64,000 nt of DNA, taken from the NCBI GenBank assembly GCA_944322755.1, contig CALUPY010000010.1, forward strand, positions 1-64,000. Direction: 5' to 3'. This document shows, in pieces, positions 1 to 64,000 of the stretch (positions are counted from its first letter, which is position 1; every line of letters begins with the position of its first letter). The DNA comes from Candidatus Gastranaerophilales bacterium (GTDB lineage: Bacteria; Cyanobacteriota; Vampirovibrionia; Gastranaerophilales; Gastranaerophilaceae). The notes under the pieces were generated by a model. The model saw only the letters and a list, made by a program, of their open reading frames with translations, did no database searches and had not been told where the DNA came from. A program made the position numbers and the translations under genes.

Positions 1-15
1 GCAACCTGCGCCGCC

Positions 16-170
16 GGTAAGATGCTGAACACAGACGCTGATATCCTCACCCCAAGATTATCGCTTCAGCATGACATGGCGCGGCAATCCATAGAGACAA
101 CAAATGATATGTCATCCTGAAGCACAAAATCCAGAACGCCACAATAATCGTGTCTGTTCAGGATCTTACC
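16..170. repeat. nested inverted repeats in gene-free left edge
   Basis: Two imperfect inverted repeats are nested. The outer arms are 16-31 and 155-170 (15 of 16 bases complementary; motif GGTAAGATSCTGAACA). The inner arms are 63-77 and 109-123 (14 of 15; motif ATGTCATSCTGAAGC on one strand). In both pairs the single mismatch is a G/C swap at the centre. The whole stretch 1-356 is GC-richer than the genes around it and has no plausible gene. A further GTAAGATGACG at about 202 resembles the arms. This looks like an intergenic repeat family rather than a terminator. Confidence 0.6.
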
Positions 171-356
171 CACCCCTCAAATCGTACAACCACCCGTGCC
201 CGTAAGATGACGAAAAATTGCGTTTTTCTGACAGCCTGAATAATCCGTAATGCCTATATTGAAGCAGTCACAAATGCTGGTTGTTTTGCATTTTTGGGCT
301 GTGCACACTCTGTTTTATACAGTCTAAATGTTAATGATATTTTCTGCAATATCGAA

Positions 357-1424
357 TCAGTCTAGTTTCAGTCCGTTTATTCGTGCAAGTGTAAACAAAA
401 ACTCGTCGCTGTGTGAATTTTGTATGGATTGGGGTATGAAAATTTCCTGATATTTCTGTATTGCATATCTGTCTGTCATACCTGCAATATAGTCGCAGAC
501 AGTTCTTTTCAGGGATTCTTCATCACCGTCTTTTACATGTGTTTTTAATTCATTTTCGTAAAATCCGAATAGAGCGCGTATAATGCCGTATACCTTGTTT
601 TCTTCGTGTTTTGCAATATGATTTGTGTAAACATTGCTGAACATCCAGGTTCGTAGTTTGTCGAGATAGAAAAAGGTTTCATCGGACATCGATATTTTGT
701 TCTGTCCTTTACTGTGCTCGATAATATCAATAAGCATTTTCGTTATTCTTTCGCTTCTGTCCAGTGAAAAATAATTAGTACAGTCCTCGGGTAAATCTGT
801 TTCTTTTATTATTCCCGCTCTTATAGCGTCATCGATATCGTGGTTTATGTACGCAATTTTGTCCGACAGCTTTACTATTTTCCCTTCGAGCGTAAAAGCT
901 TTGCTCTCAATTTTCAAAGAACCTGAATGATTTTTTATGCCGTCAATAGTCTCTTGAGTAAGATTCAGATTTTCAATTGTTGTTACTACTCTGACGCTAT
1001 GCTCGCTGTGTCTGAATCCTTCTGCCATAATTTCGTTCAGCACTTCTTCCCCGCTGTGTCCGAAAGGCGTGTGTCCCAAGTCATGCCCGAGCGCAATAGC
1101 TTCTGTTAAATCTTCATTTAAATCAAGGGCTCTTGCTATAGTTCTTGCAATCTGGGATACCTCAAGAGTATGCGTCATTCTCGTTCTGTAATGGTCGTTG
1201 GTCGGCGAGAAAAAAACCTGTGTTTTGTGTTTTAATCTTCTGAATGCCTTGCTGTGAATTATCCGGTCTTTGTCTCTTTGAAATTCTGTGCGGATAGGGC
1301 AGGGGGATTCTGGTTTTGCCCTGCCCCGAGTCTTTGCGCTTTTTGCCGCATACGGACTCAACAGCTCAAGCTCTCTCTTTTCTATATTCTCTCTTATATA
1401 ATTACAACTGCCGGCCTCGTTCAT
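357..1424 (-). CDS. dgt: deoxyguanosinetriphosphate triphosphohydrolase-like protein
   Basis: 355 residues, HD-domain dNTPase of the dGTPase family, which removes triphosphate from dNTPs and helps control nucleotide pools in the cytoplasm. Visible motifs: RTRMTHTLEV with metal-ligand H85, the HD pair H114-D115 within GHDLGHTPFGH, and a distal ligand Asp in KLSDKIAYINHD. The N-terminal basic stretch with RTEFQRDKDRIIHSKAFRRL is typical of the short (non-E. coli) type. The start is 6 bases past the stop of the upstream TPR gene, with GAGG 11 bases upstream, so the two are probably co-transcribed. Family assignment is secure; the preferred nucleotide is not known from sequence. Confidence 0.93.
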   Translation of the reverse strand: MNEAGSCNYIRENIEKRELELLSPYAAKSAKTRGRAKPESPCPIRTEFQRDKDRIIHSKAFRRLKHKTQVFFSPTNDHYRTRMTHTLEVSQIARTIARALDLNEDLTEAIALGHDLGHTPFGHSGEEVLNEIMAEGFRHSEHSVRVVTTIENLNLTQETIDGIKNHSGSLKIESKAFTLEGKIVKLSDKIAYINHDIDDAIRAGIIKETDLPEDCTNYFSLDRSERITKMLIDIIEHSKGQNKISMSDETFFYLDKLRTWMFSNVYTNHIAKHEENKVYGIIRALFGFYENELKTHVKDGDEESLKRTVCDYIAGMTDRYAIQKYQEIFIPQSIQNSHSDEFLFTLARINGLKLD

Positions 1425-1430
1425 AACAGG

Positions 1431-3092
1431 TTAAACCTCAAAGAGTTTATGCAGTCTGGTCATAATATCTTCTTCATCAATATCATGTGATGTTTTATTA
1501 AGGTTCAGCGCTTTCTGGTAATATTCTGCAGCTTCCGTCAGGTCATTCATTGCCTGATATGCGCGAGCAAGATTGAAATTTGCAAGTGTGTATGACGGAT
1601 TAATCTCTATTGATTTTTCAAACAATCTTGCAGCTTCTTTAATGTTGCCGATGCCGTCAAGATAAATTACGCCGAGATTGTTGTATGCAATAGCATATTC
1701 AGGGTCTATTGCTATTGCTTTGTTGTATGCAACTATTGCTTCTTCCAAAAAATCATTTTCCCATAAAGCCATGCCGCATTTTCCATATGCTTTTGCATTT
1801 TCAGGGTCAATTTTTATTGCGTCGCAGTATGCTTTTATGGCGTTTTCATAGTCTTCCTGGGAAAAGAACAAATCTCCGATTGAAATATGACAGTCTGCAG
1901 ATTCGGGGTTAAGTACGCTTGCTGTTTGATAAAGAACTATTGCAGCTTCAGGATTATCTTTTATTTCAAGATAAACTGAGCCTAATGCCTGACAGACTAT
2001 AGCTGTCCAGATAGGATCCGGATTAATATTTATAGCTTTTTGGTAGTGTTCAATCGCGTCGTCATACTGGTCAAGTTGAACAAGCGCAAATGCCAGGCTG
2101 TTATGATAAAAGGCATTTTCTTCATCAAAATCAAGAGCATAGTTAAATGCATTTACAGCGCTCAGATAGTTTCCTTTCTGTAAATACAAATGTCCTAGTT
2201 CGTAGTATACTTTATCGTTGGACGGCTCTATTTCAATTAGTTTTGTGTAACAGTCAATAGCTGTATCTATTTCTGATGTAAAGTAGGTCTGGATTATTGT
2301 AGCGGTTTTAAGCAGTGCGTCTCTGTCATAAGGCTGGGATTCCAGAACTTTTCTGTATGCGTCCAGCGCAATCTCTGGTGCGTTTTCTTTTACGCATATA
2401 TCACCGATTTTATGATAGAAAAATTCGTTGCGTCCGGTTTTCTCGGCTGCATCGTCATAAGTCCTGACTGCACGGCTGTTGTTTTTGAACTTTTCAAAAA
2501 GGGTACCGCACGCATTGTACCAAAGTACTTTTGAATCGTCAGTTATATTTTTATAGAGCATTTTTATGGACGGAAAATCCCAAAGTACAGTAAGACAGCC
2601 TGAACAAGCATAGTAAACCATTTTTACAAATTCGACAAAGGAGGGTTTTGCCGAGTTTATTTTTTCATACAAAAGTGCGGCAAGAATCAGTCTGGGTCTT
2701 GCTGCAGCAACAGGGTTCAGGTTTATTGCACTTTTGAGCTCTTTTTCTGCTTCGTCATATTTGTTGGCAAGCTGCAGAAAATATCCTGTGTAAATGTGAG
2801 CATTGGGGTTTTTAGGGTCTATATTTATTGCTGTTTTGCACTGCTCAATAGCAGACTCCAGTGAAATCTGACCGTTTTCCCATAATAGACTTGCCAGTCT
2901 GTAATAAGTTTCCGGTATGGATGGATTTTGTTTTATTGCACGAATATAATAATCAATTGCATTTGTTAAATCAGCATTGTTATTTCTCATCAGATATTTT
3001 TCGTGCGAACGTCTTGCCAGTTCCAGCAATCGCGAAACATCCTCTGTTGATTTATTTAATTGTGCACCGGTTAAGTCTTTCTGCTCTAGCAT
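1431..3092 (-). CDS. tetratricopeptide-repeat protein
   Basis: 553 residues made almost entirely of TPR units (recurring 34-residue pattern with W/LG-Y-A-x-F-P, e.g. AYNNLGVIYLDGIGNIKEA). No signal peptide or membrane segment is visible, so it is probably a cytoplasmic scaffold. Start ATG has GAGGTAGGC just upstream, a good ribosome binding site. It is followed directly by dgt on the same strand. An AT-rich stretch of about 130 bases separates it from the next gene upstream and probably holds its promoter. Partners cannot be read from the sequence; it is one of four TPR genes in this window. Confidence 0.85.
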   Translation of the reverse strand: MLEQKDLTGAQLNKSTEDVSRLLELARRSHEKYLMRNNNADLTNAIDYYIRAIKQNPSIPETYYRLASLLWENGQISLESAIEQCKTAINIDPKNPNAHIYTGYFLQLANKYDEAEKELKSAINLNPVAAARPRLILAALLYEKINSAKPSFVEFVKMVYYACSGCLTVLWDFPSIKMLYKNITDDSKVLWYNACGTLFEKFKNNSRAVRTYDDAAEKTGRNEFFYHKIGDICVKENAPEIALDAYRKVLESQPYDRDALLKTATIIQTYFTSEIDTAIDCYTKLIEIEPSNDKVYYELGHLYLQKGNYLSAVNAFNYALDFDEENAFYHNSLAFALVQLDQYDDAIEHYQKAININPDPIWTAIVCQALGSVYLEIKDNPEAAIVLYQTASVLNPESADCHISIGDLFFSQEDYENAIKAYCDAIKIDPENAKAYGKCGMALWENDFLEEAIVAYNKAIAIDPEYAIAYNNLGVIYLDGIGNIKEAARLFEKSIEINPSYTLANFNLARAYQAMNDLTEAAEYYQKALNLNKTSHDIDEEDIMTRLHKLFEV

Positions 3093-3223
3093 GCCTACCT
3101 CAGTCTGTGTATATAGTATGACGTCGGCAGAAAGTTTTCAGATATTTAATTTTTTATTAAAAAATCGTCTTTTTATATTATTTTTTAGTAATAATTTTGC
3201 TGAATCACAGTGTTGCTTATTTT

Positions 3224-3976
3224 TTAATTATTAACCCCGTATCCAAACATCGCAAAATCATACTTTACAGGGTCTTTGGGACAAAACTCTCTCAGTTTGT
3301 TTGTTAATTCAATAGCTGCCTGATAATCATTCTGTTTTCTTGTTAACAGGCCGAGGCTTCTTGATACCTTGGCGACATGGACATCAAGCGGGATTATTAA
3401 TTCGGATTTGTCCACAAATTTCCACAAACCTAAGTCAACACCGCCTTCTCTAACCATCCAGCGCAAAAACATATTCAGTCTTTTACATGCGCTATTCTTA
3501 GCTGGATTCGGCAGAAGATGATAAAACCCTTTTGTTACGGGCAATTCAACTCTTGCATAAAAATAATCAATAACGCACTGCAGCATGCCTTTTATTGAGT
3601 GCGTCTGTTCATAGCCATGCTTGAAAAGAGTTTCCAGTGTTTCTCCTGAGGAATACAATTCTTTGAGAATCAGTATTATTTGCGCTATATCAACACCCAC
3701 TGAAAAACGATAATCAAAATCGTCCAAAATATGATTTTCTTTTGTATATGAAAGTATAAAATTCAGCGGCTGTTCGTTCATTTTCGCAAACAGAATATTT
3801 AGTTTTTTTATAAAAGCTTCGCGTTTTCCATATGCAAACATTGAAGCAATAAATGCCGCGATTTCAATATCATTTTTGTTTTTAAATCTGTGTATAAATT
3901 GAATGGGGTCATCTTTTATAAACTCTTCATTTTCATACTGTTCAACAAGTTCATCAAGATATAACTTAGTATTCAT
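3224..3976 (-). CDS. TIGR02757/DUF2400 family protein
   Basis: 250 residues matching the TIGR02757 (DUF2400) family by its conserved C-terminal half: HLLPNPAKNSACKRLNMFL, RWMVREGGVDLGLW, IIPLDVHV and a DPVKYDFAMFGYG ending. The PLDVHV block resembles the PVDxHV block of helix-hairpin-helix DNA glycosylases, so a nucleic-acid role is a reasonable guess, but the function is not established to my knowledge. The start overlaps the stop of tadA by 4 bases (ATGA), so translation is probably coupled. Length is normal for the family. Confidence 0.85.
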   Translation of the reverse strand: MNTKLYLDELVEQYENEEFIKDDPIQFIHRFKNKNDIEIAAFIASMFAYGKREAFIKKLNILFAKMNEQPLNFILSYTKENHILDDFDYRFSVGVDIAQIILILKELYSSGETLETLFKHGYEQTHSIKGMLQCVIDYFYARVELPVTKGFYHLLPNPAKNSACKRLNMFLRWMVREGGVDLGLWKFVDKSELIIPLDVHVAKVSRSLGLLTRKQNDYQAAIELTNKLREFCPKDPVKYDFAMFGYGVNN

Positions 3977-4398
3977 CTCAACCTCTCAAAATATTCTTTA
4001 AGTATATTATTACACTTTTCTTCAAGAATACCGCCTTTTATTATTGCTGATGAAAATTTCTTAAATTCCGGAAATACGGAAAATGCTCCGTAGAGTGTGT
4101 CATAGGATCCAAAATAAACAGCGTTTATTCTCGCCTGCATAATAGCCCAGGCGCACATAGGACAAGGCTCGAGAGTAACATACAGTTCACATTCCGGCAG
4201 CCGCCAGGTTCCTGTTTTTTTTGATGCTTCTCTTATTGCTAGAATTTCTGCATGTGCGGTTACATCATTTAAATTTTCTTTTCTGTTATGCGCAGCTGCG
4301 AGAATTTCTCCGTTTTTGACAAGTACGGCACCGACCGGAATGTCTATCCCTGAATCTTTTGCTATCTGCAGGGCTTTTTCCATAAATTCAATATTCAT
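3973..4398 (-). CDS. tadA: tRNA(adenine34) deaminase
   Basis: 141 residues, cytidine-deaminase fold. It deaminates A34 to inosine in the wobble position of tRNA-Arg(ACG). Zinc site: H49 with catalytic E51 in THAEILAI, and C79/C82 in EPCPMCAWAI. It is slightly shorter than the usual 150-170 residues. First gene of a two-gene unit with the DUF2400 gene (4-base overlap). A general nucleoside deaminase is the alternative, but the PCPMC context and the GSYDTLYGAF segment after it fit TadA. Confidence 0.92.
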   Translation of the reverse strand: MNIEFMEKALQIAKDSGIDIPVGAVLVKNGEILAAAHNRKENLNDVTAHAEILAIREASKKTGTWRLPECELYVTLEPCPMCAWAIMQARINAVYFGSYDTLYGAFSVFPEFKKFSSAIIKGGILEEKCNNILKEYFERLR

Positions 4399-4464
4399 AT
4401 ATTACAGAATATTACAAAATTTCAAAATTTTCACGGCTTTTTGTAATATTTCGTAATAAAACAC

Positions 4465-4493
4465 TTGAAAAATGATATACTAAGTGATATATT
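4465..4493 (+). promoter_or_regulatory. sigma-70 type promoter candidate
   Basis: TTGAAA at 4465-4470, a 17-base spacer, then TATATT at 4488-4493. It points to the sigma-factor gene at 4648, leaving a leader of roughly 145 bases in which I see no clear attenuator. Motif reading only. Confidence 0.5.
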
Positions 4494-4647
4494 AATTATA
4501 TATCAATAAAGATATCAAAAGTTATGTTTGTTCCGGTTGTCTCAGGTGCATACTACAGATAGACGTGTTCTAGGCTGTTAGTTTTCGTGCAAAAAATTAT
4601 AATACAAGTCAAGAAGTTAGGATTATAAAATAAATTAGGAGTAAGTT

Positions 4648-5550
4648 ATGACAAAGTTTTCATCCCCAAAAAATCAAACAACAAAACCAGGCAGCGTTAG
4701 CATTATGCCGGCAGTGAATGATGATGTACTAAACAATTACATCAGAAAAATTTCAAAAATTCCGGTACTTAGCGCCTCTGAAGAAAAAGAACTTGCAAAA
4801 CTGTCAAAAGAAGGTGACACAGAAGCCAGAAGACGGCTTGTGCAGGCAAATCTCAGACTGGTTGTTAATATAACAAAGAAAACAGTTCAGGTAACAAATT
4901 TACCAATGATTGATCTTATCCAGGAAGGCAATCTTGGTTTGATGATTGCTGTCGAGAAGTTTGATTACACACTTGGTTACAGATTTTCGACATATGCGGC
5001 ATGGTGGATTAAACAGTCCGTTTTTAAAGCAATATCAGAGCAGTCAAGATGTGTAAAAATTCCTGTTTACATTCAGGAAACTCTTTCTAAATTTTCAAAA
5101 ATAAAAGCAGAGCTTGAACAGAAATATAATGCTTCTGTGAAAAATGAAGAAGTTGCAAAAAAGATGAATGTTGCTCCTGAAAAAATAGATGCATTTCTCT
5201 CTGCGTTCAATAAATCAGTCTCTATAGATGCGCAGTATGAGCTGCAAAACGGGAATGAAGTGACGCTTGCAGAGGTGCTTGTTGATGAAAAGGCCGATGT
5301 TTTCAGTGCAATTGAAAATGAAGGGCTGAAAAATGATTTGGAATGTGTGATATCGCAACTCAAGGAAAGGGAACAGTGTGTTGTGAGGATGAGATACGGA
5401 CTTGGGCATTGGAGCAGAAAAACACTTGAAGAAATAGGGAATCTCTATGGCGTGACAAAAGAATGTATAAGACAGACAGAAAATCGCGCATTGAAGAAAA
5501 TTCGTGAAATTAATTGCTCGACAAATTTGCTTACCGCATATGTCAGCTGA
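4648..5550 (+). CDS. RNA polymerase sigma factor, sigma-70 group 2
   Basis: 300 residues. Region 1.2 (DDVLNNYIRKISKIPVLS), region 2 (LIQEGNLGLMIAVEKFDYTL, then GYRFSTYAAWWIKQSV), region 3 and region 4.2 (TLEEIGNLYGVTKECIRQ) are all present. It lacks the long acidic region 1.1 and the non-conserved insert of a primary RpoD, so it is best read as an alternative group-2 factor (RpoS- or cyanobacterial SigB-like). Region 2.4 is somewhat changed from the RpoD consensus (KQSVFKAISEQSR). Start ATG has AGGAG 8 bases upstream. A hairpin terminator follows at 5581. It could have taken over the primary role in a reduced genome, but that cannot be decided here. Confidence 0.9.
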   Translation: MTKFSSPKNQTTKPGSVSIMPAVNDDVLNNYIRKISKIPVLSASEEKELAKLSKEGDTEARRRLVQANLRLVVNITKKTVQVTNLPMIDLIQEGNLGLMIAVEKFDYTLGYRFSTYAAWWIKQSVFKAISEQSRCVKIPVYIQETLSKFSKIKAELEQKYNASVKNEEVAKKMNVAPEKIDAFLSAFNKSVSIDAQYELQNGNEVTLAEVLVDEKADVFSAIENEGLKNDLECVISQLKEREQCVVRMRYGLGHWSRKTLEEIGNLYGVTKECIRQTENRALKKIREINCSTNLLTAYVS

Positions 5551-5580
5551 TATTGGCTGAACAATTACTCTTTTAAGCAA

Positions 5581-5605
5581 GGCGGTATTAACCGCCTTTA
5601 TTTTT
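5581..5605 (+). terminator. intrinsic terminator after sigma gene
   Basis: GGCGGT-ATTA-ACCGCC stem-loop at 5581-5596 followed by TTTATTTTT. It lies 30 bases after the sigma-factor stop. Confidence 0.85.
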
Positions 5606-5738
5606 ACATTGCTTAATAAAAAAGTTTTTTAAGGTAAAAAAACAATAAATATTGTTTTATATATGTTATAAGATAAAAATTTGTATTGATTTACAAATTT
5701 CTGTGACAAATTTTCAGTGAAATATAAGGGGGTCAGGA

Positions 5739-6275
5739 ATGACTAATAACATAGGAATGCGTTTCGAAAACTGGGCAGCAAACAGTGAAAACTATCAAAA
5801 AATGCTTGCCAAAAAGCCTGTGGAACAGTTTAATTTTATAGAACATACTGATTTTTCAAAAACAGCTCCTGAAAATAAAGCAAAAGTTTATACAGAAGCA
5901 GTTCAAAATATAGCTGCATCAAGAATATCAAATTACGACGCAAATAAAAACCAAAAAATGGAATTTGATGAATATGTTACTGAACAATCAAATATCTATA
6001 AAAAAACATTTAATGAATCGCTGAATTTGAATATTCCGGGGATGACGGAAGCACTTCTCGGTATTTTTAACAACTGTGATTTAAACAAAGACGGCGCTAT
6101 TGACAACCAGGAAATGAGTGCGGTCTTTACATATATGGACAAAGCTGACAACAGCGAAGGATTAATAGACGGAAAGATTTCATATGATTCAGCTATTGGC
6201 ACAAACTGGGCGCATCCTGACATGCCAGGTGTATTGCAAATGCTGAAAGACTTTTTGTTTCCTCCGAAAAACTAG
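5739..6275 (+). CDS. EF-hand calcium-binding protein
   Basis: 178 residues. Two canonical EF-hand loops: DANKNQKMEFDE at 67-78 and DLNKDGAIDNQE at 114-125. A third, degenerate one (DKADNSEGLIDG) starts at 134. No signal peptide, so it is probably cytoplasmic. The N-terminal half is polar with no recognised domain. A strong ribosome binding site (AAGGGGG) precedes the ATG. It converges on a GNAT gene with a 4-base overlap at the 3' ends. Role unknown: a calcium buffer or sensor is the plain guess. Confidence 0.8.
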   Translation: MTNNIGMRFENWAANSENYQKMLAKKPVEQFNFIEHTDFSKTAPENKAKVYTEAVQNIAASRISNYDANKNQKMEFDEYVTEQSNIYKKTFNESLNLNIPGMTEALLGIFNNCDLNKDGAIDNQEMSAVFTYMDKADNSEGLIDGKISYDSAIGTNWAHPDMPGVLQMLKDFLFPPKN

Positions 6276-6766
6276 CAGAGTGACTTTTCCATAATGTAAT
6301 CATCCATAACAAACCCGTTTCCAATGTCAGTTATAACGTCATCAATTTTTTGGAATCCAAGATTGTTGTATACATAGACTGATGTCATATTGTATTTGTT
6401 TACAGTGAGACGGATTTTTGAATAGCCGTGCTTCTTTGCATAATTTTCAACAAATTCAATACCTGCACGGCCGAGACCTTTGCCTCTCATATCAGCTTTT
6501 AAATATATTTTAGAAAGAAAAATATAATCTTCTTCAGGACAAAAACCTAAAAAGCCTGCGATTTTGTCTGCGCATTGTATAAAATAATATTCATATCCGT
6601 TTTTGATTTGTTCTTTTAGTGCATGTTCTGATTGGAATTTTTCGAGCATGTAATCAATCTGTTCCTGTGACAGAATTTTTATATAATGCTCATTCCAGAT
6701 TTCCTTTGCAAGTTTTGAAAGTTGTTTAATTTTTTGATCTGTATCTGTTTTGATAAAATCTGTCAT
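6272..6766 (-). CDS. GNAT family N-acetyltransferase
   Basis: 164 residues with the acetyl-CoA site MRGKGLGRAG (motif A, R/QxxGxG/A) at about 94-103, followed by the beta-strand/helix pattern IRLTVNKYNMTSVYVYNNLG and FQKIDD typical of RimI-like acetyltransferases. Substrate unknown; the closest-looking relatives are small-molecule or spermidine/peptide acetyltransferases. It stands between ispD and the EF-hand gene and has no obvious partner. Confidence 0.85.
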   Translation of the reverse strand: MTDFIKTDTDQKIKQLSKLAKEIWNEHYIKILSQEQIDYMLEKFQSEHALKEQIKNGYEYYFIQCADKIAGFLGFCPEEDYIFLSKIYLKADMRGKGLGRAGIEFVENYAKKHGYSKIRLTVNKYNMTSVYVYNNLGFQKIDDVITDIGNGFVMDDYIMEKSLC

Positions 6767-6812
6767 AAATCTGTCTTTCCTTATTGTCTAATGATACTAA
6801 TCAAATAAAGCT

Positions 6813-7490
6813 TTATTTGATTTGTATGCCGGAATTTTCTGAATTAACCAGGAGTTCTGCCAGCATTATGTCTTTCGGGGTTGTTATTTTTATATTTGTA
6901 TAGTCGCCTTCTGCAACATATACCGGAAATCCAAGAAATTCAAGCATACCCGCATCATCAGAAAAGGATTTTCCCAAAAGCCGTTCATGTGCCGCAAAAA
7001 TAGTTTTGTATGAAAAAATCTGTGGGGTCTGTACACACCATAATGTATTTCTATCAGGTGTTTCAATGACTTTCCCAGTTTTATCAACTTTTTTTATAGT
7101 ATCTGTAGCTTTAACGGCTGTAATGGCAGCACCTTTTTCTATTGCTTTTTCAAGGCAGTTTTTTATATGTTCCTGTTTTATAAGCGGTCTTGCTGCATCA
7201 TGGATACATACAAAGTCAGGCGCACTGCAAGATTTTAATGCATTAAAAACAGATTCCTGACGAGTTTTTCCGCCTTGAACTATCCTTAGATTTTCTATGC
7301 CGGAAAATTTATCTTTTATCTCGTTTTCCAGTTTTTCAGATGCTGAAATTATTATTTCGTATGGATTTAACGGCAAAAATGCATAAACAGAATGTTCGAT
7401 AACAGTTTTTCCGTTTATTTTTTCAAGAAGTTTATCTTTCCCGTATCTGACAGATGAGCCTCCTGCTGTAACAATGACCGATAATTTCAT
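6813..7490 (-). CDS. ispD: 2-C-methyl-D-erythritol 4-phosphate cytidylyltransferase
   Basis: 225 residues, third step of the MEP isoprenoid pathway: CTP plus MEP gives CDP-ME. Motifs: N-terminal TAGGSSVRYGKDK (CTP binding), GGKTRQESVFNAL, HDAARPL, ATDTIKKV, TPQIF, FSDDAGMLE and NIKITTPKDI. Length is usual. The start overlaps the end of thiL by 4 bases (ATGA), so thiL-ispD form a coupled pair. ispF lies separately at 13014. Confidence 0.95.
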   Translation of the reverse strand: MKLSVIVTAGGSSVRYGKDKLLEKINGKTVIEHSVYAFLPLNPYEIIISASEKLENEIKDKFSGIENLRIVQGGKTRQESVFNALKSCSAPDFVCIHDAARPLIKQEHIKNCLEKAIEKGAAITAVKATDTIKKVDKTGKVIETPDRNTLWCVQTPQIFSYKTIFAAHERLLGKSFSDDAGMLEFLGFPVYVAEGDYTNIKITTPKDIMLAELLVNSENSGIQIK

Positions 7491-8431
7491 TCTATCTCCT
7501 TAAAATGCTTAAAACTCTTTTTTTCAAAGGTTACGTTGTTAATTACAATATTTTTATCTTTGTCCCTAATTACTATATCTTTTCCTGTTTTCACCACCCC
7601 TATTTTTGTGAATTTTTGTTTGTCTAGTTTTCTGTAAGTCTCAACAGGTACTGCAGCAACAAGTTCAAAATCCTCACCGCCCCAAAGTATCAAATCTTTG
7701 TAGTCATCCGGAAACATTTTTTTCAATATAGGGTTGAAAGGAATGCTTTCAAAATCTGCTTCAATCGCTGCGCCGCTTGCTTTTGATATTTTATACAATG
7801 CGTCGGCAAGACCGTCTGAAGTGTCCATCATTGCAAAATCCCGTATAGCTGTTCTTCCGATTTCAAGCCCTTTTTCAATTTGGGGTGTAGGCAGCAGATG
7901 TTTTTGAATTAGTTCTTTCTGTTCAGACTGTTTTTTATTCAAAAGGCTAAGTCCTGCAGCACTTTCGCCATGCCCGCCGGTTACAACTACAATATCACCC
8001 ATTTTTGCATATTTTCTCGAAACATTGTATTTCGATATTTTTTTGCCAATTGCGCATATTGAAATAAAAATTTTCTCGGAACGTGTCAAATCTCCGCCTA
8101 TAACAGAAACATTATATTTTTCACAGATTTTATTTATTCCTCCATAAAAATCAGCCACGAAATTTGTTTTTGTATTTTCCGGTAAAGAAAGAGATACTGT
8201 TAAAAATAAAGGTACAGAAGCACTAGCAGCAAGGTCAGACAGATTTACAGCAGCAGATTTCCAGCCAAGTTCTGATGGCCTTGCGGTTTTTAAAGAAAAA
8301 TGCACATCTTCGACCAGTGTGTCCTGTGTAACATACAGTCCATACTCATCAAGATATGCACAATCATCACCCAGATATCTGTTATTAGCCAGTTTGGCGC
8401 TAATTGTGTTCAAAAAGTCAATTTCTTTCAT
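7487..8431 (-). CDS. thiL: thiamine-monophosphate kinase
   Basis: 314 residues, AIR-synthase/PurM-like fold. It makes thiamine diphosphate from thiamine monophosphate with ATP. Conserved blocks: LGDDCAYL, TQDTLVEDVHFSL, LGWKSAAVNLSDLAASAS, GDIVVVTGGHGESAAGLSLL, MMDTSDGLADALYKIS and GGEDFELVAAVP. First gene of the thiL-ispD pair. No thiamine riboswitch is apparent in the 20 bases between it and the upstream microprotein gene. Confidence 0.95.
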   Translation of the reverse strand: MKEIDFLNTISAKLANNRYLGDDCAYLDEYGLYVTQDTLVEDVHFSLKTARPSELGWKSAAVNLSDLAASASVPLFLTVSLSLPENTKTNFVADFYGGINKICEKYNVSVIGGDLTRSEKIFISICAIGKKISKYNVSRKYAKMGDIVVVTGGHGESAAGLSLLNKKQSEQKELIQKHLLPTPQIEKGLEIGRTAIRDFAMMDTSDGLADALYKISKASGAAIEADFESIPFNPILKKMFPDDYKDLILWGGEDFELVAAVPVETYRKLDKQKFTKIGVVKTGKDIVIRDKDKNIVINNVTFEKKSFKHFKEIE

Positions 8432-8450
8432 CCCTTGATTTTAACATAAA

Positions 8451-8552
8451 TCAGGTAAGACTTCTAATAAGGAGACTGAGATTTATATTTTTATTTCTTT
8501 CAAAATAATAAAACGGATTTAAATACTTCAAAAAACTCCAGAAATTTTTCAT
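8451..8552 (-). CDS. 33-residue microprotein, translationally coupled
   Basis: An ATG whose last bases overlap the stop of the DUF4013 gene (ATGA) opens a frame of 33 residues beginning MKNFWSFLKYLNPFYYFER. A near-perfect ribosome binding site, GAAGGAGG, lies in the last codons of the upstream gene at the right distance. The peptide is aromatic and basic, possibly membrane-surface associated. No function can be assigned. It could be a fortuitous frame, but the Shine-Dalgarno and start/stop overlap argue otherwise. Confidence 0.5.
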   Translation of the reverse strand: MKNFWSFLKYLNPFYYFERNKNINLSLLIRSLT

Positions 8553-9268
8553 AACCTTAGCGCCTCCTTCATTGTAAGTTGTGCGAACAAATCGGCCATT
8601 ACTATATATACATAAAATGCGAGAAATGGAATAAACAGCGTTAAAAGACCGGACAGTGATAAAATAGAAGCAACAAACATAAAACAAATACTTATTGCAA
8701 ATATACACATTACGAGAATGATAAAATTGCGAATGTCACTGGTTACAATTAAAATTGCTCTGTCTATGTTTATAAATGAATTTATTTTTAAATCAACAGC
8801 AAAACTCATCATAAACGGCATATAAAGTGCAGCTACAAAAATGTGGCAAATAAAGCAAACAGCAGCATATAGCATTGTATGTTCAACCGGAACAAGAAAT
8901 ATATATAATATTCCCATAAGAACAGCTATCGGCAGGTAAAACAAGATGGTGCCGGCGTATGCTTTTGCCCCTATTTTTACCAGCTCTAAAAAACCGTTCC
9001 ATTCCGGCAAATTTTCTGTGTCACCTAAAATTTTTGCATGAAGGGTTTTAAAGAAATATCCCACAAGAGAAAGATAAATACCTATACAAACTACAGCAAA
9101 AAACAATAACGCGCAGGCATTGTACGGATCAGAAAACATTCGTTTTATTCCTGGGAAGGCAATTCCAAACATTGGAAAAACGACAAGCAAACCGCCCAGA
9201 AGGACTTTTCTAATCCAGCCGGAATCTTTCAGCATATATGTACAAGCATGCTTTACATCAACACACAC
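8549..9268 (-). CDS. DUF4013 family membrane protein
   Basis: 239 residues with about six hydrophobic segments. The family signature is the stretch GYFFKTLHAKILGDTENLPE followed by W-N-G-F at about 70-95 (a Gly-Tyr start, then LPEW). DUF4013 proteins are inner-membrane proteins of unknown function. Start codon is GTG at 9268, supported by AGGAG 8 bases upstream; no in-frame ATG lies further upstream. The 3' end is coupled to a 33-residue microprotein. A second protein of the same style lies at 19036. Confidence 0.75.
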   Translation of the reverse strand: MCVDVKHACTYMLKDSGWIRKVLLGGLLVVFPMFGIAFPGIKRMFSDPYNACALLFFAVVCIGIYLSLVGYFFKTLHAKILGDTENLPEWNGFLELVKIGAKAYAGTILFYLPIAVLMGILYIFLVPVEHTMLYAAVCFICHIFVAALYMPFMMSFAVDLKINSFINIDRAILIVTSDIRNFIILVMCIFAISICFMFVASILSLSGLLTLFIPFLAFYVYIVMADLFAQLTMKEALRL

Positions 9269-9423
9269 GGGACATGCTCCTATTTAATAAACACACTACT
9301 ATTGTAACACTTTTTTGAATAAAAATAAAGTGTTTTAAATGAAATATTTTATTTTTATTTAAGCTTTTTATAAAAAAACAAATAGAGCAAAAGATGTGTT
9401 AAAACCAGATTTCTTAAAACAAA

Positions 9424-9449
9424 AACCCGCCAATATTTTGGCGGGTTTT
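9424..9449 (-). terminator. intrinsic terminator after HU gene
   Basis: AACCCGCCAA / TTGGCGGGTT stem flanked by A-runs on one side and T-runs on the other on both strands, so it can act in either direction. It sits 18 bases past the HU stop. Confidence 0.85.
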
Positions 9450-9466
9450 ATCGCTTTGTTTAAAAA

Positions 9467-9760
9467 CTACTTTTTAGCGCAAGATTTGCAGTTAACAGCT
9501 TCTTTGAATTTTTTACCAGCTGAGAAAGCAGGAACTGTTTTTGCTGCAATTTTGATTTCTTTACCGGTTTGCGGGTTACGTCCGGTTCTTGCAGCTCTTT
9601 TTCTTGCTTCAAAAGTACCGAAACCTACTAATGTAACTTTTTTGCCTTTAGCAACAGTTTTTTCAACTGTTTCCATCCAAGCATTGATTACATCAGCAGC
9701 TTCTTTTTGAGTAACTTTAGCTTTTTTTGCAACTTCTTGTACTAATTCTTCTTTGTTCAT
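9467..9760 (-). CDS. HU family DNA-binding protein
   Basis: 97 residues, histone-like nucleoid protein that bends DNA as a dimer. Conserved: N-terminal MNKEELVQEVAKKAKV, KVTLVGFGTFEAR, RTGRNPQTGKEI and the proline-containing arm ending in VPAFSAGKKFKEAV. Typical HU ends at about residue 90; here a short tail, NCKSCAKK, adds a CxxC pair. A strong promoter (9795-9822) and the terminator at 9424 show a single-gene transcript. Ribosome binding site AGAAGGGG lies upstream. Confidence 0.95.
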   Translation of the reverse strand: MNKEELVQEVAKKAKVTQKEAADVINAWMETVEKTVAKGKKVTLVGFGTFEARKRAARTGRNPQTGKEIKIAAKTVPAFSAGKKFKEAVNCKSCAKK

Positions 9761-9794
9761 AGTATTTAAACCCCTTCTCTAATGTACATTTCTT

Positions 9795-9822
9795 ATTATA
9801 TTTGATTTTAAAATTATGGCAA
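9795..9822 (-). promoter_or_regulatory. strong sigma-70 promoter for HU
   Basis: Reading the minus strand: TTGCCA (9822-9817), a 16-base spacer, and a perfect TATAAT (9800-9795), about 35 bases before the HU start codon. Confidence 0.7.
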
Positions 9823-9934
9823 GTACTTTTTTTCCTCTATTTGTTGGTTTTTTAGTTTTATTTTTTTATTATAGCTTTACTTTCATACTGAATACATCTA
9901 AAATAAGTATTGTAAAAGAGTGGAGAATCGGTAT

Positions 9935-10570
9935 ATGAAACGGAAAAAGGCATTTTCTATTGCTGAAGCTTTAATGGTTTTACTTATAATGTCCATTATT
10001 GTTGCTGTTTCCATGCCGGTACTTACTAAAAAATCGAGAAAAAAAACGACAAAACTCGATTCCGGATTATGGAAGGATTACCGTCATGAATTTATTGTTC
10101 CTGTTGATAACCGTGATCTCACTCTCGGAAATGAATCTCAGGACAGGGGGATTCGCATTATAGGAAAACTGTCGCTTAAAGATTTGTCAGGACAGCAGCT
10201 TGGCTGGATAAAAGATGACGGTTCAGTTGCCATCAGCGCTCTTCATATAGATAAAAAGCTATATATTCGGGATATGGAGGGCAATGATATCGGGTGGGTA
10301 AAAGATGATGGCTCCAGTTCTTTTGACACTATCCCCCCGGGCATGATGATGACTTTTGTGGGGCAGGAAAAATGTCCTGACGGATGGAAACTTTCAGACG
10401 GCAGCACTGTGGAAACCCAGTACGGTCCGCAAATGACACCGGATTTCACAACCATTCTTGCACAAATGTCAAAAGCACAGGGACAAAATCCGTCTATTGC
10501 TATTTGTGTGAAATGTTCTCCTGAGCAAAAATGTAAATATGATTCAGATATACACAAGAGAAGGTATTAA
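9935..10570 (+). CDS. type IV prepilin-like protein with tail-collar-like C-terminus
   Basis: 211 residues from ATG 9935, chosen over the in-frame GTG at 9920 because GGAG lies 9 bases upstream of the ATG. The N-terminus is a class III signal: KRKKA then FSIAEALMVLLIMSII, with predicted cleavage after A6 and the conserved Glu at mature position 5, followed by the hydrophobic stalk. Ala instead of Gly before the cleavage site is unusual but tolerated. The C-terminal third has PPGMMMTFVGQEKCPDGWKL and SDGST, which resembles the phage tail collar motif. The repeated IGWVKDDGS-type phrase in the middle suggests beta structure. Probably a pseudopilin or surface fibre subunit. Confidence 0.75.
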   Translation: MKRKKAFSIAEALMVLLIMSIIVAVSMPVLTKKSRKKTTKLDSGLWKDYRHEFIVPVDNRDLTLGNESQDRGIRIIGKLSLKDLSGQQLGWIKDDGSVAISALHIDKKLYIRDMEGNDIGWVKDDGSSSFDTIPPGMMMTFVGQEKCPDGWKLSDGSTVETQYGPQMTPDFTTILAQMSKAQGQNPSIAICVKCSPEQKCKYDSDIHKRRY

Positions 10571-10572
10571 TT

Positions 10573-11046
10573 ATGATAAAACCATGGCATGAGTATTTTT
10601 TAGAAATTGCAAAAACTTGCTCTACACGTTCGAATTGTTTTAGAGCAAAAGTCGGAGCTGTTATTGTCGGCGAAGACAAAAAAATAAAAGCAACCGGTTA
10701 CAATGGAACCCCATCAAAGGTTATTTCCTGTTACGAATTGGGAAAATGCTACCGCATAGAAAACAATATTCCCTCAGGAACACGTTACGAAACCTGCAGA
10801 AGTATACATGCGGAACAGAATGCTATTATTCAGGCAGGCCAGGATAGATGCAAAGATGCGACTATGTACATATGGGGTCATGAATTTATTTGTATTTTAT
10901 GCAAAAGATTTATTGTACAAGCCGGAATAAAAGAGGTATATCTGCAAAAGGATGAAAAATCCCCGATGAAACATGTTCTTGTTGAAACAATAAGAGATGA
11001 ACTGAGCAATCAGATTGAACCTTTAACAAATACAATAATGAAATAA
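10573..11046 (+). CDS. deoxycytidylate (dCMP) deaminase family protein
   Basis: 157 residues, zinc cytidine-deaminase fold. It turns dCMP into dUMP for dTTP synthesis. Zinc site: H79 and catalytic E81 in SIHAEQNAII, then C107/C110 in ICILCKR (the usual PC is IC here). KVGAVIVGEDKKIKATGYNG is the family's substrate loop. It starts 2 bases after the prepilin stop, so the two are probably on one transcript. ComEB-type late-competence proteins belong to the same family. Confidence 0.9.
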   Translation: MIKPWHEYFLEIAKTCSTRSNCFRAKVGAVIVGEDKKIKATGYNGTPSKVISCYELGKCYRIENNIPSGTRYETCRSIHAEQNAIIQAGQDRCKDATMYIWGHEFICILCKRFIVQAGIKEVYLQKDEKSPMKHVLVETIRDELSNQIEPLTNTIMK

Positions 11047-12399
11047 TTACTCGTCTATATAAACAGTATGAAAACGATAAGCCCTGAATGTTTTTGAAAA
11101 ATGGTCAGGGGTTAGTCCTGCTTTCTGTTTCAATGATTCCATAAACAGTCTTTTATCCGGAAGTTGAGTCCAGACAGAGGGCAGGTAGACAGCTCTATTG
11201 TTTCCGTCCTGAATAATTATGCCGTCTTTGTATGGAACAATTTGTTCCATAAGATCCGCTTCATCTTTAAAATCAATATTTTCAGGTTCAGATAACAGCG
11301 ATACAGCGATTTTTATATGAGAAAACTCTTCTTCTGTAAGCGCAGTGAATCTTGTATCAGAAAAAGCAGATTTGTAGGCATTTTGTGCAAGGTCATTCAG
11401 CAGCGGCTTATGTGCAAAAATTGAACCCATACATCCTCTGAGCATCTGATTGAGCGTTATTGTTACAAAACAGGCGCCGGTTTCGTAAAAGACCTGAGGG
11501 TAAAGCTTTTCTGCCACATCAAGAGAGTTGCCTGTTTTTATTCCGGCAAGAATGCTTTCTTTGCATATAGACAGTACAAGTTGCGAAAACTGTTCTTTTA
11601 TAAACATTGATTTGGATTTTTCTGTAAGAATCCATGCACCGTATCCGACAACGGAGTTAGCCGGGCCTGTTACTTCTCCTGATGTTGTTAATTCTGTTCG
11701 TATTAAGGAATAGGATTTTTCTTTTGCAAATTCAACAAGACCGGTTATTCCAATGGCCCCGCATGCCTGCAGTGGATTAAAATCTTTGATATTTAATGAT
11801 TCAATCATTTCTGCTGTGTATGCATCAATTTTTTCCGCATCTTTTTGGGAATAAAAATGACTGAGATCTGATGAGATAATAAAAGCATTGTCCTTATTTT
11901 CCCAGTATTTTTCTATAATCTTTGTTATTACTTTATTGGATACTTGTCCGTATAAAATCGGAACTATTTGAGCATTTGGCATTAATTTTTGAATAAAAGG
12001 AATCTGTACTTCTATTGAATGTTCCCTGGCGAATGCGTCATCAATAAATTCAGTTGCTTCATATTGAGATATTTCATTTATTAAATCTTTATTTAACTTA
12101 ATTTTACCTATCGGAGTTTCAAAGTAATCATATGTAGAAAGAGCAATACAGTTGCAGTCAAATCGGTGCGCAGGTGCAATCACAAATATGTTTTTTACAT
12201 TTCTATTTAAATACTGAAATGCAGCAGCAGCCGTTTTCCCTGAATACATATAGCCGGCGTGGGGAACAATGATTGCTCTTGTGTCAGTGTCGTAATCCTT
12301 CACTGTCTGAATAAAAAAATTCTCTAATAATTCATCGAGTTTTTCCGGATTGTCAGGATAAAATTTTCCCGCAAATGCTGCTGTTTTTGCTGTATCCAT
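11047..12399 (-). CDS. MEMO1-AMMECR1 fusion (AmmeMemoRadiSam system proteins B and A)
   Basis: 450 residues in two domains. Residues about 1-262 are MEMO-like, related to class III extradiol dioxygenases: H47 in IIVPHAGYMYSG, H78 in APAHRF, and EVQIPFIQ. Residues about 265-450 are AMMECR1-like: LRGCMGSIFAHKPLLNDLAQ, DTRFTALTEEEF. In many bacteria and archaea these two partners are found with a radical SAM protein (AmrS); none is present in this window. The exact reaction is unsettled. The stop abuts the stop of the dCMP deaminase gene (convergent). Confidence 0.88.
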   Translation of the reverse strand: MDTAKTAAFAGKFYPDNPEKLDELLENFFIQTVKDYDTDTRAIIVPHAGYMYSGKTAAAAFQYLNRNVKNIFVIAPAHRFDCNCIALSTYDYFETPIGKIKLNKDLINEISQYEATEFIDDAFAREHSIEVQIPFIQKLMPNAQIVPILYGQVSNKVITKIIEKYWENKDNAFIISSDLSHFYSQKDAEKIDAYTAEMIESLNIKDFNPLQACGAIGITGLVEFAKEKSYSLIRTELTTSGEVTGPANSVVGYGAWILTEKSKSMFIKEQFSQLVLSICKESILAGIKTGNSLDVAEKLYPQVFYETGACFVTITLNQMLRGCMGSIFAHKPLLNDLAQNAYKSAFSDTRFTALTEEEFSHIKIAVSLLSEPENIDFKDEADLMEQIVPYKDGIIIQDGNNRAVYLPSVWTQLPDKRLFMESLKQKAGLTPDHFSKTFRAYRFHTVYIDE

Positions 12400-12487
12400 T
12401 AACTGCTTCCTTGTAATTTTATTTATACACAGCTATTATAATATATACTCGGCTTATTTGACATACCACAGAAGGGTAATAAGGTGC

Positions 12488-13078
12488 ATGATTAATATAA
12501 AAATTTCTGACAACATAGACGATTTCGAATTTGTGTATCAGGATATGACAAAACAGTTCCCGCCATGTGAACTAAAATCATATAACCGTTTTCTTGAACT
12601 GTTTCAAAGCGGTGTTTATAAGCTTTTTTTATGTGAATACGGATATATGCTGGCTGTACAAGAAAAAACAACAAATACATTATGGCTTGATTATTTTGCA
12701 GTATTTAAACAATTTCACTCACAAGGCAAGGGCAGCGAAATAATGCGTAAATTTATTGAGTATTTTTCTGATTTTACCGGATGTTATCTTGAACTGGAGC
12801 AGCCTGATGGGGCGGTTCCTGATACACTTCGCAGAATAAAGTTTTATGAAAAATTTGGCGCTTACAATTTGAACTTAAACTATTTTTATCCGTCAAAGAA
12901 TACACCGTATCCGATGGAATTGTATTTTCTTCCATTCTGTGACAAAAAACCGGATAACAAAACGGTTTTGTTATCCGTAAAAAATGTTTTTAAGATTTTG
13001 CATACTGATGTGCCTAATCTTGATGATTTTTTACATCGAATTTCATATCGAGCTCAATCTCTTCCAGAAGAACAATAG
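12488..13078 (+). CDS. GNAT-like acetyltransferase
   Basis: 196 residues from ATG 12488, preferred over an upstream in-frame start at 12458 because AAGGTG immediately precedes it. GNAT signature: FAVFKQFHSQGKGSEIMRKF (motif A) with ELEQPDG and RRIKFYEKFGAYNLN (motif B). The last 65 bases run antisense to the 3' end of ispF. The frame also reads straight through a strong terminator for ispF at 12945-12977, so the final 40 or so residues may be a late extension outside the enzyme fold. Substrate unknown. Confidence 0.75.
   Translation: MINIKISDNIDDFEFVYQDMTKQFPPCELKSYNRFLELFQSGVYKLFLCEYGYMLAVQEKTTNTLWLDYFAVFKQFHSQGKGSEIMRKFIEYFSDFTGCYLELEQPDGAVPDTLRRIKFYEKFGAYNLNLNYFYPSKNTPYPMELYFLPFCDKKPDNKTVLLSVKNVFKILHTDVPNLDDFLHRISYRAQSLPEEQ
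12945..12977 (-). terminator. terminator of the ispF transcript inside the convergent GNAT gene
   Basis: 12-bp perfect stem CGGATAACAAAA / TTTTGTTATCCG with loop at 12951-12977. On the minus strand it is followed by GGTTTTTTG, a good U-tract. It lies 37 bases beyond the ispF stop and inside the coding frame of the plus-strand GNAT gene. Confidence 0.75.
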
Positions 13079-13532
13079 CATCTACTGCAATTGCCCTGCC
13101 GTCACCAACTGCATCAAGATGCTCCATTGTTTTTGCTTTTATTGAGACCTGAGCAGGCTGGAGTTTTAGTACATCAGCAATGCTGTATCGGATTTGTTCA
13201 ATAAACGGAGCAAGTCTCGGCTGTTGTGCTTTTATTGTTGCGTCAATATTGTTGATTTTATATCCGGATTTTATTACCAGATAATTTGTCTGTTTTAGTA
13301 AATCTGTACTGTCACAGCCGTAATACTGGGGGTCGTTGTCGGGAAAATGCTGGCCTATATCCCCTAACGCAAGTGCCCCGAGCATTGCATCAATTATTGC
13401 ATGACAAAGTGCATCAGCATCTGAATGTCCTAAAAGCCCCTTGCTGTGTTCTATTTTTACGCCGCCGAGTATTAAATCCCGGTCTTCAATAAGCTGGTGA
13501 ATGTCAAAACCCTGACCAATTCTGTATTTCAT
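13014..13532 (-). CDS. ispF: 2-C-methyl-D-erythritol 2,4-cyclodiphosphate synthase
   Basis: 172 residues, fifth step of the MEP pathway. N-terminal GQGFDIH carries metal ligands D10 and H12; HSDADALCHAIIDAMLGALA carries the third ligand His, followed by GDIGQHFPDND. The C-terminal substrate loop reads AKTMEHLDAVGDG, a little off the usual TTEKLGF form. About 12-15 residues longer than typical at the C-terminus. It starts within the last 4 bases of the HAD phosphatase gene (ATGA), so they are coupled. Confidence 0.93.
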   Translation of the reverse strand: MKYRIGQGFDIHQLIEDRDLILGGVKIEHSKGLLGHSDADALCHAIIDAMLGALALGDIGQHFPDNDPQYYGCDSTDLLKQTNYLVIKSGYKINNIDATIKAQQPRLAPFIEQIRYSIADVLKLQPAQVSIKAKTMEHLDAVGDGRAIAVDAIVLLEEIELDMKFDVKNHQD

Positions 13533-14335
13533 ACGTTCTCCTTAATAAATTTTTGTATTGCTTTTACAACACCATCATTTTCTACAGTGTCTGTTACATA
13601 ATCCGCTATTTTTTTGAGCTCTTCTGTTCCATTGCCCATCGCAACAGCAATTCCGGCTGCTTTAAGCATTTCAATATCATTATCCTGATCGCCTACAGCC
13701 ATTATCTCTTCTTTTTTTATGTTCCATAAATCGGCAAGATACCTGACAGCATTTCCTTTTGTGGCTTCAATATTTGAGATTTCGCAAAAATGCGGAGTTG
13801 AGCGGATTATGTACAAATCCTTCGAATATTGTTGTGCAAGTTGTTTTTGTAAATCTTCTATTTTTTTTACATCAGTATCTATTGCGAGCATTTTGTTTAT
13901 GTTTTTTAAATCAATATCATCAAAATTGTTCACAACTGTATATCTGACATTTCTTTCGTCTGTATAACGCTTTATTGTTTCATTGTCGTTTTCAACAACA
14001 AGTCCGTCATTCATATATAAATTACAATGAATATCTTTTTCTCTTAATATCCTGATGATTTCACGAGCATATTTTTCCGGTACATCTTTTTGGAGAAGAA
14101 TTTTTCCGTTCTCTGCGCATTCTTTTATTAGTCCTCCCTGATAACAGACAATCGGAGAATCAAGCCCTATATTTTTCGCAATCGGAATAGTAGCAGAGAA
14201 CATTCTTCCTGTTGCAAGAACAACTTTTATACCGTCTTCTGTAAGTTTTTTAAGTGCATTTTTCACAGCATCAGATGCCGAAAAATTTTTTCGGTAAATT
14301 GTTCCATCAATATCCAGCACTAGCATTTTTATCAT
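13529..14335 (-). CDS. Cof-type HAD-IIB phosphatase
   Basis: 268 residues. HAD motif I DIDGT near the N-terminus (nucleophile Asp), motif II ATGRM, motif III Lys in IEATKGNAVRYLA and motif IV GDQDNDIEML with AMGNGTEELK. The cap is type IIB. Cof-like enzymes act on sugar phosphates, nucleotides or flavin-type phosphates; the substrate cannot be told. Coupled upstream of ispF by a 4-base overlap. Confidence 0.92.
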   Translation of the reverse strand: MIKMLVLDIDGTIYRKNFSASDAVKNALKKLTEDGIKVVLATGRMFSATIPIAKNIGLDSPIVCYQGGLIKECAENGKILLQKDVPEKYAREIIRILREKDIHCNLYMNDGLVVENDNETIKRYTDERNVRYTVVNNFDDIDLKNINKMLAIDTDVKKIEDLQKQLAQQYSKDLYIIRSTPHFCEISNIEATKGNAVRYLADLWNIKKEEIMAVGDQDNDIEMLKAAGIAVAMGNGTEELKKIADYVTDTVENDGVVKAIQKFIKENV

Positions 14336-14404
14336 AAAAGTTCATCCTGTATGCACACATATGCTAGACTATTGTACCAATTTTTTTTTTAATTGTATAC
14401 ATCT

Positions 14405-15178
14405 TTATAAGATATTATCCAGACCGTATACAAATTCGTTATGTTCTGCTGTATATTTTGCGGCAAGCAGCACACCTGGCATATAACATTTTCTGTCTAC
14501 AGAGTCGTGGCGTATAGACAGAATCTGGCCGGAAGAGCCGAAGAGAACTTCCTGCGAAGCCATATATCCCGGCATTCTAACTGAATGAATATGAATATTT
14601 GCGTTCGCACTGCCTCCTCTTGAGCAATGTATAATTTCAGTTTCTTCGCAGTTTCCTTTTGTAAAACAGTTGTTTTCCTGTGCCATCATTTGGGCTGTTT
14701 TTATTGCAGTTCCGGAGGGGGCATCTTTTTTTTGATTGTGATGCATTTCAATAATTTCAGCATTGTCAAAATATTTTGCCGCCATTTGTGCGAATTTCAT
14801 CATTAAAACAGCACCTGTTGAAAAATTTGGCGCTATGAAACATCCGAGATTGTTCTTTTCTGTGATGTCTTTCAGGGTTTTAATCTGTTCTTCTGTAAGG
14901 CCTGTAGTTCCGATAACCGGTCTCACTCCATTTTCAAGACATATTTTTGCATTTTCAAAAACGTATTTCGGCTGTGTGAAATCAATGATTACATCAGGTT
15001 TTGTTATTTCAATGGCGCCTTTTAAATCACCCATTATTCTAACATCTTTACAAATTTCGGTTTCTATTCCGATAACATCGACTGCACAAACCAACTCAAA
15101 GTCATTAGAATCGCAAACTGCATTCACAACTTCTTTGCCCATTTTGCCCATTGCCCCTGAAACACCGACTTTAATCAT
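14405..15178 (-). CDS. dapB: 4-hydroxy-tetrahydrodipicolinate reductase
   Basis: 257 residues; NAD(P)H-dependent step of lysine and meso-diaminopimelate synthesis, needed for peptidoglycan. Rossmann start VGVSGAMGKMGKEV, IDFTQP, GTTGL, APNFSTGAVLMMKFAQ and the catalytic block EMHHNQKKDAPSGTA with the His pair and Lys. Single gene, divergent from fliA across a 215-base AT-rich spacer. Confidence 0.95.
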   Translation of the reverse strand: MIKVGVSGAMGKMGKEVVNAVCDSNDFELVCAVDVIGIETEICKDVRIMGDLKGAIEITKPDVIIDFTQPKYVFENAKICLENGVRPVIGTTGLTEEQIKTLKDITEKNNLGCFIAPNFSTGAVLMMKFAQMAAKYFDNAEIIEMHHNQKKDAPSGTAIKTAQMMAQENNCFTKGNCEETEIIHCSRGGSANANIHIHSVRMPGYMASQEVLFGSSGQILSIRHDSVDRKCYMPGVLLAAKYTAEHNEFVYGLDNIL

Positions 15179-15393
15179 TTTGTACTCCTTTTGCCTTTAT
15201 TTTACAGATTTTTGAAAAAATTTGTATTGGTTGTTTGTACAAATTATCTCATATAAATATCTTATGTGAATATAGAAATGTCATACATATACATGATTTG
15301 TATTTTTTCTGTACGAGTAGAATGTTTATAAGTACTTATCACCTTTTATTTTTAAATTTAAGGTATGACTTGGGATATACTAGGATATTTTAG

Positions 15394-16218
15394 ATGAGTG
15401 AAGACTTAGAATACAGTTCCTATAATAAAATAAAACGTCTGTCTGACAGTGAGTTGGAAGATTTGTGGCAAGAATATCTCGAAGATAAATCCAAAAAGGA
15501 TTTGAGGGACAAACTGATTGTTCAGTATATTTATCTGACAAGATATGTAATAGGCCGTATAAAAGTAAATCTGCCCACTACATTCTCTCTTGAAGATATA
15601 ACGAGTTATGGTGTAGAAGGGTTGATTGATGCTATTGAAAAATACACTCCTGACAGGGGGGCAAGATTTGAGACTTACGCTCTGATGCGTATCAGAGGAA
15701 CGATAATAGATAAAGTTCGTTCTCAGGACTGGATACCAAGAAGCACAAGAAAGAAAATCAGAGAAATAAAAGTAATTGCCGAAAAATTAAAGCAGACACT
15801 CGGCAGAGCTGCAACAAATACAGAAATTGCAAATGTTCTTGGTATTGAAAAAGAAAAAGTAGACGCTTTAATGGCTGAAGAAACACAAGTTACTTCAATT
15901 TATGATAAAAAATGTGCTGCAGACGAGAGCGTTGAAATTATTGATACAATTCAGGATGAGCAGCTGCAAAATCCATTGGACAAGCTTGTAGATAAAGACG
16001 TAAAACAAGAACTGCAGCAGGCTTTGAAAAGACTGCCGGAGAGAGAAAGAATGATAATGGTTCTTTATTATCATGAAAATATGACGTTAAAAGAAATCGG
16101 AGAAACAATAAACGTTTCCGAATCCCGTGTCTGCCAGCTGCATGCGCAGGCAATCATGAAACTGAAAAATATTCTGACTTCAAATCGTTCTGACAGAATG
16201 AGGCAGAGTATAGTTTAA
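15394..16218 (+). CDS. fliA: flagellar sigma factor (sigma-28, FliA/WhiG family)
   Basis: 274 residues. Region 2 (SLEDITSYGVEGLIDAIEKY, RGARFETYALMRIRGTII, DWIPRSTR), region 3 and region 4 (LPERERMIMVLYYHENMTL, then KEIGETINVSESRVCQLHAQ) fit FliA/WhiG closely. It would direct transcription of late flagellar and motility genes, which agrees with the flagellar genes spread through this window. I see no anti-sigma FlgM in the window. AGGA about 11 bases before ATG acts as ribosome binding site. Confidence 0.9.
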   Translation: MSEDLEYSSYNKIKRLSDSELEDLWQEYLEDKSKKDLRDKLIVQYIYLTRYVIGRIKVNLPTTFSLEDITSYGVEGLIDAIEKYTPDRGARFETYALMRIRGTIIDKVRSQDWIPRSTRKKIREIKVIAEKLKQTLGRAATNTEIANVLGIEKEKVDALMAEETQVTSIYDKKCAADESVEIIDTIQDEQLQNPLDKLVDKDVKQELQQALKRLPERERMIMVLYYHENMTLKEIGETINVSESRVCQLHAQAIMKLKNILTSNRSDRMRQSIV

Positions 16219-16237
16219 AAAAGCGAAAAACAGGGCT

Positions 16238-17062
16238 TTAGCCTTTTTGTTCTGCAGCTTTCGACATTGCTTCTGATTTTTCTGCTGTTTTTAAAACTGT
16301 TTCATGAAGAACTTTTGCTATATCGCTTTCATTTAATACTTTATTCCCTTCCGCAGTAGTTCCTCCCGGGGTCGTCACATTCGTGATTAATTCTTCAGGT
16401 GTAAGCCCTGTATCGAGAATCATTTGCGCTGCACCGAGCGCAGTCTGGGCTGATAATGTCAGAGCTGTTTTATAATCCAGTCCGAGTTTTTCACCTCCGC
16501 GTGCTATTTCATTGATTATGTAATAGAAAAAAGCAGGCCCGGAACCGCTAACACCGGTTATTGCATCGATATCTTTTTCTTCGCATTTTATAGCTTTACC
16601 GAGTTTTGAAAACATATCAAGAGCAAGATTAAGGGTTTCATCCGTTGCGTATTTTCCTTTGCACACAGCGCTCATTCCTGCGCCGAGCAGGGCAGGTGTG
16701 TTCGGCATTACTTTTATTACCTGTATATTTTTTTCTAAAGTGGATTCAATCAAATGTGTTGAAATACCTGCAGCAATTGAAATAATTATTTGTTTTTCAG
16801 TCACAAAAGGTTTAATTTTTTCAAGTAATTCTTTTACCACAAATGGTTTTGTAGCTATTACAATTATATCCGTATTTTTTACAATATCTTCTGCATTCGA
16901 TACTATTTTTATCCCGAATTCTTTTTCTGCTTTTTGGGCATTAATACTGTTTATTTCTGCAGCTTGAATCTGTTCTTTTGTATAGAGTCCTGATGCCAGT
17001 AATCCGCTGATAATCGCGCTTGCCATCTTTCCAGCACCTATAAATCCTACTGTTTTGTTCAT
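16238..17062 (-). CDS. proC: pyrroline-5-carboxylate reductase
   Basis: 274 residues; last step of proline synthesis. NAD(P)H-binding start VGFIGAGKMASAIISGLL, ATKPFVV, MPNTPALLGAGMSA, and the C-terminal signature GVSGSGPAFFYYI plus TALGAAQMI and VTTPGGTTAEG. Length is normal. Convergent with fliA, divergent from rpmH. Confidence 0.95.
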   Translation of the reverse strand: MNKTVGFIGAGKMASAIISGLLASGLYTKEQIQAAEINSINAQKAEKEFGIKIVSNAEDIVKNTDIIVIATKPFVVKELLEKIKPFVTEKQIIISIAAGISTHLIESTLEKNIQVIKVMPNTPALLGAGMSAVCKGKYATDETLNLALDMFSKLGKAIKCEEKDIDAITGVSGSGPAFFYYIINEIARGGEKLGLDYKTALTLSAQTALGAAQMILDTGLTPEELITNVTTPGGTTAEGNKVLNESDIAKVLHETVLKTAEKSEAMSKAAEQKG

Positions 17063-17156
17063 ATTGCGTAACCTTTTTTATGATTATATTTGACTTTCAT
17101 TCATGTGTTATTTATCATGATACAACGCAATAAATTTAATTCAAGGAGCAATAAAA

Positions 17157-17309
17157 ATGAGACGTACATTAGAAGGAACAAAAAGAAAAAGACAGAATGT
17201 CAGCGGTTTCAGAGCCAGAATGGCTACTGCAAGCGGCGTTGCCGTAATAAACAGAAGAAGAGCTAAAGGTCGTCACAGACTTGCAATTACAGCAAAGAAA
17301 AGAGCGTAG
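17157..17309 (+). CDS. rpmH: 50S ribosomal protein L34
   Basis: 50 residues. [13 protein letters not shown] and SGFRARMAT followed by GRHRLAI define L34. The TLEGTKRKR start is closer to the cyanobacterial form than to the KRTFQPS form common in other phyla. Ribosome binding site AAGGAG lies 8 bases before ATG. The classic rpmH-rnpA pair follows. Confidence 0.95.
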
Positions 17310-17334
17310 CTTCGTTTATTAATTAAAATTTTTT

Positions 17335-17368
17335 ACAACAGACCTATTGCTCTCGATAGGTCTGTTGT
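17335..17368. repeat. perfect hairpin between rpmH and rnpA
   Basis: ACAACAGACCTAT / ATAGGTCTGTTGT, 13 bp perfect stem with an 8-base loop. The outer flanks (T-run before, A-run after) could lengthen the stem with a small bulge. It has no U-tract on either strand, so it is not a standard terminator. An RNase III-type processing site or an mRNA stabiliser separating the abundant L34 message from rnpA is the likelier role. Confidence 0.7.
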
Positions 17369-17434
17369 TGTAAAAAAGTATTCGCAAAAAATTCAGGATG
17401 TTTTTAGCTTAGACGCAAATCAGATGTTATTATT

Positions 17435-17791
17435 ATGCTACCAAAACAGTACAGATTAAAAAACACAAAGGCTTTTGACGCTACATACAAGCAGCACCAG
17501 ATTGTATCAGACGGGATGCTGACTCTTTATATCGGGAAAAAGAAAACAGATACGAATAGTCCGACAAAAATCGGTTTTGTTGTAAGCAAAAAACTCCACA
17601 AAAGAGCCACAAAAAGAAACCGAGTGAAACGTCTTATCAGAGAGGCTTGCAGGCTGGAAATAAAAAATAATGCTCTGAAAAATGCACAAAATTATATGTC
17701 TCTTATTTTTATTCCTAAACCTTCATCACTGGGTATACCGTTTTTAGAAATACAAAAATCAGTAAAATTGCTTATAGGCAGAGTCAGGTAG
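17435..17791 (+). CDS. rnpA: ribonuclease P protein component
   Basis: 118 residues; protein subunit of RNase P that helps the RNA cleave the 5' leader of tRNA precursors. Signature RNR-type motif: RATKRNRVKRLIREACR. Start of the protein (MLPKQYRLKNTKAFDATYKQ) is typical. It follows rpmH as usual, but the next gene, 3 bases on, is hisD rather than yidC or a small membrane-insertion factor. Confidence 0.93.
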   Translation: MLPKQYRLKNTKAFDATYKQHQIVSDGMLTLYIGKKKTDTNSPTKIGFVVSKKLHKRATKRNRVKRLIREACRLEIKNNALKNAQNYMSLIFIPKPSSLGIPFLEIQKSVKLLIGRVR

Positions 17792-17794
17792 ATT

Positions 17795-19039
17795 ATGAAA
17801 ATTTTTAATTATAAAAATATAAATGAAGATTTCTTTAAAAATATTCCGTTTGATGCGATTAGTTCGGTGAATGAAATTATTACTGATGTCAGAAAAAATG
17901 GTGACATATCTCTTTTTAACTATTCAAAACACTTTGGAGACGGAGAGATTGAAAATTTAAAAGTCTCTGAGAACGAAATTAAAAAAGCATACGAAAATGT
18001 AAACGATGATGCGCTTAGTGCAATAAAAACAGCTATAAGCAATGTGAGAGAGTTTGCATTAAAGCAGCTTGAATGTATATCAAATCTTGATACATCGGTA
18101 TCAGGCTTGAGACTAGGTCATCGCGTTATCCCTATTAATTCTGCAGGATGTTATATCCCAGGCGGAAACTATCCTTTGCCCAGCACTGCGGTAATGACGA
18201 TTGTTCCGGCAAAAGTTGCGGGGGTAAAAAGGGTAATTGCATGTTCTCCGAAAATAAAAGATGTAACAATAGTTGCTTGTGATTTAGCGGGGGCTGATGA
18301 AATATACCGTATAGGTGGTGTTCAGGCTATAGCAGCTATGGCTTACGGAACGGAGACCATCGCACCTGTTGACAAAATAGTCGGACCTGGAAATAAATTC
18401 GTAACTGCTGCAAAAAAACAGGTATACGGGGATTGCGGTATAGATTTTCTTGCGGGGCCTTCTGAGGTGTTAATTGTTGCTGATGACAGTGCAAGACCTG
18501 AATATGCCGCAGCAGATATGCTTGCACAGTGCGAGCATGACAAAGATGCACGCGCATATCTTGTGTGTTTTTCAGAAAGTTTTGCCAGAAAAGTAAAAGA
18601 AACAGCTGAGAAAATGTTAATGACGCTGGCTACTGCTGATATAGCCCGTATTTCTTTTGAAAAATCCTGCGCTGTCGTCGTTGATACAATAGAGCAGGCA
18701 ATTGAAATTTCAGAAAGACGCGCACCGGAACATCTTGAGATTTGTTTTCAAGACGCTGAAAAATATATAGACAGTTTTAAAAATTACGGTTCTTTGTTTG
18801 TTGGTAATTATTCTGCTGAAGTATTCGGCGACTATTGTGCAGGAACAAACCACACATTGCCGACAAATAAAGTTGCCCGTTATTCCGGCGGGTTAAGTGT
18901 TTTTGACTTTGTTAAAATCCAAACGTATCAGGCTGCTGACAGAAATAACGCACAGAGGCTTATACCTTGTGCGTCAAAACTAGCTTTTATGGAAGGGCTT
19001 TTTGCCCACAAACTGGCTTCTGATATCAGACGGGACTAG
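17795..19039 (+). CDS. hisD: histidinol dehydrogenase
   Basis: 414 residues; oxidises histidinol to histidine in two NAD+-dependent steps. Blocks: INSAGCYIPGGNYPLPSTAV, YRIGGVQAIAAMAYGTE, KIVGPGNKFVTAAKK, FLAGPSEVLIVAD, AQCEHDKDA (zinc Gln and His), the catalytic pair Glu-His in RRAPEHLEI, and GTNHTLPT. Placed 3 bases after rnpA, so presumably on the same transcript and away from other his genes. It converges with a membrane-protein gene with a 4-base overlap. Confidence 0.95.
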   Translation: MKIFNYKNINEDFFKNIPFDAISSVNEIITDVRKNGDISLFNYSKHFGDGEIENLKVSENEIKKAYENVNDDALSAIKTAISNVREFALKQLECISNLDTSVSGLRLGHRVIPINSAGCYIPGGNYPLPSTAVMTIVPAKVAGVKRVIACSPKIKDVTIVACDLAGADEIYRIGGVQAIAAMAYGTETIAPVDKIVGPGNKFVTAAKKQVYGDCGIDFLAGPSEVLIVADDSARPEYAAADMLAQCEHDKDARAYLVCFSESFARKVKETAEKMLMTLATADIARISFEKSCAVVVDTIEQAIEISERRAPEHLEICFQDAEKYIDSFKNYGSLFVGNYSAEVFGDYCAGTNHTLPTNKVARYSGGLSVFDFVKIQTYQAADRNNAQRLIPCASKLAFMEGLFAHKLASDIRRD

Positions 19040-19776
19040 TAAGAACTATCATCCCACTTTCTTGCATATATATCGGCCATTCCGTAAGCATTAACAAAGC
19101 CGAACACCATAAATATGTATTGTGCAAGTGCAAAAATTAATATAAGCGTCAGTGAATTGTGCATTAATCCTTCCAATCCCAAAAATCTACCGAATATTAA
19201 TATAAATAAAAGTATAATAACAAGGGTGCAAATAAATAGTTTAAACCACCATTTTACCGCTTCAAGCCAAAACAGTCTCATGTATTTTGCAATAATAGCA
19301 AAGTTGAAAAGTCCGTCAGTCAAAAATTCTTTGGAATATGATACTTGCACAAAGGCCATAAACGGGGTAATAACCAAATATATTATCCATCCAAGAATCG
19401 GAATAATCCACAACAGCCCCAGTACAAGTGAATAAATAAACCATACCAGAGCAAGAACAAAGGCTCTGCCAAAAATTTTAAACGGAAGTGTATCAAACTC
19501 AGGCAATATGGTCAAACCCTTCGGCTTTCCTTCTTCTTCAAATCTGTTATGCATGATTATCGAGTTGTATCCAAAAGTATAGATAGTAAGAACAAGACCG
19601 GATATTAAAGATATAATATTTGTTGAATGCATCTCCTCCAAATCAGTAACAGTTCCGTTACCTGAAGGCATTGATACCATCATTACGATAAAAGATACAA
19701 CAAACCAGCAGATATGTTTTATTGCCGAGCCGTCTTCTGTATAAATCCTTTTTAATGTAGCTAAAACGCCTGCCAT
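19036..19776 (-). CDS. multi-pass membrane protein, DUF4013-like
   Basis: 246 residues with about five to six hydrophobic segments. GYNSIIMHNRFEEEGKPKGL followed by TILPEFD resembles the GY...LPEWD signature of DUF4013 proteins, so it is probably a paralogue of the product at 8549; the match is weaker. Function unknown. It stands alone between hisD (convergent) and the TPR gene upstream on the same strand. Confidence 0.6.
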   Translation of the reverse strand: MAGVLATLKRIYTEDGSAIKHICWFVVSFIVMMVSMPSGNGTVTDLEEMHSTNIISLISGLVLTIYTFGYNSIIMHNRFEEEGKPKGLTILPEFDTLPFKIFGRAFVLALVWFIYSLVLGLLWIIPILGWIIYLVITPFMAFVQVSYSKEFLTDGLFNFAIIAKYMRLFWLEAVKWWFKLFICTLVIILLFILIFGRFLGLEGLMHNSLTLILIFALAQYIFMVFGFVNAYGMADIYARKWDDSSY

Positions 19777-19859
19777 ATGAATATCCTCATATTAAACTAT
19801 ACAGTTCTATAATATTTGTTTTTATGCAAAAAATATATACTATATATGGACGAACTGTT

Positions 19860-20918
19860 TTAGTTTTTATTATTTTTTCCTCTGAACGTATTAGGTACAG
19901 GCAGCTGTTCTTTTATTGTCGTTTCTTTTTCGAGCGGCTGCATTTCTTTATTCGGGCGATGTTTTTTTGCTTCTTCCTGTGATTCTGGAATAATAAGTGA
20001 TTGCGGAGCTGTATCGGAAGTTTGGAGAATAACATCCGGACATAAATAATCCAAGTCTATAACAAATTCTGTATCCATCGGATTTATAATCAAATCAGAA
20101 AGGTCATACATATCTGATTCGTCCAAAGGATAAAGTTCGTCAAGATATACGGGTTGATTGTCTATATAATAAGCATTAAATATTTTGTCCTGCATTCTCT
20201 TATCGCCGAAGAGTATGTCGTTTACGTCAGGGGGAAGCGGTTCTGTTTTATTTTTGTTTGCTTCAATCTTTTTTCTATATGTTTCGTAATCGGTTTTTAT
20301 CATATCAAGGCCGGCAAGCCTTGCCGCTGCTTCTTTTGAATTTGGATTAATTTTTAAAGCATTTTGATAATGGATTTTGGCTTTTTCCGGTACATCGAGC
20401 TTTTCATAAGTAACCCCGAGTTTATAGTTTGTCCAGAAGTTGTTTTTATAACCGTGTGTGTATGCATGAAGATAAAAGTCTACAGCTTTTGCAAATTCTC
20501 CATCTTTAAAAAATGTTTCTCCAAGATAGTATGTTACTTTAGGATTGTTCTCATTTATATTTAGAGCAATAGAAAGGGCGTTTTTTGCGTCCCTTATATG
20601 ATTTTCATACAGTGCTATTCTTGCTTTTCCGACAAGCGCATCTGTATTAGACTTATCAGCACGCATTGCCTGATAGTAGAAATACTTTGCTGCATTTAGA
20701 TATTTTTGTTCGTCTGCTTTAGTTTTGTTTTTAATAGAATTAAAGTATCTGAGAATTGTATCTGCTTGTTGACAGTACTGTGCAGACGACTGTTTCGGAT
20801 TTTCATTTCCAAATGATATTTCACCATGCCAGAAGTCGTTGTTTTTTGCCATGGCTGTATTTTGAATTAATAAAAAGCAAATAAGAAACGCAAAACAAAT
20901 TTTTTTCATAAGCTTCAA
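19860..20918 (-). CDS. secreted tetratricopeptide-repeat protein
   Basis: 352 residues. N-terminal signal peptide MKLMKKICFAFLICFLLIQN then TAMA, cleavage probably after A24, so periplasmic. Residues about 45-220 hold several TPR units (YYLGETFFKDGEFAKAVDFY, NYKLGVTYEKLDVPEKAKIH). The C-terminal third is acidic and proline/glutamate-rich without a known domain. Divergent from nuoJ over 112 bases. It could serve envelope assembly; partners unknown. Confidence 0.8.
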   Translation of the reverse strand: MKLMKKICFAFLICFLLIQNTAMAKNNDFWHGEISFGNENPKQSSAQYCQQADTILRYFNSIKNKTKADEQKYLNAAKYFYYQAMRADKSNTDALVGKARIALYENHIRDAKNALSIALNINENNPKVTYYLGETFFKDGEFAKAVDFYLHAYTHGYKNNFWTNYKLGVTYEKLDVPEKAKIHYQNALKINPNSKEAAARLAGLDMIKTDYETYRKKIEANKNKTEPLPPDVNDILFGDKRMQDKIFNAYYIDNQPVYLDELYPLDESDMYDLSDLIINPMDTEFVIDLDYLCPDVILQTSDTAPQSLIIPESQEEAKKHRPNKEMQPLEKETTIKEQLPVPNTFRGKNNKN

Positions 20919-21030
20919 AAATAAAATTTATTCTTAATAATTCACAACATAGTATATTATATCATCTTTGAAATATGATATAAATAATATAGATAAACAG
21001 ACACAGAGAAATTAACAGGAAACGTAAAAA

Positions 21031-21549
21031 TTGGTTAGTGCAGAGGCAGTTTATTTTTATATTTATGCAATAATACTGGTAGTCAGTGCTATAGGTGTTG
21101 TTTTTTCACCGCGTATGTTTTTTGCCTTTTGTGCATTCTTTTGTACTCTCCTTTTTTCGTCTTGCCTCTATGGATTGTTGGATGCCGGATTTATGGCTGT
21201 TTTTCAATTCCTTTTGTGCGGTTTATTTTTATGCATAATGTTAATACTGCTTTTAAGAAAAATAACAATCTGGACTTTGCCTTTAAAAATTGCCTCCAGA
21301 TTCAGGGTAGCGCTTTCTGCTGTAGTATTATTTATTTTCGGTATACTTGCATATCTGTATGTGAATTTTGAATTCGGTGGTTCAATCGGAGACTTTTTCG
21401 GCTTTTTAAATGAAAAATCTGTTGATACTGTAGATTTTTCCGGTTTTTCTTTTTCTATACATCTTATGATAATTATAACGATGGTAATGTGTGTTATGCT
21501 GCGCAATATATATTTAACAAAGAATAATACGGAGGACACTGATGACTGA
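21031..21549 (+). CDS. nuoJ: NADH-quinone oxidoreductase subunit J, divergent
   Basis: 172 residues with five hydrophobic segments, the NuoJ layout. TTG start supported by CAGGA about 10 bases upstream. The segment corresponding to the third helix of NuoJ, usually VYAGAIMVLFVF with a key Tyr at a pi-bulge, reads FLLCGLFLCIMLIL, so the Tyr and the small-residue pattern are lost. First gene of the packed nuoJKLMN set; overlaps nuoK by 8 bases. Identified mainly by position before nuoK and by topology, so somewhat less certain on its own. Confidence 0.7.
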   Translation: MVSAEAVYFYIYAIILVVSAIGVVFSPRMFFAFCAFFCTLLFSSCLYGLLDAGFMAVFQFLLCGLFLCIMLILLLRKITIWTLPLKIASRFRVALSAVVLFIFGILAYLYVNFEFGGSIGDFFGFLNEKSVDTVDFSGFSFSIHLMIIITMVMCVMLRNIYLTKNNTEDTDD

Positions 21550-21868
21550 AAGTGTTTTTGAAGTAGGACTTTTGCATTATCTTCTTCTTGCGCTGATTCT
21601 TTTTATCATAGGTATGACTGGGGCTGTTGTTTCAAGGAATATGGTGAGAATCGTAATGTCTCTCTTAATAGTTTCTATATCAATAGTTATAAATTTTTTG
21701 TCTTTCGGGTGTTTCTGTAATGACTCATTAAAGTATACAAATATAATGTGCATATTAATAACAGTTATGACGGTACTTCAGGTAACTGGTGCGTTTGCAT
21801 TATTTTTGAAAGTTTATCATGCAAACGAATATCTTGATGTTGAAAAAATTAAAGACAAGGAGAACTAA
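21542..21868 (+). CDS. nuoK: NADH-quinone oxidoreductase subunit K without its key glutamates
   Basis: 108 residues, three helices. It aligns without gaps to E. coli NuoK over LALILFIIGMTGAVVSRN. The two membrane glutamates of the proton path, E36 and E72 in E. coli, are replaced by Leu42 and by Leu79/Gln80. The tail, VYHANEYLDVEKIKDKEN, matches the normal polar C-terminus, so the protein is not truncated. Its stop overlaps the nuoL start (TAATG). Family membership is clear; normal proton handling is doubtful. Confidence 0.8.
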   Translation: MTESVFEVGLLHYLLLALILFIIGMTGAVVSRNMVRIVMSLLIVSISIVINFLSFGCFCNDSLKYTNIMCILITVMTVLQVTGAFALFLKVYHANEYLDVEKIKDKEN

Positions 21869-23031
21869 TGGAGTTTTGTGTTGAAAATATTAATCTTGTT
21901 GTAATTCTTCCGTTTCTTATGAGCATAATTCTTGCCGCAAACGCCCTAACTATGAGCAGAATTGAGAAAAAACCGATGTTTATTCTTAGTTTATTGTGTG
22001 CAATTATTTGTTTTTTATTCAGCGGCTTTGCTCTTTTTTATGCTTTAAGAACAAATATCAATGTCGAAAGCAGTTTTTTATGGCTTTCTAATGACAATAT
22101 AAATTTCTATATTGGGACTTTGATAGACAGAACATCCTGTATTTTTCTTTGCATTTCGGCAGTGTTAAATATTATTGTACAAATTTTCGGATGGAAAAAA
22201 CTGAGTCCGAATTATTCATATAACAGATTTCTGTTTTATCAAAATCTCTTTATATTTGGTTTGTTCGGAATTTTTCTTGCTTCAAACATTTTTCAGTCCT
22301 ATATGTTCTGTGAAGTAGTGGGTGTTGCGTCATACCTGTTAATCAATTTTGATTTTTCGAATAAAGAAGAATCAAAGGCTGCGATAAAATCTTTTATTTT
22401 TAACAGAATCGGTGATCTTACGCTTTTGTTCAGTGTTTTAACGATTTTATATTTTTCTGTTACATACAATCAATTATGGGACAGCACAAATCTTGCTTTC
22501 TCAAATATGATGCAGGTTGCTGAAAGCATAAATTCTCTTATGAGTGAACCGATATTTGTCGGATTTTGTTCGGTGCTGATTTTTGTTGTACTGATGAAAT
22601 TTATGCAGGCATTTATTTATTTAACATTTGTATCAAAAATTACATCTGCAGAGGCAAGAGTCATCTTGTTTCAAAATGCATTGATATTCTTATCCGGAAT
22701 ATTTCTGCTTTTAAGGTTCACTCCGTTTTTTGTGAACCTTGGTGGAAGCTGGATATGGACAATTCTGATAATAGTGTTTCTTTTTATGTTTATAGGGCTT
22801 TTAAATAAAATATTCATACCTGTGTGCAGATTAATAGGCTGGTTTGAAAAATATGTTGTTGATACATTTTTGAATTTTGTTGAACTTGTAATCCGTTTCT
22901 TTTCATTTTTCTGCTGCCGTTTTCAGGGCGGAGGGATTCAGTTGTATCTAATATATTCGTTCATCGGCTTATTACTGATACTCGGATTTATTCTTGTGTT
23001 TTACTTTACTGTTGCAAATATAGGAGTCTAA
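21868..23031 (+). CDS. nuoL: NuoL-like subunit with large internal deletion
   Basis: 387 residues against about 600-650 for NuoL. Residues 1-288 match the first eight helices: E149 (E144 in E. coli) in FCEVVGVASYLLINF, FNRIGD at 178-183, K244 aligned with K229, then SGIFLLLRF. The usual WLPDAM-GPTPVSALIH block is lost (H254 aligns to Q269). The next part of NuoL, helices about 9-14 with DIKRVLAYST, the HxxTHAFFKA block and the distal lysine, is absent. Residues about 295-387 resume with the C-terminal end: WFEKYVVDTFLNFVELVIRF, RFQGGGIQLYLIYSF. The frame is uninterrupted, with a start overlapping nuoK and a stop 1 base before nuoM. Confidence 0.8.
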   Translation: MEFCVENINLVVILPFLMSIILAANALTMSRIEKKPMFILSLLCAIICFLFSGFALFYALRTNINVESSFLWLSNDNINFYIGTLIDRTSCIFLCISAVLNIIVQIFGWKKLSPNYSYNRFLFYQNLFIFGLFGIFLASNIFQSYMFCEVVGVASYLLINFDFSNKEESKAAIKSFIFNRIGDLTLLFSVLTILYFSVTYNQLWDSTNLAFSNMMQVAESINSLMSEPIFVGFCSVLIFVVLMKFMQAFIYLTFVSKITSAEARVILFQNALIFLSGIFLLLRFTPFFVNLGGSWIWTILIIVFLFMFIGLLNKIFIPVCRLIGWFEKYVVDTFLNFVELVIRFFSFFCCRFQGGGIQLYLIYSFIGLLLILGFILVFYFTVANIGV

Positions 23032-23032
23032 T

Positions 23033-24556
23033 ATGAATTTTCTTTCGCTTATAACCCTGATATTCGCCCCGATAGCCGCAGCTTTGCTGATTTTGATACC
23101 TAAATTTCCAAATCATCAGGTAAAAGTCAGACGCTTTGCAAAGGCTTTTGCCAGTCTGCATTTTATTTATGCAATGCTGTTTCTTGTGTTTTTTGATACA
23201 GGCTTGTACGGCATGTCTTATGAAAAAGAGCTGACTTTTTTCAATATCAGCTGGCTGAAATCGATGGGTATCAGCGCAAAATTTGCAGTAGACGGTATTT
23301 CTTTGCTCCTTGTCATATTAACATCGTTTATTGTATTAATAACTTTTGTACTGAGCAAAATGCATATAAGAACAAAACACAAGCTGTATTACTCAATGGT
23401 ATTCCTTTTTGAATCAGCAATTCTCGGGATTTTATGTGCAAAAGATATGTTTATGTTTTTTGTATTTTGGGAATTGTCTCTTATTCCTCTGTATTTCCTG
23501 ATATCCCAGTGGGGAAATTCAGAAGCGAGAAGCGCCGCAATGAAATTTACTCTCGCTTCTTTTACGGCAAATGTTTTCCTGTTTTTCGCTATGCTGATTC
23601 TATATTATTACAATTTTGCAGTAAGTAATGTTTTAACAGCGAATATTGAATCCCTTAGTATGGATGAAAGCATTTATCCTATGTGGTTTCAGATGCTGGT
23701 TTTTATAAATTTCTTAATTGGTTTTATAATACGCGTGCCGTTTGTGTTCTTCCACTCCTGGTATCCTGATATACAAAGCAAATCCTGTGCACCAGTGAAT
23801 ATACTCGTTTCGGGAACACTTCTTTGCACCGGTGTATATGGTTTAATCCGATTTAATCTTCAGATATTTCCGGAAATTTTTAAACTTTTTGCGCCTGTTC
23901 TAATGTGCTGGGGTGTAGTAAACATAATATATGCCGGTGCACTATCAATTATTCAGCCTGAGATAAAGAAAATTGCAGCATATGCGCAGATATCGATGAC
24001 AGGGTTCGTTATGATAGGATTGGCTTGTTTAAACCAGGTCGGTTTTAATGGTGCAGTATTTATGACACTGGCGCTTTCTATTGTCTTTACCTCATTATAC
24101 GCGATTATTTCGTCTGTTCAGTTCAGAACAAAGACTACTTATTTAACTGCGCTGGGTGGACTTGGGCAGGTTATGCCCAAATGCATGTATTTTGCTTTAA
24201 TAATATGTTTTGGAGCAATAGGAGTGCCATTTTTGATTACATTTGCCCCTAAATTAATGATACTATCAGGTGCAATACTATCCAATCTGGAAGAGGAGTT
24301 GATGGTAAAAATTGTCGCAATAACAGGACTTCTTGCGATAATTTTTGCTTCAGGCTATATAATGTATCTGTTCTATAAAGTATTTTGTTCGGTTTTGTTA
24401 GAACAGTGGAAGAGACTGAAAGATTTAAGTCCTCAGGAAATGAGTGTAATGACTGCACTTTGTCTGGTTATAATATACTTTGGAGTGTATCCGATGTCTG
24501 TTATTCAAATTTATCAGTCAGTTTCAAATTATTTGTTAGATATATTACAGGTGTAA
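23033..24556 (+). CDS. nuoM: NADH-quinone oxidoreductase subunit M, altered axis residues
   Basis: 507 residues, normal length, about 14 helices. Recognised by FAVDGISLLLVILT, FFVFWELSLIPLYFLISQWG (E147) and VPFVFFHSWYPD. Central-axis residues differ from E. coli NuoM: K234 is R234, K265 is C265, the helix-11 His region reads FMTLALSIVF without His, and E407 is K407 in GVPFLITFAPKLMILSG. Such changes would be expected to alter or abolish antiporter-like proton transfer. It starts 1 base after nuoL and ends 10 bases before nuoN. Confidence 0.85.
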   Translation: MNFLSLITLIFAPIAAALLILIPKFPNHQVKVRRFAKAFASLHFIYAMLFLVFFDTGLYGMSYEKELTFFNISWLKSMGISAKFAVDGISLLLVILTSFIVLITFVLSKMHIRTKHKLYYSMVFLFESAILGILCAKDMFMFFVFWELSLIPLYFLISQWGNSEARSAAMKFTLASFTANVFLFFAMLILYYYNFAVSNVLTANIESLSMDESIYPMWFQMLVFINFLIGFIIRVPFVFFHSWYPDIQSKSCAPVNILVSGTLLCTGVYGLIRFNLQIFPEIFKLFAPVLMCWGVVNIIYAGALSIIQPEIKKIAAYAQISMTGFVMIGLACLNQVGFNGAVFMTLALSIVFTSLYAIISSVQFRTKTTYLTALGGLGQVMPKCMYFALIICFGAIGVPFLITFAPKLMILSGAILSNLEEELMVKIVAITGLLAIIFASGYIMYLFYKVFCSVLLEQWKRLKDLSPQEMSVMTALCLVIIYFGVYPMSVIQIYQSVSNYLLDILQV

Positions 24557-24566
24557 ATGGAAGATT

Positions 24567-26027
24567 ATGATAGAAAGTATTAATGGAATAGTGAATGATA
24601 TATTAAATGCATATTTGCCTGAGAGCATAATTATTATTTTTATATTATTTAGCTTAACAGCCTCTTTGTTTTTTAATACCTCATTGTATAAACTTTCTAA
24701 ATGGTTTACGCTTTTCGGTATTACATTGGCTTTGGGGTCAACATTTTTTCTTCCGATAGACCCTGATAATATGGAAATTTTTGCCTTCAACGGAGAAATC
24801 GTTTCCAGTATTTATACTATATTTTTTAAAATTCTCATATTAATGAGTGCTTTTTTTCTTACATTGTTGTCCCGAAATCTTATTAGAGAGAAAAGAGACA
24901 GGGCTTTTGAGTATTTTACTGTGTTTTTATGTGCAGTGTTATTTGCAATGTGTACTGTCAGTGTAACTAATTTTGCAGGATTGTTCTTTGCTTTTGAAGG
25001 GTTGGGGTTGTGTAGTTTTTTACTTTTGAATTTTTCTAAAAAAACTGACGCAAAACAATTGAGTTTCGGGTATTTCGTACAGGGCAATGCAGCAGCTTTT
25101 TTATTTTTATTCGGGATTTCTTATTTATACGGTTTATGCGGACAAATAAGTTTTTCGGGCGTGAGTGATTATCTTGCACAGACGGATTCAATAGTTCTCT
25201 TAACGTTTGCTTTTATTCTAATATTATGCGTATTTTTATTTAAACTGGGTATTGTTCCGTTTTCCAGCTGGGTTGCGGATACATTTGAAGGTGCCGGTTA
25301 TCCGATAGCTGCATTTATGTCAACTATTCCGGTGTTGGCAGGGTTCGGGATATTATCAAGACTGCTGCTTGTGTTTATGAATTACCTTCCGGTATTAAAG
25401 ATTTTGTTTATATGTATTGCAATGTTAACAATTCTTTTCAGTGCATTGAGTGCAATACGTCAAACTACAGTCAAAAGACTAATGGCTTATAGTATGAGCG
25501 TACAGTCCGGCATAATGCTGTTGGGACTTAGCGTTTTTTCTGTCTTTAGTCTTTCGGGTGTTTTATTTTACCTTCTTTGTTATATGTTTGTAAATATAGG
25601 CGTATGGGCCGCCATTATCCTATTTTATGATTCATGTAAGCGGGATAATATAGAGGATTACAATGGTTTAATTTTTCACAGACCATATTATGTAATTGCA
25701 TTTACTACAGTATTGATTGCGCTCGCCGGATTGGCTCCGACCAGCGGTTTTGTTGCTAAATTATATCTTTTCTCTGCAGTTGCAAGAGCGGGTTTTTTGT
25801 TCCTTCCGTTTTTGATTATTTCTATGCTTGCGTGTGTAATTATGATATTTGCATATTGGAAGCTTATCCGTTCAATGTTCAGGCGGGTTGACACAGAAGT
25901 ATCTATTGATACAAAAATAGTATCCTCAAAATTTATTTTGTATGCCTGTGCTCTGGCATCTATTTTACTATGTATTTTTGCGGATAAAATTATTCAGCTG
26001 TGCCAATCTGCTGCGTACTACTTGTAA
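24567..26027 (+). CDS. nuoN: NADH-quinone oxidoreductase subunit N
   Basis: 486 residues, normal length. FAFEGLGLCSFLLLNF (E144), FLFKLGIVPFSSWVADTFEG (K226, equivalent to K217), SAIRQTTVKRLMAYSMSVQS and LIALAGLAPTSGFVAKLYLF (K398, equivalent to K395) are kept. The lysine equivalent to K247 is V256 and the PFHxW His is Ser. It is the most conventional of the five subunits. Its stop is 1 base from the fliR stop on the other strand. Confidence 0.87.
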   Translation: MIESINGIVNDILNAYLPESIIIIFILFSLTASLFFNTSLYKLSKWFTLFGITLALGSTFFLPIDPDNMEIFAFNGEIVSSIYTIFFKILILMSAFFLTLLSRNLIREKRDRAFEYFTVFLCAVLFAMCTVSVTNFAGLFFAFEGLGLCSFLLLNFSKKTDAKQLSFGYFVQGNAAAFLFLFGISYLYGLCGQISFSGVSDYLAQTDSIVLLTFAFILILCVFLFKLGIVPFSSWVADTFEGAGYPIAAFMSTIPVLAGFGILSRLLLVFMNYLPVLKILFICIAMLTILFSALSAIRQTTVKRLMAYSMSVQSGIMLLGLSVFSVFSLSGVLFYLLCYMFVNIGVWAAIILFYDSCKRDNIEDYNGLIFHRPYYVIAFTTVLIALAGLAPTSGFVAKLYLFSAVARAGFLFLPFLIISMLACVIMIFAYWKLIRSMFRRVDTEVSIDTKIVSSKFILYACALASILLCIFADKIIQLCQSAAYYL

Positions 26028-26028
26028 T

Positions 26029-26811
26029 TTAGAAAATTTTTGCAAAAGACAAAAAGTAATCGGTTATGACATTAAAAATTATTGGCATAATCCAGATGAG
26101 GATAGCTGCTCCGAGTACAGGTTTAAATAGAAAGCTTAGTTGAAAAACGTTTACCTGAGGGGCTGTTTTGGATATTATACCGAGTATTAAGTCCTGTCCA
26201 AGTGTTGCTAATAAAACTGGAGAAGCAATTTGAAGACCTACATATAGAACGTTAGATGTCAGCTTTATAAGATATTCCATATTAACAAGCTGGTCAAGCG
26301 GTATGGAGGTTGCATATACAGGAAATATTTCAAAGGTTCTCAGAAGTGCAGCAATAAGCCAGTACATTCCGCCAATATGCAAAAAGACGATTAGTGCAAA
26401 AATCGCAAAAAAGTTTCCCATAATTGAGGTCTGGGATGACGTCGTGGGGTCAAGCACAGTAGCAGAAGATAAGCCCATTTGCATATTTATCATATCTCCG
26501 CCTGCTGAAATTGCAGAAGTTATACATTGTGCAATAAATCCGAGAATGGCACCTGCAACAAAATTCAAAATAAGTCCTAGTATAAGCGCAGAGCCGGTTG
26601 GTACAACAGTAGGCTTTATTATTAATGACAGTATAATTGTTAATATCAAGGCAAAGGACAGTTTGACCATTCCTATTATTTCTTTTCTGTTTAGCACCGG
26701 TGCAAATCGCATAAACCCCAAAATTCTGGCAAAAATAAATATACCAACGCCAAGTGCGCTGTTAATTTCTGGAAAATATTTTGGAAATGTATTGATGATT
26801 GTATCTAGCAT
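26029..26811 (-). CDS. fliR: flagellar export apparatus protein FliR
   Basis: 260 residues with about six membrane segments. FliR blocks: ARILGFMRFAPVLNRKEIIG, AGGDMINMQMGLSSATVLDP and the C-terminal ISKTAPQVNVFQLSFLFKPV. It forms the export gate core with FliP and FliQ. Last gene of the minus-strand operon fliM/N-fliO-fliP-fliQ-(secretin-N-like)-fliR, 8 bases after its neighbour. Confidence 0.95.
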   Translation of the reverse strand: MLDTIINTFPKYFPEINSALGVGIFIFARILGFMRFAPVLNRKEIIGMVKLSFALILTIILSLIIKPTVVPTGSALILGLILNFVAGAILGFIAQCITSAISAGGDMINMQMGLSSATVLDPTTSSQTSIMGNFFAIFALIVFLHIGGMYWLIAALLRTFEIFPVYATSIPLDQLVNMEYLIKLTSNVLYVGLQIASPVLLATLGQDLILGIISKTAPQVNVFQLSFLFKPVLGAAILIWIMPIIFNVITDYFLSFAKIF

Positions 26812-26819
26812 TTATTTTT

Positions 26820-27164
26820 CTAATCCGGTGTATCGAGAATCATTGAAGTGTCTTTAGGTGGATTTTTTTGTACTTCTATTTTGTATAAATACTGGTTACT
26901 CTTTGTTTTGACAATAAGGTTGCTTGTGCCAAAATCAAGTGCTTCAACTGTTACTTTTGAGTCATCTGCGAATATGTTAGATATTGTTCTTGCTTTTACT
27001 ATATTGGGATTTGATATCTCTAAATTCATAGGTCTTTCATCAAAAAACAGCATTGCTGTATCAGTCGGCTGAAGAATAAGGTTTTCTGTATAATTTGCGC
27101 AGAAAGCCGATGATGATGTTTGCAATAATAAAATAGCTGCTGTTAAAATTTTTTTTATGTTCAT
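26820..27164 (-). CDS. small periplasmic protein with secretin N-terminal-like (pilus assembly) domain
   Basis: 114 residues. Signal peptide with probable cleavage after A23 (LQTSSSAFCA), then one domain of about 75 residues: LILQPTDTAMLFFDERPMNL, SNPNIVKARTI, TVEALDFGTSNLIVKT. This is the pattern of the N-terminal domain that precedes secretins in Flp-pilus and type II/III systems (rvxVgnPxia...GxTnLiv). Here it stands alone, with no secretin attached. Its place between fliQ and fliR, spaced 1 and 8 bases, implies a flagellar or envelope role. The domain call is by pattern only. Confidence 0.65.
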   Translation of the reverse strand: MNIKKILTAAILLLQTSSSAFCANYTENLILQPTDTAMLFFDERPMNLEISNPNIVKARTISNIFADDSKVTVEALDFGTSNLIVKTKSNQYLYKIEVQKNPPKDTSMILDTPD

Positions 27165-27165
27165 A

Positions 27166-27654
27166 TTATCTTTCCATTATTCTTTTTCGTTCTATGAAGT
27201 TAGGACTTGGATTAGGCATTCTGTCTGACGGGTGATATTTGATTTTTTCATTGTTATCAATAAACGGGATTTTGCCGGGGTTTCTCATGATATCTCCGAT
27301 TTCTTGTTTTTGAAATCTGCTGTCTTTCATTTCTTCTGCAAACGGTACTGTATATCTATGATAATTAGACGGGAGAACATAACTGTCACTAGCCGGAATC
27401 TGATTAAAAGCAAGAGCAAATCCTTCCTGCAAGAGGTTTGTCAAAAGTTTTATATACCCTACTCCAAGAATCATTAAAACAAGGAAAACCGCCAGAATCT
27501 TCGGTGCTGCAGCAATAGTCTGTTCCTGTACCTGCGTAACAGCCTGTAAAATTCCGACGATAAGCCCTACAAATGCTGCTGTCAATACGCATGGCATTGA
27601 TATCATAAGCATTGTTAATAGACCTTTACCCATAAATTCAAGTAATATTTCCAT
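27166..27654 (-). CDS. fliQ: flagellar export apparatus protein FliQ with long C-terminal extension
   Basis: 162 residues; residues 1-88 are an ordinary two-helix FliQ (LIVGILQAVTQVQEQTIAAA, PKILAVFLVLMILG). Normal FliQ ends near residue 89. Residues 89-162 form a polar, proline-rich, basic tail (RNPGKIPFIDNNEKIKYHPS) with no recognised domain. Part of the FliPQR gate; tail function unknown. Same operon as fliP and fliR. Confidence 0.92.
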   Translation of the reverse strand: MEILLEFMGKGLLTMLMISMPCVLTAAFVGLIVGILQAVTQVQEQTIAAAPKILAVFLVLMILGVGYIKLLTNLLQEGFALAFNQIPASDSYVLPSNYHRYTVPFAEEMKDSRFQKQEIGDIMRNPGKIPFIDNNEKIKYHPSDRMPNPSPNFIERKRIMER

Positions 27655-27675
27655 AATTCGTTTTCCTGATTAATC

Positions 27676-28317
27676 TTAATTAAAACTTGTAACGAGTCCG
27701 TGTACTATCATGCTCCAACCGTCAACTGCAATGAAGATAAGCAGTTTAAACGGAAGCGAGATAATCGTGGGAGATAACATAAACATACCTAGAGCCAAAA
27801 GTACGTTTGCCACAATCAAATCCAGCACAATAAATGGTACAAAAATGACAAAACCAATTTCAAACGCTGTTTTCAGCTCACTTACAATATAAGCCGGAGC
27901 AACTTGCCATATTGTTATATCATCAGGTGTTTTAGGTTTTCCTTTACCTGAAAGTTCAATAAAGAAAGTCATGTCTTCCTGACGAGTCTGTTTCATCATA
28001 AATTCTTTGAGCGGTTTGGATCCTTCTGCGATTGCCATGACCATATCACCGTTTTTTGTATAATAAGGCTCGCCCATTTCCCACATTTTTTGGAAAACAG
28101 GGCTCATTGTATACATAGTCAATATCATTGATAAACCGACAAGAACAATTCCGGGCGGAACCTGTTGTGTGCCGAGAGCCTGCTTTAGCAGCGAGAAAAC
28201 AATTGTGTATCTCAAAAAACTTGTCATACAGGTAAAAACTAACGGCAGTAATGAAAATGCCGTCATTACAATAAGCATCTGTATAACAGGGTTCAAATCT
28301 TTTAAAATACTATCCAT
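27676..28317 (-). CDS. fliP: flagellar export apparatus protein FliP
   Basis: 213 residues. TSFLRYTIVFSLLKQALGTQ then QVPPGIVLVGLSMILT, SELKTAFEIGFVIFVPFIVL, and the C-terminal SLPFKLLIFIAVDGWSMIVH. It lacks the cleavable signal peptide that many FliP proteins carry and is shorter (usual 240-250), looking like SctR of type III secretion in that respect. Forms the pentameric export gate with FliQ and FliR. Confidence 0.95.
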   Translation of the reverse strand: MDSILKDLNPVIQMLIVMTAFSLLPLVFTCMTSFLRYTIVFSLLKQALGTQQVPPGIVLVGLSMILTMYTMSPVFQKMWEMGEPYYTKNGDMVMAIAEGSKPLKEFMMKQTRQEDMTFFIELSGKGKPKTPDDITIWQVAPAYIVSELKTAFEIGFVIFVPFIVLDLIVANVLLALGMFMLSPTIISLPFKLLIFIAVDGWSMIVHGLVTSFN

Positions 28318-28339
28318 TTTCTTTTCCTCTGGTTTTTTG

Positions 28340-28777
28340 TTACTCAGGAATGTTTAATTTTTTTATGATGCCTCTCATCATAGGCTGTTTGTTTGTTGTT
28401 CCGTTACGGAGAACTTCTCCGTAATCTATTGCATGATTTCTGACCTGTTTGGGGTTTATATTTACGGGTTCAACGTCTATTGTGTAGTTTAACGGAACTG
28501 GTGTTTCCTTTTGTGTGTAATTTTCTCCGTTGAGTTTAGCCAAAAAAGTTGTGCAATCAGGATCAGAAGCAATCAGAAATTTTTCTTCGCCTGCTTTTAC
28601 CACATACAGTGTTTTTTTGGGGGAAATATTCAAAGCATTTTCTATTTCAAGATTGCTCTGGGGATTTTTTGTAAATTTTGAATCAATTACTGTTTTTTTG
28701 TAAATTACAAAACATACGAGCAATGCACCAATCATTGCAAATGTATAAACTGCAAAATGTACTAAATAACCTGTCAT
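28340..28777 (-). CDS. fliO: FliO-like flagellar biosynthesis protein
   Basis: 145 residues: one N-terminal membrane helix (VYTFAMIGALLVCFVIY), then the short FliO-type beta segment LNISPKKTLYVVKAGEEKFL, IASDPDCTTFLAKL. FliO assists assembly of the FliP ring. The position directly before fliP supports the call, since FliO sequences are poorly conserved. The C-terminal 60 residues are not recognised. Confidence 0.8.
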   Translation of the reverse strand: MTGYLVHFAVYTFAMIGALLVCFVIYKKTVIDSKFTKNPQSNLEIENALNISPKKTLYVVKAGEEKFLIASDPDCTTFLAKLNGENYTQKETPVPLNYTIDVEPVNINPKQVRNHAIDYGEVLRNGTTNKQPMMRGIIKKLNIPE

Positions 28778-28790
28778 TTTCTTGTCCTGC

Positions 28791-29975
28791 CTAAATATCT
28801 TCTTCTTCTACATCAAAGTCACTATAGTCAAAATCTTCTTCTCCCGTCGGTGTTTCGACTACATTTTCAGGAGAATTTTCTATTGTTTCATCGGATTGTG
28901 TTTCGTCCGGATGCGATTCTTGCGGGGAATCTTCTTTGTCATCGGTATAGATTTCATCAATTCTTACCCCGTATCTATCATTTATAATGACCAATTCTCC
29001 AGAGGCAATAATTTTATTTTCAACTTTTAAATCTATCTTGTTTTCATAAACCGAGCCTATATCAACAACAAGCCCCTCTGACATCTGTTTCAGTTCGCCA
29101 AGTGAGATTTTTACTTTTTCAAATTCAGCGCCCATATCGACCTGAATAGTGTCCCACATGTTGAAGTTATTTTCGGAATTTTCATCCATATGTCTGCCTC
29201 CATCATAATCAAAATCTTTAATTAATGCCGGGTTTGGAACGACTTTGAATTTAAGCGTTTTGTTTTTGTATATCAATGTCATTCTTTTTATATTGCTGTC
29301 CTCAAGAACAACAATATCTCCGGGTTCAAGTTGTTTTATATCATTTAGTTTAATTTTTGTTTTCCCAACGCTTATATTGAATCTTGCCGGACAATTTTTA
29401 AAATCATCTATGCTGAATCTGTGTCTTACCCTTAATTTTTCCGGTTTTACAGCAATAACTGGAACCGTCACAATCATTTTGCCGATAGGTCGTTCTTTAT
29501 TCATCAGGAAAAATGTGAGAATGCACTCATTGTAATTTACTGTATTTTGCGGGATTTCTGAGGGCGGGATTAATATTTCACAGAAATATTTGTACAGATA
29601 ATTATTAAAACCGGTCAGTATTTTTGCCTCAAGCTCTGTTATTTTTTCAAGTTCAAAATGTTTATTAAACGGGCTATCACCAATTGAATCCTGAAGCAAT
29701 TCTCTTACAATTTGTTTTGATAATCTTATAAAAATAGCACGTTCTTTGTTAAGTCTGATTTTTGTAACGAAATATTCATCCTGTGAGGACAAAAGGTTTA
29801 CATTTTCGCAAATTCCCATGAGTTTTGCGCTAATCTCTGTATTCCAAAAATCAGAAGAACCTATTTCGAGATTTTCCGTAAAATTAATATCAAACCAGTC
29901 ATAAGTCCTGTTTAGCTGTTTTGAAAATGATGATATTATTTTGTTTTGCTGTTGTTCAAATTGCAAATCCATCAC
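28791..29975 (-). CDS. FliM/FliN family C-ring protein with two SPOA domains
   Basis: 394 residues. Residues about 75-180 resemble the FliM middle domain (FIRLSKQIVRELLQ, KITELEAKILTGFNNYLYKY). Two SPOA domains follow: about 197-250 (FNISVGKTKIKLNDIKQLEP, GDIVVLEDS) and about 274-343 (IQVDMGAEFEKVKISLGELK, GLVVDIGS, GELVIINDRYGVRI). An acidic tail fills 345-394. One polypeptide thus covers FliM and FliN, as in SctQ of injectisomes. The start is GTG 29975 or the ATG one codon later. It is the first gene of the fliO-P-Q-R operon; no fliG or separate fliN is in the window. Confidence 0.82.
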   Translation of the reverse strand: MMDLQFEQQQNKIISSFSKQLNRTYDWFDINFTENLEIGSSDFWNTEISAKLMGICENVNLLSSQDEYFVTKIRLNKERAIFIRLSKQIVRELLQDSIGDSPFNKHFELEKITELEAKILTGFNNYLYKYFCEILIPPSEIPQNTVNYNECILTFFLMNKERPIGKMIVTVPVIAVKPEKLRVRHRFSIDDFKNCPARFNISVGKTKIKLNDIKQLEPGDIVVLEDSNIKRMTLIYKNKTLKFKVVPNPALIKDFDYDGGRHMDENSENNFNMWDTIQVDMGAEFEKVKISLGELKQMSEGLVVDIGSVYENKIDLKVENKIIASGELVIINDRYGVRIDEIYTDDKEDSPQESHPDETQSDETIENSPENVVETPTGEEDFDYSDFDVEEEDI

Positions 29976-30098
29976 CCCTAATCTGAGAAAATATATCCCA
30001 AATTATCCCAAGTCCTATTTCCCTACCTGTAATAGTACTTGATTTTAGGAATGGAGAGTATCGTATATTTGATGTAATTTGTTAAAATTTTCCAATAA

Positions 30099-30128
30099 AA
30101 AATCCGGCAATAACGCCGGATTTTTTTA
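30099..30128 (-). terminator. intrinsic terminator
   Basis: ATCCGGC / GCCGGAT stem at 30102-30121 with A- and T-runs on the flanks, active in the minus direction after the gene ending at 30142. It separates that gene from the flagellar operon. Confidence 0.85.
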
Positions 30129-30141
30129 TTTTTTATATTTT

Positions 30142-30837
30142 TTATTTATTTTTATCTGTAAGAATAAAAAGACTTATTAAATCATTGAGAGCAAGTGCCT
30201 GTTTTCTGTAGTCCTGAACCTGCTTTTCAAGTGCCTGTATATTCGCCTTATACTGTTGAATTGTAGAAAGGCAGTCTCTTGCGCTGTCATTCAAGCCGTC
30301 TTGAACCTGTTGGGCTTCTTTTAAAACGCTGTTCATTGAAATACCTAGAGCTTCCATTGTCTGTCTTATGATTTGTGCTCCTGTTTGTTTTGTGACGCCT
30401 GAGGGCAGTTGCATTATCAATCTTTTTAAAACAGCTACATTAGAGGGCATTGTATGCTGCGGAGGGTGGTTTATTGGTTTTACTCCGGGTTTTGCAAAAA
30501 TATCTTCTTTTTCAAAAACTGGTGAAACATTTTTTGCCCTTGGAAATTCAAAACTTGCAGCATCTACATATGAGTCATCTGTCGTAGGAAAATCATTTAA
30601 AATATTTCCTGTATCTTCAAAAAAAGTATCCTGTACTGCAAAATCGTCAAAACTGTTGTCAGTCTGAATATTTTGTTGAGGTTGGTCAAAATATTCCTGA
30701 GCAATTTCCTGTTCTTTTACTTCTGAAACAGCAGGCTTTGGAGCTTCCGATAAAGGATTAATTTCTATTTCTGCCTGTTTTTTCAATGCCTGGACTATCT
30801 TTTTGCCAACACCTGAGGGGAGTTTATTTTCTGCCAT
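30142..30837 (-). CDS. unknown protein with repeated LPSGV motif and C-terminal coiled coil
   Basis: 231 residues, not recognised. Residues 5-21 (KLPSGVGKKIVQALKKQ) and 143-162 (QLPSGVTKQTGAQIIRQTME) are two copies of one motif; a weaker third, MPSNVAVLKRL, sits at 130-140. Between them lies an acidic, disordered-looking linker rich in D, E, P and Q. Residues about 170-228 are helical with a coiled-coil pattern (ALEKQVQDYRKQALALNDLI). No membrane segment. It has its own terminator and is divergent from the histidine kinase gene. Proximity to flagellar genes is the only functional hint. Confidence 0.7.
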   Translation of the reverse strand: MAENKLPSGVGKKIVQALKKQAEIEINPLSEAPKPAVSEVKEQEIAQEYFDQPQQNIQTDNSFDDFAVQDTFFEDTGNILNDFPTTDDSYVDAASFEFPRAKNVSPVFEKEDIFAKPGVKPINHPPQHTMPSNVAVLKRLIMQLPSGVTKQTGAQIIRQTMEALGISMNSVLKEAQQVQDGLNDSARDCLSTIQQYKANIQALEKQVQDYRKQALALNDLISLFILTDKNK

Positions 30838-31017
30838 ATTTTTAACCTTTAAGACTTTACTTCTTTGTCAAAATTATATACAAAATATAAATAATTTTCA
30901 AAATGTAAATTAATATAACTTTAAATTATGTTAATTTATTTTCAAAAAATTTTTCAATATGAAAAAAAATGTTAAATATTTGTCTTTGCTCTAAAAATAG
31001 ACTATTCTTAAATTATT

Positions 31018-32580
31018 ATGACTAACAATGATTACAAAACAAAGAGGATAATAGTTGTAGACGATGATAATATCGTACTTTCAACTTTAAAAATGCTTTT
31101 GGAAATCGAAGGATTTTCGAATGTAAATTATTTTGACAAACCTGAAAATGCTCTTGAATATATAAAAGAAAATACACCAGAACTTGTACTTTCAGATTTT
31201 TTGATGCCGGATATGAACGGAATAGAGTTTCTTTCAGAAGTAAATAAACTGTATCCGGATGTTAGCACTATTTTGTTAACAGGATACGCTGATAAAGAAA
31301 ATGCCATCAAAGCAATCAACACTGTCGGTATTTATAAATATATAGAAAAACCTTGGGATAATGCTGATTTACTGTTAAGTATAAAAAACGGACTGGAAAG
31401 AAGCGGTTTAATTTGTGAGTTGAATCAAAAAATCGAAGAGCTCTCACAGGCAAAAATGCAGCTTGAAAAATATTCTCATTCTCTTGAAGAAATTGTTTTG
31501 CAAAAAACAGAAGATCTTGTGCAATCGAATACAAAGCTGAACGCTATTATCAATTTTTGTGCAGACGGCATTATTATAGTCTCAAAGGATAGAAAATTAA
31601 TTCAGGTAAACCCTGCTTTCGAAAACATGACAGGACTGAGTGCAAATTTACTGGAGAATAAAAATATTGAGGATTTGTTTGAGACTTCTTGCAACGAGCT
31701 TGAAAAAATAACAAAAGATAAAAATATTCTTGTAAGAAACCTTGAATTAAAAAATACTATAGAGGATAAGAGTTTCCCTGTAGAAATTAATTTTGCTCCC
31801 ATTTTTACTGAGAATGGGGATGAAAAAAACTATGTAGGTGTGGTGAGAAATGTAAGTCTTCAAAAAGAGATGGAACGGCTTAGAGACGACTTTATCGCTA
31901 CTTTGACACATGATTTAAGAACACCGTTGCTTGCCGCAATCCAGACATTGCAATTTTTTCTGGATGGAACACTTGGCGAAATTGAAGATAGACAGAGAAC
32001 CCTTCTTGATACAATGAAGAAAAGTAATGAAGATATGCTCGGACTGGTAAATGCGCTGCTTGAAGTATACAAGTATGAATCAGGGAAGCTGAATTTGTGT
32101 AAAACTTCATTTCTTTTGACTCAATTCGTCGAAGACTGTATCCAACAAATTCAGTCACTGGCAGATAAAAAGAAAATACAAATTTCAACAAATCTAAACG
32201 AATTTGAAGACGCTGAAATATACGCAGATAGAAATGAATTGAGGCGGGTTGTTTTAAATCTGTGCGGAAATGCTTTGAATCATACCCCGGACAACGGTTC
32301 CATAGAAATTATTGCTCAGGTACAGGGAAAAGATTTACAGCTAAGCGTAAAAGATTCGGGGACAGGCATGCCTAAAGGAGATGTAACAAAACTATTCAAA
32401 CGTTTTTCACAGGGCTCATCCCAGAAACGCTCTGCCGGAACTGGACTGGGACTATATCTGTCAAGACAGATTGTTGAAGCGCACGGGGGTAAAATTTGGG
32501 CAGAAAGCGAGTTAGGGAAGGGTAGTGTGTTTACTTTTTTACTGCCTGATACATTAAGAGTAAAAGAGAGGCTGAAATAA
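31018..32580 (+). CDS. histidine kinase with N-terminal receiver and PAS domains
   Basis: 520 residues. A receiver domain at about 10-128 (acidic D15-D17, phospho-acceptor D60 in LVLSDFLMPDMNG, K111), a coiled linker (130-170), a PAS domain (about 172-280), a HisKA dimerisation domain with H298 in LTHDLRTPLL, and an ATPase domain (LNLCGNALNHTPDNG, GTGLGLYLSRQIVEAHGGKI). No membrane segment, so it is a soluble sensor fed by another phosphorelay or by a PAS ligand. The response regulator follows 1 base after its stop. Confidence 0.93.
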   Translation: MTNNDYKTKRIIVVDDDNIVLSTLKMLLEIEGFSNVNYFDKPENALEYIKENTPELVLSDFLMPDMNGIEFLSEVNKLYPDVSTILLTGYADKENAIKAINTVGIYKYIEKPWDNADLLLSIKNGLERSGLICELNQKIEELSQAKMQLEKYSHSLEEIVLQKTEDLVQSNTKLNAIINFCADGIIIVSKDRKLIQVNPAFENMTGLSANLLENKNIEDLFETSCNELEKITKDKNILVRNLELKNTIEDKSFPVEINFAPIFTENGDEKNYVGVVRNVSLQKEMERLRDDFIATLTHDLRTPLLAAIQTLQFFLDGTLGEIEDRQRTLLDTMKKSNEDMLGLVNALLEVYKYESGKLNLCKTSFLLTQFVEDCIQQIQSLADKKKIQISTNLNEFEDAEIYADRNELRRVVLNLCGNALNHTPDNGSIEIIAQVQGKDLQLSVKDSGTGMPKGDVTKLFKRFSQGSSQKRSAGTGLGLYLSRQIVEAHGGKIWAESELGKGSVFTFLLPDTLRVKERLK

Positions 32581-32581
32581 A

Positions 32582-33253
32582 ATGACAATAAGAGTTTTGC
32601 TGGTTGAAGACCATACAATGATTAGAATGGGGACAGCTCTAGTGATAGAAAACACAGATGGTATAGAGCTTGTTGCACAGGCAGAAAACGGAGTTCAAGG
32701 CGTTCAGGCAGCAAAAGAATTTTTGCCTGATGTTATTCTTATGGATATAGGGCTTCCGGTTATGGATGGTATTGAGGCAACCCGCCAGATTAAAGATATG
32801 AACTTAAATTCCAAAATTTTAATTTTTACCTCCAGAGAAAATGATGATGATGTTTTTGCGGCACTGGCTGCAGGGGCTGACGGTTATATAATGAAGGGTG
32901 CAACACCGGAACAGTTGACTTCTGCAATAATTGCAGTTAACGAAGGAACGGCATGGCTGGATCCTGCTATTGCAAGACTTGTACTGTCTAATGTTCAGAA
33001 ACAAAATCAAAAAAATGAAGAATGTCAAACTCAGCCGAATTTTAAAACTGGAAAAAATTCTTTTGGGCTAACGGATAGAGAGTTGGAAGTTCTGGGATTG
33101 ATTGTAGATGGTTTGTCTAATCCTGAAATAGCCAAAAAGCTTTTTATTACCAGAGCTACAGCAAAAGCGCATGTTCACAGTATCTTACAAAAACTCTACG
33201 TTGACGACAGAACCCAGGCTGCAGTCACTGCTATGAGAGAGGGGCTTGTTTAA
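32582..33253 (+). CDS. NarL/FixJ family response regulator
   Basis: 223 residues. Receiver domain with E9-D10, phospho-acceptor D55 in ILMDIGLPVMDG, a Thr in IFTSRE and Lys in YIMKGATPEQL. A polar linker of about 25 residues precedes a LuxR-type HTH (LTDRELEVLGLIVDGLSNPE, AKAHVHSILQKL). Probable partner of the kinase next to it. Its stop overlaps the start of the secreted-protein gene (TAATG). Confidence 0.93.
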   Translation: MTIRVLLVEDHTMIRMGTALVIENTDGIELVAQAENGVQGVQAAKEFLPDVILMDIGLPVMDGIEATRQIKDMNLNSKILIFTSRENDDDVFAALAAGADGYIMKGATPEQLTSAIIAVNEGTAWLDPAIARLVLSNVQKQNQKNEECQTQPNFKTGKNSFGLTDRELEVLGLIVDGLSNPEIAKKLFITRATAKAHVHSILQKLYVDDRTQAAVTAMREGLV

Positions 33254-34182
33254 TGAAAATCGCTCTTCCTGTTGCAGGTTTGCTTATCTTATCTGTGTCA
33301 CTTGCACAGGTTGCTTTTTCAGGACCGTTTCAAAAAAAGCCAAAACCTCAGAATAATATGCCTAAAACTATGGAAGAGTATAAAAGAGAAGCTCAAAAAC
33401 AGGCAGAGAAAAACAAACAGATTCCGGCTCCGCAGGTAGAAAAGGATGAGAAGATTGTGGACATTCCCGACCCACAAATAACTCTGCAAAAGTATAACAA
33501 TCCTCCGGGTCAGGTTGATATAGATTTATCAAATTTAAAAAAGAAAAGAAAAGTAAATTCAATAGGAGTTGCAAGTCCTAATTATGATCTGCTGGCATAT
33601 ACCTCGGTTTTCTATTATCCCGCTTCTAAGACTGTTTCTTCCGAACTTTATGTTCTTCCTCTTGATGAATCCGAGCCGGTAAAAGAAAGAATTGCTAATG
33701 CAAATATTAAAGACGGGATAACTTCTATATATAAAACCGGTATGGATTCGCTTACAGTAGACTTGCAAAGAACATTGACTATTGTTGACTGGTCGGCAGA
33801 TGGCAAGAGAATTGCCCTGAAAGAAAAAATTGCATCTATTGAAGACGGCATGTGGAAAACAAATTTGCTTGTATATGATTTTACAACAAAAAAAATGAAA
33901 GACCTGCCCGAAGTGCGTGAAGCAATAAAATACTACTGGCTGAATAAAGAGAAGTTAGATTTAAATGAAGTAAGATGGGATATTTATCCAATGGGTTGGG
34001 ATTCGTTGAATCCTGACAGAATTATTGTTTTTGCATATGCATATACAGGGGAAAAACCTAAATATTTGGGAGCGTGGTCAATTGATTATGAAGGTGACAG
34101 AACAAAACAAATGTCATTGACTGATACAAGTTTCGAAGTAGCACAAAACGGCTCTTGTCTCAAACTTATCCCGCCATACTAG
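33253..34182 (+). CDS. secreted protein of unknown function
   Basis: 309 residues. Signal peptide (PVAGLLILSVSLAQVAFS), then a proline/lysine-rich linker to about 95, then a beta-rich domain with phrases like VASPNYDLLAYTS, LTIVDWSADGKRIALKEKI and NLLVYDFTTKKMKDLPEV. These look like TolB/WD-type propeller blades (DWSADGKRIA), but too few are present for a full propeller. Translationally coupled to the regulator, so it may be a sensed or regulated envelope component. Converges on the CDF transporter gene with a 17-base overlap. Confidence 0.7.
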   Translation: MKIALPVAGLLILSVSLAQVAFSGPFQKKPKPQNNMPKTMEEYKREAQKQAEKNKQIPAPQVEKDEKIVDIPDPQITLQKYNNPPGQVDIDLSNLKKKRKVNSIGVASPNYDLLAYTSVFYYPASKTVSSELYVLPLDESEPVKERIANANIKDGITSIYKTGMDSLTVDLQRTLTIVDWSADGKRIALKEKIASIEDGMWKTNLLVYDFTTKKMKDLPEVREAIKYYWLNKEKLDLNEVRWDIYPMGWDSLNPDRIIVFAYAYTGEKPKYLGAWSIDYEGDRTKQMSLTDTSFEVAQNGSCLKLIPPY

Positions 34183-35065
34183 TAACAGGCAATTCCAGAG
34201 GTTCAACATGAATCGTAACTTCCGTATTACCGAGGTGGTTTTCTATATCCTTTTCTAATGCGTCACATAGGTCATGTGCAAATTTTATGGTTCTATCACC
34301 CTCAAGCAGCAGGGTTATATTAATTTCTTTGTTTTTTCCTGATTTTCTTGTTTTTATTTCTTTTATTCCGCATATACCATGCTCATTATATTTTTTGATA
34401 ATTTCTTTAATATCCTCAATATTTTTTTCAGGCAATGACCCGTCAAGAAGATTGTTCACAGATTCTTTACATATCTTGTATCCGGTATGTAAAATTATTA
34501 CGGAAACAATCACTGCAAGGACAGGGTCAATAATATGAATACCTGTATAATGTATACAAACAAGACCGATAAAAACAGTCAGTGATGAATAAATATCTGT
34601 ATTAAGATGTTCTGCATCAGCATAAAGAGCCATAGAATCAGTAGTCTTTGCGACTTTCATTAAATATGAACTTACAATAATATTTGCGACAACTGATAAA
34701 AACATAACTCCCATCGCAAGTGTTCCGTTCGACATCGGTTCAGTTGCTCCGGTAAGTTTTTTTATGACTTCATAAATAATATAAAATGCAGCCAGTATAA
34801 TTAGTGCTCCTTCAATCAATCCCGAAAAATCTTCATATTTGCCGTGTCCAAATTGATGGTCAGTATCGGCCGGTTGTTCTGATTTATGGACAGAAAAGAG
34901 GGTAATGATTGATGCAAGAAGGTCAGAACATGAATGGACAGCCTCTGATATTATACTGATACTGCCTGAAATAAAGCCCGCTATTAGTTTAATAACAATC
35001 AGAAGTGCATTTGAGAAAACAGAAAGTTTTGCTGCCAATTTTTTGTTTTGAAAAAATTTTGTCAT
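34166..35065 (-). CDS. cation diffusion facilitator (CDF) family metal transporter
   Basis: 299 residues with six membrane helices, then a cytoplasmic domain. Metal-site motifs: SEAVHSCSDLLAS in helix 2 and DAEHLNTDIYSSL in helix 5, giving the His/Asp quartet of site A. ITLLLEGDRTIKFAHDLCDA and VTIHVEPLE form the C-terminal ferredoxin-like domain. A proton-coupled exporter of Zn, Fe, Mn or similar; specificity cannot be read. Its start overlaps the stop of the fliT-like gene (TAATG), so it is part of the fliS operon. Confidence 0.93.
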   Translation of the reverse strand: MTKFFQNKKLAAKLSVFSNALLIVIKLIAGFISGSISIISEAVHSCSDLLASIITLFSVHKSEQPADTDHQFGHGKYEDFSGLIEGALIILAAFYIIYEVIKKLTGATEPMSNGTLAMGVMFLSVVANIIVSSYLMKVAKTTDSMALYADAEHLNTDIYSSLTVFIGLVCIHYTGIHIIDPVLAVIVSVIILHTGYKICKESVNNLLDGSLPEKNIEDIKEIIKKYNEHGICGIKEIKTRKSGKNKEINITLLLEGDRTIKFAHDLCDALEKDIENHLGNTEVTIHVEPLELPVTSMAG

Positions 35066-35439
35066 TATTCTCTGAAGTCCAAAATTTTACCTTGTACTGC
35101 TTCTGCTCCTGAATAAGCACTAACCAGTTTGGTATTTTTTGATGTTTTATGGAGTTCTTTTTTTATCTGGTCTCGTGCCAGAGTGAGTGCGTTTATATTT
35201 GCTCTTTCCTGTTCATCAATTTTTTTGCATATTTCTTCCAGTTCAGACAGGTCAACAGAGTCATTCACCAGTTTTTTTACAAGTTCATTTGATTTTGCAA
35301 GCAATTGGTCTTTTTTATTCAGGTATGTTATTAATTCATTGTATAATTCACGGTCAATAAGCTGTCCGATTTGGATAGATAGTTCATAAAGCTGGCTGTA
35401 AACTATTTTTAAATTATTTAAATCAGGATTTTTTTTCAT
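35065..35439 (-). CDS. FliT/FlgN-like flagellar chaperone
   Basis: 124 residues, all helical. IGQLIDRELYNELITYLNKK then DQLLAKSNEL and an end reading VSAYSGAEAVQGKILDFRE resemble FliT/FlgN export chaperones (helical hairpin, then AY...Q..xxxD). It lies directly after fliS with a 4-base overlap, the usual fliS-fliT order. Such proteins hold FliD or hook-associated proteins before export. Sequence similarity is weak, so context carries the call. Confidence 0.7.
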   Translation of the reverse strand: MKKNPDLNNLKIVYSQLYELSIQIGQLIDRELYNELITYLNKKDQLLAKSNELVKKLVNDSVDLSELEEICKKIDEQERANINALTLARDQIKKELHKTSKNTKLVSAYSGAEAVQGKILDFRE

Positions 35440-35945
35440 GCATATTCTCCATCATTGTCATCATCTTCGTCTTCGTCCTCATCTGACTCATTCGTATCGT
35501 CTTCGTCGTCATCTTCTGTTTGAGTACTTTTCGAATATTTATCCTGTGTATAACTATCCAAAACGCCTCCTGCTGCTTTGAATTTTTGTATGGCTTCTCT
35601 CCATGTGTCTCTGAGCCCTGTTACATGTCTGATTACTTCATCAAGACAGTCTTCACGCTTCTTTATATTGGCTTCCATAAGTCTGTTATTTAAATATTCA
35701 TATAGTGAATAAAGATTTTTTGCGAAGGTTCCGCCATTTTCCATATCAAGCGTTGCTTGAAATTCTGTAAGAATTTTTTGTGTTTTTATAATATTGTTGT
35801 GAATTTTTTCTATATTTTTTTCAGCAAACCCTTGTTTTGCCATGTGTAAAAATTTAACTGCACCGTCATAGAGCATTAAGAGAATTTGTTCTCTCGGTGC
35901 TGTTTCTACTTGAGTTTGTTTGTATTGTTTTAAATATGGATTCAT
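35436..35945 (-). CDS. fliS: flagellar export chaperone FliS with acidic tail
   Basis: 169 residues. YLKQYKQTQVETAPREQILL, MLYDGAVKFLHMA, and NLYSLYEYLNNRLMEANIKK are standard FliS; it binds flagellin C-termini before export. Normal FliS ends at about residue 130. Here a Ser/Thr then Asp/Glu-rich tail of about 30 residues follows. No flagellin gene is in the window. Confidence 0.93.
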   Translation of the reverse strand: MNPYLKQYKQTQVETAPREQILLMLYDGAVKFLHMAKQGFAEKNIEKIHNNIIKTQKILTEFQATLDMENGGTFAKNLYSLYEYLNNRLMEANIKKREDCLDEVIRHVTGLRDTWREAIQKFKAAGGVLDSYTQDKYSKSTQTEDDDEDDTNESDEDEDEDDDNDGEYA

Positions 35946-36028
35946 ATGCTTCTCAATAAAAATTTAGCACTATTGTTTAGTGATGTCGAATGCAACTTTA
36001 ATCCATTGATTATAACAATAAAATTTAA

Positions 36029-36077
36029 AAAAAGTAAAGAGCTGTTTAAATGAATTTTTTACAGCCCTTTACTTTTT
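36029..36077 (-). terminator. intrinsic terminator after rpmB
   Basis: AAAAGTAAAG-A-GCTGT pairs with ACAGC-C-CTTTACTTTTT across a 15-base loop. On the minus strand it ends in a T-run. It lies 27 bases past the rpmB stop. Confidence 0.75.
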
Positions 36078-36103
36078 GTTTCTGGTCTAATCTTATTTGC
36101 AGT

Positions 36104-36295
36104 TTATATAGCGCGTTGCACTTTTCCTGCTCTGATGCAAGAAGTGCATACGTTAATTCTTTTAACAGTACCGTTCTGCATAACTTTTACAGATTGCAGA
36201 TTCGGTTCTTGTCTGTGCACATTTTGTTTATGTGAAAAAGAAATTTTTGCTGCTTTTAAAGATTTTTTACCGCATACATCACACTGTTTTGACAT
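36104..36295 (-). CDS. rpmB: 50S ribosomal protein L28
   Basis: 63 residues. Zinc-binding form with C5/C8 (CDVC) and C50/C53 (CTSC), and ISFSHKQNVHRQEPNLQSVK in the middle. Followed by a terminator; stands alone between fliS and pdxJ. Confidence 0.95.
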   Translation of the reverse strand: MSKQCDVCGKKSLKAAKISFSHKQNVHRQEPNLQSVKVMQNGTVKRINVCTSCIRAGKVQRAI

Positions 36296-36387
36296 AGTGA
36301 TTCCCTTTCAATAGTTTCTATTGCTTTCTTAGCATACTTGAAAAAAATTTTAATATCAAGCCTAAATTTAAAGTGCTTAAAAGAATT

Positions 36388-37098
36388 TTACTTAATAAGC
36401 TCTTTCATTTCTTTTACCGCTATATCAAGACCGTCAAAAAGTGCTTTTGCTATAATATTGTGGCCTATGTTCAGTTCATTTAAACACTGAATTTCTTTCA
36501 TTCTGTGAACATTTTCATAGGTGAGTCCATGTCCTGCATTGACGCCCAGTCCCAGAATTGAGGCATAGTCAGCTGCATCTTTAAGCTTTTGAAATTCAGC
36601 TTCTTCTGTCGGAGTTCCGAAGGCTTCCGAGTATCTTCCCGTGTGGAGTTCTATATATTGTGCTCCGGTTTTTTCTGCAGCGGCAACCTGCTCTCTGGAG
36701 GGATCAATAAAAAGACTCACAACAATCCCTGCATCCACTAACGGTTTCACAAAAGCAGTAAGTTTGTCCAGCTGGCCTGCTACATCCAGCCCGCCTTCTG
36801 TTGTCAATTCCTGCCTTTTTTCAGGAACAATACAACAGTTCTCCGGCAAAAGTCTGAGAGCGATTTTTTGCATTTCCTCGGTAGCCGCCATCTCTAGATT
36901 CAGCCTTACATATAATATCTTTTTTAGTTCCTCTACGTCGGCATCTTTTATATGTCTTCTGTCTTCTCTTAAATGAACGGTTATTGCATCCGCGCCGGCT
37001 TTTTCGCACACAACGGCTGCTTCGATAACATCCGGAGCAATGCCGCCTCTTGCATTTCTTAATGTTGCTACATGATCTATATTTACACCTAATAACAT
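36388..37098 (-). CDS. pdxJ: pyridoxine 5'-phosphate synthase
   Basis: 236 residues, TIM barrel; closes the ring of vitamin B6 from 1-deoxyxylulose 5-phosphate and aminoacetone phosphate. VNIDHVATLRNARGG, GADAITVHLREDRRHI, NLEMAAT, IVPEKRQELTTEGGLDV, FIDPS, IELHTGRY, and VNAGHGLTYENV are all conserved. It implies the DXP-dependent B6 route, which shares DXP with the MEP pathway genes ispD and ispF. Confidence 0.96.
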   Translation of the reverse strand: MLLGVNIDHVATLRNARGGIAPDVIEAAVVCEKAGADAITVHLREDRRHIKDADVEELKKILYVRLNLEMAATEEMQKIALRLLPENCCIVPEKRQELTTEGGLDVAGQLDKLTAFVKPLVDAGIVVSLFIDPSREQVAAAEKTGAQYIELHTGRYSEAFGTPTEEAEFQKLKDAADYASILGLGVNAGHGLTYENVHRMKEIQCLNELNIGHNIIAKALFDGLDIAVKEMKELIK

Positions 37099-37128
37099 AA
37101 TTTTCTTCCTTTTCTTCCTTTAAAATTA

Positions 37129-37162
37129 TTTTAGCCGGCTTACAGATGTAAGCAGGCTAAAA
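37129..37162. terminator. hairpin between prepilin and pdxJ genes
   Basis: TTTTAGCC / GGCTAAAA outer stem with an inner CTTAC / GTAAG stem. The U-tract on the minus strand is interrupted, so termination may be partial. Confidence 0.55.
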
Positions 37163-37189
37163 TTTTTAATATTTTTCTGCTTATTTAAT

Positions 37190-37792
37190 TTATCTGGACA
37201 TTGCTGACTGATAATAACATGGCGGGTATTTACACTCTGCGGAAGCTGAAGTGTAGTCTTCGTTTGGATATGGCAAAACGGTAATAGGTTTTTTACTTCC
37301 GTCGTTATATTCGCCATCTTTGTCTGCAGAGAAGATACACCAGCGGTCTTTTCCGTATCTGTTTGGACCTTTCATTCCGTTTACATCAACAGTGAAGCCC
37401 CAGACCTGATTTGATGGTAAAGCCCAAGCCATACCGGAAATATCAACAAATACTTCTTTTGATGCAGGGCATGGTCCCTGATCATCTGCTTCATAGTCCC
37501 AGCAATCCGTTGCTGAACCGCTGGATGAACAGTCTTTTGCTATGTTAAAGTACTTTTTAAAATTTTCAAATGATTTACCTATATTGTTTCTTTTATATGT
37601 ATGTTCGGCGTTCATTCTGTCAATGGTCTGTGAAAATACAGATACCGCTTTTTTGTATGACGCAAAATATTGTTTGTCATTAGCTGTATTATTGAGTGCC
37701 GGAATTGTAAGCGAAGCAATTACGCCGATTATAACCAGCGTAGACAACGCTTCTGCAAGAGTAAATCCGCTTTTTGTTGTGAAATTCTTCAT
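37190..37792 (-). CDS. type IV prepilin-like protein
   Basis: 200 residues. Class III signal TTKSG then FTLAEALSTLVIIGVIASLT with cleavage after G9 and Glu at mature position 5. The globular part has six or more cysteines (CSSSG, CWDYE, CPAS, WCIFSA, CKYPPCYY) and the phrase TVDVNGMKGPNRYGKDRW, seen in pseudopilins. It would be processed by a PilD-type peptidase. Divergent from the ATP synthase operon. No other pilus assembly gene is next to it. Confidence 0.85.
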   Translation of the reverse strand: MKNFTTKSGFTLAEALSTLVIIGVIASLTIPALNNTANDKQYFASYKKAVSVFSQTIDRMNAEHTYKRNNIGKSFENFKKYFNIAKDCSSSGSATDCWDYEADDQGPCPASKEVFVDISGMAWALPSNQVWGFTVDVNGMKGPNRYGKDRWCIFSADKDGEYNDGSKKPITVLPYPNEDYTSASAECKYPPCYYQSAMSR

Positions 37793-37935
37793 AATAAATT
37801 CCTCTTTTTACTAATTCTTAAAATTTAAACTATTTAAACTATTCAAAAAAATATTGTTAGGATATAATTTATTGTAGCATGTTTGTATTTTTGAAACAAT
37901 AATGTTATTATAACCACGGAAATAGAGGAAAGAAC

Positions 37936-38622
37936 ATGTCAGAAGGACACTGGATAGCAAGTATAGGCAATTTTAGTTTTAATGTTGATACGCTCATTAC
38001 TATGTGGATTACAATGGCAATACTTATACTCTTTGCCATTCTTGCGACCAGAAAATTGTCCATTGTTCCAACAAAATTACAATCAATTGCTGAAGGAATA
38101 TTAAGATTTTTTGGCGGTTTAACAGAGTCAATGATAGGAAAATCAGGAGCAAAACATGTTCCGCTGATTGCCTCTTTGTTTTTGTTTATTGTAACAGCAA
38201 ATCTTATGGGGCAGCTGCCTTGGAAAATTTATCATCTGAAACAGGGTGAACTTGCTTCTCCTACAAATGATATTAATATGACAGCAGGAATGGCAATTCT
38301 TGTTTTAATTTATTATGTATATCAAGGTATCAGAGCAAAAGGCATCAGATACTTTTTGCGCAGTTTTAATCCGATAGATATCGTTGAAGCAATAGTTGAA
38401 CTAGCAGAGATGGTGATTCGTCCGTTCACTCTTGCACTCCGACTTTTTGCCAACATTCTTGCAGGTGAATTGCTGGTTGCGGCTTTTGTAGGTATTTTTG
38501 CTTATCTGCTTCCGCTTCCGATAATGTTGTTTGAAGTATTTGTTGCATTCGTACAGGCTCTGGTATTTACAATGCTTGCGACGGCATATGTTGCACTGGC
38601 TACGGCAGAGGACGAACACTAG
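37936..38622 (+). CDS. atpB: ATP synthase F0 subunit a
   Basis: 228 residues. The proton half-channel helix reads ALRLFANILAGELLVAAFVG with the essential Arg. ANLMGQLPW is the usual conserved loop. First gene of the a-c-b'-b-delta-alpha-gamma operon; I see no upstream atpI/atp1-type gene. A ribosome binding site, GAGGAAAGA, precedes the ATG. Confidence 0.95.
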   Translation: MSEGHWIASIGNFSFNVDTLITMWITMAILILFAILATRKLSIVPTKLQSIAEGILRFFGGLTESMIGKSGAKHVPLIASLFLFIVTANLMGQLPWKIYHLKQGELASPTNDINMTAGMAILVLIYYVYQGIRAKGIRYFLRSFNPIDIVEAIVELAEMVIRPFTLALRLFANILAGELLVAAFVGIFAYLLPLPIMLFEVFVAFVQALVFTMLATAYVALATAEDEH

Positions 38623-38680
38623 GAAAATTTTTATATTAAATAAAAAGGTATGAACTAAACCAGATAAAAAGGAGAAAATT

Positions 38681-38932
38681 ATGGCAGTAGAACAATTGAC
38701 AACAGTAACAGGCAGTCTTGCAGATATCGGTGCAGGTTTGGCTATCGGTTTTGGCGCAATCGGTGCAGGTTTAGGTATCGGTGTTGCAACAAAAGGACTT
38801 TTGGAAGCCATTTCAAGACAACCGGAGATTGCTGGTAAAGCAGTAGGTTTCTTCCTTTTAGGCGCAGCTCTTGCTGAGGCTTGTGCTATTTACGGCTTGT
38901 TTATCGCTATGAAATTAAGCGGTATGATTTAA
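38681..38932 (+). CDS. atpE: ATP synthase F0 subunit c
   Basis: 83 residues, two helices. The ion-binding carboxylate is E66 in GAALAEACAIYGLF; the loop RQPE at 46-49 contacts gamma/epsilon. Helix 1 reads GAGLGIGVATKG with Ile33 where many carry Gln, and E66 is followed by Ala rather than Ser/Thr. Both argue for protons rather than sodium as the coupling ion. Confidence 0.96.
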   Translation: MAVEQLTTVTGSLADIGAGLAIGFGAIGAGLGIGVATKGLLEAISRQPEIAGKAVGFFLLGAALAEACAIYGLFIAMKLSGMI

Positions 38933-38957
38933 ATAAATTTTTATAGAGGCAGTTTAA

Positions 38958-39434
38958 ATGGAATTTAATGCAACATTATTAATTTCATCAATAAGTTTTG
39001 TAATTTTTGTCATTATTATGAACCAGATACTGTATAAGCCTATATTGGCTATAATGCAGCAACGTAAAGATTACATTGACAACAACAAATTAGCTGTTGA
39101 TGAACACAAAAAACATGCGCAGATGCTTATTGACGATAAAGATAAGAAAATCGTTGAGGCTAATAAAAAATCGCGTGATATTGTTGCGGCGACTGTTGAA
39201 TCTTTAAAAGCAGAAAAATCAAAAATGCTCGGAAATACAAAGTCTGAGATGAATGATTATTTCAACAGCAAAAAACAAACTATAGCGGAAGAAAAAGACA
39301 ACACTGTAAACAATCTTGCTTTTAATGTTGCAGATATTGCCAACAATATTACAACAAAGCTCGTTGGTTACGGTGTGGCTTTTGACCCGCTTAGTGAAGC
39401 TGAAGTTAAAGAGGTGATAAGAAAGAATGCTTGA
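38958..39434 (+). CDS. ATP synthase F0 subunit b' (second b subunit)
   Basis: 158 residues: one N-terminal membrane helix (LLISSISFVIFVIIMNQILY) with KPILAIMQQRKDYID just after it, then a long charged helix. It is the first of two tandem b-type genes, as in cyanobacteria and other photosynthetic lineages with a b/b' heterodimer stalk. Overlaps the b gene by 8 bases. Confidence 0.9.
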   Translation: MEFNATLLISSISFVIFVIIMNQILYKPILAIMQQRKDYIDNNKLAVDEHKKHAQMLIDDKDKKIVEANKKSRDIVAATVESLKAEKSKMLGNTKSEMNDYFNSKKQTIAEEKDNTVNNLAFNVADIANNITTKLVGYGVAFDPLSEAEVKEVIRKNA

Positions 39435-39930
39435 TTTAAGTTGGAATAACATATTACACTCAAATGCACTGAACTTTATTATAATGGTCGGTATCTTTCT
39501 TTTTATTGCCTATAAAATGAAAGTATCACAGGCTGTTGAAAATCACAGAGCTTCAATACAAAAATCAATTGAAGATTCTGATTTAATGAAAAAAAATGCG
39601 GCAGATGAGCTGAAAAATGTCGAAAAATCTCTGGAAAATCTTCCTCAAGAACTTGACGGCATTTTGAAAAATGCAGAAAATACTGCAAAGGCATTTGAAA
39701 ATAAAACAAAATCAGAGATAGACGCTCTTGTCCAGTCAATAAAAGCCACTACTGAAAGACAGATTAACGCAGAAGAAAAACATGCAAATTCTCTTCTTCT
39801 GAAAAATGCTGGAAATGCATCTGTTGAAGTTGCGCAAAAACAGGTGATTAGGGCACTGGAGAACGATAAATCTCTTCATCGTAAGTTTATAAATGATTTT
39901 ATTAATGAAATAGACGGGCTTGAAGTTTAA
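39427..39930 (+). CDS. atpF: ATP synthase F0 subunit b
   Basis: 167 residues: membrane helix (NALNFIIMVGIFLFIAYKM) then a long stalk helix ending near ASVEVAQKQVIRALENDKSL. Overlaps b' at its start and the delta gene at its stop (TAATG). Confidence 0.92.
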   Translation: MLDLSWNNILHSNALNFIIMVGIFLFIAYKMKVSQAVENHRASIQKSIEDSDLMKKNAADELKNVEKSLENLPQELDGILKNAENTAKAFENKTKSEIDALVQSIKATTERQINAEEKHANSLLLKNAGNASVEVAQKQVIRALENDKSLHRKFINDFINEIDGLEV

Positions 39931-40478
39931 TGGCAAACATAGATAAAAAATTAATATCAGTATCAAGAAGATATTCGGATGCAATTCTGGAAATTGCAAA
40001 AGAAAAAAACGAACTGGACAATATTTTTAATGACCTGAAAAATATTGCCGGTGTCTATGACTACTCAAAAGAAATGAGAGATTTCCTGGCACACCCGGCT
40101 ATTTCCCATAAAGACAAAAAAGAACTTGTGCAGTCTGTTTTTGAAGGAAAAATTTCAACAGATACACTTAATCTTTTATATACTCTTGTGGATAAGAATA
40201 AATTCAACCTCATAGATTCAATATTGTACTGTTACGAAAATTCACTTAATGAGGCTAAAAATATATTAAAAGTTGACGTCATTTCTGCAGTTGAAATCGA
40301 CAATGACTTAAAAGAAAACCTGAAATCGAAGCTTGAGGCGAAACTCAAAAAGTCAGTCACTTTGAATTATGAAATCAAACCTGAAATTATAGCTGGTTTG
40401 ATATTAAAAATTAAAGACAAGACAATAGACGGCTCCATGGCTCATAAGCTTCAGACTATGAAAAAGCAATTAGCGTAA
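39930..40478 (+). CDS. atpH: ATP synthase F1 subunit delta
   Basis: 182 residues. [36 protein letters not shown], and the C-terminal [19 protein letters not shown] with MAHKL are standard delta/OSCP features. It links the stalk to the alpha subunits. Confidence 0.94.
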
Positions 40479-40497
40479 ATATATAAGGAAGAACAAA

Positions 40498-42018
40498 ATG
40501 GCAACAATCAGACCTGATGAAATTACATCAATCATCAAAGCCAAAATCGAAAACTATAACTCCACAATGGAAGTGTCTAATGTGGGTTCTGTTCTCGAAG
40601 TTGGTGATGGTATTGCGCGTGTATACGGTTTAAGAAACGCAATGTCGAACGAGCTTGTTGAATTTGATGACGGACAAGGAACACTCGGAATTACACTAAA
40701 CCTTGAAGAAGATAATGTTGGTGTTGTAATTCTCGGTGAATACAAACAAATCAAAGAAGGCATGACTGTAAAAACCACCGGCAGAATTGCATCTGTTCCT
40801 GTTGGAGAAGGCCTTATCGGAAGAATTATTAACCCGACAGGAAAACCGGTTGACGGGAAAGGTGATATTCATTATGAAAAAACCAGACCTGTTGAACGTG
40901 TTGCTCCGGGTATTGTTACAAGAAAATCAGTTCATGAGCCTCTGCAGACAGGTTTGACAGCTATTGATGCCCTGACACCAATCGGCCGCGGTCAAAGAGA
41001 GTTGATTATCGGGGACAGACAGACTGGTAAGACTGCAATTGCAATTGATACAATCATCAACCAGAAAGGTCAGGATGTAATTTGTATTTATGTTGCAATA
41101 GGACAAAAGACATCAACTGTTGCACAGCTTGCAAAAAGATTGGAAGAATATGGTGCAATGGATTATTCGATTATTGTATCAGCGACGGCTGATGAGTCGG
41201 CTCCGTTGCAGTATATTGCGCCATTTGCCGGTGTTGCGATTGCTGAAGAGTTTATGGAACAGGGAAAAGCTGTTCTTATCGTATATGATGACCTGACTAA
41301 ACATGCTCAGGCCTATCGTGCAATGAGTTTGCTTTTGAGAAGACCTCCGGGACGTGAAGCATATCCCGGTGACGTTTTCTACCTGCATTCAAGACTTCTT
41401 GAAAGAGCTTGCAAACTGAATGACAAACTCGGCGGCGGCAGTATTACGGCTCTGCCTATTATTGAAACTCAGGCAGGTGACGTTTCTGCGTATATTCCGA
41501 CAAACGTAATTTCTATTACTGACGGTCAGATATTCCTGGAAACAGGTCTTTTCAACTCCGGTATAAGACCTGCTATCAATGCCGGTATATCTGTATCCCG
41601 TGTAGGCGGTGCTGCACAAACAAAGGCTATTAAACAAGTTGCAGGTAAATTGAGACTTGACCTTGCACAGTTTAGAGAGCTGGAAGCATTTGCACAGTTT
41701 GCATCCGACCTGGATAAAGCTACACAGGATCAGCTCTTAAGAGGTCAGAAACTTACCGAAGTATTAAAACAGCCTCAGTACTCACCTCTTAGCGTGGCGC
41801 AACAGGTATCTATTCTTTTTGCAGCTAATGAAGGTATTCTGGATGATATTCCTAATACAAAAATTGCTCAATTCAAAAAAGAATGGTTTGAGTACTTTGA
41901 TTCAAATCTTACTGATTTAAGTGCGAGACTGAATGCCGGTTCTGCATTGAGTGATGAAGATAAACTTGCACTGAAAGAGCGTTTGGAAAACTTCAAGTCT
42001 TCTGTTTTTGCAGCATAG
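40498..42018 (+). CDS. atpA: ATP synthase F1 subunit alpha
   Basis: 506 residues. N-terminal crown ([10 protein letters not shown]), Walker A GDRQTGKT at 172-179, Walker B-like [20 protein letters not shown], then [20 protein letters not shown] and the signature [18 protein letters not shown]. Length is typical. High conservation. Confidence 0.98.
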
Positions 42019-42040
42019 ACTAATATATAAAGGATAAGCA

Positions 42041-42976
42041 ATGCCTAATTTATTGGATATAAAAGACAGAATAACAAGTATTAAAAATACTCAAAAAATA
42101 ACAAGAGCAATGAAAATGGTTGCTGCGGCAAAGGTTAAAAAATCAGAAAACCGTGTTAAAGCCGGCAGACCGTTTTCTAAGGCTCTCGTCAGTGCTTTCA
42201 AGAGAGCACTCGGCGCTGTTGACAGTGATGCATCAGTAGCTGGACTGAAAATTGAACGAGCAATAGATAATTATCCTGAGCTGATGAAAAAAAGAGAGCT
42301 GAAAACGGCCGGTATTCTGATGATTACTTCCAATAAAGGCCTTGCCGGGGCATATAATGCCAATGTTATCAGATATACTCTGAAAAAAATCCAGGAGTTG
42401 AAAGAACAAAATATCGATGCTAAATTATATATTGTCGGTCAGAAAGGTCTTTCAGGTATCCGAAGAAAGGCACAGGATGCAGGAATTGAAATCGTAAAAA
42501 CTTATACGAAAATTTCGCAGGAACCCAATTCGTCTAATGCAATAGTTATTGCAGAGGATATGGCAAAAGACTTTGTTGAAAAGAAAATCGACAGTATTGA
42601 AATTGTAACGACAAGATTCAAAAATATGATGTCGTATTCCGTGGAAGACTGGAAGATTTTGCCTCTTGACAAACTTGAAGATTATGAAGACGGTGAAGAG
42701 CATCATGGTATTGATCCTTTGATGATTTTTGAACCCGATATGAATCATATTTTACAGAAGATTGTTCCGATGTATATTACGAACATAATTTATCAGGCAC
42801 TTCTCGAAGCTGTTGCAAGCGAGTTGGCAGCAAGAATGACTGCTATGTCTTCTGCAACAAACAATGCTGACGAAATGATAAGAACGTTGACAATAGACTT
42901 CAATAAAGCGAGACAGTTCGCTATTACTCAAGAAATTCTTGAAGTAGTTTCTGGTGCTGATGCTCTGAAAAACTAA
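42041..42976 (+). CDS. atpG: ATP synthase F1 subunit gamma
   Basis: 311 residues. N-terminal RITSIKNTQKITRAMKMVAA and C-terminal EAVASELAARMTAMSSATNN then KARQFAITQEILEVVSGA are the rotor coiled coil. The central part lacks the longer insertion that cyanobacterial gamma carries between about 195 and 235. The operon ends here: beta and epsilon are not in the window, matching the split seen in cyanobacteria. Confidence 0.96.
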   Translation: MPNLLDIKDRITSIKNTQKITRAMKMVAAAKVKKSENRVKAGRPFSKALVSAFKRALGAVDSDASVAGLKIERAIDNYPELMKKRELKTAGILMITSNKGLAGAYNANVIRYTLKKIQELKEQNIDAKLYIVGQKGLSGIRRKAQDAGIEIVKTYTKISQEPNSSNAIVIAEDMAKDFVEKKIDSIEIVTTRFKNMMSYSVEDWKILPLDKLEDYEDGEEHHGIDPLMIFEPDMNHILQKIVPMYITNIIYQALLEAVASELAARMTAMSSATNNADEMIRTLTIDFNKARQFAITQEILEVVSGADALKN

Positions 42977-43008
42977 CTGACAAGGGGAAATAACAAGGAA
43001 TAAAAACT

Positions 43009-43857
43009 ATGGGATATAAAATTTTAAAGAAAGTTGAGTTGTGTCCGAATCAGTATGAACTGACAATAGATGCACCTTTTGTAACAAAAAATGCTCGGGC
43101 GGGGCAGTTCATAATTCTCCGTGTTGATGAAGACGGAGAACGAATACCGCTTACAATTGCTGATTATAACAGAGAAAAAGGCGAATTAACTATTGTTTTT
43201 ATGGCTGTCGGGTATACTACTAAAAGTCTTGCCAAACTAAATGTCGGTGATGAAATAGCCGATGTTGTAGGGCCGCTTGGTCAGCCTACGCATATTGAAA
43301 AATACGGTACGGTTGTTTGCCTGGCAGGAGGATACGGAGCGGCACCTTGCTATCTGATTGCAAAGGCTTTTAAGGAAGCCGGAAACAAAGTCTATATGAT
43401 AATGGGGGCCAGAAATAAAGATTTGATTTTCTGGAATGAAAAAATGAAAGATGCCTGTACTGAGCTGTTTATAACTACAGATGACGGTTCACTCGGAACA
43501 AAAGGTTTTGTAACCGGAGTTCTTGAAGATATCATGTCTAAAGAAAAAGTGGATTATGCCATTGCAGTCGGGCCTATGCCTATGATGAGGGCAGTTGCTG
43601 ACTTAACCCGCGACAGGGGTATCAAAACTGAGGCAAGCATGAACCCCATTATGGTTGATGGTACCGGAATGTGCGGTGCGTGCAGGGTTACAGTCGGCGG
43701 TAAAGTTAAATTTGCCTGCGTTGACGGGCCTGATTTTGATGCGCACCAAATAGATTTTGATGAAGTCATAAATCGTACAAGAATTTATAAAGATTATGAA
43801 AAGAAACGTGATGAAAACTGCAATTTGTATAAGCAGGCAGAAGCACTAAAAAAATAA
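43009..43857 (+). CDS. NfnA/PyrK-like FAD and 2Fe-2S oxidoreductase subunit
   Basis: 282 residues. FAD-binding RIPLTIADY at 45-53, NAD(P)-binding VCLAGGYGAAPCYLIAKAF, then a 2Fe-2S motif with D217, C222, C225 and C237 (MVDGTGMCGACRV...FAC). Asp plus three Cys ligation is the NfnA pattern, and the long C-terminus with PDFDAHQIDFDEVINRTRIY is also NfnA-like rather than PyrK. NfnA works with NfnB (GltD-like) to bifurcate electrons between NADH, NADPH and ferredoxin. No nfnB is next to it. It starts 32 bases after atpG, so may share its transcript. Confidence 0.87.
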   Translation: MGYKILKKVELCPNQYELTIDAPFVTKNARAGQFIILRVDEDGERIPLTIADYNREKGELTIVFMAVGYTTKSLAKLNVGDEIADVVGPLGQPTHIEKYGTVVCLAGGYGAAPCYLIAKAFKEAGNKVYMIMGARNKDLIFWNEKMKDACTELFITTDDGSLGTKGFVTGVLEDIMSKEKVDYAIAVGPMPMMRAVADLTRDRGIKTEASMNPIMVDGTGMCGACRVTVGGKVKFACVDGPDFDAHQIDFDEVINRTRIYKDYEKKRDENCNLYKQAEALKK

Positions 43858-43877
43858 ATTTAGAAGGAGATGTTATA

Positions 43878-44048
43878 ATGTCTATACCTATATGTCCGTT
43901 AATGAGTGCAGGAAGTACGGTAGAAATAGTATGTGCACAGGAGAAATGCTCCTGGTATTTAAAAAATTACAAAACTTGTTCCGTATATTTACTCGCGCAT
44001 AATGCAGCACTGGACATAAAAGAAAAACAGTCCCGTTTGAAAAAGTAA
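43878..44048 (+). CDS. 56-residue Cys-containing microprotein
   Basis: Starts MSIPICPLMSAGSTVEIVCA and has four cysteines at 6, 19, 24 and 34, a spacing that could hold a metal or Fe-S cluster, then a helical basic tail. A strong ribosome binding site (AGAAGGAGATG) lies 20 bases past the stop of the NfnA-like gene, so the two are probably co-expressed. Function unknown; a small redox or metal-carrying partner of the flavoprotein is a guess. Confidence 0.7.
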   Translation: MSIPICPLMSAGSTVEIVCAQEKCSWYLKNYKTCSVYLLAHNAALDIKEKQSRLKK

Positions 44049-44050
44049 AT

Positions 44051-45130
44051 TTATTCTTCCGTGATATCTTTAGGACCGGAATTCATGATTTTTATAACTT
44101 TTTCTGTAAACTTTTTGATTGTTTCCGTGTCCATCTTTTCAACATCACCCTGGTCGAATTCAATCAGGATTGCTGTCAGTTCTGCATAGTTGTAGTCACT
44201 CAGAATTTTCTTTTTCTCTGTTTCTGGTGCACTGCAATATTTATCTAGTGTTTCGTTAATTTTGTCAACCAAATTGTTAATGGCATTTTGGGATTTATCA
44301 CGCTGTTTCTGGTCTTTTGCAGTATCAACGTAGATTTCTTCCATTTTTTCAATAAAATTCATAGGCACTGCACCTGCCTCAATAATTTCGGCGCTCTCAT
44401 TGACCATTTCTTCAGTCATATCCTGATAATTTTCATCTACTTTATCTATAATTTCCTGAAGTCTGTTATGGTTGCCTGCTGTGAGTTCATTACTGCAACC
44501 GTCATCGTCAACATTGTGCAGCTCTTCTTGTATTTTTCCGTAAATATGTTTCTTTATATTATTTTCATTGTTCGGGTCATTTTCCGCTTCTGTTGTACGG
44601 GAAGCATATTCTTGCAGCTGTGCATATGGATTCGTCACAGGTTCTGTATTTGTGGGTGTGTAGCTTTGCATTTGCATATAATTCCCTGCACCCCATAGGT
44701 TGTTATTAAATCCCATATTATAATATCGTCCGAACGGAGAAGCACTCCAGTATGACTGGAATCCGCCCATGTATGGATTTCTGTAGCTGCCCATAGAAAA
44801 ACTGTAGCTTGTATTTCCCCTGTAACTGTTATATCCGCTGCTATAACCCTCCTGGTCTTTTACAGCCGCCAGTCCGTACATCTCATCAAAGCTGTATTCG
44901 TTTCCTTCTGTTTCATATACGCCTTTTACAGCATTGTTCATATCTTTACTGGAAAATAACCCCAGATCTGATTTTACGAGCTTTGCTGTATCACCTTTGT
45001 CATATCTGCCGTTGCCATTAGTGTCAGTTACCTGATATACAGTACTTTTGCCTTTTCTTCCGCTTTTTGTGAAGATCCAGCCGTTGTCTGTTCTTTGAAC
45101 GTCTATGTTACTTGAAAAAAATCCGCTCAT
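44051..45130 (-). CDS. EF-hand-like calcium-binding protein with low-complexity middle
   Basis: 359 residues. One canonical-looking loop, DTNGNGRYDKGD at 36-47, of the dockerin/EF type (Asp at position 12). Residues about 95-165 are rich in Tyr, Gly, Ser, Asn and Met (SFSMGSYRNPYMGGFQSYW), a low-complexity segment. The C-terminal half is acidic and helical. No signal peptide. Not recognised as a family; it converges with the microprotein gene, 2 bases apart. Confidence 0.65.
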   Translation of the reverse strand: MSGFFSSNIDVQRTDNGWIFTKSGRKGKSTVYQVTDTNGNGRYDKGDTAKLVKSDLGLFSSKDMNNAVKGVYETEGNEYSFDEMYGLAAVKDQEGYSSGYNSYRGNTSYSFSMGSYRNPYMGGFQSYWSASPFGRYYNMGFNNNLWGAGNYMQMQSYTPTNTEPVTNPYAQLQEYASRTTEAENDPNNENNIKKHIYGKIQEELHNVDDDGCSNELTAGNHNRLQEIIDKVDENYQDMTEEMVNESAEIIEAGAVPMNFIEKMEEIYVDTAKDQKQRDKSQNAINNLVDKINETLDKYCSAPETEKKKILSDYNYAELTAILIEFDQGDVEKMDTETIKKFTEKVIKIMNSGPKDITEE

Positions 45131-45221
45131 CTCTGTTATTCCTCAATAATTTATGCATATACTTTATATAACGTTTTTTTCTTTCAAAAATTGCCTCTTC
45201 TTTGTAACAAAAATTTAATAC

Positions 45222-45251
45222 TTGCTTAACAAAGTTGTTCAAGTATACAAT
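45222..45251 (+). promoter_or_regulatory. candidate promoter at the start of the TPR gene
   Basis: TTGCTT (45222-45227), 18-base spacer, TACAAT (45246-45251). The ATG at 45258 follows the -10 box by only 6 bases, so transcription from here would give a nearly leaderless message. No Shine-Dalgarno is visible before either possible start. Confidence 0.35.
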
Positions 45252-45257
45252 ATACTT

Positions 45258-46340
45258 ATGAAATTCTTACTCAATATATTGCAAAAAACCATCACAAAGG
45301 TTCTTCTGGTAATAATGTTTTTGTTACTGGCTTTTTGTATTTTCTTTTATTGGGGCTGGTTTGAAAAACAGATAAATAAGTGTTTTGGTTTTTATTATAT
45401 TTATAAAGGTGATAAAGCACAGCGCGGCGGAAATCTGGAAAAAGCCATAAACTATTATAAAAAAGGGTTGGAAAAATACCCTGAACATTCTATCGCAAGA
45501 TGTAATCTCGGGAATATCTATGTAAAATATGAAGATTTTCAATCGGCTGTTGATGAATATGGCAAGGCTCTGGAGTATGACCCGAAGTATATTGTCTGTA
45601 GAATGAACAGAGGTATTGTCGCGTCTGAAAAACTCGCAGACTATGACCTGGCAATCAGAGAATATGAAACAATATTGAAAACAAAAAGATTTACTATTCA
45701 TATTCCGTTTATATTCAACAGCGTAAAACCCACAAGAGACAACAAAACCATAGCCCTATATAACATGGGACTTGCGTACCGGGGGAAATCAATGCTTATA
45801 GGTGAAGAATCCTATACCTCAAACTATTACCTGAAAAAAGCAATAGAGTGTTATGAAAAAGCAATAAAACGGACAAAAAAAAGTTTTGATTTGTATTTCA
45901 ATTATGCATTAGCAAATCACATACTAGGAGATTACAAAAAAGCAGGACAGGGCTATTGTAAAGCTATGGAGCTCGAACCGATGAGCTTTGACGCGCACTA
46001 TAATCACGCTCTGCTTCTTAAACACCTCAAAAAATATAAAGAATCAATAGACGAGCTGGAAAAGGCAAGCCTGATTTTGGACACAGAAACAGAGATGGAA
46101 ATTTCCAGGTATGTTTTTGACATAATCTATGAAGTTAACCAAAAACTTGTTGCCACAGACAGGTATAAGTATTTAGTCGAACAAAATAAAGATGAACACT
46201 GGGATCAGGAAAGCCAACTTGTATATAAAGAAGGAAAAGTTTACCTTTCCGAAAACTATGAAGAAGAAATGAAAAAAAACTTTAGCAGATGTGCCGGAAG
46301 AATGTATTTTACAGACAAAAAGGGCAAACAGGATGACTGA
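45258..46340 (+). CDS. membrane-anchored tetratricopeptide-repeat protein
   Basis: 360 residues from ATG 45258; a TTG at 45222 would add 12 residues but would coincide with the possible -35 box. One N-terminal membrane helix (ITKVLLVIMFLLLAFCIFFY), then TPR units (NLEKAINYYKKGLEKYPEHS, CNLGNIYVKYEDFQSAVDEY). The repeat part probably faces the periplasm or cytoplasm as a scaffold. Overlaps the start of the diguanylate cyclase gene by 8 bases, so the two are coupled. Confidence 0.8.
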   Translation: MKFLLNILQKTITKVLLVIMFLLLAFCIFFYWGWFEKQINKCFGFYYIYKGDKAQRGGNLEKAINYYKKGLEKYPEHSIARCNLGNIYVKYEDFQSAVDEYGKALEYDPKYIVCRMNRGIVASEKLADYDLAIREYETILKTKRFTIHIPFIFNSVKPTRDNKTIALYNMGLAYRGKSMLIGEESYTSNYYLKKAIECYEKAIKRTKKSFDLYFNYALANHILGDYKKAGQGYCKAMELEPMSFDAHYNHALLLKHLKKYKESIDELEKASLILDTETEMEISRYVFDIIYEVNQKLVATDRYKYLVEQNKDEHWDQESQLVYKEGKVYLSENYEEEMKKNFSRCAGRMYFTDKKGKQDD

Positions 46341-47805
46341 TATAAAAAAGCCGGAACTGAATTTTTTGTGGGAAATATCTAATGTTTTAACAGGAAATTA
46401 TGATGAGCAGGAACTCATAAATAATTTAAAAACAGTGTTTGAACGGTTTCTTTTTGTGAAAAATTTTCAGGTGTTTATGTGGGACGAGTTTTCGTCTACT
46501 TTACGCGATTTTGTAAAAAGCTGGATAATTATCGACAAAAATAAACAAAGCGAAAAGGTAATAAAGATATTCCAAACATTAGCATCAGAAAGTCCTGACA
46601 AATTTATGCTAAACGGAACATTGCTTGATTTTAACAAAGCTGCCCTTGAACTCGAATACTGTTTTGACAACTGCTTACAGGAGGAGAATAATATTGTCTA
46701 TTTTCCTCTATACAGAGAAAACAAACTGAATGGAGTTCTTGAACTGAGCTTTGATGAAGTTCTGCCTAACGTAAAAAAATATGATTTTATTTTTTCAATA
46801 GGTATTGCAATAAGACAGATATCAGCTGCAATATCGAATAAACTAATGAAAGATTCAATGTCTAAGAATATAGATTTTTATAAATCGATGAAAAATATTG
46901 CAAAACTTATTGAAACACAGTATGAATTGACGTATATACTTCCGATAATCGGTGAAATGGTTGACAAATTTATTACTGACCATTTAATTTATATTTTTAT
47001 GAAGGATGAGGAGTGTTATTTCAGATTGGTATGGCCTTTAGAATGCAAGGATGAACGGATTTACAATTTGCTTCAGACAATAACTGAAGACAATCCTTCA
47101 GAAGTGTCGGAAAATCGAACGACGGGAGTTTGGGCAATAAAGTCGGAAAATGAAGTTATTGGCGCGATTGCTGCAGGCAGTTATATGGATAAACTTGCTG
47201 ATTCCGACATAGATTATTTAACACTTCTGGCAAAACAAATATCTGTAACTGTGCAGAAAGCTAACAGTTATGGCGAAATGCTAAAATTTGCCACACTTGA
47301 TGCGTTGACAGGGTTGAATAACCGTCGGCAATTTGAAATCAGACTTAATCAGGAAGTTGCAACAGCAAAACGTAAGAAAAAACCTTTATGCTGTATTATG
47401 CTGGATATTGATTATTTTAAAAAAGTAAATGATACGTACGGACATTCAGCAGGGGATTGTGTTCTAAAAAACGTCGCTAACGTTATAAAACAAGAGCTTC
47501 GTGAATACGATATTGCTTCACGTTATGGCGGTGAAGAATTCTGTATTTTACTGCCTTATACAACCTTAAATGAAGCCGGTTTTGTCGCACAAAGACTGAG
47601 AAAAGCAGTTGAAAAGACAGATATAAATATTACGGAAGAACAACTGGCTGGAGAAACAATAAATGTTTCTATCAGTGTTGGAGTTAGCAGCTATGATGAA
47701 AGTATAAAATTGCCTCAACAGCTTTATCAGAATGCAGATATGGCACTTTATGAAGCAAAACGAAGAGGACGAAACAGGGTCATCATGTATAATGATATAG
47801 CTTAA
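46333..47805 (+). CDS. diguanylate cyclase (GAF-like plus GGDEF)
   Basis: 490 residues from ATG 46333, inside the last codons of the TPR gene. Residues about 20-310 look like two GAF-type sensory domains (IVYFPLYRENKLNGVLELSF, TGVWAIKSENEVIGAIAAGS). The C-terminal GGDEF domain carries GGEEF at 399-403, DALTGLNNRRQFE and MLDIDYFKKVNDTYGHSAGD. An RxxD I-site, REYD at 390-393, sits exactly five residues before GGEEF, so product inhibition is likely. It makes c-di-GMP, a regulator of motility versus attachment, fitting the flagellar genes just downstream. Confidence 0.93.
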   Translation: MTDIKKPELNFLWEISNVLTGNYDEQELINNLKTVFERFLFVKNFQVFMWDEFSSTLRDFVKSWIIIDKNKQSEKVIKIFQTLASESPDKFMLNGTLLDFNKAALELEYCFDNCLQEENNIVYFPLYRENKLNGVLELSFDEVLPNVKKYDFIFSIGIAIRQISAAISNKLMKDSMSKNIDFYKSMKNIAKLIETQYELTYILPIIGEMVDKFITDHLIYIFMKDEECYFRLVWPLECKDERIYNLLQTITEDNPSEVSENRTTGVWAIKSENEVIGAIAAGSYMDKLADSDIDYLTLLAKQISVTVQKANSYGEMLKFATLDALTGLNNRRQFEIRLNQEVATAKRKKKPLCCIMLDIDYFKKVNDTYGHSAGDCVLKNVANVIKQELREYDIASRYGGEEFCILLPYTTLNEAGFVAQRLRKAVEKTDINITEEQLAGETINVSISVGVSSYDESIKLPQQLYQNADMALYEAKRRGRNRVIMYNDIA

Positions 47806-48178
47806 TATTTAATTTCATACTCTATAACTTATTAATTTACTGTTTTCTGTTTCAAATGTATGGTACTCTGAATTCTGTATTACATAAGTTTGCTGTTGGG
47901 TAATAGTTCTTTCTAGCGTCTTCTAAATTTTGTCTAATGAAGAAGACCCCTTGCCGTATATTGAACCTTTAGTGATAATATTTGTTCTTCATCTTTTGTT
48001 ACTGCTTTGATAGTAAATTGAGCATGATTTATTGTTAGACAATAATAACTGTATCTTATCCTCCACAAAAACCTGTAATATCAGAAATAAATCATTTTTT
48101 TAGAGGATAGTACATAAAATCATATTATAGTACCCTATGAATATAATAAAGACTTTATAGACTTTTTGTGAGGCAGGT
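47806..48178. other. 373-base intergenic region before fliJ
   Basis: AT-rich and without any convincing gene on either strand. No clear sigma-28 or sigma-54 promoter could be read. It presumably holds the promoter of the fliJ-fliK-flgD-flgE operon and the end of the diguanylate cyclase transcript. Confidence 0.5.
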
Positions 48179-48625
48179 TTGAAAAAATTTACTTTTAGAT
48201 TACAGGTAGTACTGGATATAAAAGAAAAGCTTCTTGAAGAGAAATTGCTAGAAGTGGCAAAAGTTCAAAGAGGTTTGCAAGAAGCTGTCCAAAAACAAAA
48301 AGAACTTGAAAGCTACCAAATTGAAATCAACAACGCTCTTATGAATGTATTCAAAAGCGGTAATGATTTGGATATTGTGGAAATTCAGCGTTATAAAGAT
48401 TTTATAAATAAGTTAATTGTTGACATTTCAAACCAAAAAGTCATTATTCAAAATGTACAAAAACTTCTTGAAATAAAACGCAAGGAAGTTAATGAAGTGT
48501 TAAAAGAAAAAAAAGTTCTTGAAAAGCTTAAAGAAAACCAGAAAAAGAAATATTACAAAGAACTTGAATACAATTCAAGAAAAGAGTTAGACGATATAAC
48601 CTCAAGCAGATACAGATCTGCTTAA
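48179..48625 (+). CDS. fliJ: flagellar protein FliJ
   Basis: 148 residues, almost fully coiled coil, starting KKFTFRLQVVLDIKEKLLEE, the FliJ pattern (FxFxLQxVLdik...e). TTG start with GAGG about 6 bases upstream. FliJ is the central stalk of the FliI ATPase and couples it to export. First gene of the fliJ-fliK-flgD-flgE operon; fliI itself is not in the window. Confidence 0.87.
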   Translation: MKKFTFRLQVVLDIKEKLLEEKLLEVAKVQRGLQEAVQKQKELESYQIEINNALMNVFKSGNDLDIVEIQRYKDFINKLIVDISNQKVIIQNVQKLLEIKRKEVNEVLKEKKVLEKLKENQKKKYYKELEYNSRKELDDITSSRYRSA

Positions 48626-48649
48626 AAACATTTATTCAATGGGGCGGAG

Positions 48650-50794
48650 ATGGATACAATCAGTATAACAAATTTATTTGCAACACAGGCTGCCGAAAAT
48701 ATTTCGGCAGGTGCAAGTTCGTCTAATAGTACAGTTGATGACACTTTTGCAAATATTTATGATAATTTAACAGCCAATAAGCCACAAAACGAACAAAAAA
48801 ACAACTATCTTGACCGTTCTGAAAATAAACCCAACCCACTTAAACAAAATAACAGTTCTGTTTACGGGCAGAATAAATCTGCATCTGACAACCAGGCTGA
48901 TGTGAATAAAAAAGCTCCAACTGAAAAAATACAGAACACTGAAAACAGGCCGGATGACAAGCAGACTACAGCGCAGGAAACGACTGAAAAAGACACAAAC
49001 AAAGCAAATTCTGGTGAAATAAAACAAACCTATACACAAAATAATCAGGAAAAAACTGAACAGTCTCAACACGATACGGCTCAAGATAAGGACAGTAATA
49101 CAGAAGAAAACATTGAAACGGAAACTCCTTCTGATAAAAATGAAACAGTTGATACAGATAAAAAACAAACTGTTGACAATTCTGATAATGCAGATAAATC
49201 AAATTCTGCAAATGCTGCTAATGCCGAAAATACTCAAAACGAAGCTGCTAAAAAAGAAACATCTGTTGAAACTTCAAATACGTCTCAGGCTGTTACCGTT
49301 ACGGATTCAGATGATGTTATCTGGAATACTTTGCCCGAAAATTCAGATACCCAAAATGTACCGTTGCAGAGTAATACAACCCTATCTGATACAACGGCTA
49401 CTCAAAACAGCACAAATGTTTCGGTAATACAGGCTCCTGCAAATACAACAAATGTGACTAATGCAGCAGCAAATGATACTGCAGCAAATCAGGACGCAGC
49501 CATTAAGGCGGCTAATGAACAAATTCTCTCGAATGTGCAGTTTGAAAAAAATATGGAAGATATAACAGATGAAGAATTGAAAAAACTGTTGAATAACAAT
49601 TCCGGACAAACTACATCAAATACAAATACCAGCACAAATACACAAACAACGCAAACTGAAGGACAGCAGCCAACGCAAGCTGCAACCTCAACTTTGCCTG
49701 AGGATGTTGATATTGAAATAAAAGCGGATGATGTAAATACAGATGTTGATACAAATACTTCTGACTCAAAAAAAATGACTGATACAAATATTAAATCCGA
49801 AGCAGGTCAGACTTCATCGAACAACGGACAAAACCAAAGCAATTCACAGAATAAAATTACAATAAATCTTCAGTCACAAAATCCCGGGCTTGACTCACAA
49901 TTGCAGGAAAATACAGAACTTTCAACAGATGATACAAGCTCATCATCTTCAACAACAGAAATTGATACATCAACTGACGAAGCATTAATAAAAGCAAATA
50001 CAAATAACACAGAAGAACAAACAACAGCTATAAATGTTGATGATGTACCTAATAAAGTAAAAGACAAAGCTATTTCCACTTTGCAGTCAGCAGCACCTAC
50101 TGCTACAGTTGAAGCTTCTAAAAGCTCAACCGATACAAGCACTGACTCAAATTCTTCTTTTACTAAAAACAATGCAAGTGAAGAAGTTATAAAAATGTCA
50201 GTTAAAAATACTGCTGAACCGGTTTCGCATACGGTCGATGCTTTCGGAGCAAAAATCGAAAGAAATGCATTCGGAAAAGTTTTAAATAATGCAGAATTGA
50301 ATACCCAGCTTAATAAATCTGACATTATGAATCAGATTAATTCAAGATTCTCAGAACTGCAAAACGGCGCAAACAGCAAAGTTACAATTGTTTTAAGACC
50401 TGAAAATTTAGGCAGAATCCATCTTGAAATTGTAAATTCGCAGGACGGAATTACTGCGAAAATGGCTACTGAAAACCAGCAGGTTAAAGAACTCTTGGAC
50501 AAAAACATGGATGCATTAAGGGCATCTTTGCACAATCAGGGCATCAATGTAAATAACTTAAAGGTAGAAACTACATCACAATCCAGCAACCCGAATCTTG
50601 GATTTGAACATGAACAGTTTAATCAGAATGCGTCACAGCATTCACATCAGGGCAGCAGACAAACAGCAAACAGAGAAGCTGCTTCACAGTACAATACAGA
50701 AGAACAGGAATATGAAATGAGTCAGCAGTCTGCTGCTGAGACTCAAACGTCGTCTGGAATAACACATAACGGTAAGGTTGATTATACGGTATAA
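48650..50794 (+). CDS. fliK: flagellar hook-length control protein FliK
   Basis: 714 residues, long for FliK (commonly 400-650). Residues about 30-530 are low complexity, rich in Asn, Thr, Gln, Asp, Lys and Ser, as expected of the disordered ruler part. The C-terminal hook domain at about 575-645 (KVTIVLRPENLGRIHLEIVN, ALRASLHNQGINVNNLKVET) gives the identity. A His/Gln-rich tail follows. Secreted through the flagellar gate to measure hook length and switch export specificity. Confidence 0.92.
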   Translation: MDTISITNLFATQAAENISAGASSSNSTVDDTFANIYDNLTANKPQNEQKNNYLDRSENKPNPLKQNNSSVYGQNKSASDNQADVNKKAPTEKIQNTENRPDDKQTTAQETTEKDTNKANSGEIKQTYTQNNQEKTEQSQHDTAQDKDSNTEENIETETPSDKNETVDTDKKQTVDNSDNADKSNSANAANAENTQNEAAKKETSVETSNTSQAVTVTDSDDVIWNTLPENSDTQNVPLQSNTTLSDTTATQNSTNVSVIQAPANTTNVTNAAANDTAANQDAAIKAANEQILSNVQFEKNMEDITDEELKKLLNNNSGQTTSNTNTSTNTQTTQTEGQQPTQAATSTLPEDVDIEIKADDVNTDVDTNTSDSKKMTDTNIKSEAGQTSSNNGQNQSNSQNKITINLQSQNPGLDSQLQENTELSTDDTSSSSSTTEIDTSTDEALIKANTNNTEEQTTAINVDDVPNKVKDKAISTLQSAAPTATVEASKSSTDTSTDSNSSFTKNNASEEVIKMSVKNTAEPVSHTVDAFGAKIERNAFGKVLNNAELNTQLNKSDIMNQINSRFSELQNGANSKVTIVLRPENLGRIHLEIVNSQDGITAKMATENQQVKELLDKNMDALRASLHNQGINVNNLKVETTSQSSNPNLGFEHEQFNQNASQHSHQGSRQTANREAASQYNTEEQEYEMSQQSAAETQTSSGITHNGKVDYTV

Positions 50795-50806
50795 GGGGAG
50801 TAAAAA

Positions 50807-51643
50807 ATGTCTAACATTCAAACAGAATTAAATGCAATGCTCAGCGCAACAGCGCAAAACAAATATAAAGAACAACAAGCAAATGGCCCGACTCAGGAGT
50901 TGGACGGCGATGCTTTTCTCTATCTGATGATGGAGCAATTGAAAAATCAGGATCCGACAAATCCGATGGACAACTCTGAAATGCTATCGCAGCAAGCCCA
51001 GTTTACTCAGGTTCAGGAGCTTCAAAATCTCAGCGAAGCAATGTCTCAGAACAATATGATTGTTCAGGCAACAAGTCTTGTTGGCAAAACAGTCACAGTA
51101 ATTGACCCGAATGATACAACAAAAACCATAACCGGAACTGTTGATTCGGCAAACTTTACAAGTTCAGCGGCAACTGTTGTGATAGATGGTGTTGAATATC
51201 CGTTAGGTCTTGTTGCATCAGTAGGAACAGAAGCTTCTTCAGAGGCCGGAACCCCGTCATCCGCTGAAGAAATCGGAAAAACAAAAATCAGAGACTTGAA
51301 TATGCTCGATGGTGTTACAGAAGGCGCAATAACTCTGAGAGTTCAGGATGGAAGTAACAACAACTTTATAACAAATCATGTAATAGAAATCTCGAGAGAC
51401 ATGACAGTTAATGATCTCGTGAAAAAATTCAATGTTGCCGGTGTTAGTGCAGAAATTCAGGACGGAAAAATAGTACTCACACCGAAAAGTGATGACATAG
51501 CAATTGCTATTAATGACGGAAATATAAATAATGCAAACGCACAGTCAAGTAATTTTGTAACAAAAGCCGGATTCGGATTATATGATGCGGATGACGGCTC
51601 TTACGCGTCTAAAATTCTTGATGTACAAAAGGATACTAACTAA
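50807..51643 (+). CDS. flgD: flagellar hook assembly protein FlgD with extra C-terminal module
   Basis: 278 residues. N-terminal half is standard: LDGDAFLYLMMEQLKNQDPT, NPMDNSEMLSQQAQFTQVQE, and SLVGKTVTVID. Residues about 165-275 hold a module with VIEISRDMTVNDLVKKF, VSAEIQDGKIVLTPKSDD and YASKILDVQ. It resembles the hook-IN motif of hook-associated proteins and is also found inside the FlgE next door. FlgD caps the growing hook. Ribosome binding site AAGGGGAG lies before the ATG. Confidence 0.92.
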   Translation: MSNIQTELNAMLSATAQNKYKEQQANGPTQELDGDAFLYLMMEQLKNQDPTNPMDNSEMLSQQAQFTQVQELQNLSEAMSQNNMIVQATSLVGKTVTVIDPNDTTKTITGTVDSANFTSSAATVVIDGVEYPLGLVASVGTEASSEAGTPSSAEEIGKTKIRDLNMLDGVTEGAITLRVQDGSNNNFITNHVIEISRDMTVNDLVKKFNVAGVSAEIQDGKIVLTPKSDDIAIAINDGNINNANAQSSNFVTKAGFGLYDADDGSYASKILDVQKDTN

Positions 51644-51685
51644 AAAATACAATAATCAATTATTACAAATCAAACGGGAGGATAG

Positions 51686-53032
51686 ATGACACAGGCATTT
51701 TACAGCGCAATCGGCGGTATGTCAGCCGGACAAACACAAATCAATGTTGTTGCTGACAACATTGCAAACATGAACACAGTAGGTTTTAAAGCATCCAGTG
51801 TTCAATTTTCAGATGTTTATTACAGAACACTCAGCAGCGGCAGCGCACCGCAGAACAATGTCGGAGGTATCAACCCCAGACAAATCGGTATTGGTGTTCA
51901 GGTATCACAGATTTCAAGAGACTTTAATGCCGGAACAACTCTTGCAACAGGACAGGCTACACACGTAAGTATTCAAGGTAACGGTTTCTTTACTGTTGCG
52001 TCTCCGACTGTTGAAGTTCTGTTCACAAGAGCCGGTAACTTTGAACTTGATGCAGACGGTCACCTCGTAATGCCAAATGGTTATAAAGTACTCGGTACAG
52101 ATACTTCAATGACTACATCAACAAGCACTACACCTATCAAAATTCCGACATTAATCAATACCGTCACAACACCTTCAACAAATGATCATATGCTAAATAA
52201 ACGTCTTGACAGATTGAACGGTATTCAGGCAGGTTATGGCACAGCGCAAATTTCAACTGTTGATGACCAGGGTCAGGTTCAGGATACATATGATATTGAA
52301 ATTACTGAGAATATGACAATGCAGCAGTTTATTGATGAAATAAAAGATGCAACAGGAAACGCAGTAGAAGTTACTCTTGATAATGGTCAATTGAACTTTA
52401 AAGCTGCTGATGGTACATCCACACTCCAGTTCACAAGCGGAACTTCATCAATTTTCTCAAATATGAACTTGAACAAACCCGACGGTTCTGATACGTATAC
52501 ATCTCAGGTGCTCGACTATCAACAGACTATCCGCTCCGGAACATCAAGCATAAGCACCGCACAGCAGCAGCAGTCTATAAGCATTTTTGAAGACGGTACA
52601 ATCGAAGTTACATACGGCAACAATGACAAGCTGAGCGTTATGAAAGATCCTGATAACCTGAACAGAGTTATCTTCAAATACACAACAAACAGCAACATTG
52701 TAATATCCGGTGATGATATTGATATGGAAGAAGGACTGGCCGTTCCTGCTAACCTCCAGATTCAGATGGCAAACTTTGTCAACCCAAACGGTTTGAAAGC
52801 AGCCGGAAACAATACATATTCAACAGGCCCTAACATCGGTCTTGCAACCTTCGGCTCTGTTTCTTCTAACGCATTCGGACAGGTTAAATCCGGCGTGCTG
52901 GAAGGTTCAAACGTTGACCTTGCTTCTGAATTTGCGGATATGATTGTTGCGCAAAGAGCTATTGAAGCAAACAGCCGTGTATTCAACGCATCGAACGAAA
53001 TCCTCCAGACACTTTCCTATCTCGGTCAGTAG
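51686..53032 (+). CDS. flgE: flagellar hook protein FlgE
   Basis: 448 residues. N-terminal FYSAIGGMSAGQTQINVVAD, NIANMNTVGFKAS; then ATHVSIQGNGFFTVASP; C-terminal GQVKSGVLEGSNVDLASEFA then DMIVAQRAIEANSRVFNASN. These are the D0/D1 parts of hook/rod proteins. Residues about 178-275 hold an insert related to the C-terminal module of FlgD (YDIEITENMTMQQFIDEI, LDNGQLNFKAADGTSTLQF). Last gene of the operon, followed by a terminator. Context (after flgD) favours FlgE over FlgF/FlgG. Confidence 0.92.
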   Translation: MTQAFYSAIGGMSAGQTQINVVADNIANMNTVGFKASSVQFSDVYYRTLSSGSAPQNNVGGINPRQIGIGVQVSQISRDFNAGTTLATGQATHVSIQGNGFFTVASPTVEVLFTRAGNFELDADGHLVMPNGYKVLGTDTSMTTSTSTTPIKIPTLINTVTTPSTNDHMLNKRLDRLNGIQAGYGTAQISTVDDQGQVQDTYDIEITENMTMQQFIDEIKDATGNAVEVTLDNGQLNFKAADGTSTLQFTSGTSSIFSNMNLNKPDGSDTYTSQVLDYQQTIRSGTSSISTAQQQQSISIFEDGTIEVTYGNNDKLSVMKDPDNLNRVIFKYTTNSNIVISGDDIDMEEGLAVPANLQIQMANFVNPNGLKAAGNNTYSTGPNIGLATFGSVSSNAFGQVKSGVLEGSNVDLASEFADMIVAQRAIEANSRVFNASNEILQTLSYLGQ

Positions 53033-53064
53033 TCTAATTAATCCTTTTTAATGTAATAATTGAT

Positions 53065-53101
53065 AAAAAACCGCTTTTAAAAATTATAAAAGCGGTTTTT
53101 T
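53065..53101 (+). terminator. intrinsic terminator after flgE
   Basis: AAAAAACCGCTTTTA pairs with TAAAAGCGGTTTTTT around an 8-base AT loop, 33 bases past the flgE stop. Confidence 0.9.
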
Positions 53102-53190
53102 GTTTAAAAATTGTACAACTAATGTATCCATTAACGGCATTAAAAATTTCTTTTTATTTCTTAGCATAAAATAAAAAGAAAGGATAATAT

Positions 53191-53370
53191 ATGGATAATC
53201 CGGAATTCAAAAAATACTTAATTACAAAAACTGATGAAAAAATAGAGATAATAAGAGCTCTGACAAATGAATTGATTGAAAATGTAATTGATTTAAGGTC
53301 AACAATCAACGAAATTAGATTTTTAAAAGTTATTTCTGATGATATTAAAGAGAATAAAGAGTTGTTTTAA
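53191..53370 (+). CDS. 59-residue small helical protein
   Basis: Begins MDNPEFKKYLITKTDEKIEI and continues as one amphipathic, acidic/basic helix with heptad-like spacing (ELIENVIDLRSTINEIRFLK). AAAGAAAGGA lies 7 bases before the ATG. Not recognised. It sits between the flagellar operon's terminator and another small gene; it could be a regulator or a chaperone-sized coiled coil. Confidence 0.6.
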   Translation: MDNPEFKKYLITKTDEKIEIIRALTNELIENVIDLRSTINEIRFLKVISDDIKENKELF

Positions 53371-53411
53371 ATTATAACTTTTAGAGCGTTGTTGTTACAA
53401 TTAATTAATTT

Positions 53412-53439
53412 TTGACTTTTGTTTATGCAAAAATATACC
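53412..53439 (+). promoter_or_regulatory. sigma-70 type promoter candidate
   Basis: TTGACT (53412-53417), 16-base spacer, TATACC (53434-53439). It points at the small gene starting at 53485. Confidence 0.45.
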
Positions 53440-53484
53440 TGTTTGTTGTTTAATTAAGTGTTCACAAAATCGGAGCACTCTAAT

Positions 53485-53724
53485 ATGTATATCCCCCCAG
53501 TAACAAATAAGTACCAAAAAATAATTGATAAATTTAAGCATGATAAAAACTACAAAGTTCTTGAGGATAGAAACGGCTGGATTGCCTTGTATAAAGGAAT
53601 AAAAAGTGAAGACCGAAGCGGAAAGGACGAGCTTGTCAGACGTATTGTTCTTCAGGATGGAAGTGAAAAAATTTTGTTAAGAGATAAAATCTGTGGCGGT
53701 CTGAAAAAACTGTTTTCAAAATAG
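53485..53724 (+). CDS. 79-residue unknown protein
   Basis: ATG 53485 is preferred to an in-frame GTG at 53458, because GGAG lies 9 bases before the ATG and the GTG has no ribosome binding site. Sequence contains NYKVLEDRNGWIALYKGIKS and ELVRRIVLQDGSEKILL, a beta-rich pattern, then a basic end (GGLKKLFSK). No domain recognised. It has its own promoter and a terminator. Confidence 0.65.
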   Translation: MYIPPVTNKYQKIIDKFKHDKNYKVLEDRNGWIALYKGIKSEDRSGKDELVRRIVLQDGSEKILLRDKICGGLKKLFSK

Positions 53725-53750
53725 ATTAATTTAAATCTTATTCTTTATGC

Positions 53751-53778
53751 AAAAAGCCCTCAATTTTGAGGGCTTTTT
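53751..53778. terminator. bidirectional terminator
   Basis: AAAAAGCCCTCAA / TTGAGGGCTTTTT stem between the small plus-strand gene and the convergent pgk. Confidence 0.9.
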
Positions 53779-53802
53779 ATTATAGCATCTTTATTAAAAC
53801 AA

Positions 53803-55005
53803 TTACTTGTCATCAAGCGCTGCAACCCCGGGAAGCACTTTTCCTTCAATAAATTCGAGAGAAGCGCCGCCGCCTGTTGAAACGTGAGTGAAGTCCTCGG
53901 CTTTGAAGAACTGTTTTGCCGCAGAAACAGAGTCACCGCCGCCGATAACAGATACTGCACCATTTTTCGTAGCATCAACGATGGCCTGCAATACAGCTTT
54001 TGTTCCGTTTGCGAATGCCGGATTTTCAAATGCGCCGACCGGACCGTTCATCAAAATAGTTTTTGAATTTTTAAGAACTTCAGCAAATGCTTTTTGGGTT
54101 TCAGGGCCGGCATCTACACCTTCAAATCCGTCAGGTATATTTTTTACGTCAACAACTTTGTTTGTTCCTTTACCTGAAAAATCGTCAGTAGCAAGAACAT
54201 CTGTAGCCATAACGATTTTTACGCCTTTGTCAGCAGCTTTCTTTTCAATAGCTTTGGCTACATCCATCTGGTCGTCTTCACAGATAGAGTTGCCGATTTT
54301 TCCTCCGTTAGCTTTTACAAATGTATAAGCCATACCGCCGCCGATAATCAGATTGTCTACTTTGTCGATTAAGTTTTCGAGAACGCCGATTTTTGAAGAA
54401 ACTTTAGCACCGCCGACTACAGCAGTGAAAGGTCTTACGGGATTGTCAAGAGCCTGTGACAGACATCTCAATTCTTTTTCCATCAGCAAACCTGAAACAG
54501 CAGGTTTTAAGATGTGAGCAACTTTAGCTGTTGATGTATGTTTTCTGTGAGCAGCGCCGAATGCATCGTTTACATAGAAGTCTCCGAGTTTTGCGAGTTC
54601 TTCAGCAAAAGTCATATCATCGTCTTTTGCTTCTTCCTCTTTGTAGAAACGAATGTTTTCAAGCAGTGCAATCTGTCCGTCTTTCAGTGCTTCGAGTTCT
54701 TTATCTGCACCTTTACCTACCGGAGATTTCACAAACAGTACGTCTTCACCGAGGAGTTTTGACATATATTTTGCAACCGGTTCAAGTGAAAATTCTGTTT
54801 TCCATTCGCCTTTAGGTCTGCCAAGGTGAGCCATAAGAATAATTTTTGCACCTTTGTCTTTTAAAAACTGTAAAGTCGGTAAGATAGCTCTGATTCTGGT
54901 ATCATCAGTAACATTTTTGTTTTCATCCATAGGAACGTTAACATCGACTCTGACGAGTGCTCTTTTTCCTTTGATGTCTCCTAAATCGTGAATTGATTTT
55001 TTCAT
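53803..55005 (-). CDS. pgk: phosphoglycerate kinase
   Basis: 400 residues from ATG 55005, chosen over a longer frame because AGAGGTG precedes it and the protein then starts MKKSIHDLGDIKGKRALVRV as usual. Substrate side: RVDVNVPMD, MAHLGRPKG; nucleotide side: GGAKVSSKIGVL, GGGMAYTF, NGPVGAFE and GGGDSVSAAKQF. Makes ATP in glycolysis from 1,3-bisphosphoglycerate. Single gene with its own terminator. Confidence 0.97.
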   Translation of the reverse strand: MKKSIHDLGDIKGKRALVRVDVNVPMDENKNVTDDTRIRAILPTLQFLKDKGAKIILMAHLGRPKGEWKTEFSLEPVAKYMSKLLGEDVLFVKSPVGKGADKELEALKDGQIALLENIRFYKEEEAKDDDMTFAEELAKLGDFYVNDAFGAAHRKHTSTAKVAHILKPAVSGLLMEKELRCLSQALDNPVRPFTAVVGGAKVSSKIGVLENLIDKVDNLIIGGGMAYTFVKANGGKIGNSICEDDQMDVAKAIEKKAADKGVKIVMATDVLATDDFSGKGTNKVVDVKNIPDGFEGVDAGPETQKAFAEVLKNSKTILMNGPVGAFENPAFANGTKAVLQAIVDATKNGAVSVIGGGDSVSAAKQFFKAEDFTHVSTGGGASLEFIEGKVLPGVAALDDK

Positions 55006-55121
55006 AATACACCTCTTTTTGTATTCTCCATACAAAATTTATAATACAACAAAAAAATATTTATTAAAATCAATTTATAGCGTATAATTGTGGCAAGGTA
55101 GAAATTGAAAAGAGGAAACGA

Positions 55122-56603
55122 ATGAATTTAACGGTAACAAAAGGATTGTTAGAACAAACCCCTGCGAATGTTCTTGTTGTGAACCTTTTTGAAGGTGTAA
55201 AAATGCCGGGCGGTGCAACCGGAGCAGTTGATATGGCTCTTGGAAATTTAATCAGCAGTTTTGTAATCCAGAAGGAAGGTTTTACCGGCAAATACGGTCA
55301 AATGTATGTTCTTCCGACACATGGAAAAATTCCGGCCGATAAAGTGCTGCTTGTAGGATTAGGGAAAAATAAAGATTTTACCCTGCCTAAACTCAGAGAG
55401 CTTGCGGCAAAAGTCATTCAAAAATGTATGAAAATGACAAATGCAAAAAAAGTTGTTTCTATATTACACGGAGCCGGCATAGGCGGATTTGACGAGGCAC
55501 TTGCCGCACAGATGATTGCAGAAGGAACTATTATTGGCTCTTACACTTTTGAAAAATACAAATCAGAAAAAAAAGCCAAAAAGATAGAAGAGTTCGCAAT
55601 TATAGATATAAATGAAGAAAGCTGCAAAAAAGCAAAAGCCGGAGTAAAGAAAGGTAAAATTTTTGCAGGTGCTGTAAATTATGCAAGAGACCTTGCTAAC
55701 GAGGCTCCTCAGGTCGCAACCCCAGCATTCCTAGCTAAAACAGCCCAGTCATTTAAAGATGTTGATGTGAAAGTTTACGATAAAGACGATATTGAAAAGA
55801 TGGGAATGGGTGCCTTTCTAGGTGTTGCAAGAGGAAGCAGCCAGCCGCCTAAATTTATTCACATGAGATATAAACCATCAAAACCTTTAAGAAGAATTGC
55901 GATAATTGGTAAAGGTATCTGCTTTGACAGCGGTGGACTTGACCTGAAACCGCCGTCATCTATGCTCAACATGAAAGATGATATGTCCGGTGCTGCGGCA
56001 ATTCTCGCAGTTATGAGTGTTGTAAAAGAACTGAAACCAAATGTAGAAATTCATGCACTTATTGCAGCCTGTGAAAACATGCCCGGTGCAAGTGCATATA
56101 AACCCGGTGATATACTGACTGCTAAAAACGGCAAAACTATTGAAGTAGATAACACTGATGCAGAAGGCAGACTTACGCTGGCAGATGCACTATGCTATGC
56201 AAGCGATTTGGAGGTTGATGAAATTGTTGACCTTGCCACATTAACAGGTGCGTGTGTCGTGGCACTTGGCAGTGTTGCCAGCGGTATTATGGGCAACAGC
56301 CAGTCACTTATTGATAAATTAATAAAATGCGGAGCAGCCGGCGGTGAGCGTCTCTGGCAGATGCCAATGTATGAAGAATATAAGGATTCGTTAAAAAGCG
56401 ATATTGCAGATATGAAAAATACAGGGTCGAGATACGGCGGAACCCAAACTGCTGCTTTGTTTTTGCAGAACTTTGTAAAGAAAACACGCTGGGCACATAT
56501 TGATATAGCCGGTACTGCTTATATAGACAAACCTATAAATGAATTGAAAAAAGGAGCAACCGGCGCTGGCGTCAGAACACTGTTGAATTACATTTTAAGC
56601 TGA
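55122..56603 (+). CDS. pepA: leucyl aminopeptidase (M17)
   Basis: 493 residues. C-terminal catalytic domain: K264 and D269 in GKGICFDSGGLDLKP, NMKDDMSGAAA, and the NTDAEGRL signature at 344-351 (D346, E348) that binds two metal ions. Removes N-terminal residues from peptides in the cytoplasm; PepA can also bind DNA, but that cannot be judged here. AGAGGAAACG precedes the ATG; terminator follows. Confidence 0.95.
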   Translation: MNLTVTKGLLEQTPANVLVVNLFEGVKMPGGATGAVDMALGNLISSFVIQKEGFTGKYGQMYVLPTHGKIPADKVLLVGLGKNKDFTLPKLRELAAKVIQKCMKMTNAKKVVSILHGAGIGGFDEALAAQMIAEGTIIGSYTFEKYKSEKKAKKIEEFAIIDINEESCKKAKAGVKKGKIFAGAVNYARDLANEAPQVATPAFLAKTAQSFKDVDVKVYDKDDIEKMGMGAFLGVARGSSQPPKFIHMRYKPSKPLRRIAIIGKGICFDSGGLDLKPPSSMLNMKDDMSGAAAILAVMSVVKELKPNVEIHALIAACENMPGASAYKPGDILTAKNGKTIEVDNTDAEGRLTLADALCYASDLEVDEIVDLATLTGACVVALGSVASGIMGNSQSLIDKLIKCGAAGGERLWQMPMYEEYKDSLKSDIADMKNTGSRYGGTQTAALFLQNFVKKTRWAHIDIAGTAYIDKPINELKKGATGAGVRTLLNYILS

Positions 56604-56614
56604 TAATCAATACA

Positions 56615-56643
56615 AAAAGCGGAGAAAAAATCTCCGCTTTTGT
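56615..56643. terminator. bidirectional terminator
   Basis: AAAAGCGGAGA / TCTCCGCTTTT stem between the convergent genes pepA and mnmA. Confidence 0.9.
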
Positions 56644-56664
56644 TTATAAAATAGGATTTTTACA

Positions 56665-57714
56665 TCAAATAATCCAGCCCCCTCCGATTAGATGTCCGTC
56701 GTTTTCATCATAAAACACACAAGCCTGTCCGGGGGTAACAGCAGAAACAGGAGCGTCGAACAAAATATCTGCAGTTTTTTCATCATAGAATATAATTTTA
56801 GCTCTTTGGGCTTTCATGTTGTATCTGATTTTGACAAGGGTCTGAAATTCTTTCTGCTCAGTCGGATACTGGGTCTTTGCGTTTTCAATATGTACTAATG
56901 TTTTTGTAATTTTACCTGCCGGAGCACAATAAACTATATTTTGCGCTGCATCTAAACCGGAAACATACAACGGTTCTTTGTATGCAATACCAATACCTTT
57001 TCTTTGCCCGATTGTATACTGATAAAAACCTTCATGTTCTCCTATTTTCTCACCTGTTTCTTCCAGTATAAAGTCGCCTTTTTTCTTGCCGAATTTATCA
57101 AGAAGATATTTTTTTGTTGTCATTGGCTTTTTAATAAAGCATATATCCTGGCTTTCTTTTGAAGACTTTGAGGGCAAATCATTTTCTTCAGCAATTCGTT
57201 TTATATCTTCTTTTAAATAGCCGCACAGAGGAAACATTGTTCTTGACAGCTGTTCCTGAGACAGCTCAAAAAGATAATAAAGCTGGTCTTTTTTTGTATC
57301 ATTTGCAGGATAAAGCTTAAAGACACCATTGTCTTCTTTTATATTAGCATAATGACCGGTGGCGATATAGTCACATCCGAGTTCTTTTATTGCAAAATCA
57401 AATAACCGTCCCCATTTTATTGTTTTATTACAGATAATACAAGGATTTGGAGTTTTGCCGTTTTTGTAAGAATTTTCAAAATAATCAATTATATTTTGCT
57501 TAAATTCTCTGCTTAAATCTATTATGTAATGGGGAATTTTGAGCTTATCTGCAACTGCTCTGGCTTTTTCTGTAATTTGTGTAAAATTTTCATCGTCTGC
57601 CATCTTTGCGGTTAGTGCTACAACATCACAGCCCTGTTTTTTTAACAGATAACACACAACACTGCTGTCCAATCCTCCGCTCAATGCAACAGCCACTCTT
57701 TTATTATTGGACAA
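56665..57714 (-). CDS. mnmA: tRNA-specific 2-thiouridylase
   Basis: 349 residues. PP-loop LSGGLDSSVV at 11-20, catalytic C95 in PNPCIICNKTIKWG, IATGHYANI, KKDQLYYLFELSQ and the second cysteine C192 in SQDICFI. Puts sulfur on U34 of Lys, Glu and Gln tRNAs. Its start overlaps the end of the upstream unknown gene by 11 bases, so they are coupled. Confidence 0.96.
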   Translation of the reverse strand: MSNNKRVAVALSGGLDSSVVCYLLKKQGCDVVALTAKMADDENFTQITEKARAVADKLKIPHYIIDLSREFKQNIIDYFENSYKNGKTPNPCIICNKTIKWGRLFDFAIKELGCDYIATGHYANIKEDNGVFKLYPANDTKKDQLYYLFELSQEQLSRTMFPLCGYLKEDIKRIAEENDLPSKSSKESQDICFIKKPMTTKKYLLDKFGKKKGDFILEETGEKIGEHEGFYQYTIGQRKGIGIAYKEPLYVSGLDAAQNIVYCAPAGKITKTLVHIENAKTQYPTEQKEFQTLVKIRYNMKAQRAKIIFYDEKTADILFDAPVSAVTPGQACVFYDENDGHLIGGGWII

Positions 57715-58297
57715 AATAGCCCTCTCCTTTTTCTGTCAATGAATATTCAGTCACATCACTCATTCCAGTTAAATCAGGGATTACTCTGATTAAATCCTCA
57801 CCGATTGCCTGATTTATAATTGTATGATCAACAGGGATACCTGTTAAAGGAACCAGCTTTGCGTTTAACTGTTTTATGGAAAAACGCTCATTGTTTTCAA
57901 TATCCATAATGTATTTCCCTGTAATCATGAGATAATCCATTTGTTCAGACGGATTAAAAGATTGAACATAGTCTGCAAAGTTAGAGACATTTTGGGATTT
58001 TTCGATGACTTCTGTTTTGGGGCTGGCTATAGTTTCATCAAGAACAGTATCGAAATTTTCCGCGCTGGTTTTTGCGTCAGGTATCTGCATTTCATTGATT
58101 TTTACCATATTCCTTATATCATCAATAAACCCGCTTCTTTTTGATGAAATATCCGGACGCGTAACTTTTTCAGGCTCCTTTTCTCCGGTAAAGCCTTTTA
58201 CCCAGTTGTACATTTCGTCTTCATATGCCTGTTTATCATTGGTCGAAAACTCAAATTCTATATCGTTTTTTCTTATTTTAAAATAGTATTCATGCAT
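57704..58297 (-). CDS. unknown protein with winged-helix-like C-terminus
   Basis: 197 residues, not recognised. Residues about 1-40 are a compact start (YYFKIRKNDIEFEFSTNDKQ, WVKGF). The middle to about 115 is polar and probably disordered. The last 80 residues look like a winged helix (RFSIKQLNAKLVPLTGIPVD, YSLTEKGEGYF). No membrane segment. It overlaps mnmA by 11 bases, which suggests co-expression with tRNA modification. Confidence 0.7.
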   Translation of the reverse strand: MHEYYFKIRKNDIEFEFSTNDKQAYEDEMYNWVKGFTGEKEPEKVTRPDISSKRSGFIDDIRNMVKINEMQIPDAKTSAENFDTVLDETIASPKTEVIEKSQNVSNFADYVQSFNPSEQMDYLMITGKYIMDIENNERFSIKQLNAKLVPLTGIPVDHTIINQAIGEDLIRVIPDLTGMSDVTEYSLTEKGEGYFVQ

Positions 58298-58430
58298 AAT
58301 TTTTTGCCCCCTGTCCGAGCCTGTTAAAATCTCTATTTTATTTATAATATTAAAATTTTATCTTGCACGTGTCAATTACCTTAACCCTAAAAAATGTTTA
58401 GTGTAAAATGAAAAACAAAAAGGAAAAATA

Positions 58431-59318
58431 ATGAGTGAATACAAATCAGGCTTTGCAGCAGTGGTTGGCCGCCCGAACGTAGGAAAATCGACTTTGATGA
58501 ACAGAGTGCTGGGGCAAAAAATTGCCATAGCCACGGACAAAGCACAAACGACCAGAAGAAGAATAAAAGGTATTTTTACAAACGAAGACGGGCAGATTGT
58601 TTTTATTGACACACCAGGGATTCACAAGCCACTGGATAAATTGGGCGAGTTCCTTCTCGATGAGGCAAAATTTTCTATTCCTGACGCGGATGTGATACTT
58701 TTTATTGTGGACGGTTCAGAACCTGCCGGCGCTGGAGACAAATGGATTGTGAACAACATTCTTTCTGAAACAAAAACGCCGGTAATTATTGTAATGAACA
58801 AGGTCGACAAAATTAAAGATATTGTAAAAAGAGAACAAAATCTTTTGTCTTATAAAACACTTTTTCAAGAAAATCTTCCTGTTGTCAAAATATCGGCGCA
58901 AACAGGTAGAAATATTGACACTCTTATATCTTCAATTATGAGAAAAATTCCTGAAGGTGCTCCTATATACCCGGAAGATGAACTGACAGATGAGACAATG
59001 CGCTCAATTGCTCAGGAAGTTATCAGAGAAAAAATTCTTCTTAATACAAAAGATGAAATTCCTCACAGTGTGGCGGTTGTAATTGAAAAATATGAAGAAA
59101 AAGAGAACATTGACAGAATTTTTGCCAAAATTCATGTAGAGCATGATAGCCAGAAAGGAATAATGATAGGTAAGGGCGGAAAAATGCTCAAGCTTATTGG
59201 CTCACAAGCTCGTCAGGAACTAGAAAAAATGCTCGAAAAAAAGGTTTATTTAGAATTAAATGTAAAAGTTTCAAAAGATTGGCGTAAAAAATCGAAGAAT
59301 CTTGAAGATTGGGTCTAG
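58431..59318 (+). CDS. era: GTPase Era
   Basis: 295 residues. G1 GRPNVGKS at 13-20, G2/switch TTRRRIKGI, G3 DTPG in IVFIDTPGIHK, G4 NKVD, and a C-terminal KH domain with IMIGKGGKMLKLIG. Binds 16S rRNA near its 3' end and helps 30S maturation. AAAAAGGAAAAAT precedes the ATG. Confidence 0.97.
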   Translation: MSEYKSGFAAVVGRPNVGKSTLMNRVLGQKIAIATDKAQTTRRRIKGIFTNEDGQIVFIDTPGIHKPLDKLGEFLLDEAKFSIPDADVILFIVDGSEPAGAGDKWIVNNILSETKTPVIIVMNKVDKIKDIVKREQNLLSYKTLFQENLPVVKISAQTGRNIDTLISSIMRKIPEGAPIYPEDELTDETMRSIAQEVIREKILLNTKDEIPHSVAVVIEKYEEKENIDRIFAKIHVEHDSQKGIMIGKGGKMLKLIGSQARQELEKMLEKKVYLELNVKVSKDWRKKSKNLEDWV

Positions 59319-59649
59319 CTAAAAACTTCTGTGAATAGAGATCAAAAAACAATACAACTGAGAAAATAGTTTTGGGGTTTTGATATAAATAATGCGGTAA
59401 AATGGGAAAACATATACTTTTGTTTTGACTCAGAATCTATTAATTATCTGTATGAAAAGATTGTTTATTTGCAATAAAAGTTATATATGAACACTTGTAT
59501 TGCTACAATAATCAAAGGCTTCAATGTAAGAAAAATAAAATGACTCCTGTTTAATACAGAAGTCATTTATTACTTGTCTTTTGAATTTTCCCTTTTTCTT
59601 TGTCAGATTTTTAAGGTGGAATTCAAAGCATATTTAGTTTTTTGTCACA
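59319..59649. other. 331-base intergenic region after era
   Basis: AT-rich, with no gene that I can support on either strand. It contains the hairpin at 59538-59568. I looked for a small RNA or tRNA fold and found none that convinced me. Confidence 0.5.
59538..59568 (-). terminator. intrinsic terminator of the DUF2582 gene
   Basis: AAATGACT-C-CTGT pairs with ACAG-A-AGTCATTT around a short AT loop. On the minus strand the U-tract reads TTTTATTTTT, so it mainly serves the gene ending at 59650. Confidence 0.7.
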
Positions 59650-59865
59650 CTAGTTAATGCTGTTGATAAGTCTAACTTTTGTGCGAGCACCTTTACCGGA
59701 AAGGTCAGCTTTACCTTCTTGAGCAAGCCAGCCAATACCCATAGATACGAAGTTTTCGTTAAGGTCTAATTCTTTTTCAAGTTTAGAAATTGTTGCTTCG
59801 TTGTTTTTCTGTTCTGCTAAGAATTCATAAACTTTGCCAGCTGCTTCGCCAATGTAATAGTTCAT
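59650..59865 (-). CDS. DUF2582 winged-helix protein
   Basis: 71 residues: IGEAAGKVYEFLAEQKNNEA, ISKLEKELDLNENFVSMGIG, WLAQEGKADLSGKG. This matches the small DUF2582 family, a lone winged helix-turn-helix (usual length 65-80). Probably a DNA-binding regulator or nucleoid protein. AAAGGAGA lies before the ATG, and it has its own terminator. Confidence 0.85.
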   Translation of the reverse strand: MNYYIGEAAGKVYEFLAEQKNNEATISKLEKELDLNENFVSMGIGWLAQEGKADLSGKGARTKVRLINSIN

Positions 59866-59966
59866 ACTTCAAATCTCCTTTTCTCTTTTTTTCTGCCTTC
59901 TAATTTCAACAAGTTTATATTAATATATATATAATAAATTTTTAGATTTGTAAATGGAGAAAAGCA

Positions 59967-60467
59967 ATGAATCATACTAAAAGTGGAGAAGTTTGGTACT
60001 TTGGTTGTAATGTAGATACGGATGTAATTATTCCTGCGAGGTATTTAAACACCTCTGATGAGAAAGAACTGGCTTCTCATTGCATGGAGGATATTGATAA
60101 AACATTTGCAAAAAACGTAAAAGACGGAGATATTATTGTTGCAGGAGAAAACTTTGGGTGTGGAAGTTCAAGAGAGCATGCTCCTATTGCAATAAAAGCG
60201 TGCGGAATTTCTGTTGTTATTGCGAAAACTTTTGCACGAATATTTTTTAGAAATGCTATAAATATTGGTCTTCCTATTCTTGAACATCCGACGCTGCCTG
60301 ATGAATGCAAAAAAGGTGACAAGCTAGAAATTGATTTGTCGACAGGACTTGTGAAAAATCTCACTACGGGAAAAGAATATCAATGCGCAAAATTTCCTCT
60401 TGAAATTCAGGATTTAATCCAAAAAGGCGGACTGATAAACTACACAAAATCAAAACTCGGAGTGTAA
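59967..60467 (+). CDS. leuD: 3-isopropylmalate dehydratase small subunit
   Basis: 166 residues, bacterial/archaeal short type. [37 protein letters not shown], and [13 protein letters not shown] are conserved. Works with LeuC (4Fe-4S large subunit) in leucine synthesis; leuC and leuB are not in this window, so the pathway genes are dispersed here. A homoaconitase-type small subunit is a possible alternative. Confidence 0.9.
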
Positions 60468-60512
60468 TAATATAATTAATATTATATATATCTTTGCAAA
60501 TGTATAATTTGT

Positions 60513-61442
60513 TTAATTTTGCTGCGCAAGTTTAATTTCATTTTCTAAAAGCCGGGCAGCAAATGCAAGCGTGTCAGCATTATTCAATGCTTCTTTAAGT
60601 TCTGCTATGTAATTTTCATGCTGACCGGATTCTTTGTAAAATTGCGCAATTGTGTAGTGCAGATTTGCGTCATATGGATTTTGTTTTATTGCATCAATCA
60701 TTATTTTCTCTGCTTCATTAAAATGGCTTTCTTTTGCCATTATTTTTGCAAATACAACAGAAGCCTCAGAGTCTTTCGGATTAAGTTTTAGTGTTTTTTC
60801 AAGAAAATTCACAGCTTTCTCTTTGTCTCCCTGTTCAAAATAAATTGATGCAAGATTGTAATAAGCCCAGCTGTAATCAGGAGAAAGTTCGATAACTTTT
60901 TCATAATATTCTATTGCTTTATCGCGCATATCAAGTTTGTCATATGCAAATGCAAGATAAAAACAGTTTATGTAGTCAAGAGGATTTAATTCAAGTGCTT
61001 TTTCAAGAAACGGAACTGCAAGCTCATATTCTTCTTTGTGAGAATATGAATAACCAAGATTGAAATAAGAATTTGAATCCTCTGGCTCTTTTTCTATCAC
61101 AGAATGAAAAAGTTCTATGGCTCTGTCATAATCTCCGCTTTGTGCATAGGCATATCCCAAATTGTACATAAAATCAGGTTCATCTGGCTGGAGACGCAGC
61201 GCATTTTGATATGAATATATTGCTTTCTCAGGTTTTTTAAGATTTTCAAGAACAATGCCCAGATTATAATGAAGTCTGGGATCTTCCGGAAAAGTCTGCA
61301 AAAGATAATAAAGCTCTTTCAACGCTTCTTCATTAAACCCGTTTTCCATAAAAGCAGTAGCTAGTTCTCTTCTTGCCTGAAAATTGTTCGGTTCTTTTTT
61401 TACCTGCTGAGCTAATTTTTCAATATCAGAAATTTTATCCAT
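60513..61442 (-). CDS. tetratricopeptide-repeat protein
   Basis: 309 residues, about eight TPR units in a row (YNLGIVLENLKKPEKAIYSY, YNLGYAYAQSGDYDRAIELF, YFNLGYSYSHKEEYELAVPF). No signal peptide or membrane helix, so soluble. Function unknown. It converges with leuD, 45 bases apart, and is divergent from the helicase gene. Confidence 0.85.
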   Translation of the reverse strand: MDKISDIEKLAQQVKKEPNNFQARRELATAFMENGFNEEALKELYYLLQTFPEDPRLHYNLGIVLENLKKPEKAIYSYQNALRLQPDEPDFMYNLGYAYAQSGDYDRAIELFHSVIEKEPEDSNSYFNLGYSYSHKEEYELAVPFLEKALELNPLDYINCFYLAFAYDKLDMRDKAIEYYEKVIELSPDYSWAYYNLASIYFEQGDKEKAVNFLEKTLKLNPKDSEASVVFAKIMAKESHFNEAEKIMIDAIKQNPYDANLHYTIAQFYKESGQHENYIAELKEALNNADTLAFAARLLENEIKLAQQN

Positions 61443-61599
61443 AATTCTATTTTAGCATATAAAGAGCTGCAGCGGTGTCAGTTTTGTATATGAAATAATT
61501 GAAATATACGATACAATGCAGAGTTTATGGTGTATAATTTAAAGGAGTTAGGGCTGTTTGAGTTGCGCAGCCATAGGATTTAGTAAAAACGGAAGAATT

Positions 61600-64000
61600 A
61601 TGTTACAAGAAGCCACAAAAATTATACAGTCAGCATTTCATGACAGTTTTATAAAAAGATTGAGTTTGTATCTTCATGATTGTGTGAGAGAAGAGGTTCA
61701 AAGCTCAACATTTAGAAACCTAAAACAGGATAAAGATAACAAATGGATATTCCTTCAGGGAGAAGAGCAATTATTCACGAACTATGACATGCCCTTAGCT
61801 CTGGACGGCTCGGACAGCAGTCTTACGGAACTTATGATACAAAGCGAATTGAGTCAAAAAGATAAATATCTTATTTATGGGTATTTATTCCTTGTCGGAA
61901 GCAATTCAAAATCAAGAAAGAAAAATGAATTTCTTACCCCTCTGTTATACATGCCCTGCAGACTGGAACGTAACGGAGTAAATATAAACTGCGTGTTGCA
62001 AGACGAGCTTCTGTCTTTGAATACAGGTGCACTGACAGCACTAATGAGAAAAACTGACGATGAAGACGAAATGGAACATATGCTCGACGGTTTGCTGGAA
62101 GTTGTGCCAGATTTACCGTTAACGCAAGAAAAACTGAACATATTTTTAACGACCCTTAAGTCTCTTCTGCCTGACTTAGAGATTAGTCTCAACCATGAAG
62201 AAGATGAATCAGAAAATAATATAGAAAGAGATGCTGAAGATTTCTATTCATCTCAAAAAATAAATTTTGATAATCTCGATGAATTCACTGAAGATATACA
62301 TGCCTCAAAACCTTCCTACAAACTTGCTAAAGTCGCATTAACAGGGCAAAGTGCAATAATATTGACCAAAAGGCCATCAATCACAGCAGGAGTTTTGCAT
62401 GAACTTACACAAATTGCCGAAAAACCCAGCGGAATCTTTAGAGAAACAGCTCTTTCAGTAATCAATGAAGAATATCTCCGCGGTGTAGGTAAAATATCTG
62501 ATAAAAATAATAAACCTCAAAAAGAGCAAAAAAACTTTTTCCCGGTCACACCGCTGTCTCTGAGTGATTCACAGGAAGATGTTATCAGAAAGATAGAAGC
62601 AAATCCGCTTGTTGCTGTTTACGGTCCGCCCGGAACAGGTAAATCACAAACTATTGTAAACCTTGTGGCGCATTTAATTGCAAACGGAAAAACCGTCCTT
62701 GTTGCGTCAAGAATGGATAAGGCAGTGGACGTTGTCGCAGAACGTTTAAATGAACTGGGTGCGCCTTTTCTTGCTCTTCGTGCCGGCAGGTTGAATTACC
62801 AAAAACAGCTGAGTTTTAAGCTGCAGGATTTGCTGTCAGGAAAGGTTGATATTGACACCGGATACGATCAGGCAATACTTGTCGATACTGAAGATATGCG
62901 CTCGCTTTTAAATTCTATAAAAGAACTCGAAAGTAAATGCGAAAAGATTATTTCTTTTGAAAATGACTGGAGAAAGGTCGTTGAGGAAAGAAAGAAACTT
63001 GAGATGGAACTCGGGAAAAATCTTTTTATAACAAGAAAACTTCAAAAAGATGAAATTGATACGGTCAAAAAACTTCTGGAAAATATAGAAAAGAATATGG
63101 AAAAACATAGTCTTTTCAGCGGTTTTTCAAATTCAATGAATACAATGAAACTCAAAAAGATTCTAAATCTGCCGAATCTTGCGCTGCATGAGGAATCTTT
63201 ATACAGACTGTCTCAGGAATTGAAAGTGTCAGAGCTTGATTGTGAATCCAGAATTATCGAGACAAGAATTCATAAAGTAGGTAATATTCACCAGCTTTTG
63301 CTTCAAATTAAAGAGCTAAAGAAAAAACAAAAAGTTCTTGCCGTTGATATTCTAAAACGTCAGAGAAGAGAAGCTCTGAAAGGCCTTTTAAGAGATCAGG
63401 TAAAACGCCAGAGACTCATTGTTCATACAAAATCTCTTGTTGAACGAAAACGAAACCTCCAAAACAGAATACTTGAGTATGAAGATTTTAAACCGCTTCT
63501 AGAGGCGTTTCCATGCTGGTGCGTAACAACCTACGCAATATCAGGTTCTTTACCTATGAAACCTGGACTTTTTGATGTAGCTATTATCGATGAAGCTTCC
63601 CAGTGTGACATAGCAAGCTGCTTCCCGATTCTGTTCCGTGCAAAAAGAGCCGTAATAGTCGGAGATGACAAGCAGCTGCCTCATTTGTCTTTCCTTGAAA
63701 AAGCAAAAGAACAGTCTTTCCTGAGCCAGTATGAAATCCCTGACAAATACCAGCTTATGTGGCGTTTCAGAACAAACTCGATGTTTGACTTAGCAAACTA
63801 CTATTCAATGAATCCTGTGCTTCTTGATGAACATTTCAGGAGCTATTATCCTATAATTCAGTTTAGTAACGAAGAATTCTACGGAAACCGTATAAGAATT
63901 ATGACAAAAGATGCGGGTACGGATGATGTACTGGAGCTGCATATAGTAAAGGAAGGCAAAGTAGACAGTGACTGTACAAGGAACATGCCGGAGGTAGAGG
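61600..64000 (+). CDS. superfamily 1 helicase, UPF1/DNA2-like, C-terminus beyond window
   Basis: 800 residues visible, open at the right edge, so partial. Start ATG 61600 with GGAAG upstream. Residues 1-320 are a large N-terminal part without a domain I recognise. Motif I GPPGTGKSQT starts at 342, preceded by a Q-type motif LSDSQEDVIRKIE; motif II IIDEASQCD has Asp at 664; motif III GDDKQLP is at 688-694; EHFRSYYP (motif IV region) is at about 744. About 310 residues with long coiled-coil character separate motifs I and II, typical of bacterial UPF1-like helicases. These often end in a PD-(D/E)xK or MTES_1575-type nuclease, but the end is not visible. Confidence 0.9.
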   Translation, partial: MLQEATKIIQSAFHDSFIKRLSLYLHDCVREEVQSSTFRNLKQDKDNKWIFLQGEEQLFTNYDMPLALDGSDSSLTELMIQSELSQKDKYLIYGYLFLVGSNSKSRKKNEFLTPLLYMPCRLERNGVNINCVLQDELLSLNTGALTALMRKTDDEDEMEHMLDGLLEVVPDLPLTQEKLNIFLTTLKSLLPDLEISLNHEEDESENNIERDAEDFYSSQKINFDNLDEFTEDIHASKPSYKLAKVALTGQSAIILTKRPSITAGVLHELTQIAEKPSGIFRETALSVINEEYLRGVGKISDKNNKPQKEQKNFFPVTPLSLSDSQEDVIRKIEANPLVAVYGPPGTGKSQTIVNLVAHLIANGKTVLVASRMDKAVDVVAERLNELGAPFLALRAGRLNYQKQLSFKLQDLLSGKVDIDTGYDQAILVDTEDMRSLLNSIKELESKCEKIISFENDWRKVVEERKKLEMELGKNLFITRKLQKDEIDTVKKLLENIEKNMEKHSLFSGFSNSMNTMKLKKILNLPNLALHEESLYRLSQELKVSELDCESRIIETRIHKVGNIHQLLLQIKELKKKQKVLAVDILKRQRREALKGLLRDQVKRQRLIVHTKSLVERKRNLQNRILEYEDFKPLLEAFPCWCVTTYAISGSLPMKPGLFDVAIIDEASQCDIASCFPILFRAKRAVIVGDDKQLPHLSFLEKAKEQSFLSQYEIPDKYQLMWRFRTNSMFDLANYYSMNPVLLDEHFRSYYPIIQFSNEEFYGNRIRIMTKDAGTDDVLELHIVKEGKVDSDCTRNMPEVE

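Follow-up and report, generated by a model that had tools for sequence, protein, structure and literature searches.

A probable headless complex I, reduced to the NuoJKLMN membrane arm, in Gastranaerophilales

The Gastranaerophilales are non-photosynthetic relatives of cyanobacteria. Gut Melainabacteria have been credited with an 11-subunit, proton-translocating complex I (PMC3787301; see also PMC6349859). The concatenated tree in a phylogeny of the melainabacterial complex required at least seven annotated subunits per genome (PMC8235220), and because of that threshold genomes of the JKLMN type described here would have escaped examination; text searches of the open-licence literature gave no account of JKLMN or AHJKLMN as a set standing on its own. 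The locus lies in a stretch of 64,000 nucleotides from a Gastranaerophilales genome, referred to here as the window. With the EFG-less 11-subunit complex I of Melainabacteria and Cyanobacteria (NDH-1) it has homologous JKLMN subunits, gene order and a flanking TPR gene in common, but whereas relatives of the same GTDB family own the whole A-D, H-N set, the window locus is without A, B, C, D, H and I, its NuoL is halved, and the proton path is interrupted in L, M and N.

Several redox-free systems invite comparison. Mrp antiporters are likewise built from NuoL-, NuoM/N-, NuoK- and NuoJ-like subunits, but the JKLMN set appears to be derived secondarily from complex I, contains three antiporter-like subunits where Mrp contains two, and lacks both the TM8 lysine in L, M and N and the MrpA-C carboxylate. 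Engineered, isolated Nqo12 and Nqo13, which conduct protons down a gradient (PMC11496545), are also antiporter-like subunits without a redox arm; JKLMN is, in contrast, natural and multi-subunit, and it bears a middle-lysine loss of the kind that abolishes conduction in that system, where replacement of the middle Lys or the terminal Glu of isolated Nqo13 blocks proton conduction (PMC11496545). The E. coli NuoM E407K variant, which assembles and pumps about 1.5 H+/e- (PMC9271201), carries the TM12 substitution found here, but within an otherwise intact, pumping complex I. DAB complexes (DabA with the NuoL-like DabB) share with JKLMN a NuoL-like subunit that works without redox chemistry. Judged from its genes, the JKLMN set is the membrane arm of a complex I that has undergone secondary reduction.

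Gene content of the locus and the absent redox module

The features of the locus, and one further gene of the window, are as follows.

19860..20918, minus strand: divergent TPR gene flanking nuoJ (synteny, TPR domains)
21031..21549, plus strand: nuoJ, 172 aa, very divergent (PF00499 15.5 bits, below cut-off; NCBIfam NuoJ models weak; in order at 29/29 loci)
21542..21868, plus strand: nuoK, 108 aa (PF00420 38.7 bits)
21868..23031, plus strand: nuoL, 387 aa, truncated in frame (two profile matches, AlphaFold model, Foldseek/VIA)
22765..22800, plus strand: nuoL junction at which about 250 codons (TM9-TM15) are missing (profile gap 302-554)
23033..24556, plus strand: nuoM, 507 aa, full-length open reading frame, the gene of the initial annotation
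24567..26027, plus strand: nuoN, 486 aa (TIGR01770 246 bits over full length, below the curated cut-off of 332.6)
38726-38911, plus strand: F-type ATP synthase c subunit

The window's NuoM, used as query against GTDB genomes, retrieved 28 loci, which together with the window represent 29 species. Most of the 28 are titled as Gastranaerophilales MAGs, the others as "uncultured bacterium" and one as "uncultured Clostridia"; the contig of this last one (L057) carries a JKLMN locus of the window's clade and is probably a mislabelled Gastranaerophilales MAG. At all 29 loci the gene set is nuoJ-K-L-M-N only, in identical order. An assembly or sequencing artefact was ruled out, as species from separate bins show the same features.

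The genes of the redox module were searched for genome-wide. NuoH (PF00146), NuoD (PF00346) and NuoB (PF01058) gave zero hits in seven genomes that are 98-99.97% complete (that of the window, G000, and its clade mates G033, G064, G092, G005, G072 and G098), with positive controls, and NuoA (PF00507) gave zero in all 11 genomes of the JKLMN clade tested. The possibility that these four subunits are encoded on other contigs was thereby ruled out; NuoC and NuoI were not found at the JKLMN locus. The window's genome, which is 99.97% complete, encodes three PF00361 proteins, all of them at the nuo locus. Assignment as a functional complex I or NDH-1 was rejected on the missing NuoB/D/H core, NuoA and TM8 residues. 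Group 4 hydrogenases (Mbh/Ech/Ehr) were ruled out by the zero count for the NuoD/NuoB-like catalytic pair in G000, and a DAB complex or DabA partner by the zero count for PF10070 in 10 genomes, with positive controls in two. Identity as Mrp was ruled out on the missing TM8 Lys and MrpA-C carboxylate and on the restriction of PF00361 proteins to the three nuo ones; MrpB, E, F and G are absent from the JKLMN locus. Some clade members (G043, G055, G082 and G019) possess a separate Ehr/Mbh-like cluster that is absent from the window's genome; in G043 (C9:84000-94385) it comprises NuoD-, NuoB- and NuoH-like genes and two antiporter-like genes.

In several intact operons the TPR gene that flanks nuoJ here adjoins nuoA, likewise divergently, an arrangement indicating that nuoABCDHI were deleted in place at the TPR-flanked site. 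The TPR protein was rejected as a new nuo partner, since it is present in nearly the whole family, including nuo-less genomes, and serves as a synteny marker only. It has a likely signal peptide and adjoins nuo genes in many nuo-bearing genomes; in genus g1 its C-terminus has been extended by some 70-120 residues. The F-type ATP synthase c subunit in the window makes it very probable that a membrane gradient exists.

Residues of the proton path in the remaining subunits

The NuoM frame scores 354 bits against TIGR01972 (cut-off 263.8), PF00361 matches NuoM with 152.7 and NuoN with 175.4 bits, both above its cut-off, and the phmmer alignment with E. coli 3rko_M is unbroken across the motifs. 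In alignments with solved NuoM/NdhD sequences and with relatives, R234, C265 and K407 of the window face K234, K265 and E407 of E. coli. The axis codons, all on the plus strand, and their state among the 29 species and the 23 intact, redox-module-bearing relatives are listed here.

23471..23473: Glu147 (E. coli Glu144, TM5); invariant, 29/29
23732..23734: Arg234 (E. coli Lys234, TM7); Arg 29/29, Lys 23/23 in intact relatives
23825..23827: Cys265 (E. coli Lys265, TM8, the middle proton carrier); Lys 0/29, Lys 23/23 in intact relatives
24074..24076: Leu348 (E. coli His348, TM11); His 0/29, His 23/23 in intact relatives
24251..24253: Lys407 (E. coli Glu407, TM12); Lys 28/29 and Arg 1/29, Glu 23/23 in intact relatives

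The three substitutions and their coordinates had been given correctly in the initial annotation, as had the missing histidine of helix 11. Position 265 is occupied by Asn in 14 species, Ala in nine, Cys in three, Ser in two and Ile in one. Across the 29 species, the variability of sites 265, 322 and 348 exceeds that of 96-99% of NuoM sites, while 234 and 407 fall among the conserved columns: two sites are now held at a new residue, and the other three have been released from constraint. His322 (TM10), which is Met in the window, was discarded as a marker of head loss, as the site varies in intact relatives too; likewise, 75 newly fixed NuoM sites were set aside as evidence of a new function, the clade being only moderately diverged.

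A full-length family profile matches NuoL in two pieces (2-301, 203.9 bits; 555-628, 46.0 bits). The second inverted repeat (TM9-13) is deleted, while the first repeat (TM4-8), the lateral helix HL and TM16 are kept; the missing stretch, TM9-TM15, includes Lys342 and Lys399. Built on an alignment of 32 sequences, an AlphaFold model (mean pLDDT 80.8, pTM 0.74; a single-sequence fold reached pLDDT 52) predicts TM1-8, one helix (295-354) continuing into the lateral helix, and a last TM helix, and its best structural matches by Foldseek and VIA-align are NdhF/NuoL (VIA Z about 30). NuoL measures 384-387 aa in 29/29 species, and this short form is confined to genera g1, g6 and g20 (29/383 genomes of the order). 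A clear link to the periplasm is apparent, in both Mrp and complex I, for the NuoL-type subunit alone (PMC7419157); the half of NuoL with the TM12 exit site is the deleted part. The window's NuoL retains E149, D183 and K244 (Glu144, Asp178 and Lys229), and His254 of TM8, which presumably stands in for Lys (PMC7419157), is Gln in 29/29 (Q269 in the window).

NuoN retains E144, K226 and K398 in the window (E. coli E133, K217 and K395); across the clade Lys395 is kept in 29/29, and Glu133 and Lys217 in 27/29 each. Its TM8 residue Lys247 has become Val or Pro in every species (V256 in the window), and K158 is G168 in the window. With L His254 (to Gln), M Lys265 (to Cys, Asn, Ala, Ser or Ile) and N Lys247 all replaced, each in 29/29, the helix-8 protonatable carrier is absent from all three antiporter-like subunits; the charges retained on the M-N core are the TM5 Glu, TM7 Lys (Arg) and TM12 Lys.

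Two NuoK sites and one of NuoJ were read in the same way.

21665-21667, plus strand: NuoK L42 codon, facing Glu36; Glu lost in 29/29 (alignment)
21779-21781, plus strand: NuoK Q80 codon, facing Glu72; Gln in 29/29 (alignment)

NuoK had been invoked earlier in support of the loss of pumping. Glu72 was discarded as a marker of head loss, as it is also missing from several intact relatives. MrpA-C Glu706 corresponds to the position of the conserved NuoJ Tyr59 (PMC7419157), at which no carboxylate occurs in the 29 species (Cys in 26, Phe in two, Ser in one).

Constraint on the genes and head loss among relatives

All 145 frames (five genes in 29 species) are open and of normal length, whereas under simulated neutral drift of 0.25 substitutions per site nuoM would collect about 14 stops. 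Divergence relative to RpoB in the JKLMN clade versus intact complexes is 4.14 versus 4.35 for NuoM and 5.81 versus 5.06 for NuoN; for NuoL it is 7.67 versus 5.10 and for NuoK 7.92 versus 4.58, about 1.5-1.7 times faster. Nei-Gojobori dN/dS values in genus g1 are 0.027 (NuoM), 0.046 (NuoN), 0.055 (NuoL), 0.135 (NuoK) and 0.216 (NuoJ), with 0.022 for fliR as a scale; synonymous sites are saturated, so that these values are indicative only and the RpoB-normalised rates are preferred. By these measures the JKLMN membrane arm is still under purifying selection, with NuoM and NuoN constrained as in a working complex and J, K and L less so.

The commonest operon among complex-I-bearing relatives is A-B-C-D-H-I-J-K-L-M-N. 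Exactly A-H-J-K-L-M-N, a whole membrane arm from which B, C, D and I are missing, stands at the locus in g17 (G016, G052 and G079), g9 (G046 and G008) and G081. The G081 locus (C22:6000-25000) encodes a NuoL of 478 aa, and its genus, g19, is shared with the full-operon genome G018; B, C, D and I disappeared from it recently. Genus g36 (L115-L119) has fast-evolving L-M-N loci with traces of J and K and no A or H; its NuoM has a gap at the TM8 Lys, and the TM12 residue is Lys or Arg. Many sister genera are without any nuo genes. In an RpoB tree the JKLMN genomes form one clade (97/98) and the headless groups are not joined together; well-supported branches require that the "full" state changed three times or more, with a complete loss among these changes. 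From this single-gene tree and G081, the peripheral arm is read as having been lost separately at least three times, and probably five.

Tabulated across these genomes, intact complexes keep essentially every axis site and headless ones do not. NuoM Glu407 is gone in 14/14 headless genomes of this table and NuoN Lys247 in 13/13 with a readable NuoN; the JKLMN clade, G016 and g36 (with Lys or Arg) each arrived independently at Lys in NuoM 407.

Possible roles of the remaining membrane arm

The initial annotation had argued from the NuoM and NuoK residues against standard proton translocation. That conclusion holds, but the NuoM residues are not the strongest reason for it: because E. coli E407K still pumps, K407 alone is no proof of pump loss, and K234R keeps the charge. 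Stronger evidence lies in the absent redox module, the loss of the second channel half of NuoL and the loss of the helix-8 carrier from L, M and N.

We consider it likely that the locus encodes a headless complex I: a redox-free JKLMN arm whose pump has been dismantled and which is kept for another, redox-independent job. Deletion of nuoABCDHI, as synteny and the genome-wide absence of A, B, D and H indicate, would have left a NuoJKLMN membrane assembly in which the missing quinone/Fe-S module would make redox-driven proton pumping impossible. The helix-8 carriers are gone along with the second inverted repeat and the periplasmic exit half of NuoL, while the scaffold, comprising whole NuoM and NuoN, the NuoL lateral helix and TM16 clamp and the TM5/TM7/TM12 charges, remains. 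Such an assembly would be made and stable, and its retention with all five membrane genes intact in 29 species suggests that the leftover half has another job. It would form a sealed membrane complex that uses a gradient to drive transport along a different path, or else acts in a structural or regulatory capacity. Gradient-driven movement of an ion or solute outside the canonical proton path is a tentative first choice for this job, and a structural or regulatory scaffold with the buried charges as salt bridges seems nearly as plausible; some other role is a lesser prospect, and a regulated proton leak slighter still.

A relic in slow decay, in which redox loss ended the function and J to N are vanishing with no new role, is the rival to be taken most seriously, though we think it unlikely. 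It would account for the raised rates and scattered axis residues of headless g9, g17, g36 and G081, for the sister genera that have lost all nuo genes, which imply dispensability over longer times, and for a barely recognisable NuoJ and fast NuoK and NuoL. It is at odds with NuoM and NuoN rates against RpoB that are as slow in the window's clade as in intact complexes, with five frames in each of 29 species and a NuoL held to 384-387 aa in all of them, and with the new residues fixed at NuoM 234 and 407, where neutral drift would instead have given many stops. An Mrp-like secondary cation/proton antiporter powered by an ion gradient is more doubtful. The subunits do correspond (NuoL to MrpA-N, NuoM/N to MrpD, NuoK to MrpC and NuoJ to MrpA-C; PMC7419157), the TM5 Glu, TM7 Lys/Arg and TM12 Lys are retained, and the ATP synthase gene argues for a gradient, but the TM8 Lys/His is gone from L, M and N together with the second half of NuoL, and NuoJ has Cys where MrpA-C has Glu706.

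A proton leak or relief valve, which would be a natural case of the proton-conducting isolated antiporter modules, takes its appeal from the engineered Nqo12 and Nqo13; since conduction in that system stops once the middle Lys, which is missing here, or the terminal residue is removed (PMC11496545), it is improbable. Least probable, by a little, is an ordinary complex I whose redox subunits are encoded elsewhere, diverged or replaced, and which still pumps protons. The Ehr/Mbh-like cluster with NuoD-, NuoB- and NuoH-like genes in G043, G055, G019 and G082 could supply such subunits, and E407K alone is compatible with pumping (PMC9271201); but the window's genus, G005, G072 and G098 are without any NuoB, D or H relative, the helix-8 residue is gone from three subunits with half of NuoL deleted, and middle-Lys loss blocks Nqo13 conduction (PMC11496545).

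If the headless reading is right, metabolic reconstructions that assume a proton-translocating complex I of 11 subunits (PMC3787301) would be wrong for the JKLMN clade, and the locus would, on a balance tipped slightly in favour, represent a naturally occurring "engine-less" complex I and with it a membrane complex of a new class. How redox chemistry is coupled to protons in complex I, and which subunit is the proton exit, are still disputed. The relatives offer a natural series: the full complex; a full but axis-decayed one (G037); headless A-H-J-K-L-M-N; headless JKLMN with half a NuoL; and complete loss. Along it, the residues that appear to depend on the redox engine are the TM8 carriers, NuoK Glu36 and NuoM Glu407, and those independent of it in the window's clade are the TM5 Glu, TM7 Lys/Arg and TM12 Lys. 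Since G052 has lost the head and retains NuoM Lys265, NuoM His348 and both NuoK glutamates, the series suggests that head loss precedes axis decay. This order is not universal, because G037 keeps its Fe-S ligands but has a decayed axis; it is apparently a head-bearing, pump-decayed complex. Its locus (L081, C48:222000-240000) encodes an 11-gene complex I with all tested Fe-S cysteines present and with E144M, K234R, K265N and E407A in NuoM, K247Q in NuoN, and E157S and D213Y in NuoH. The second His of the HPxxHG quinone motif is missing from its NuoD, and in the RpoB tree G037 is sister to the headless genus g36.
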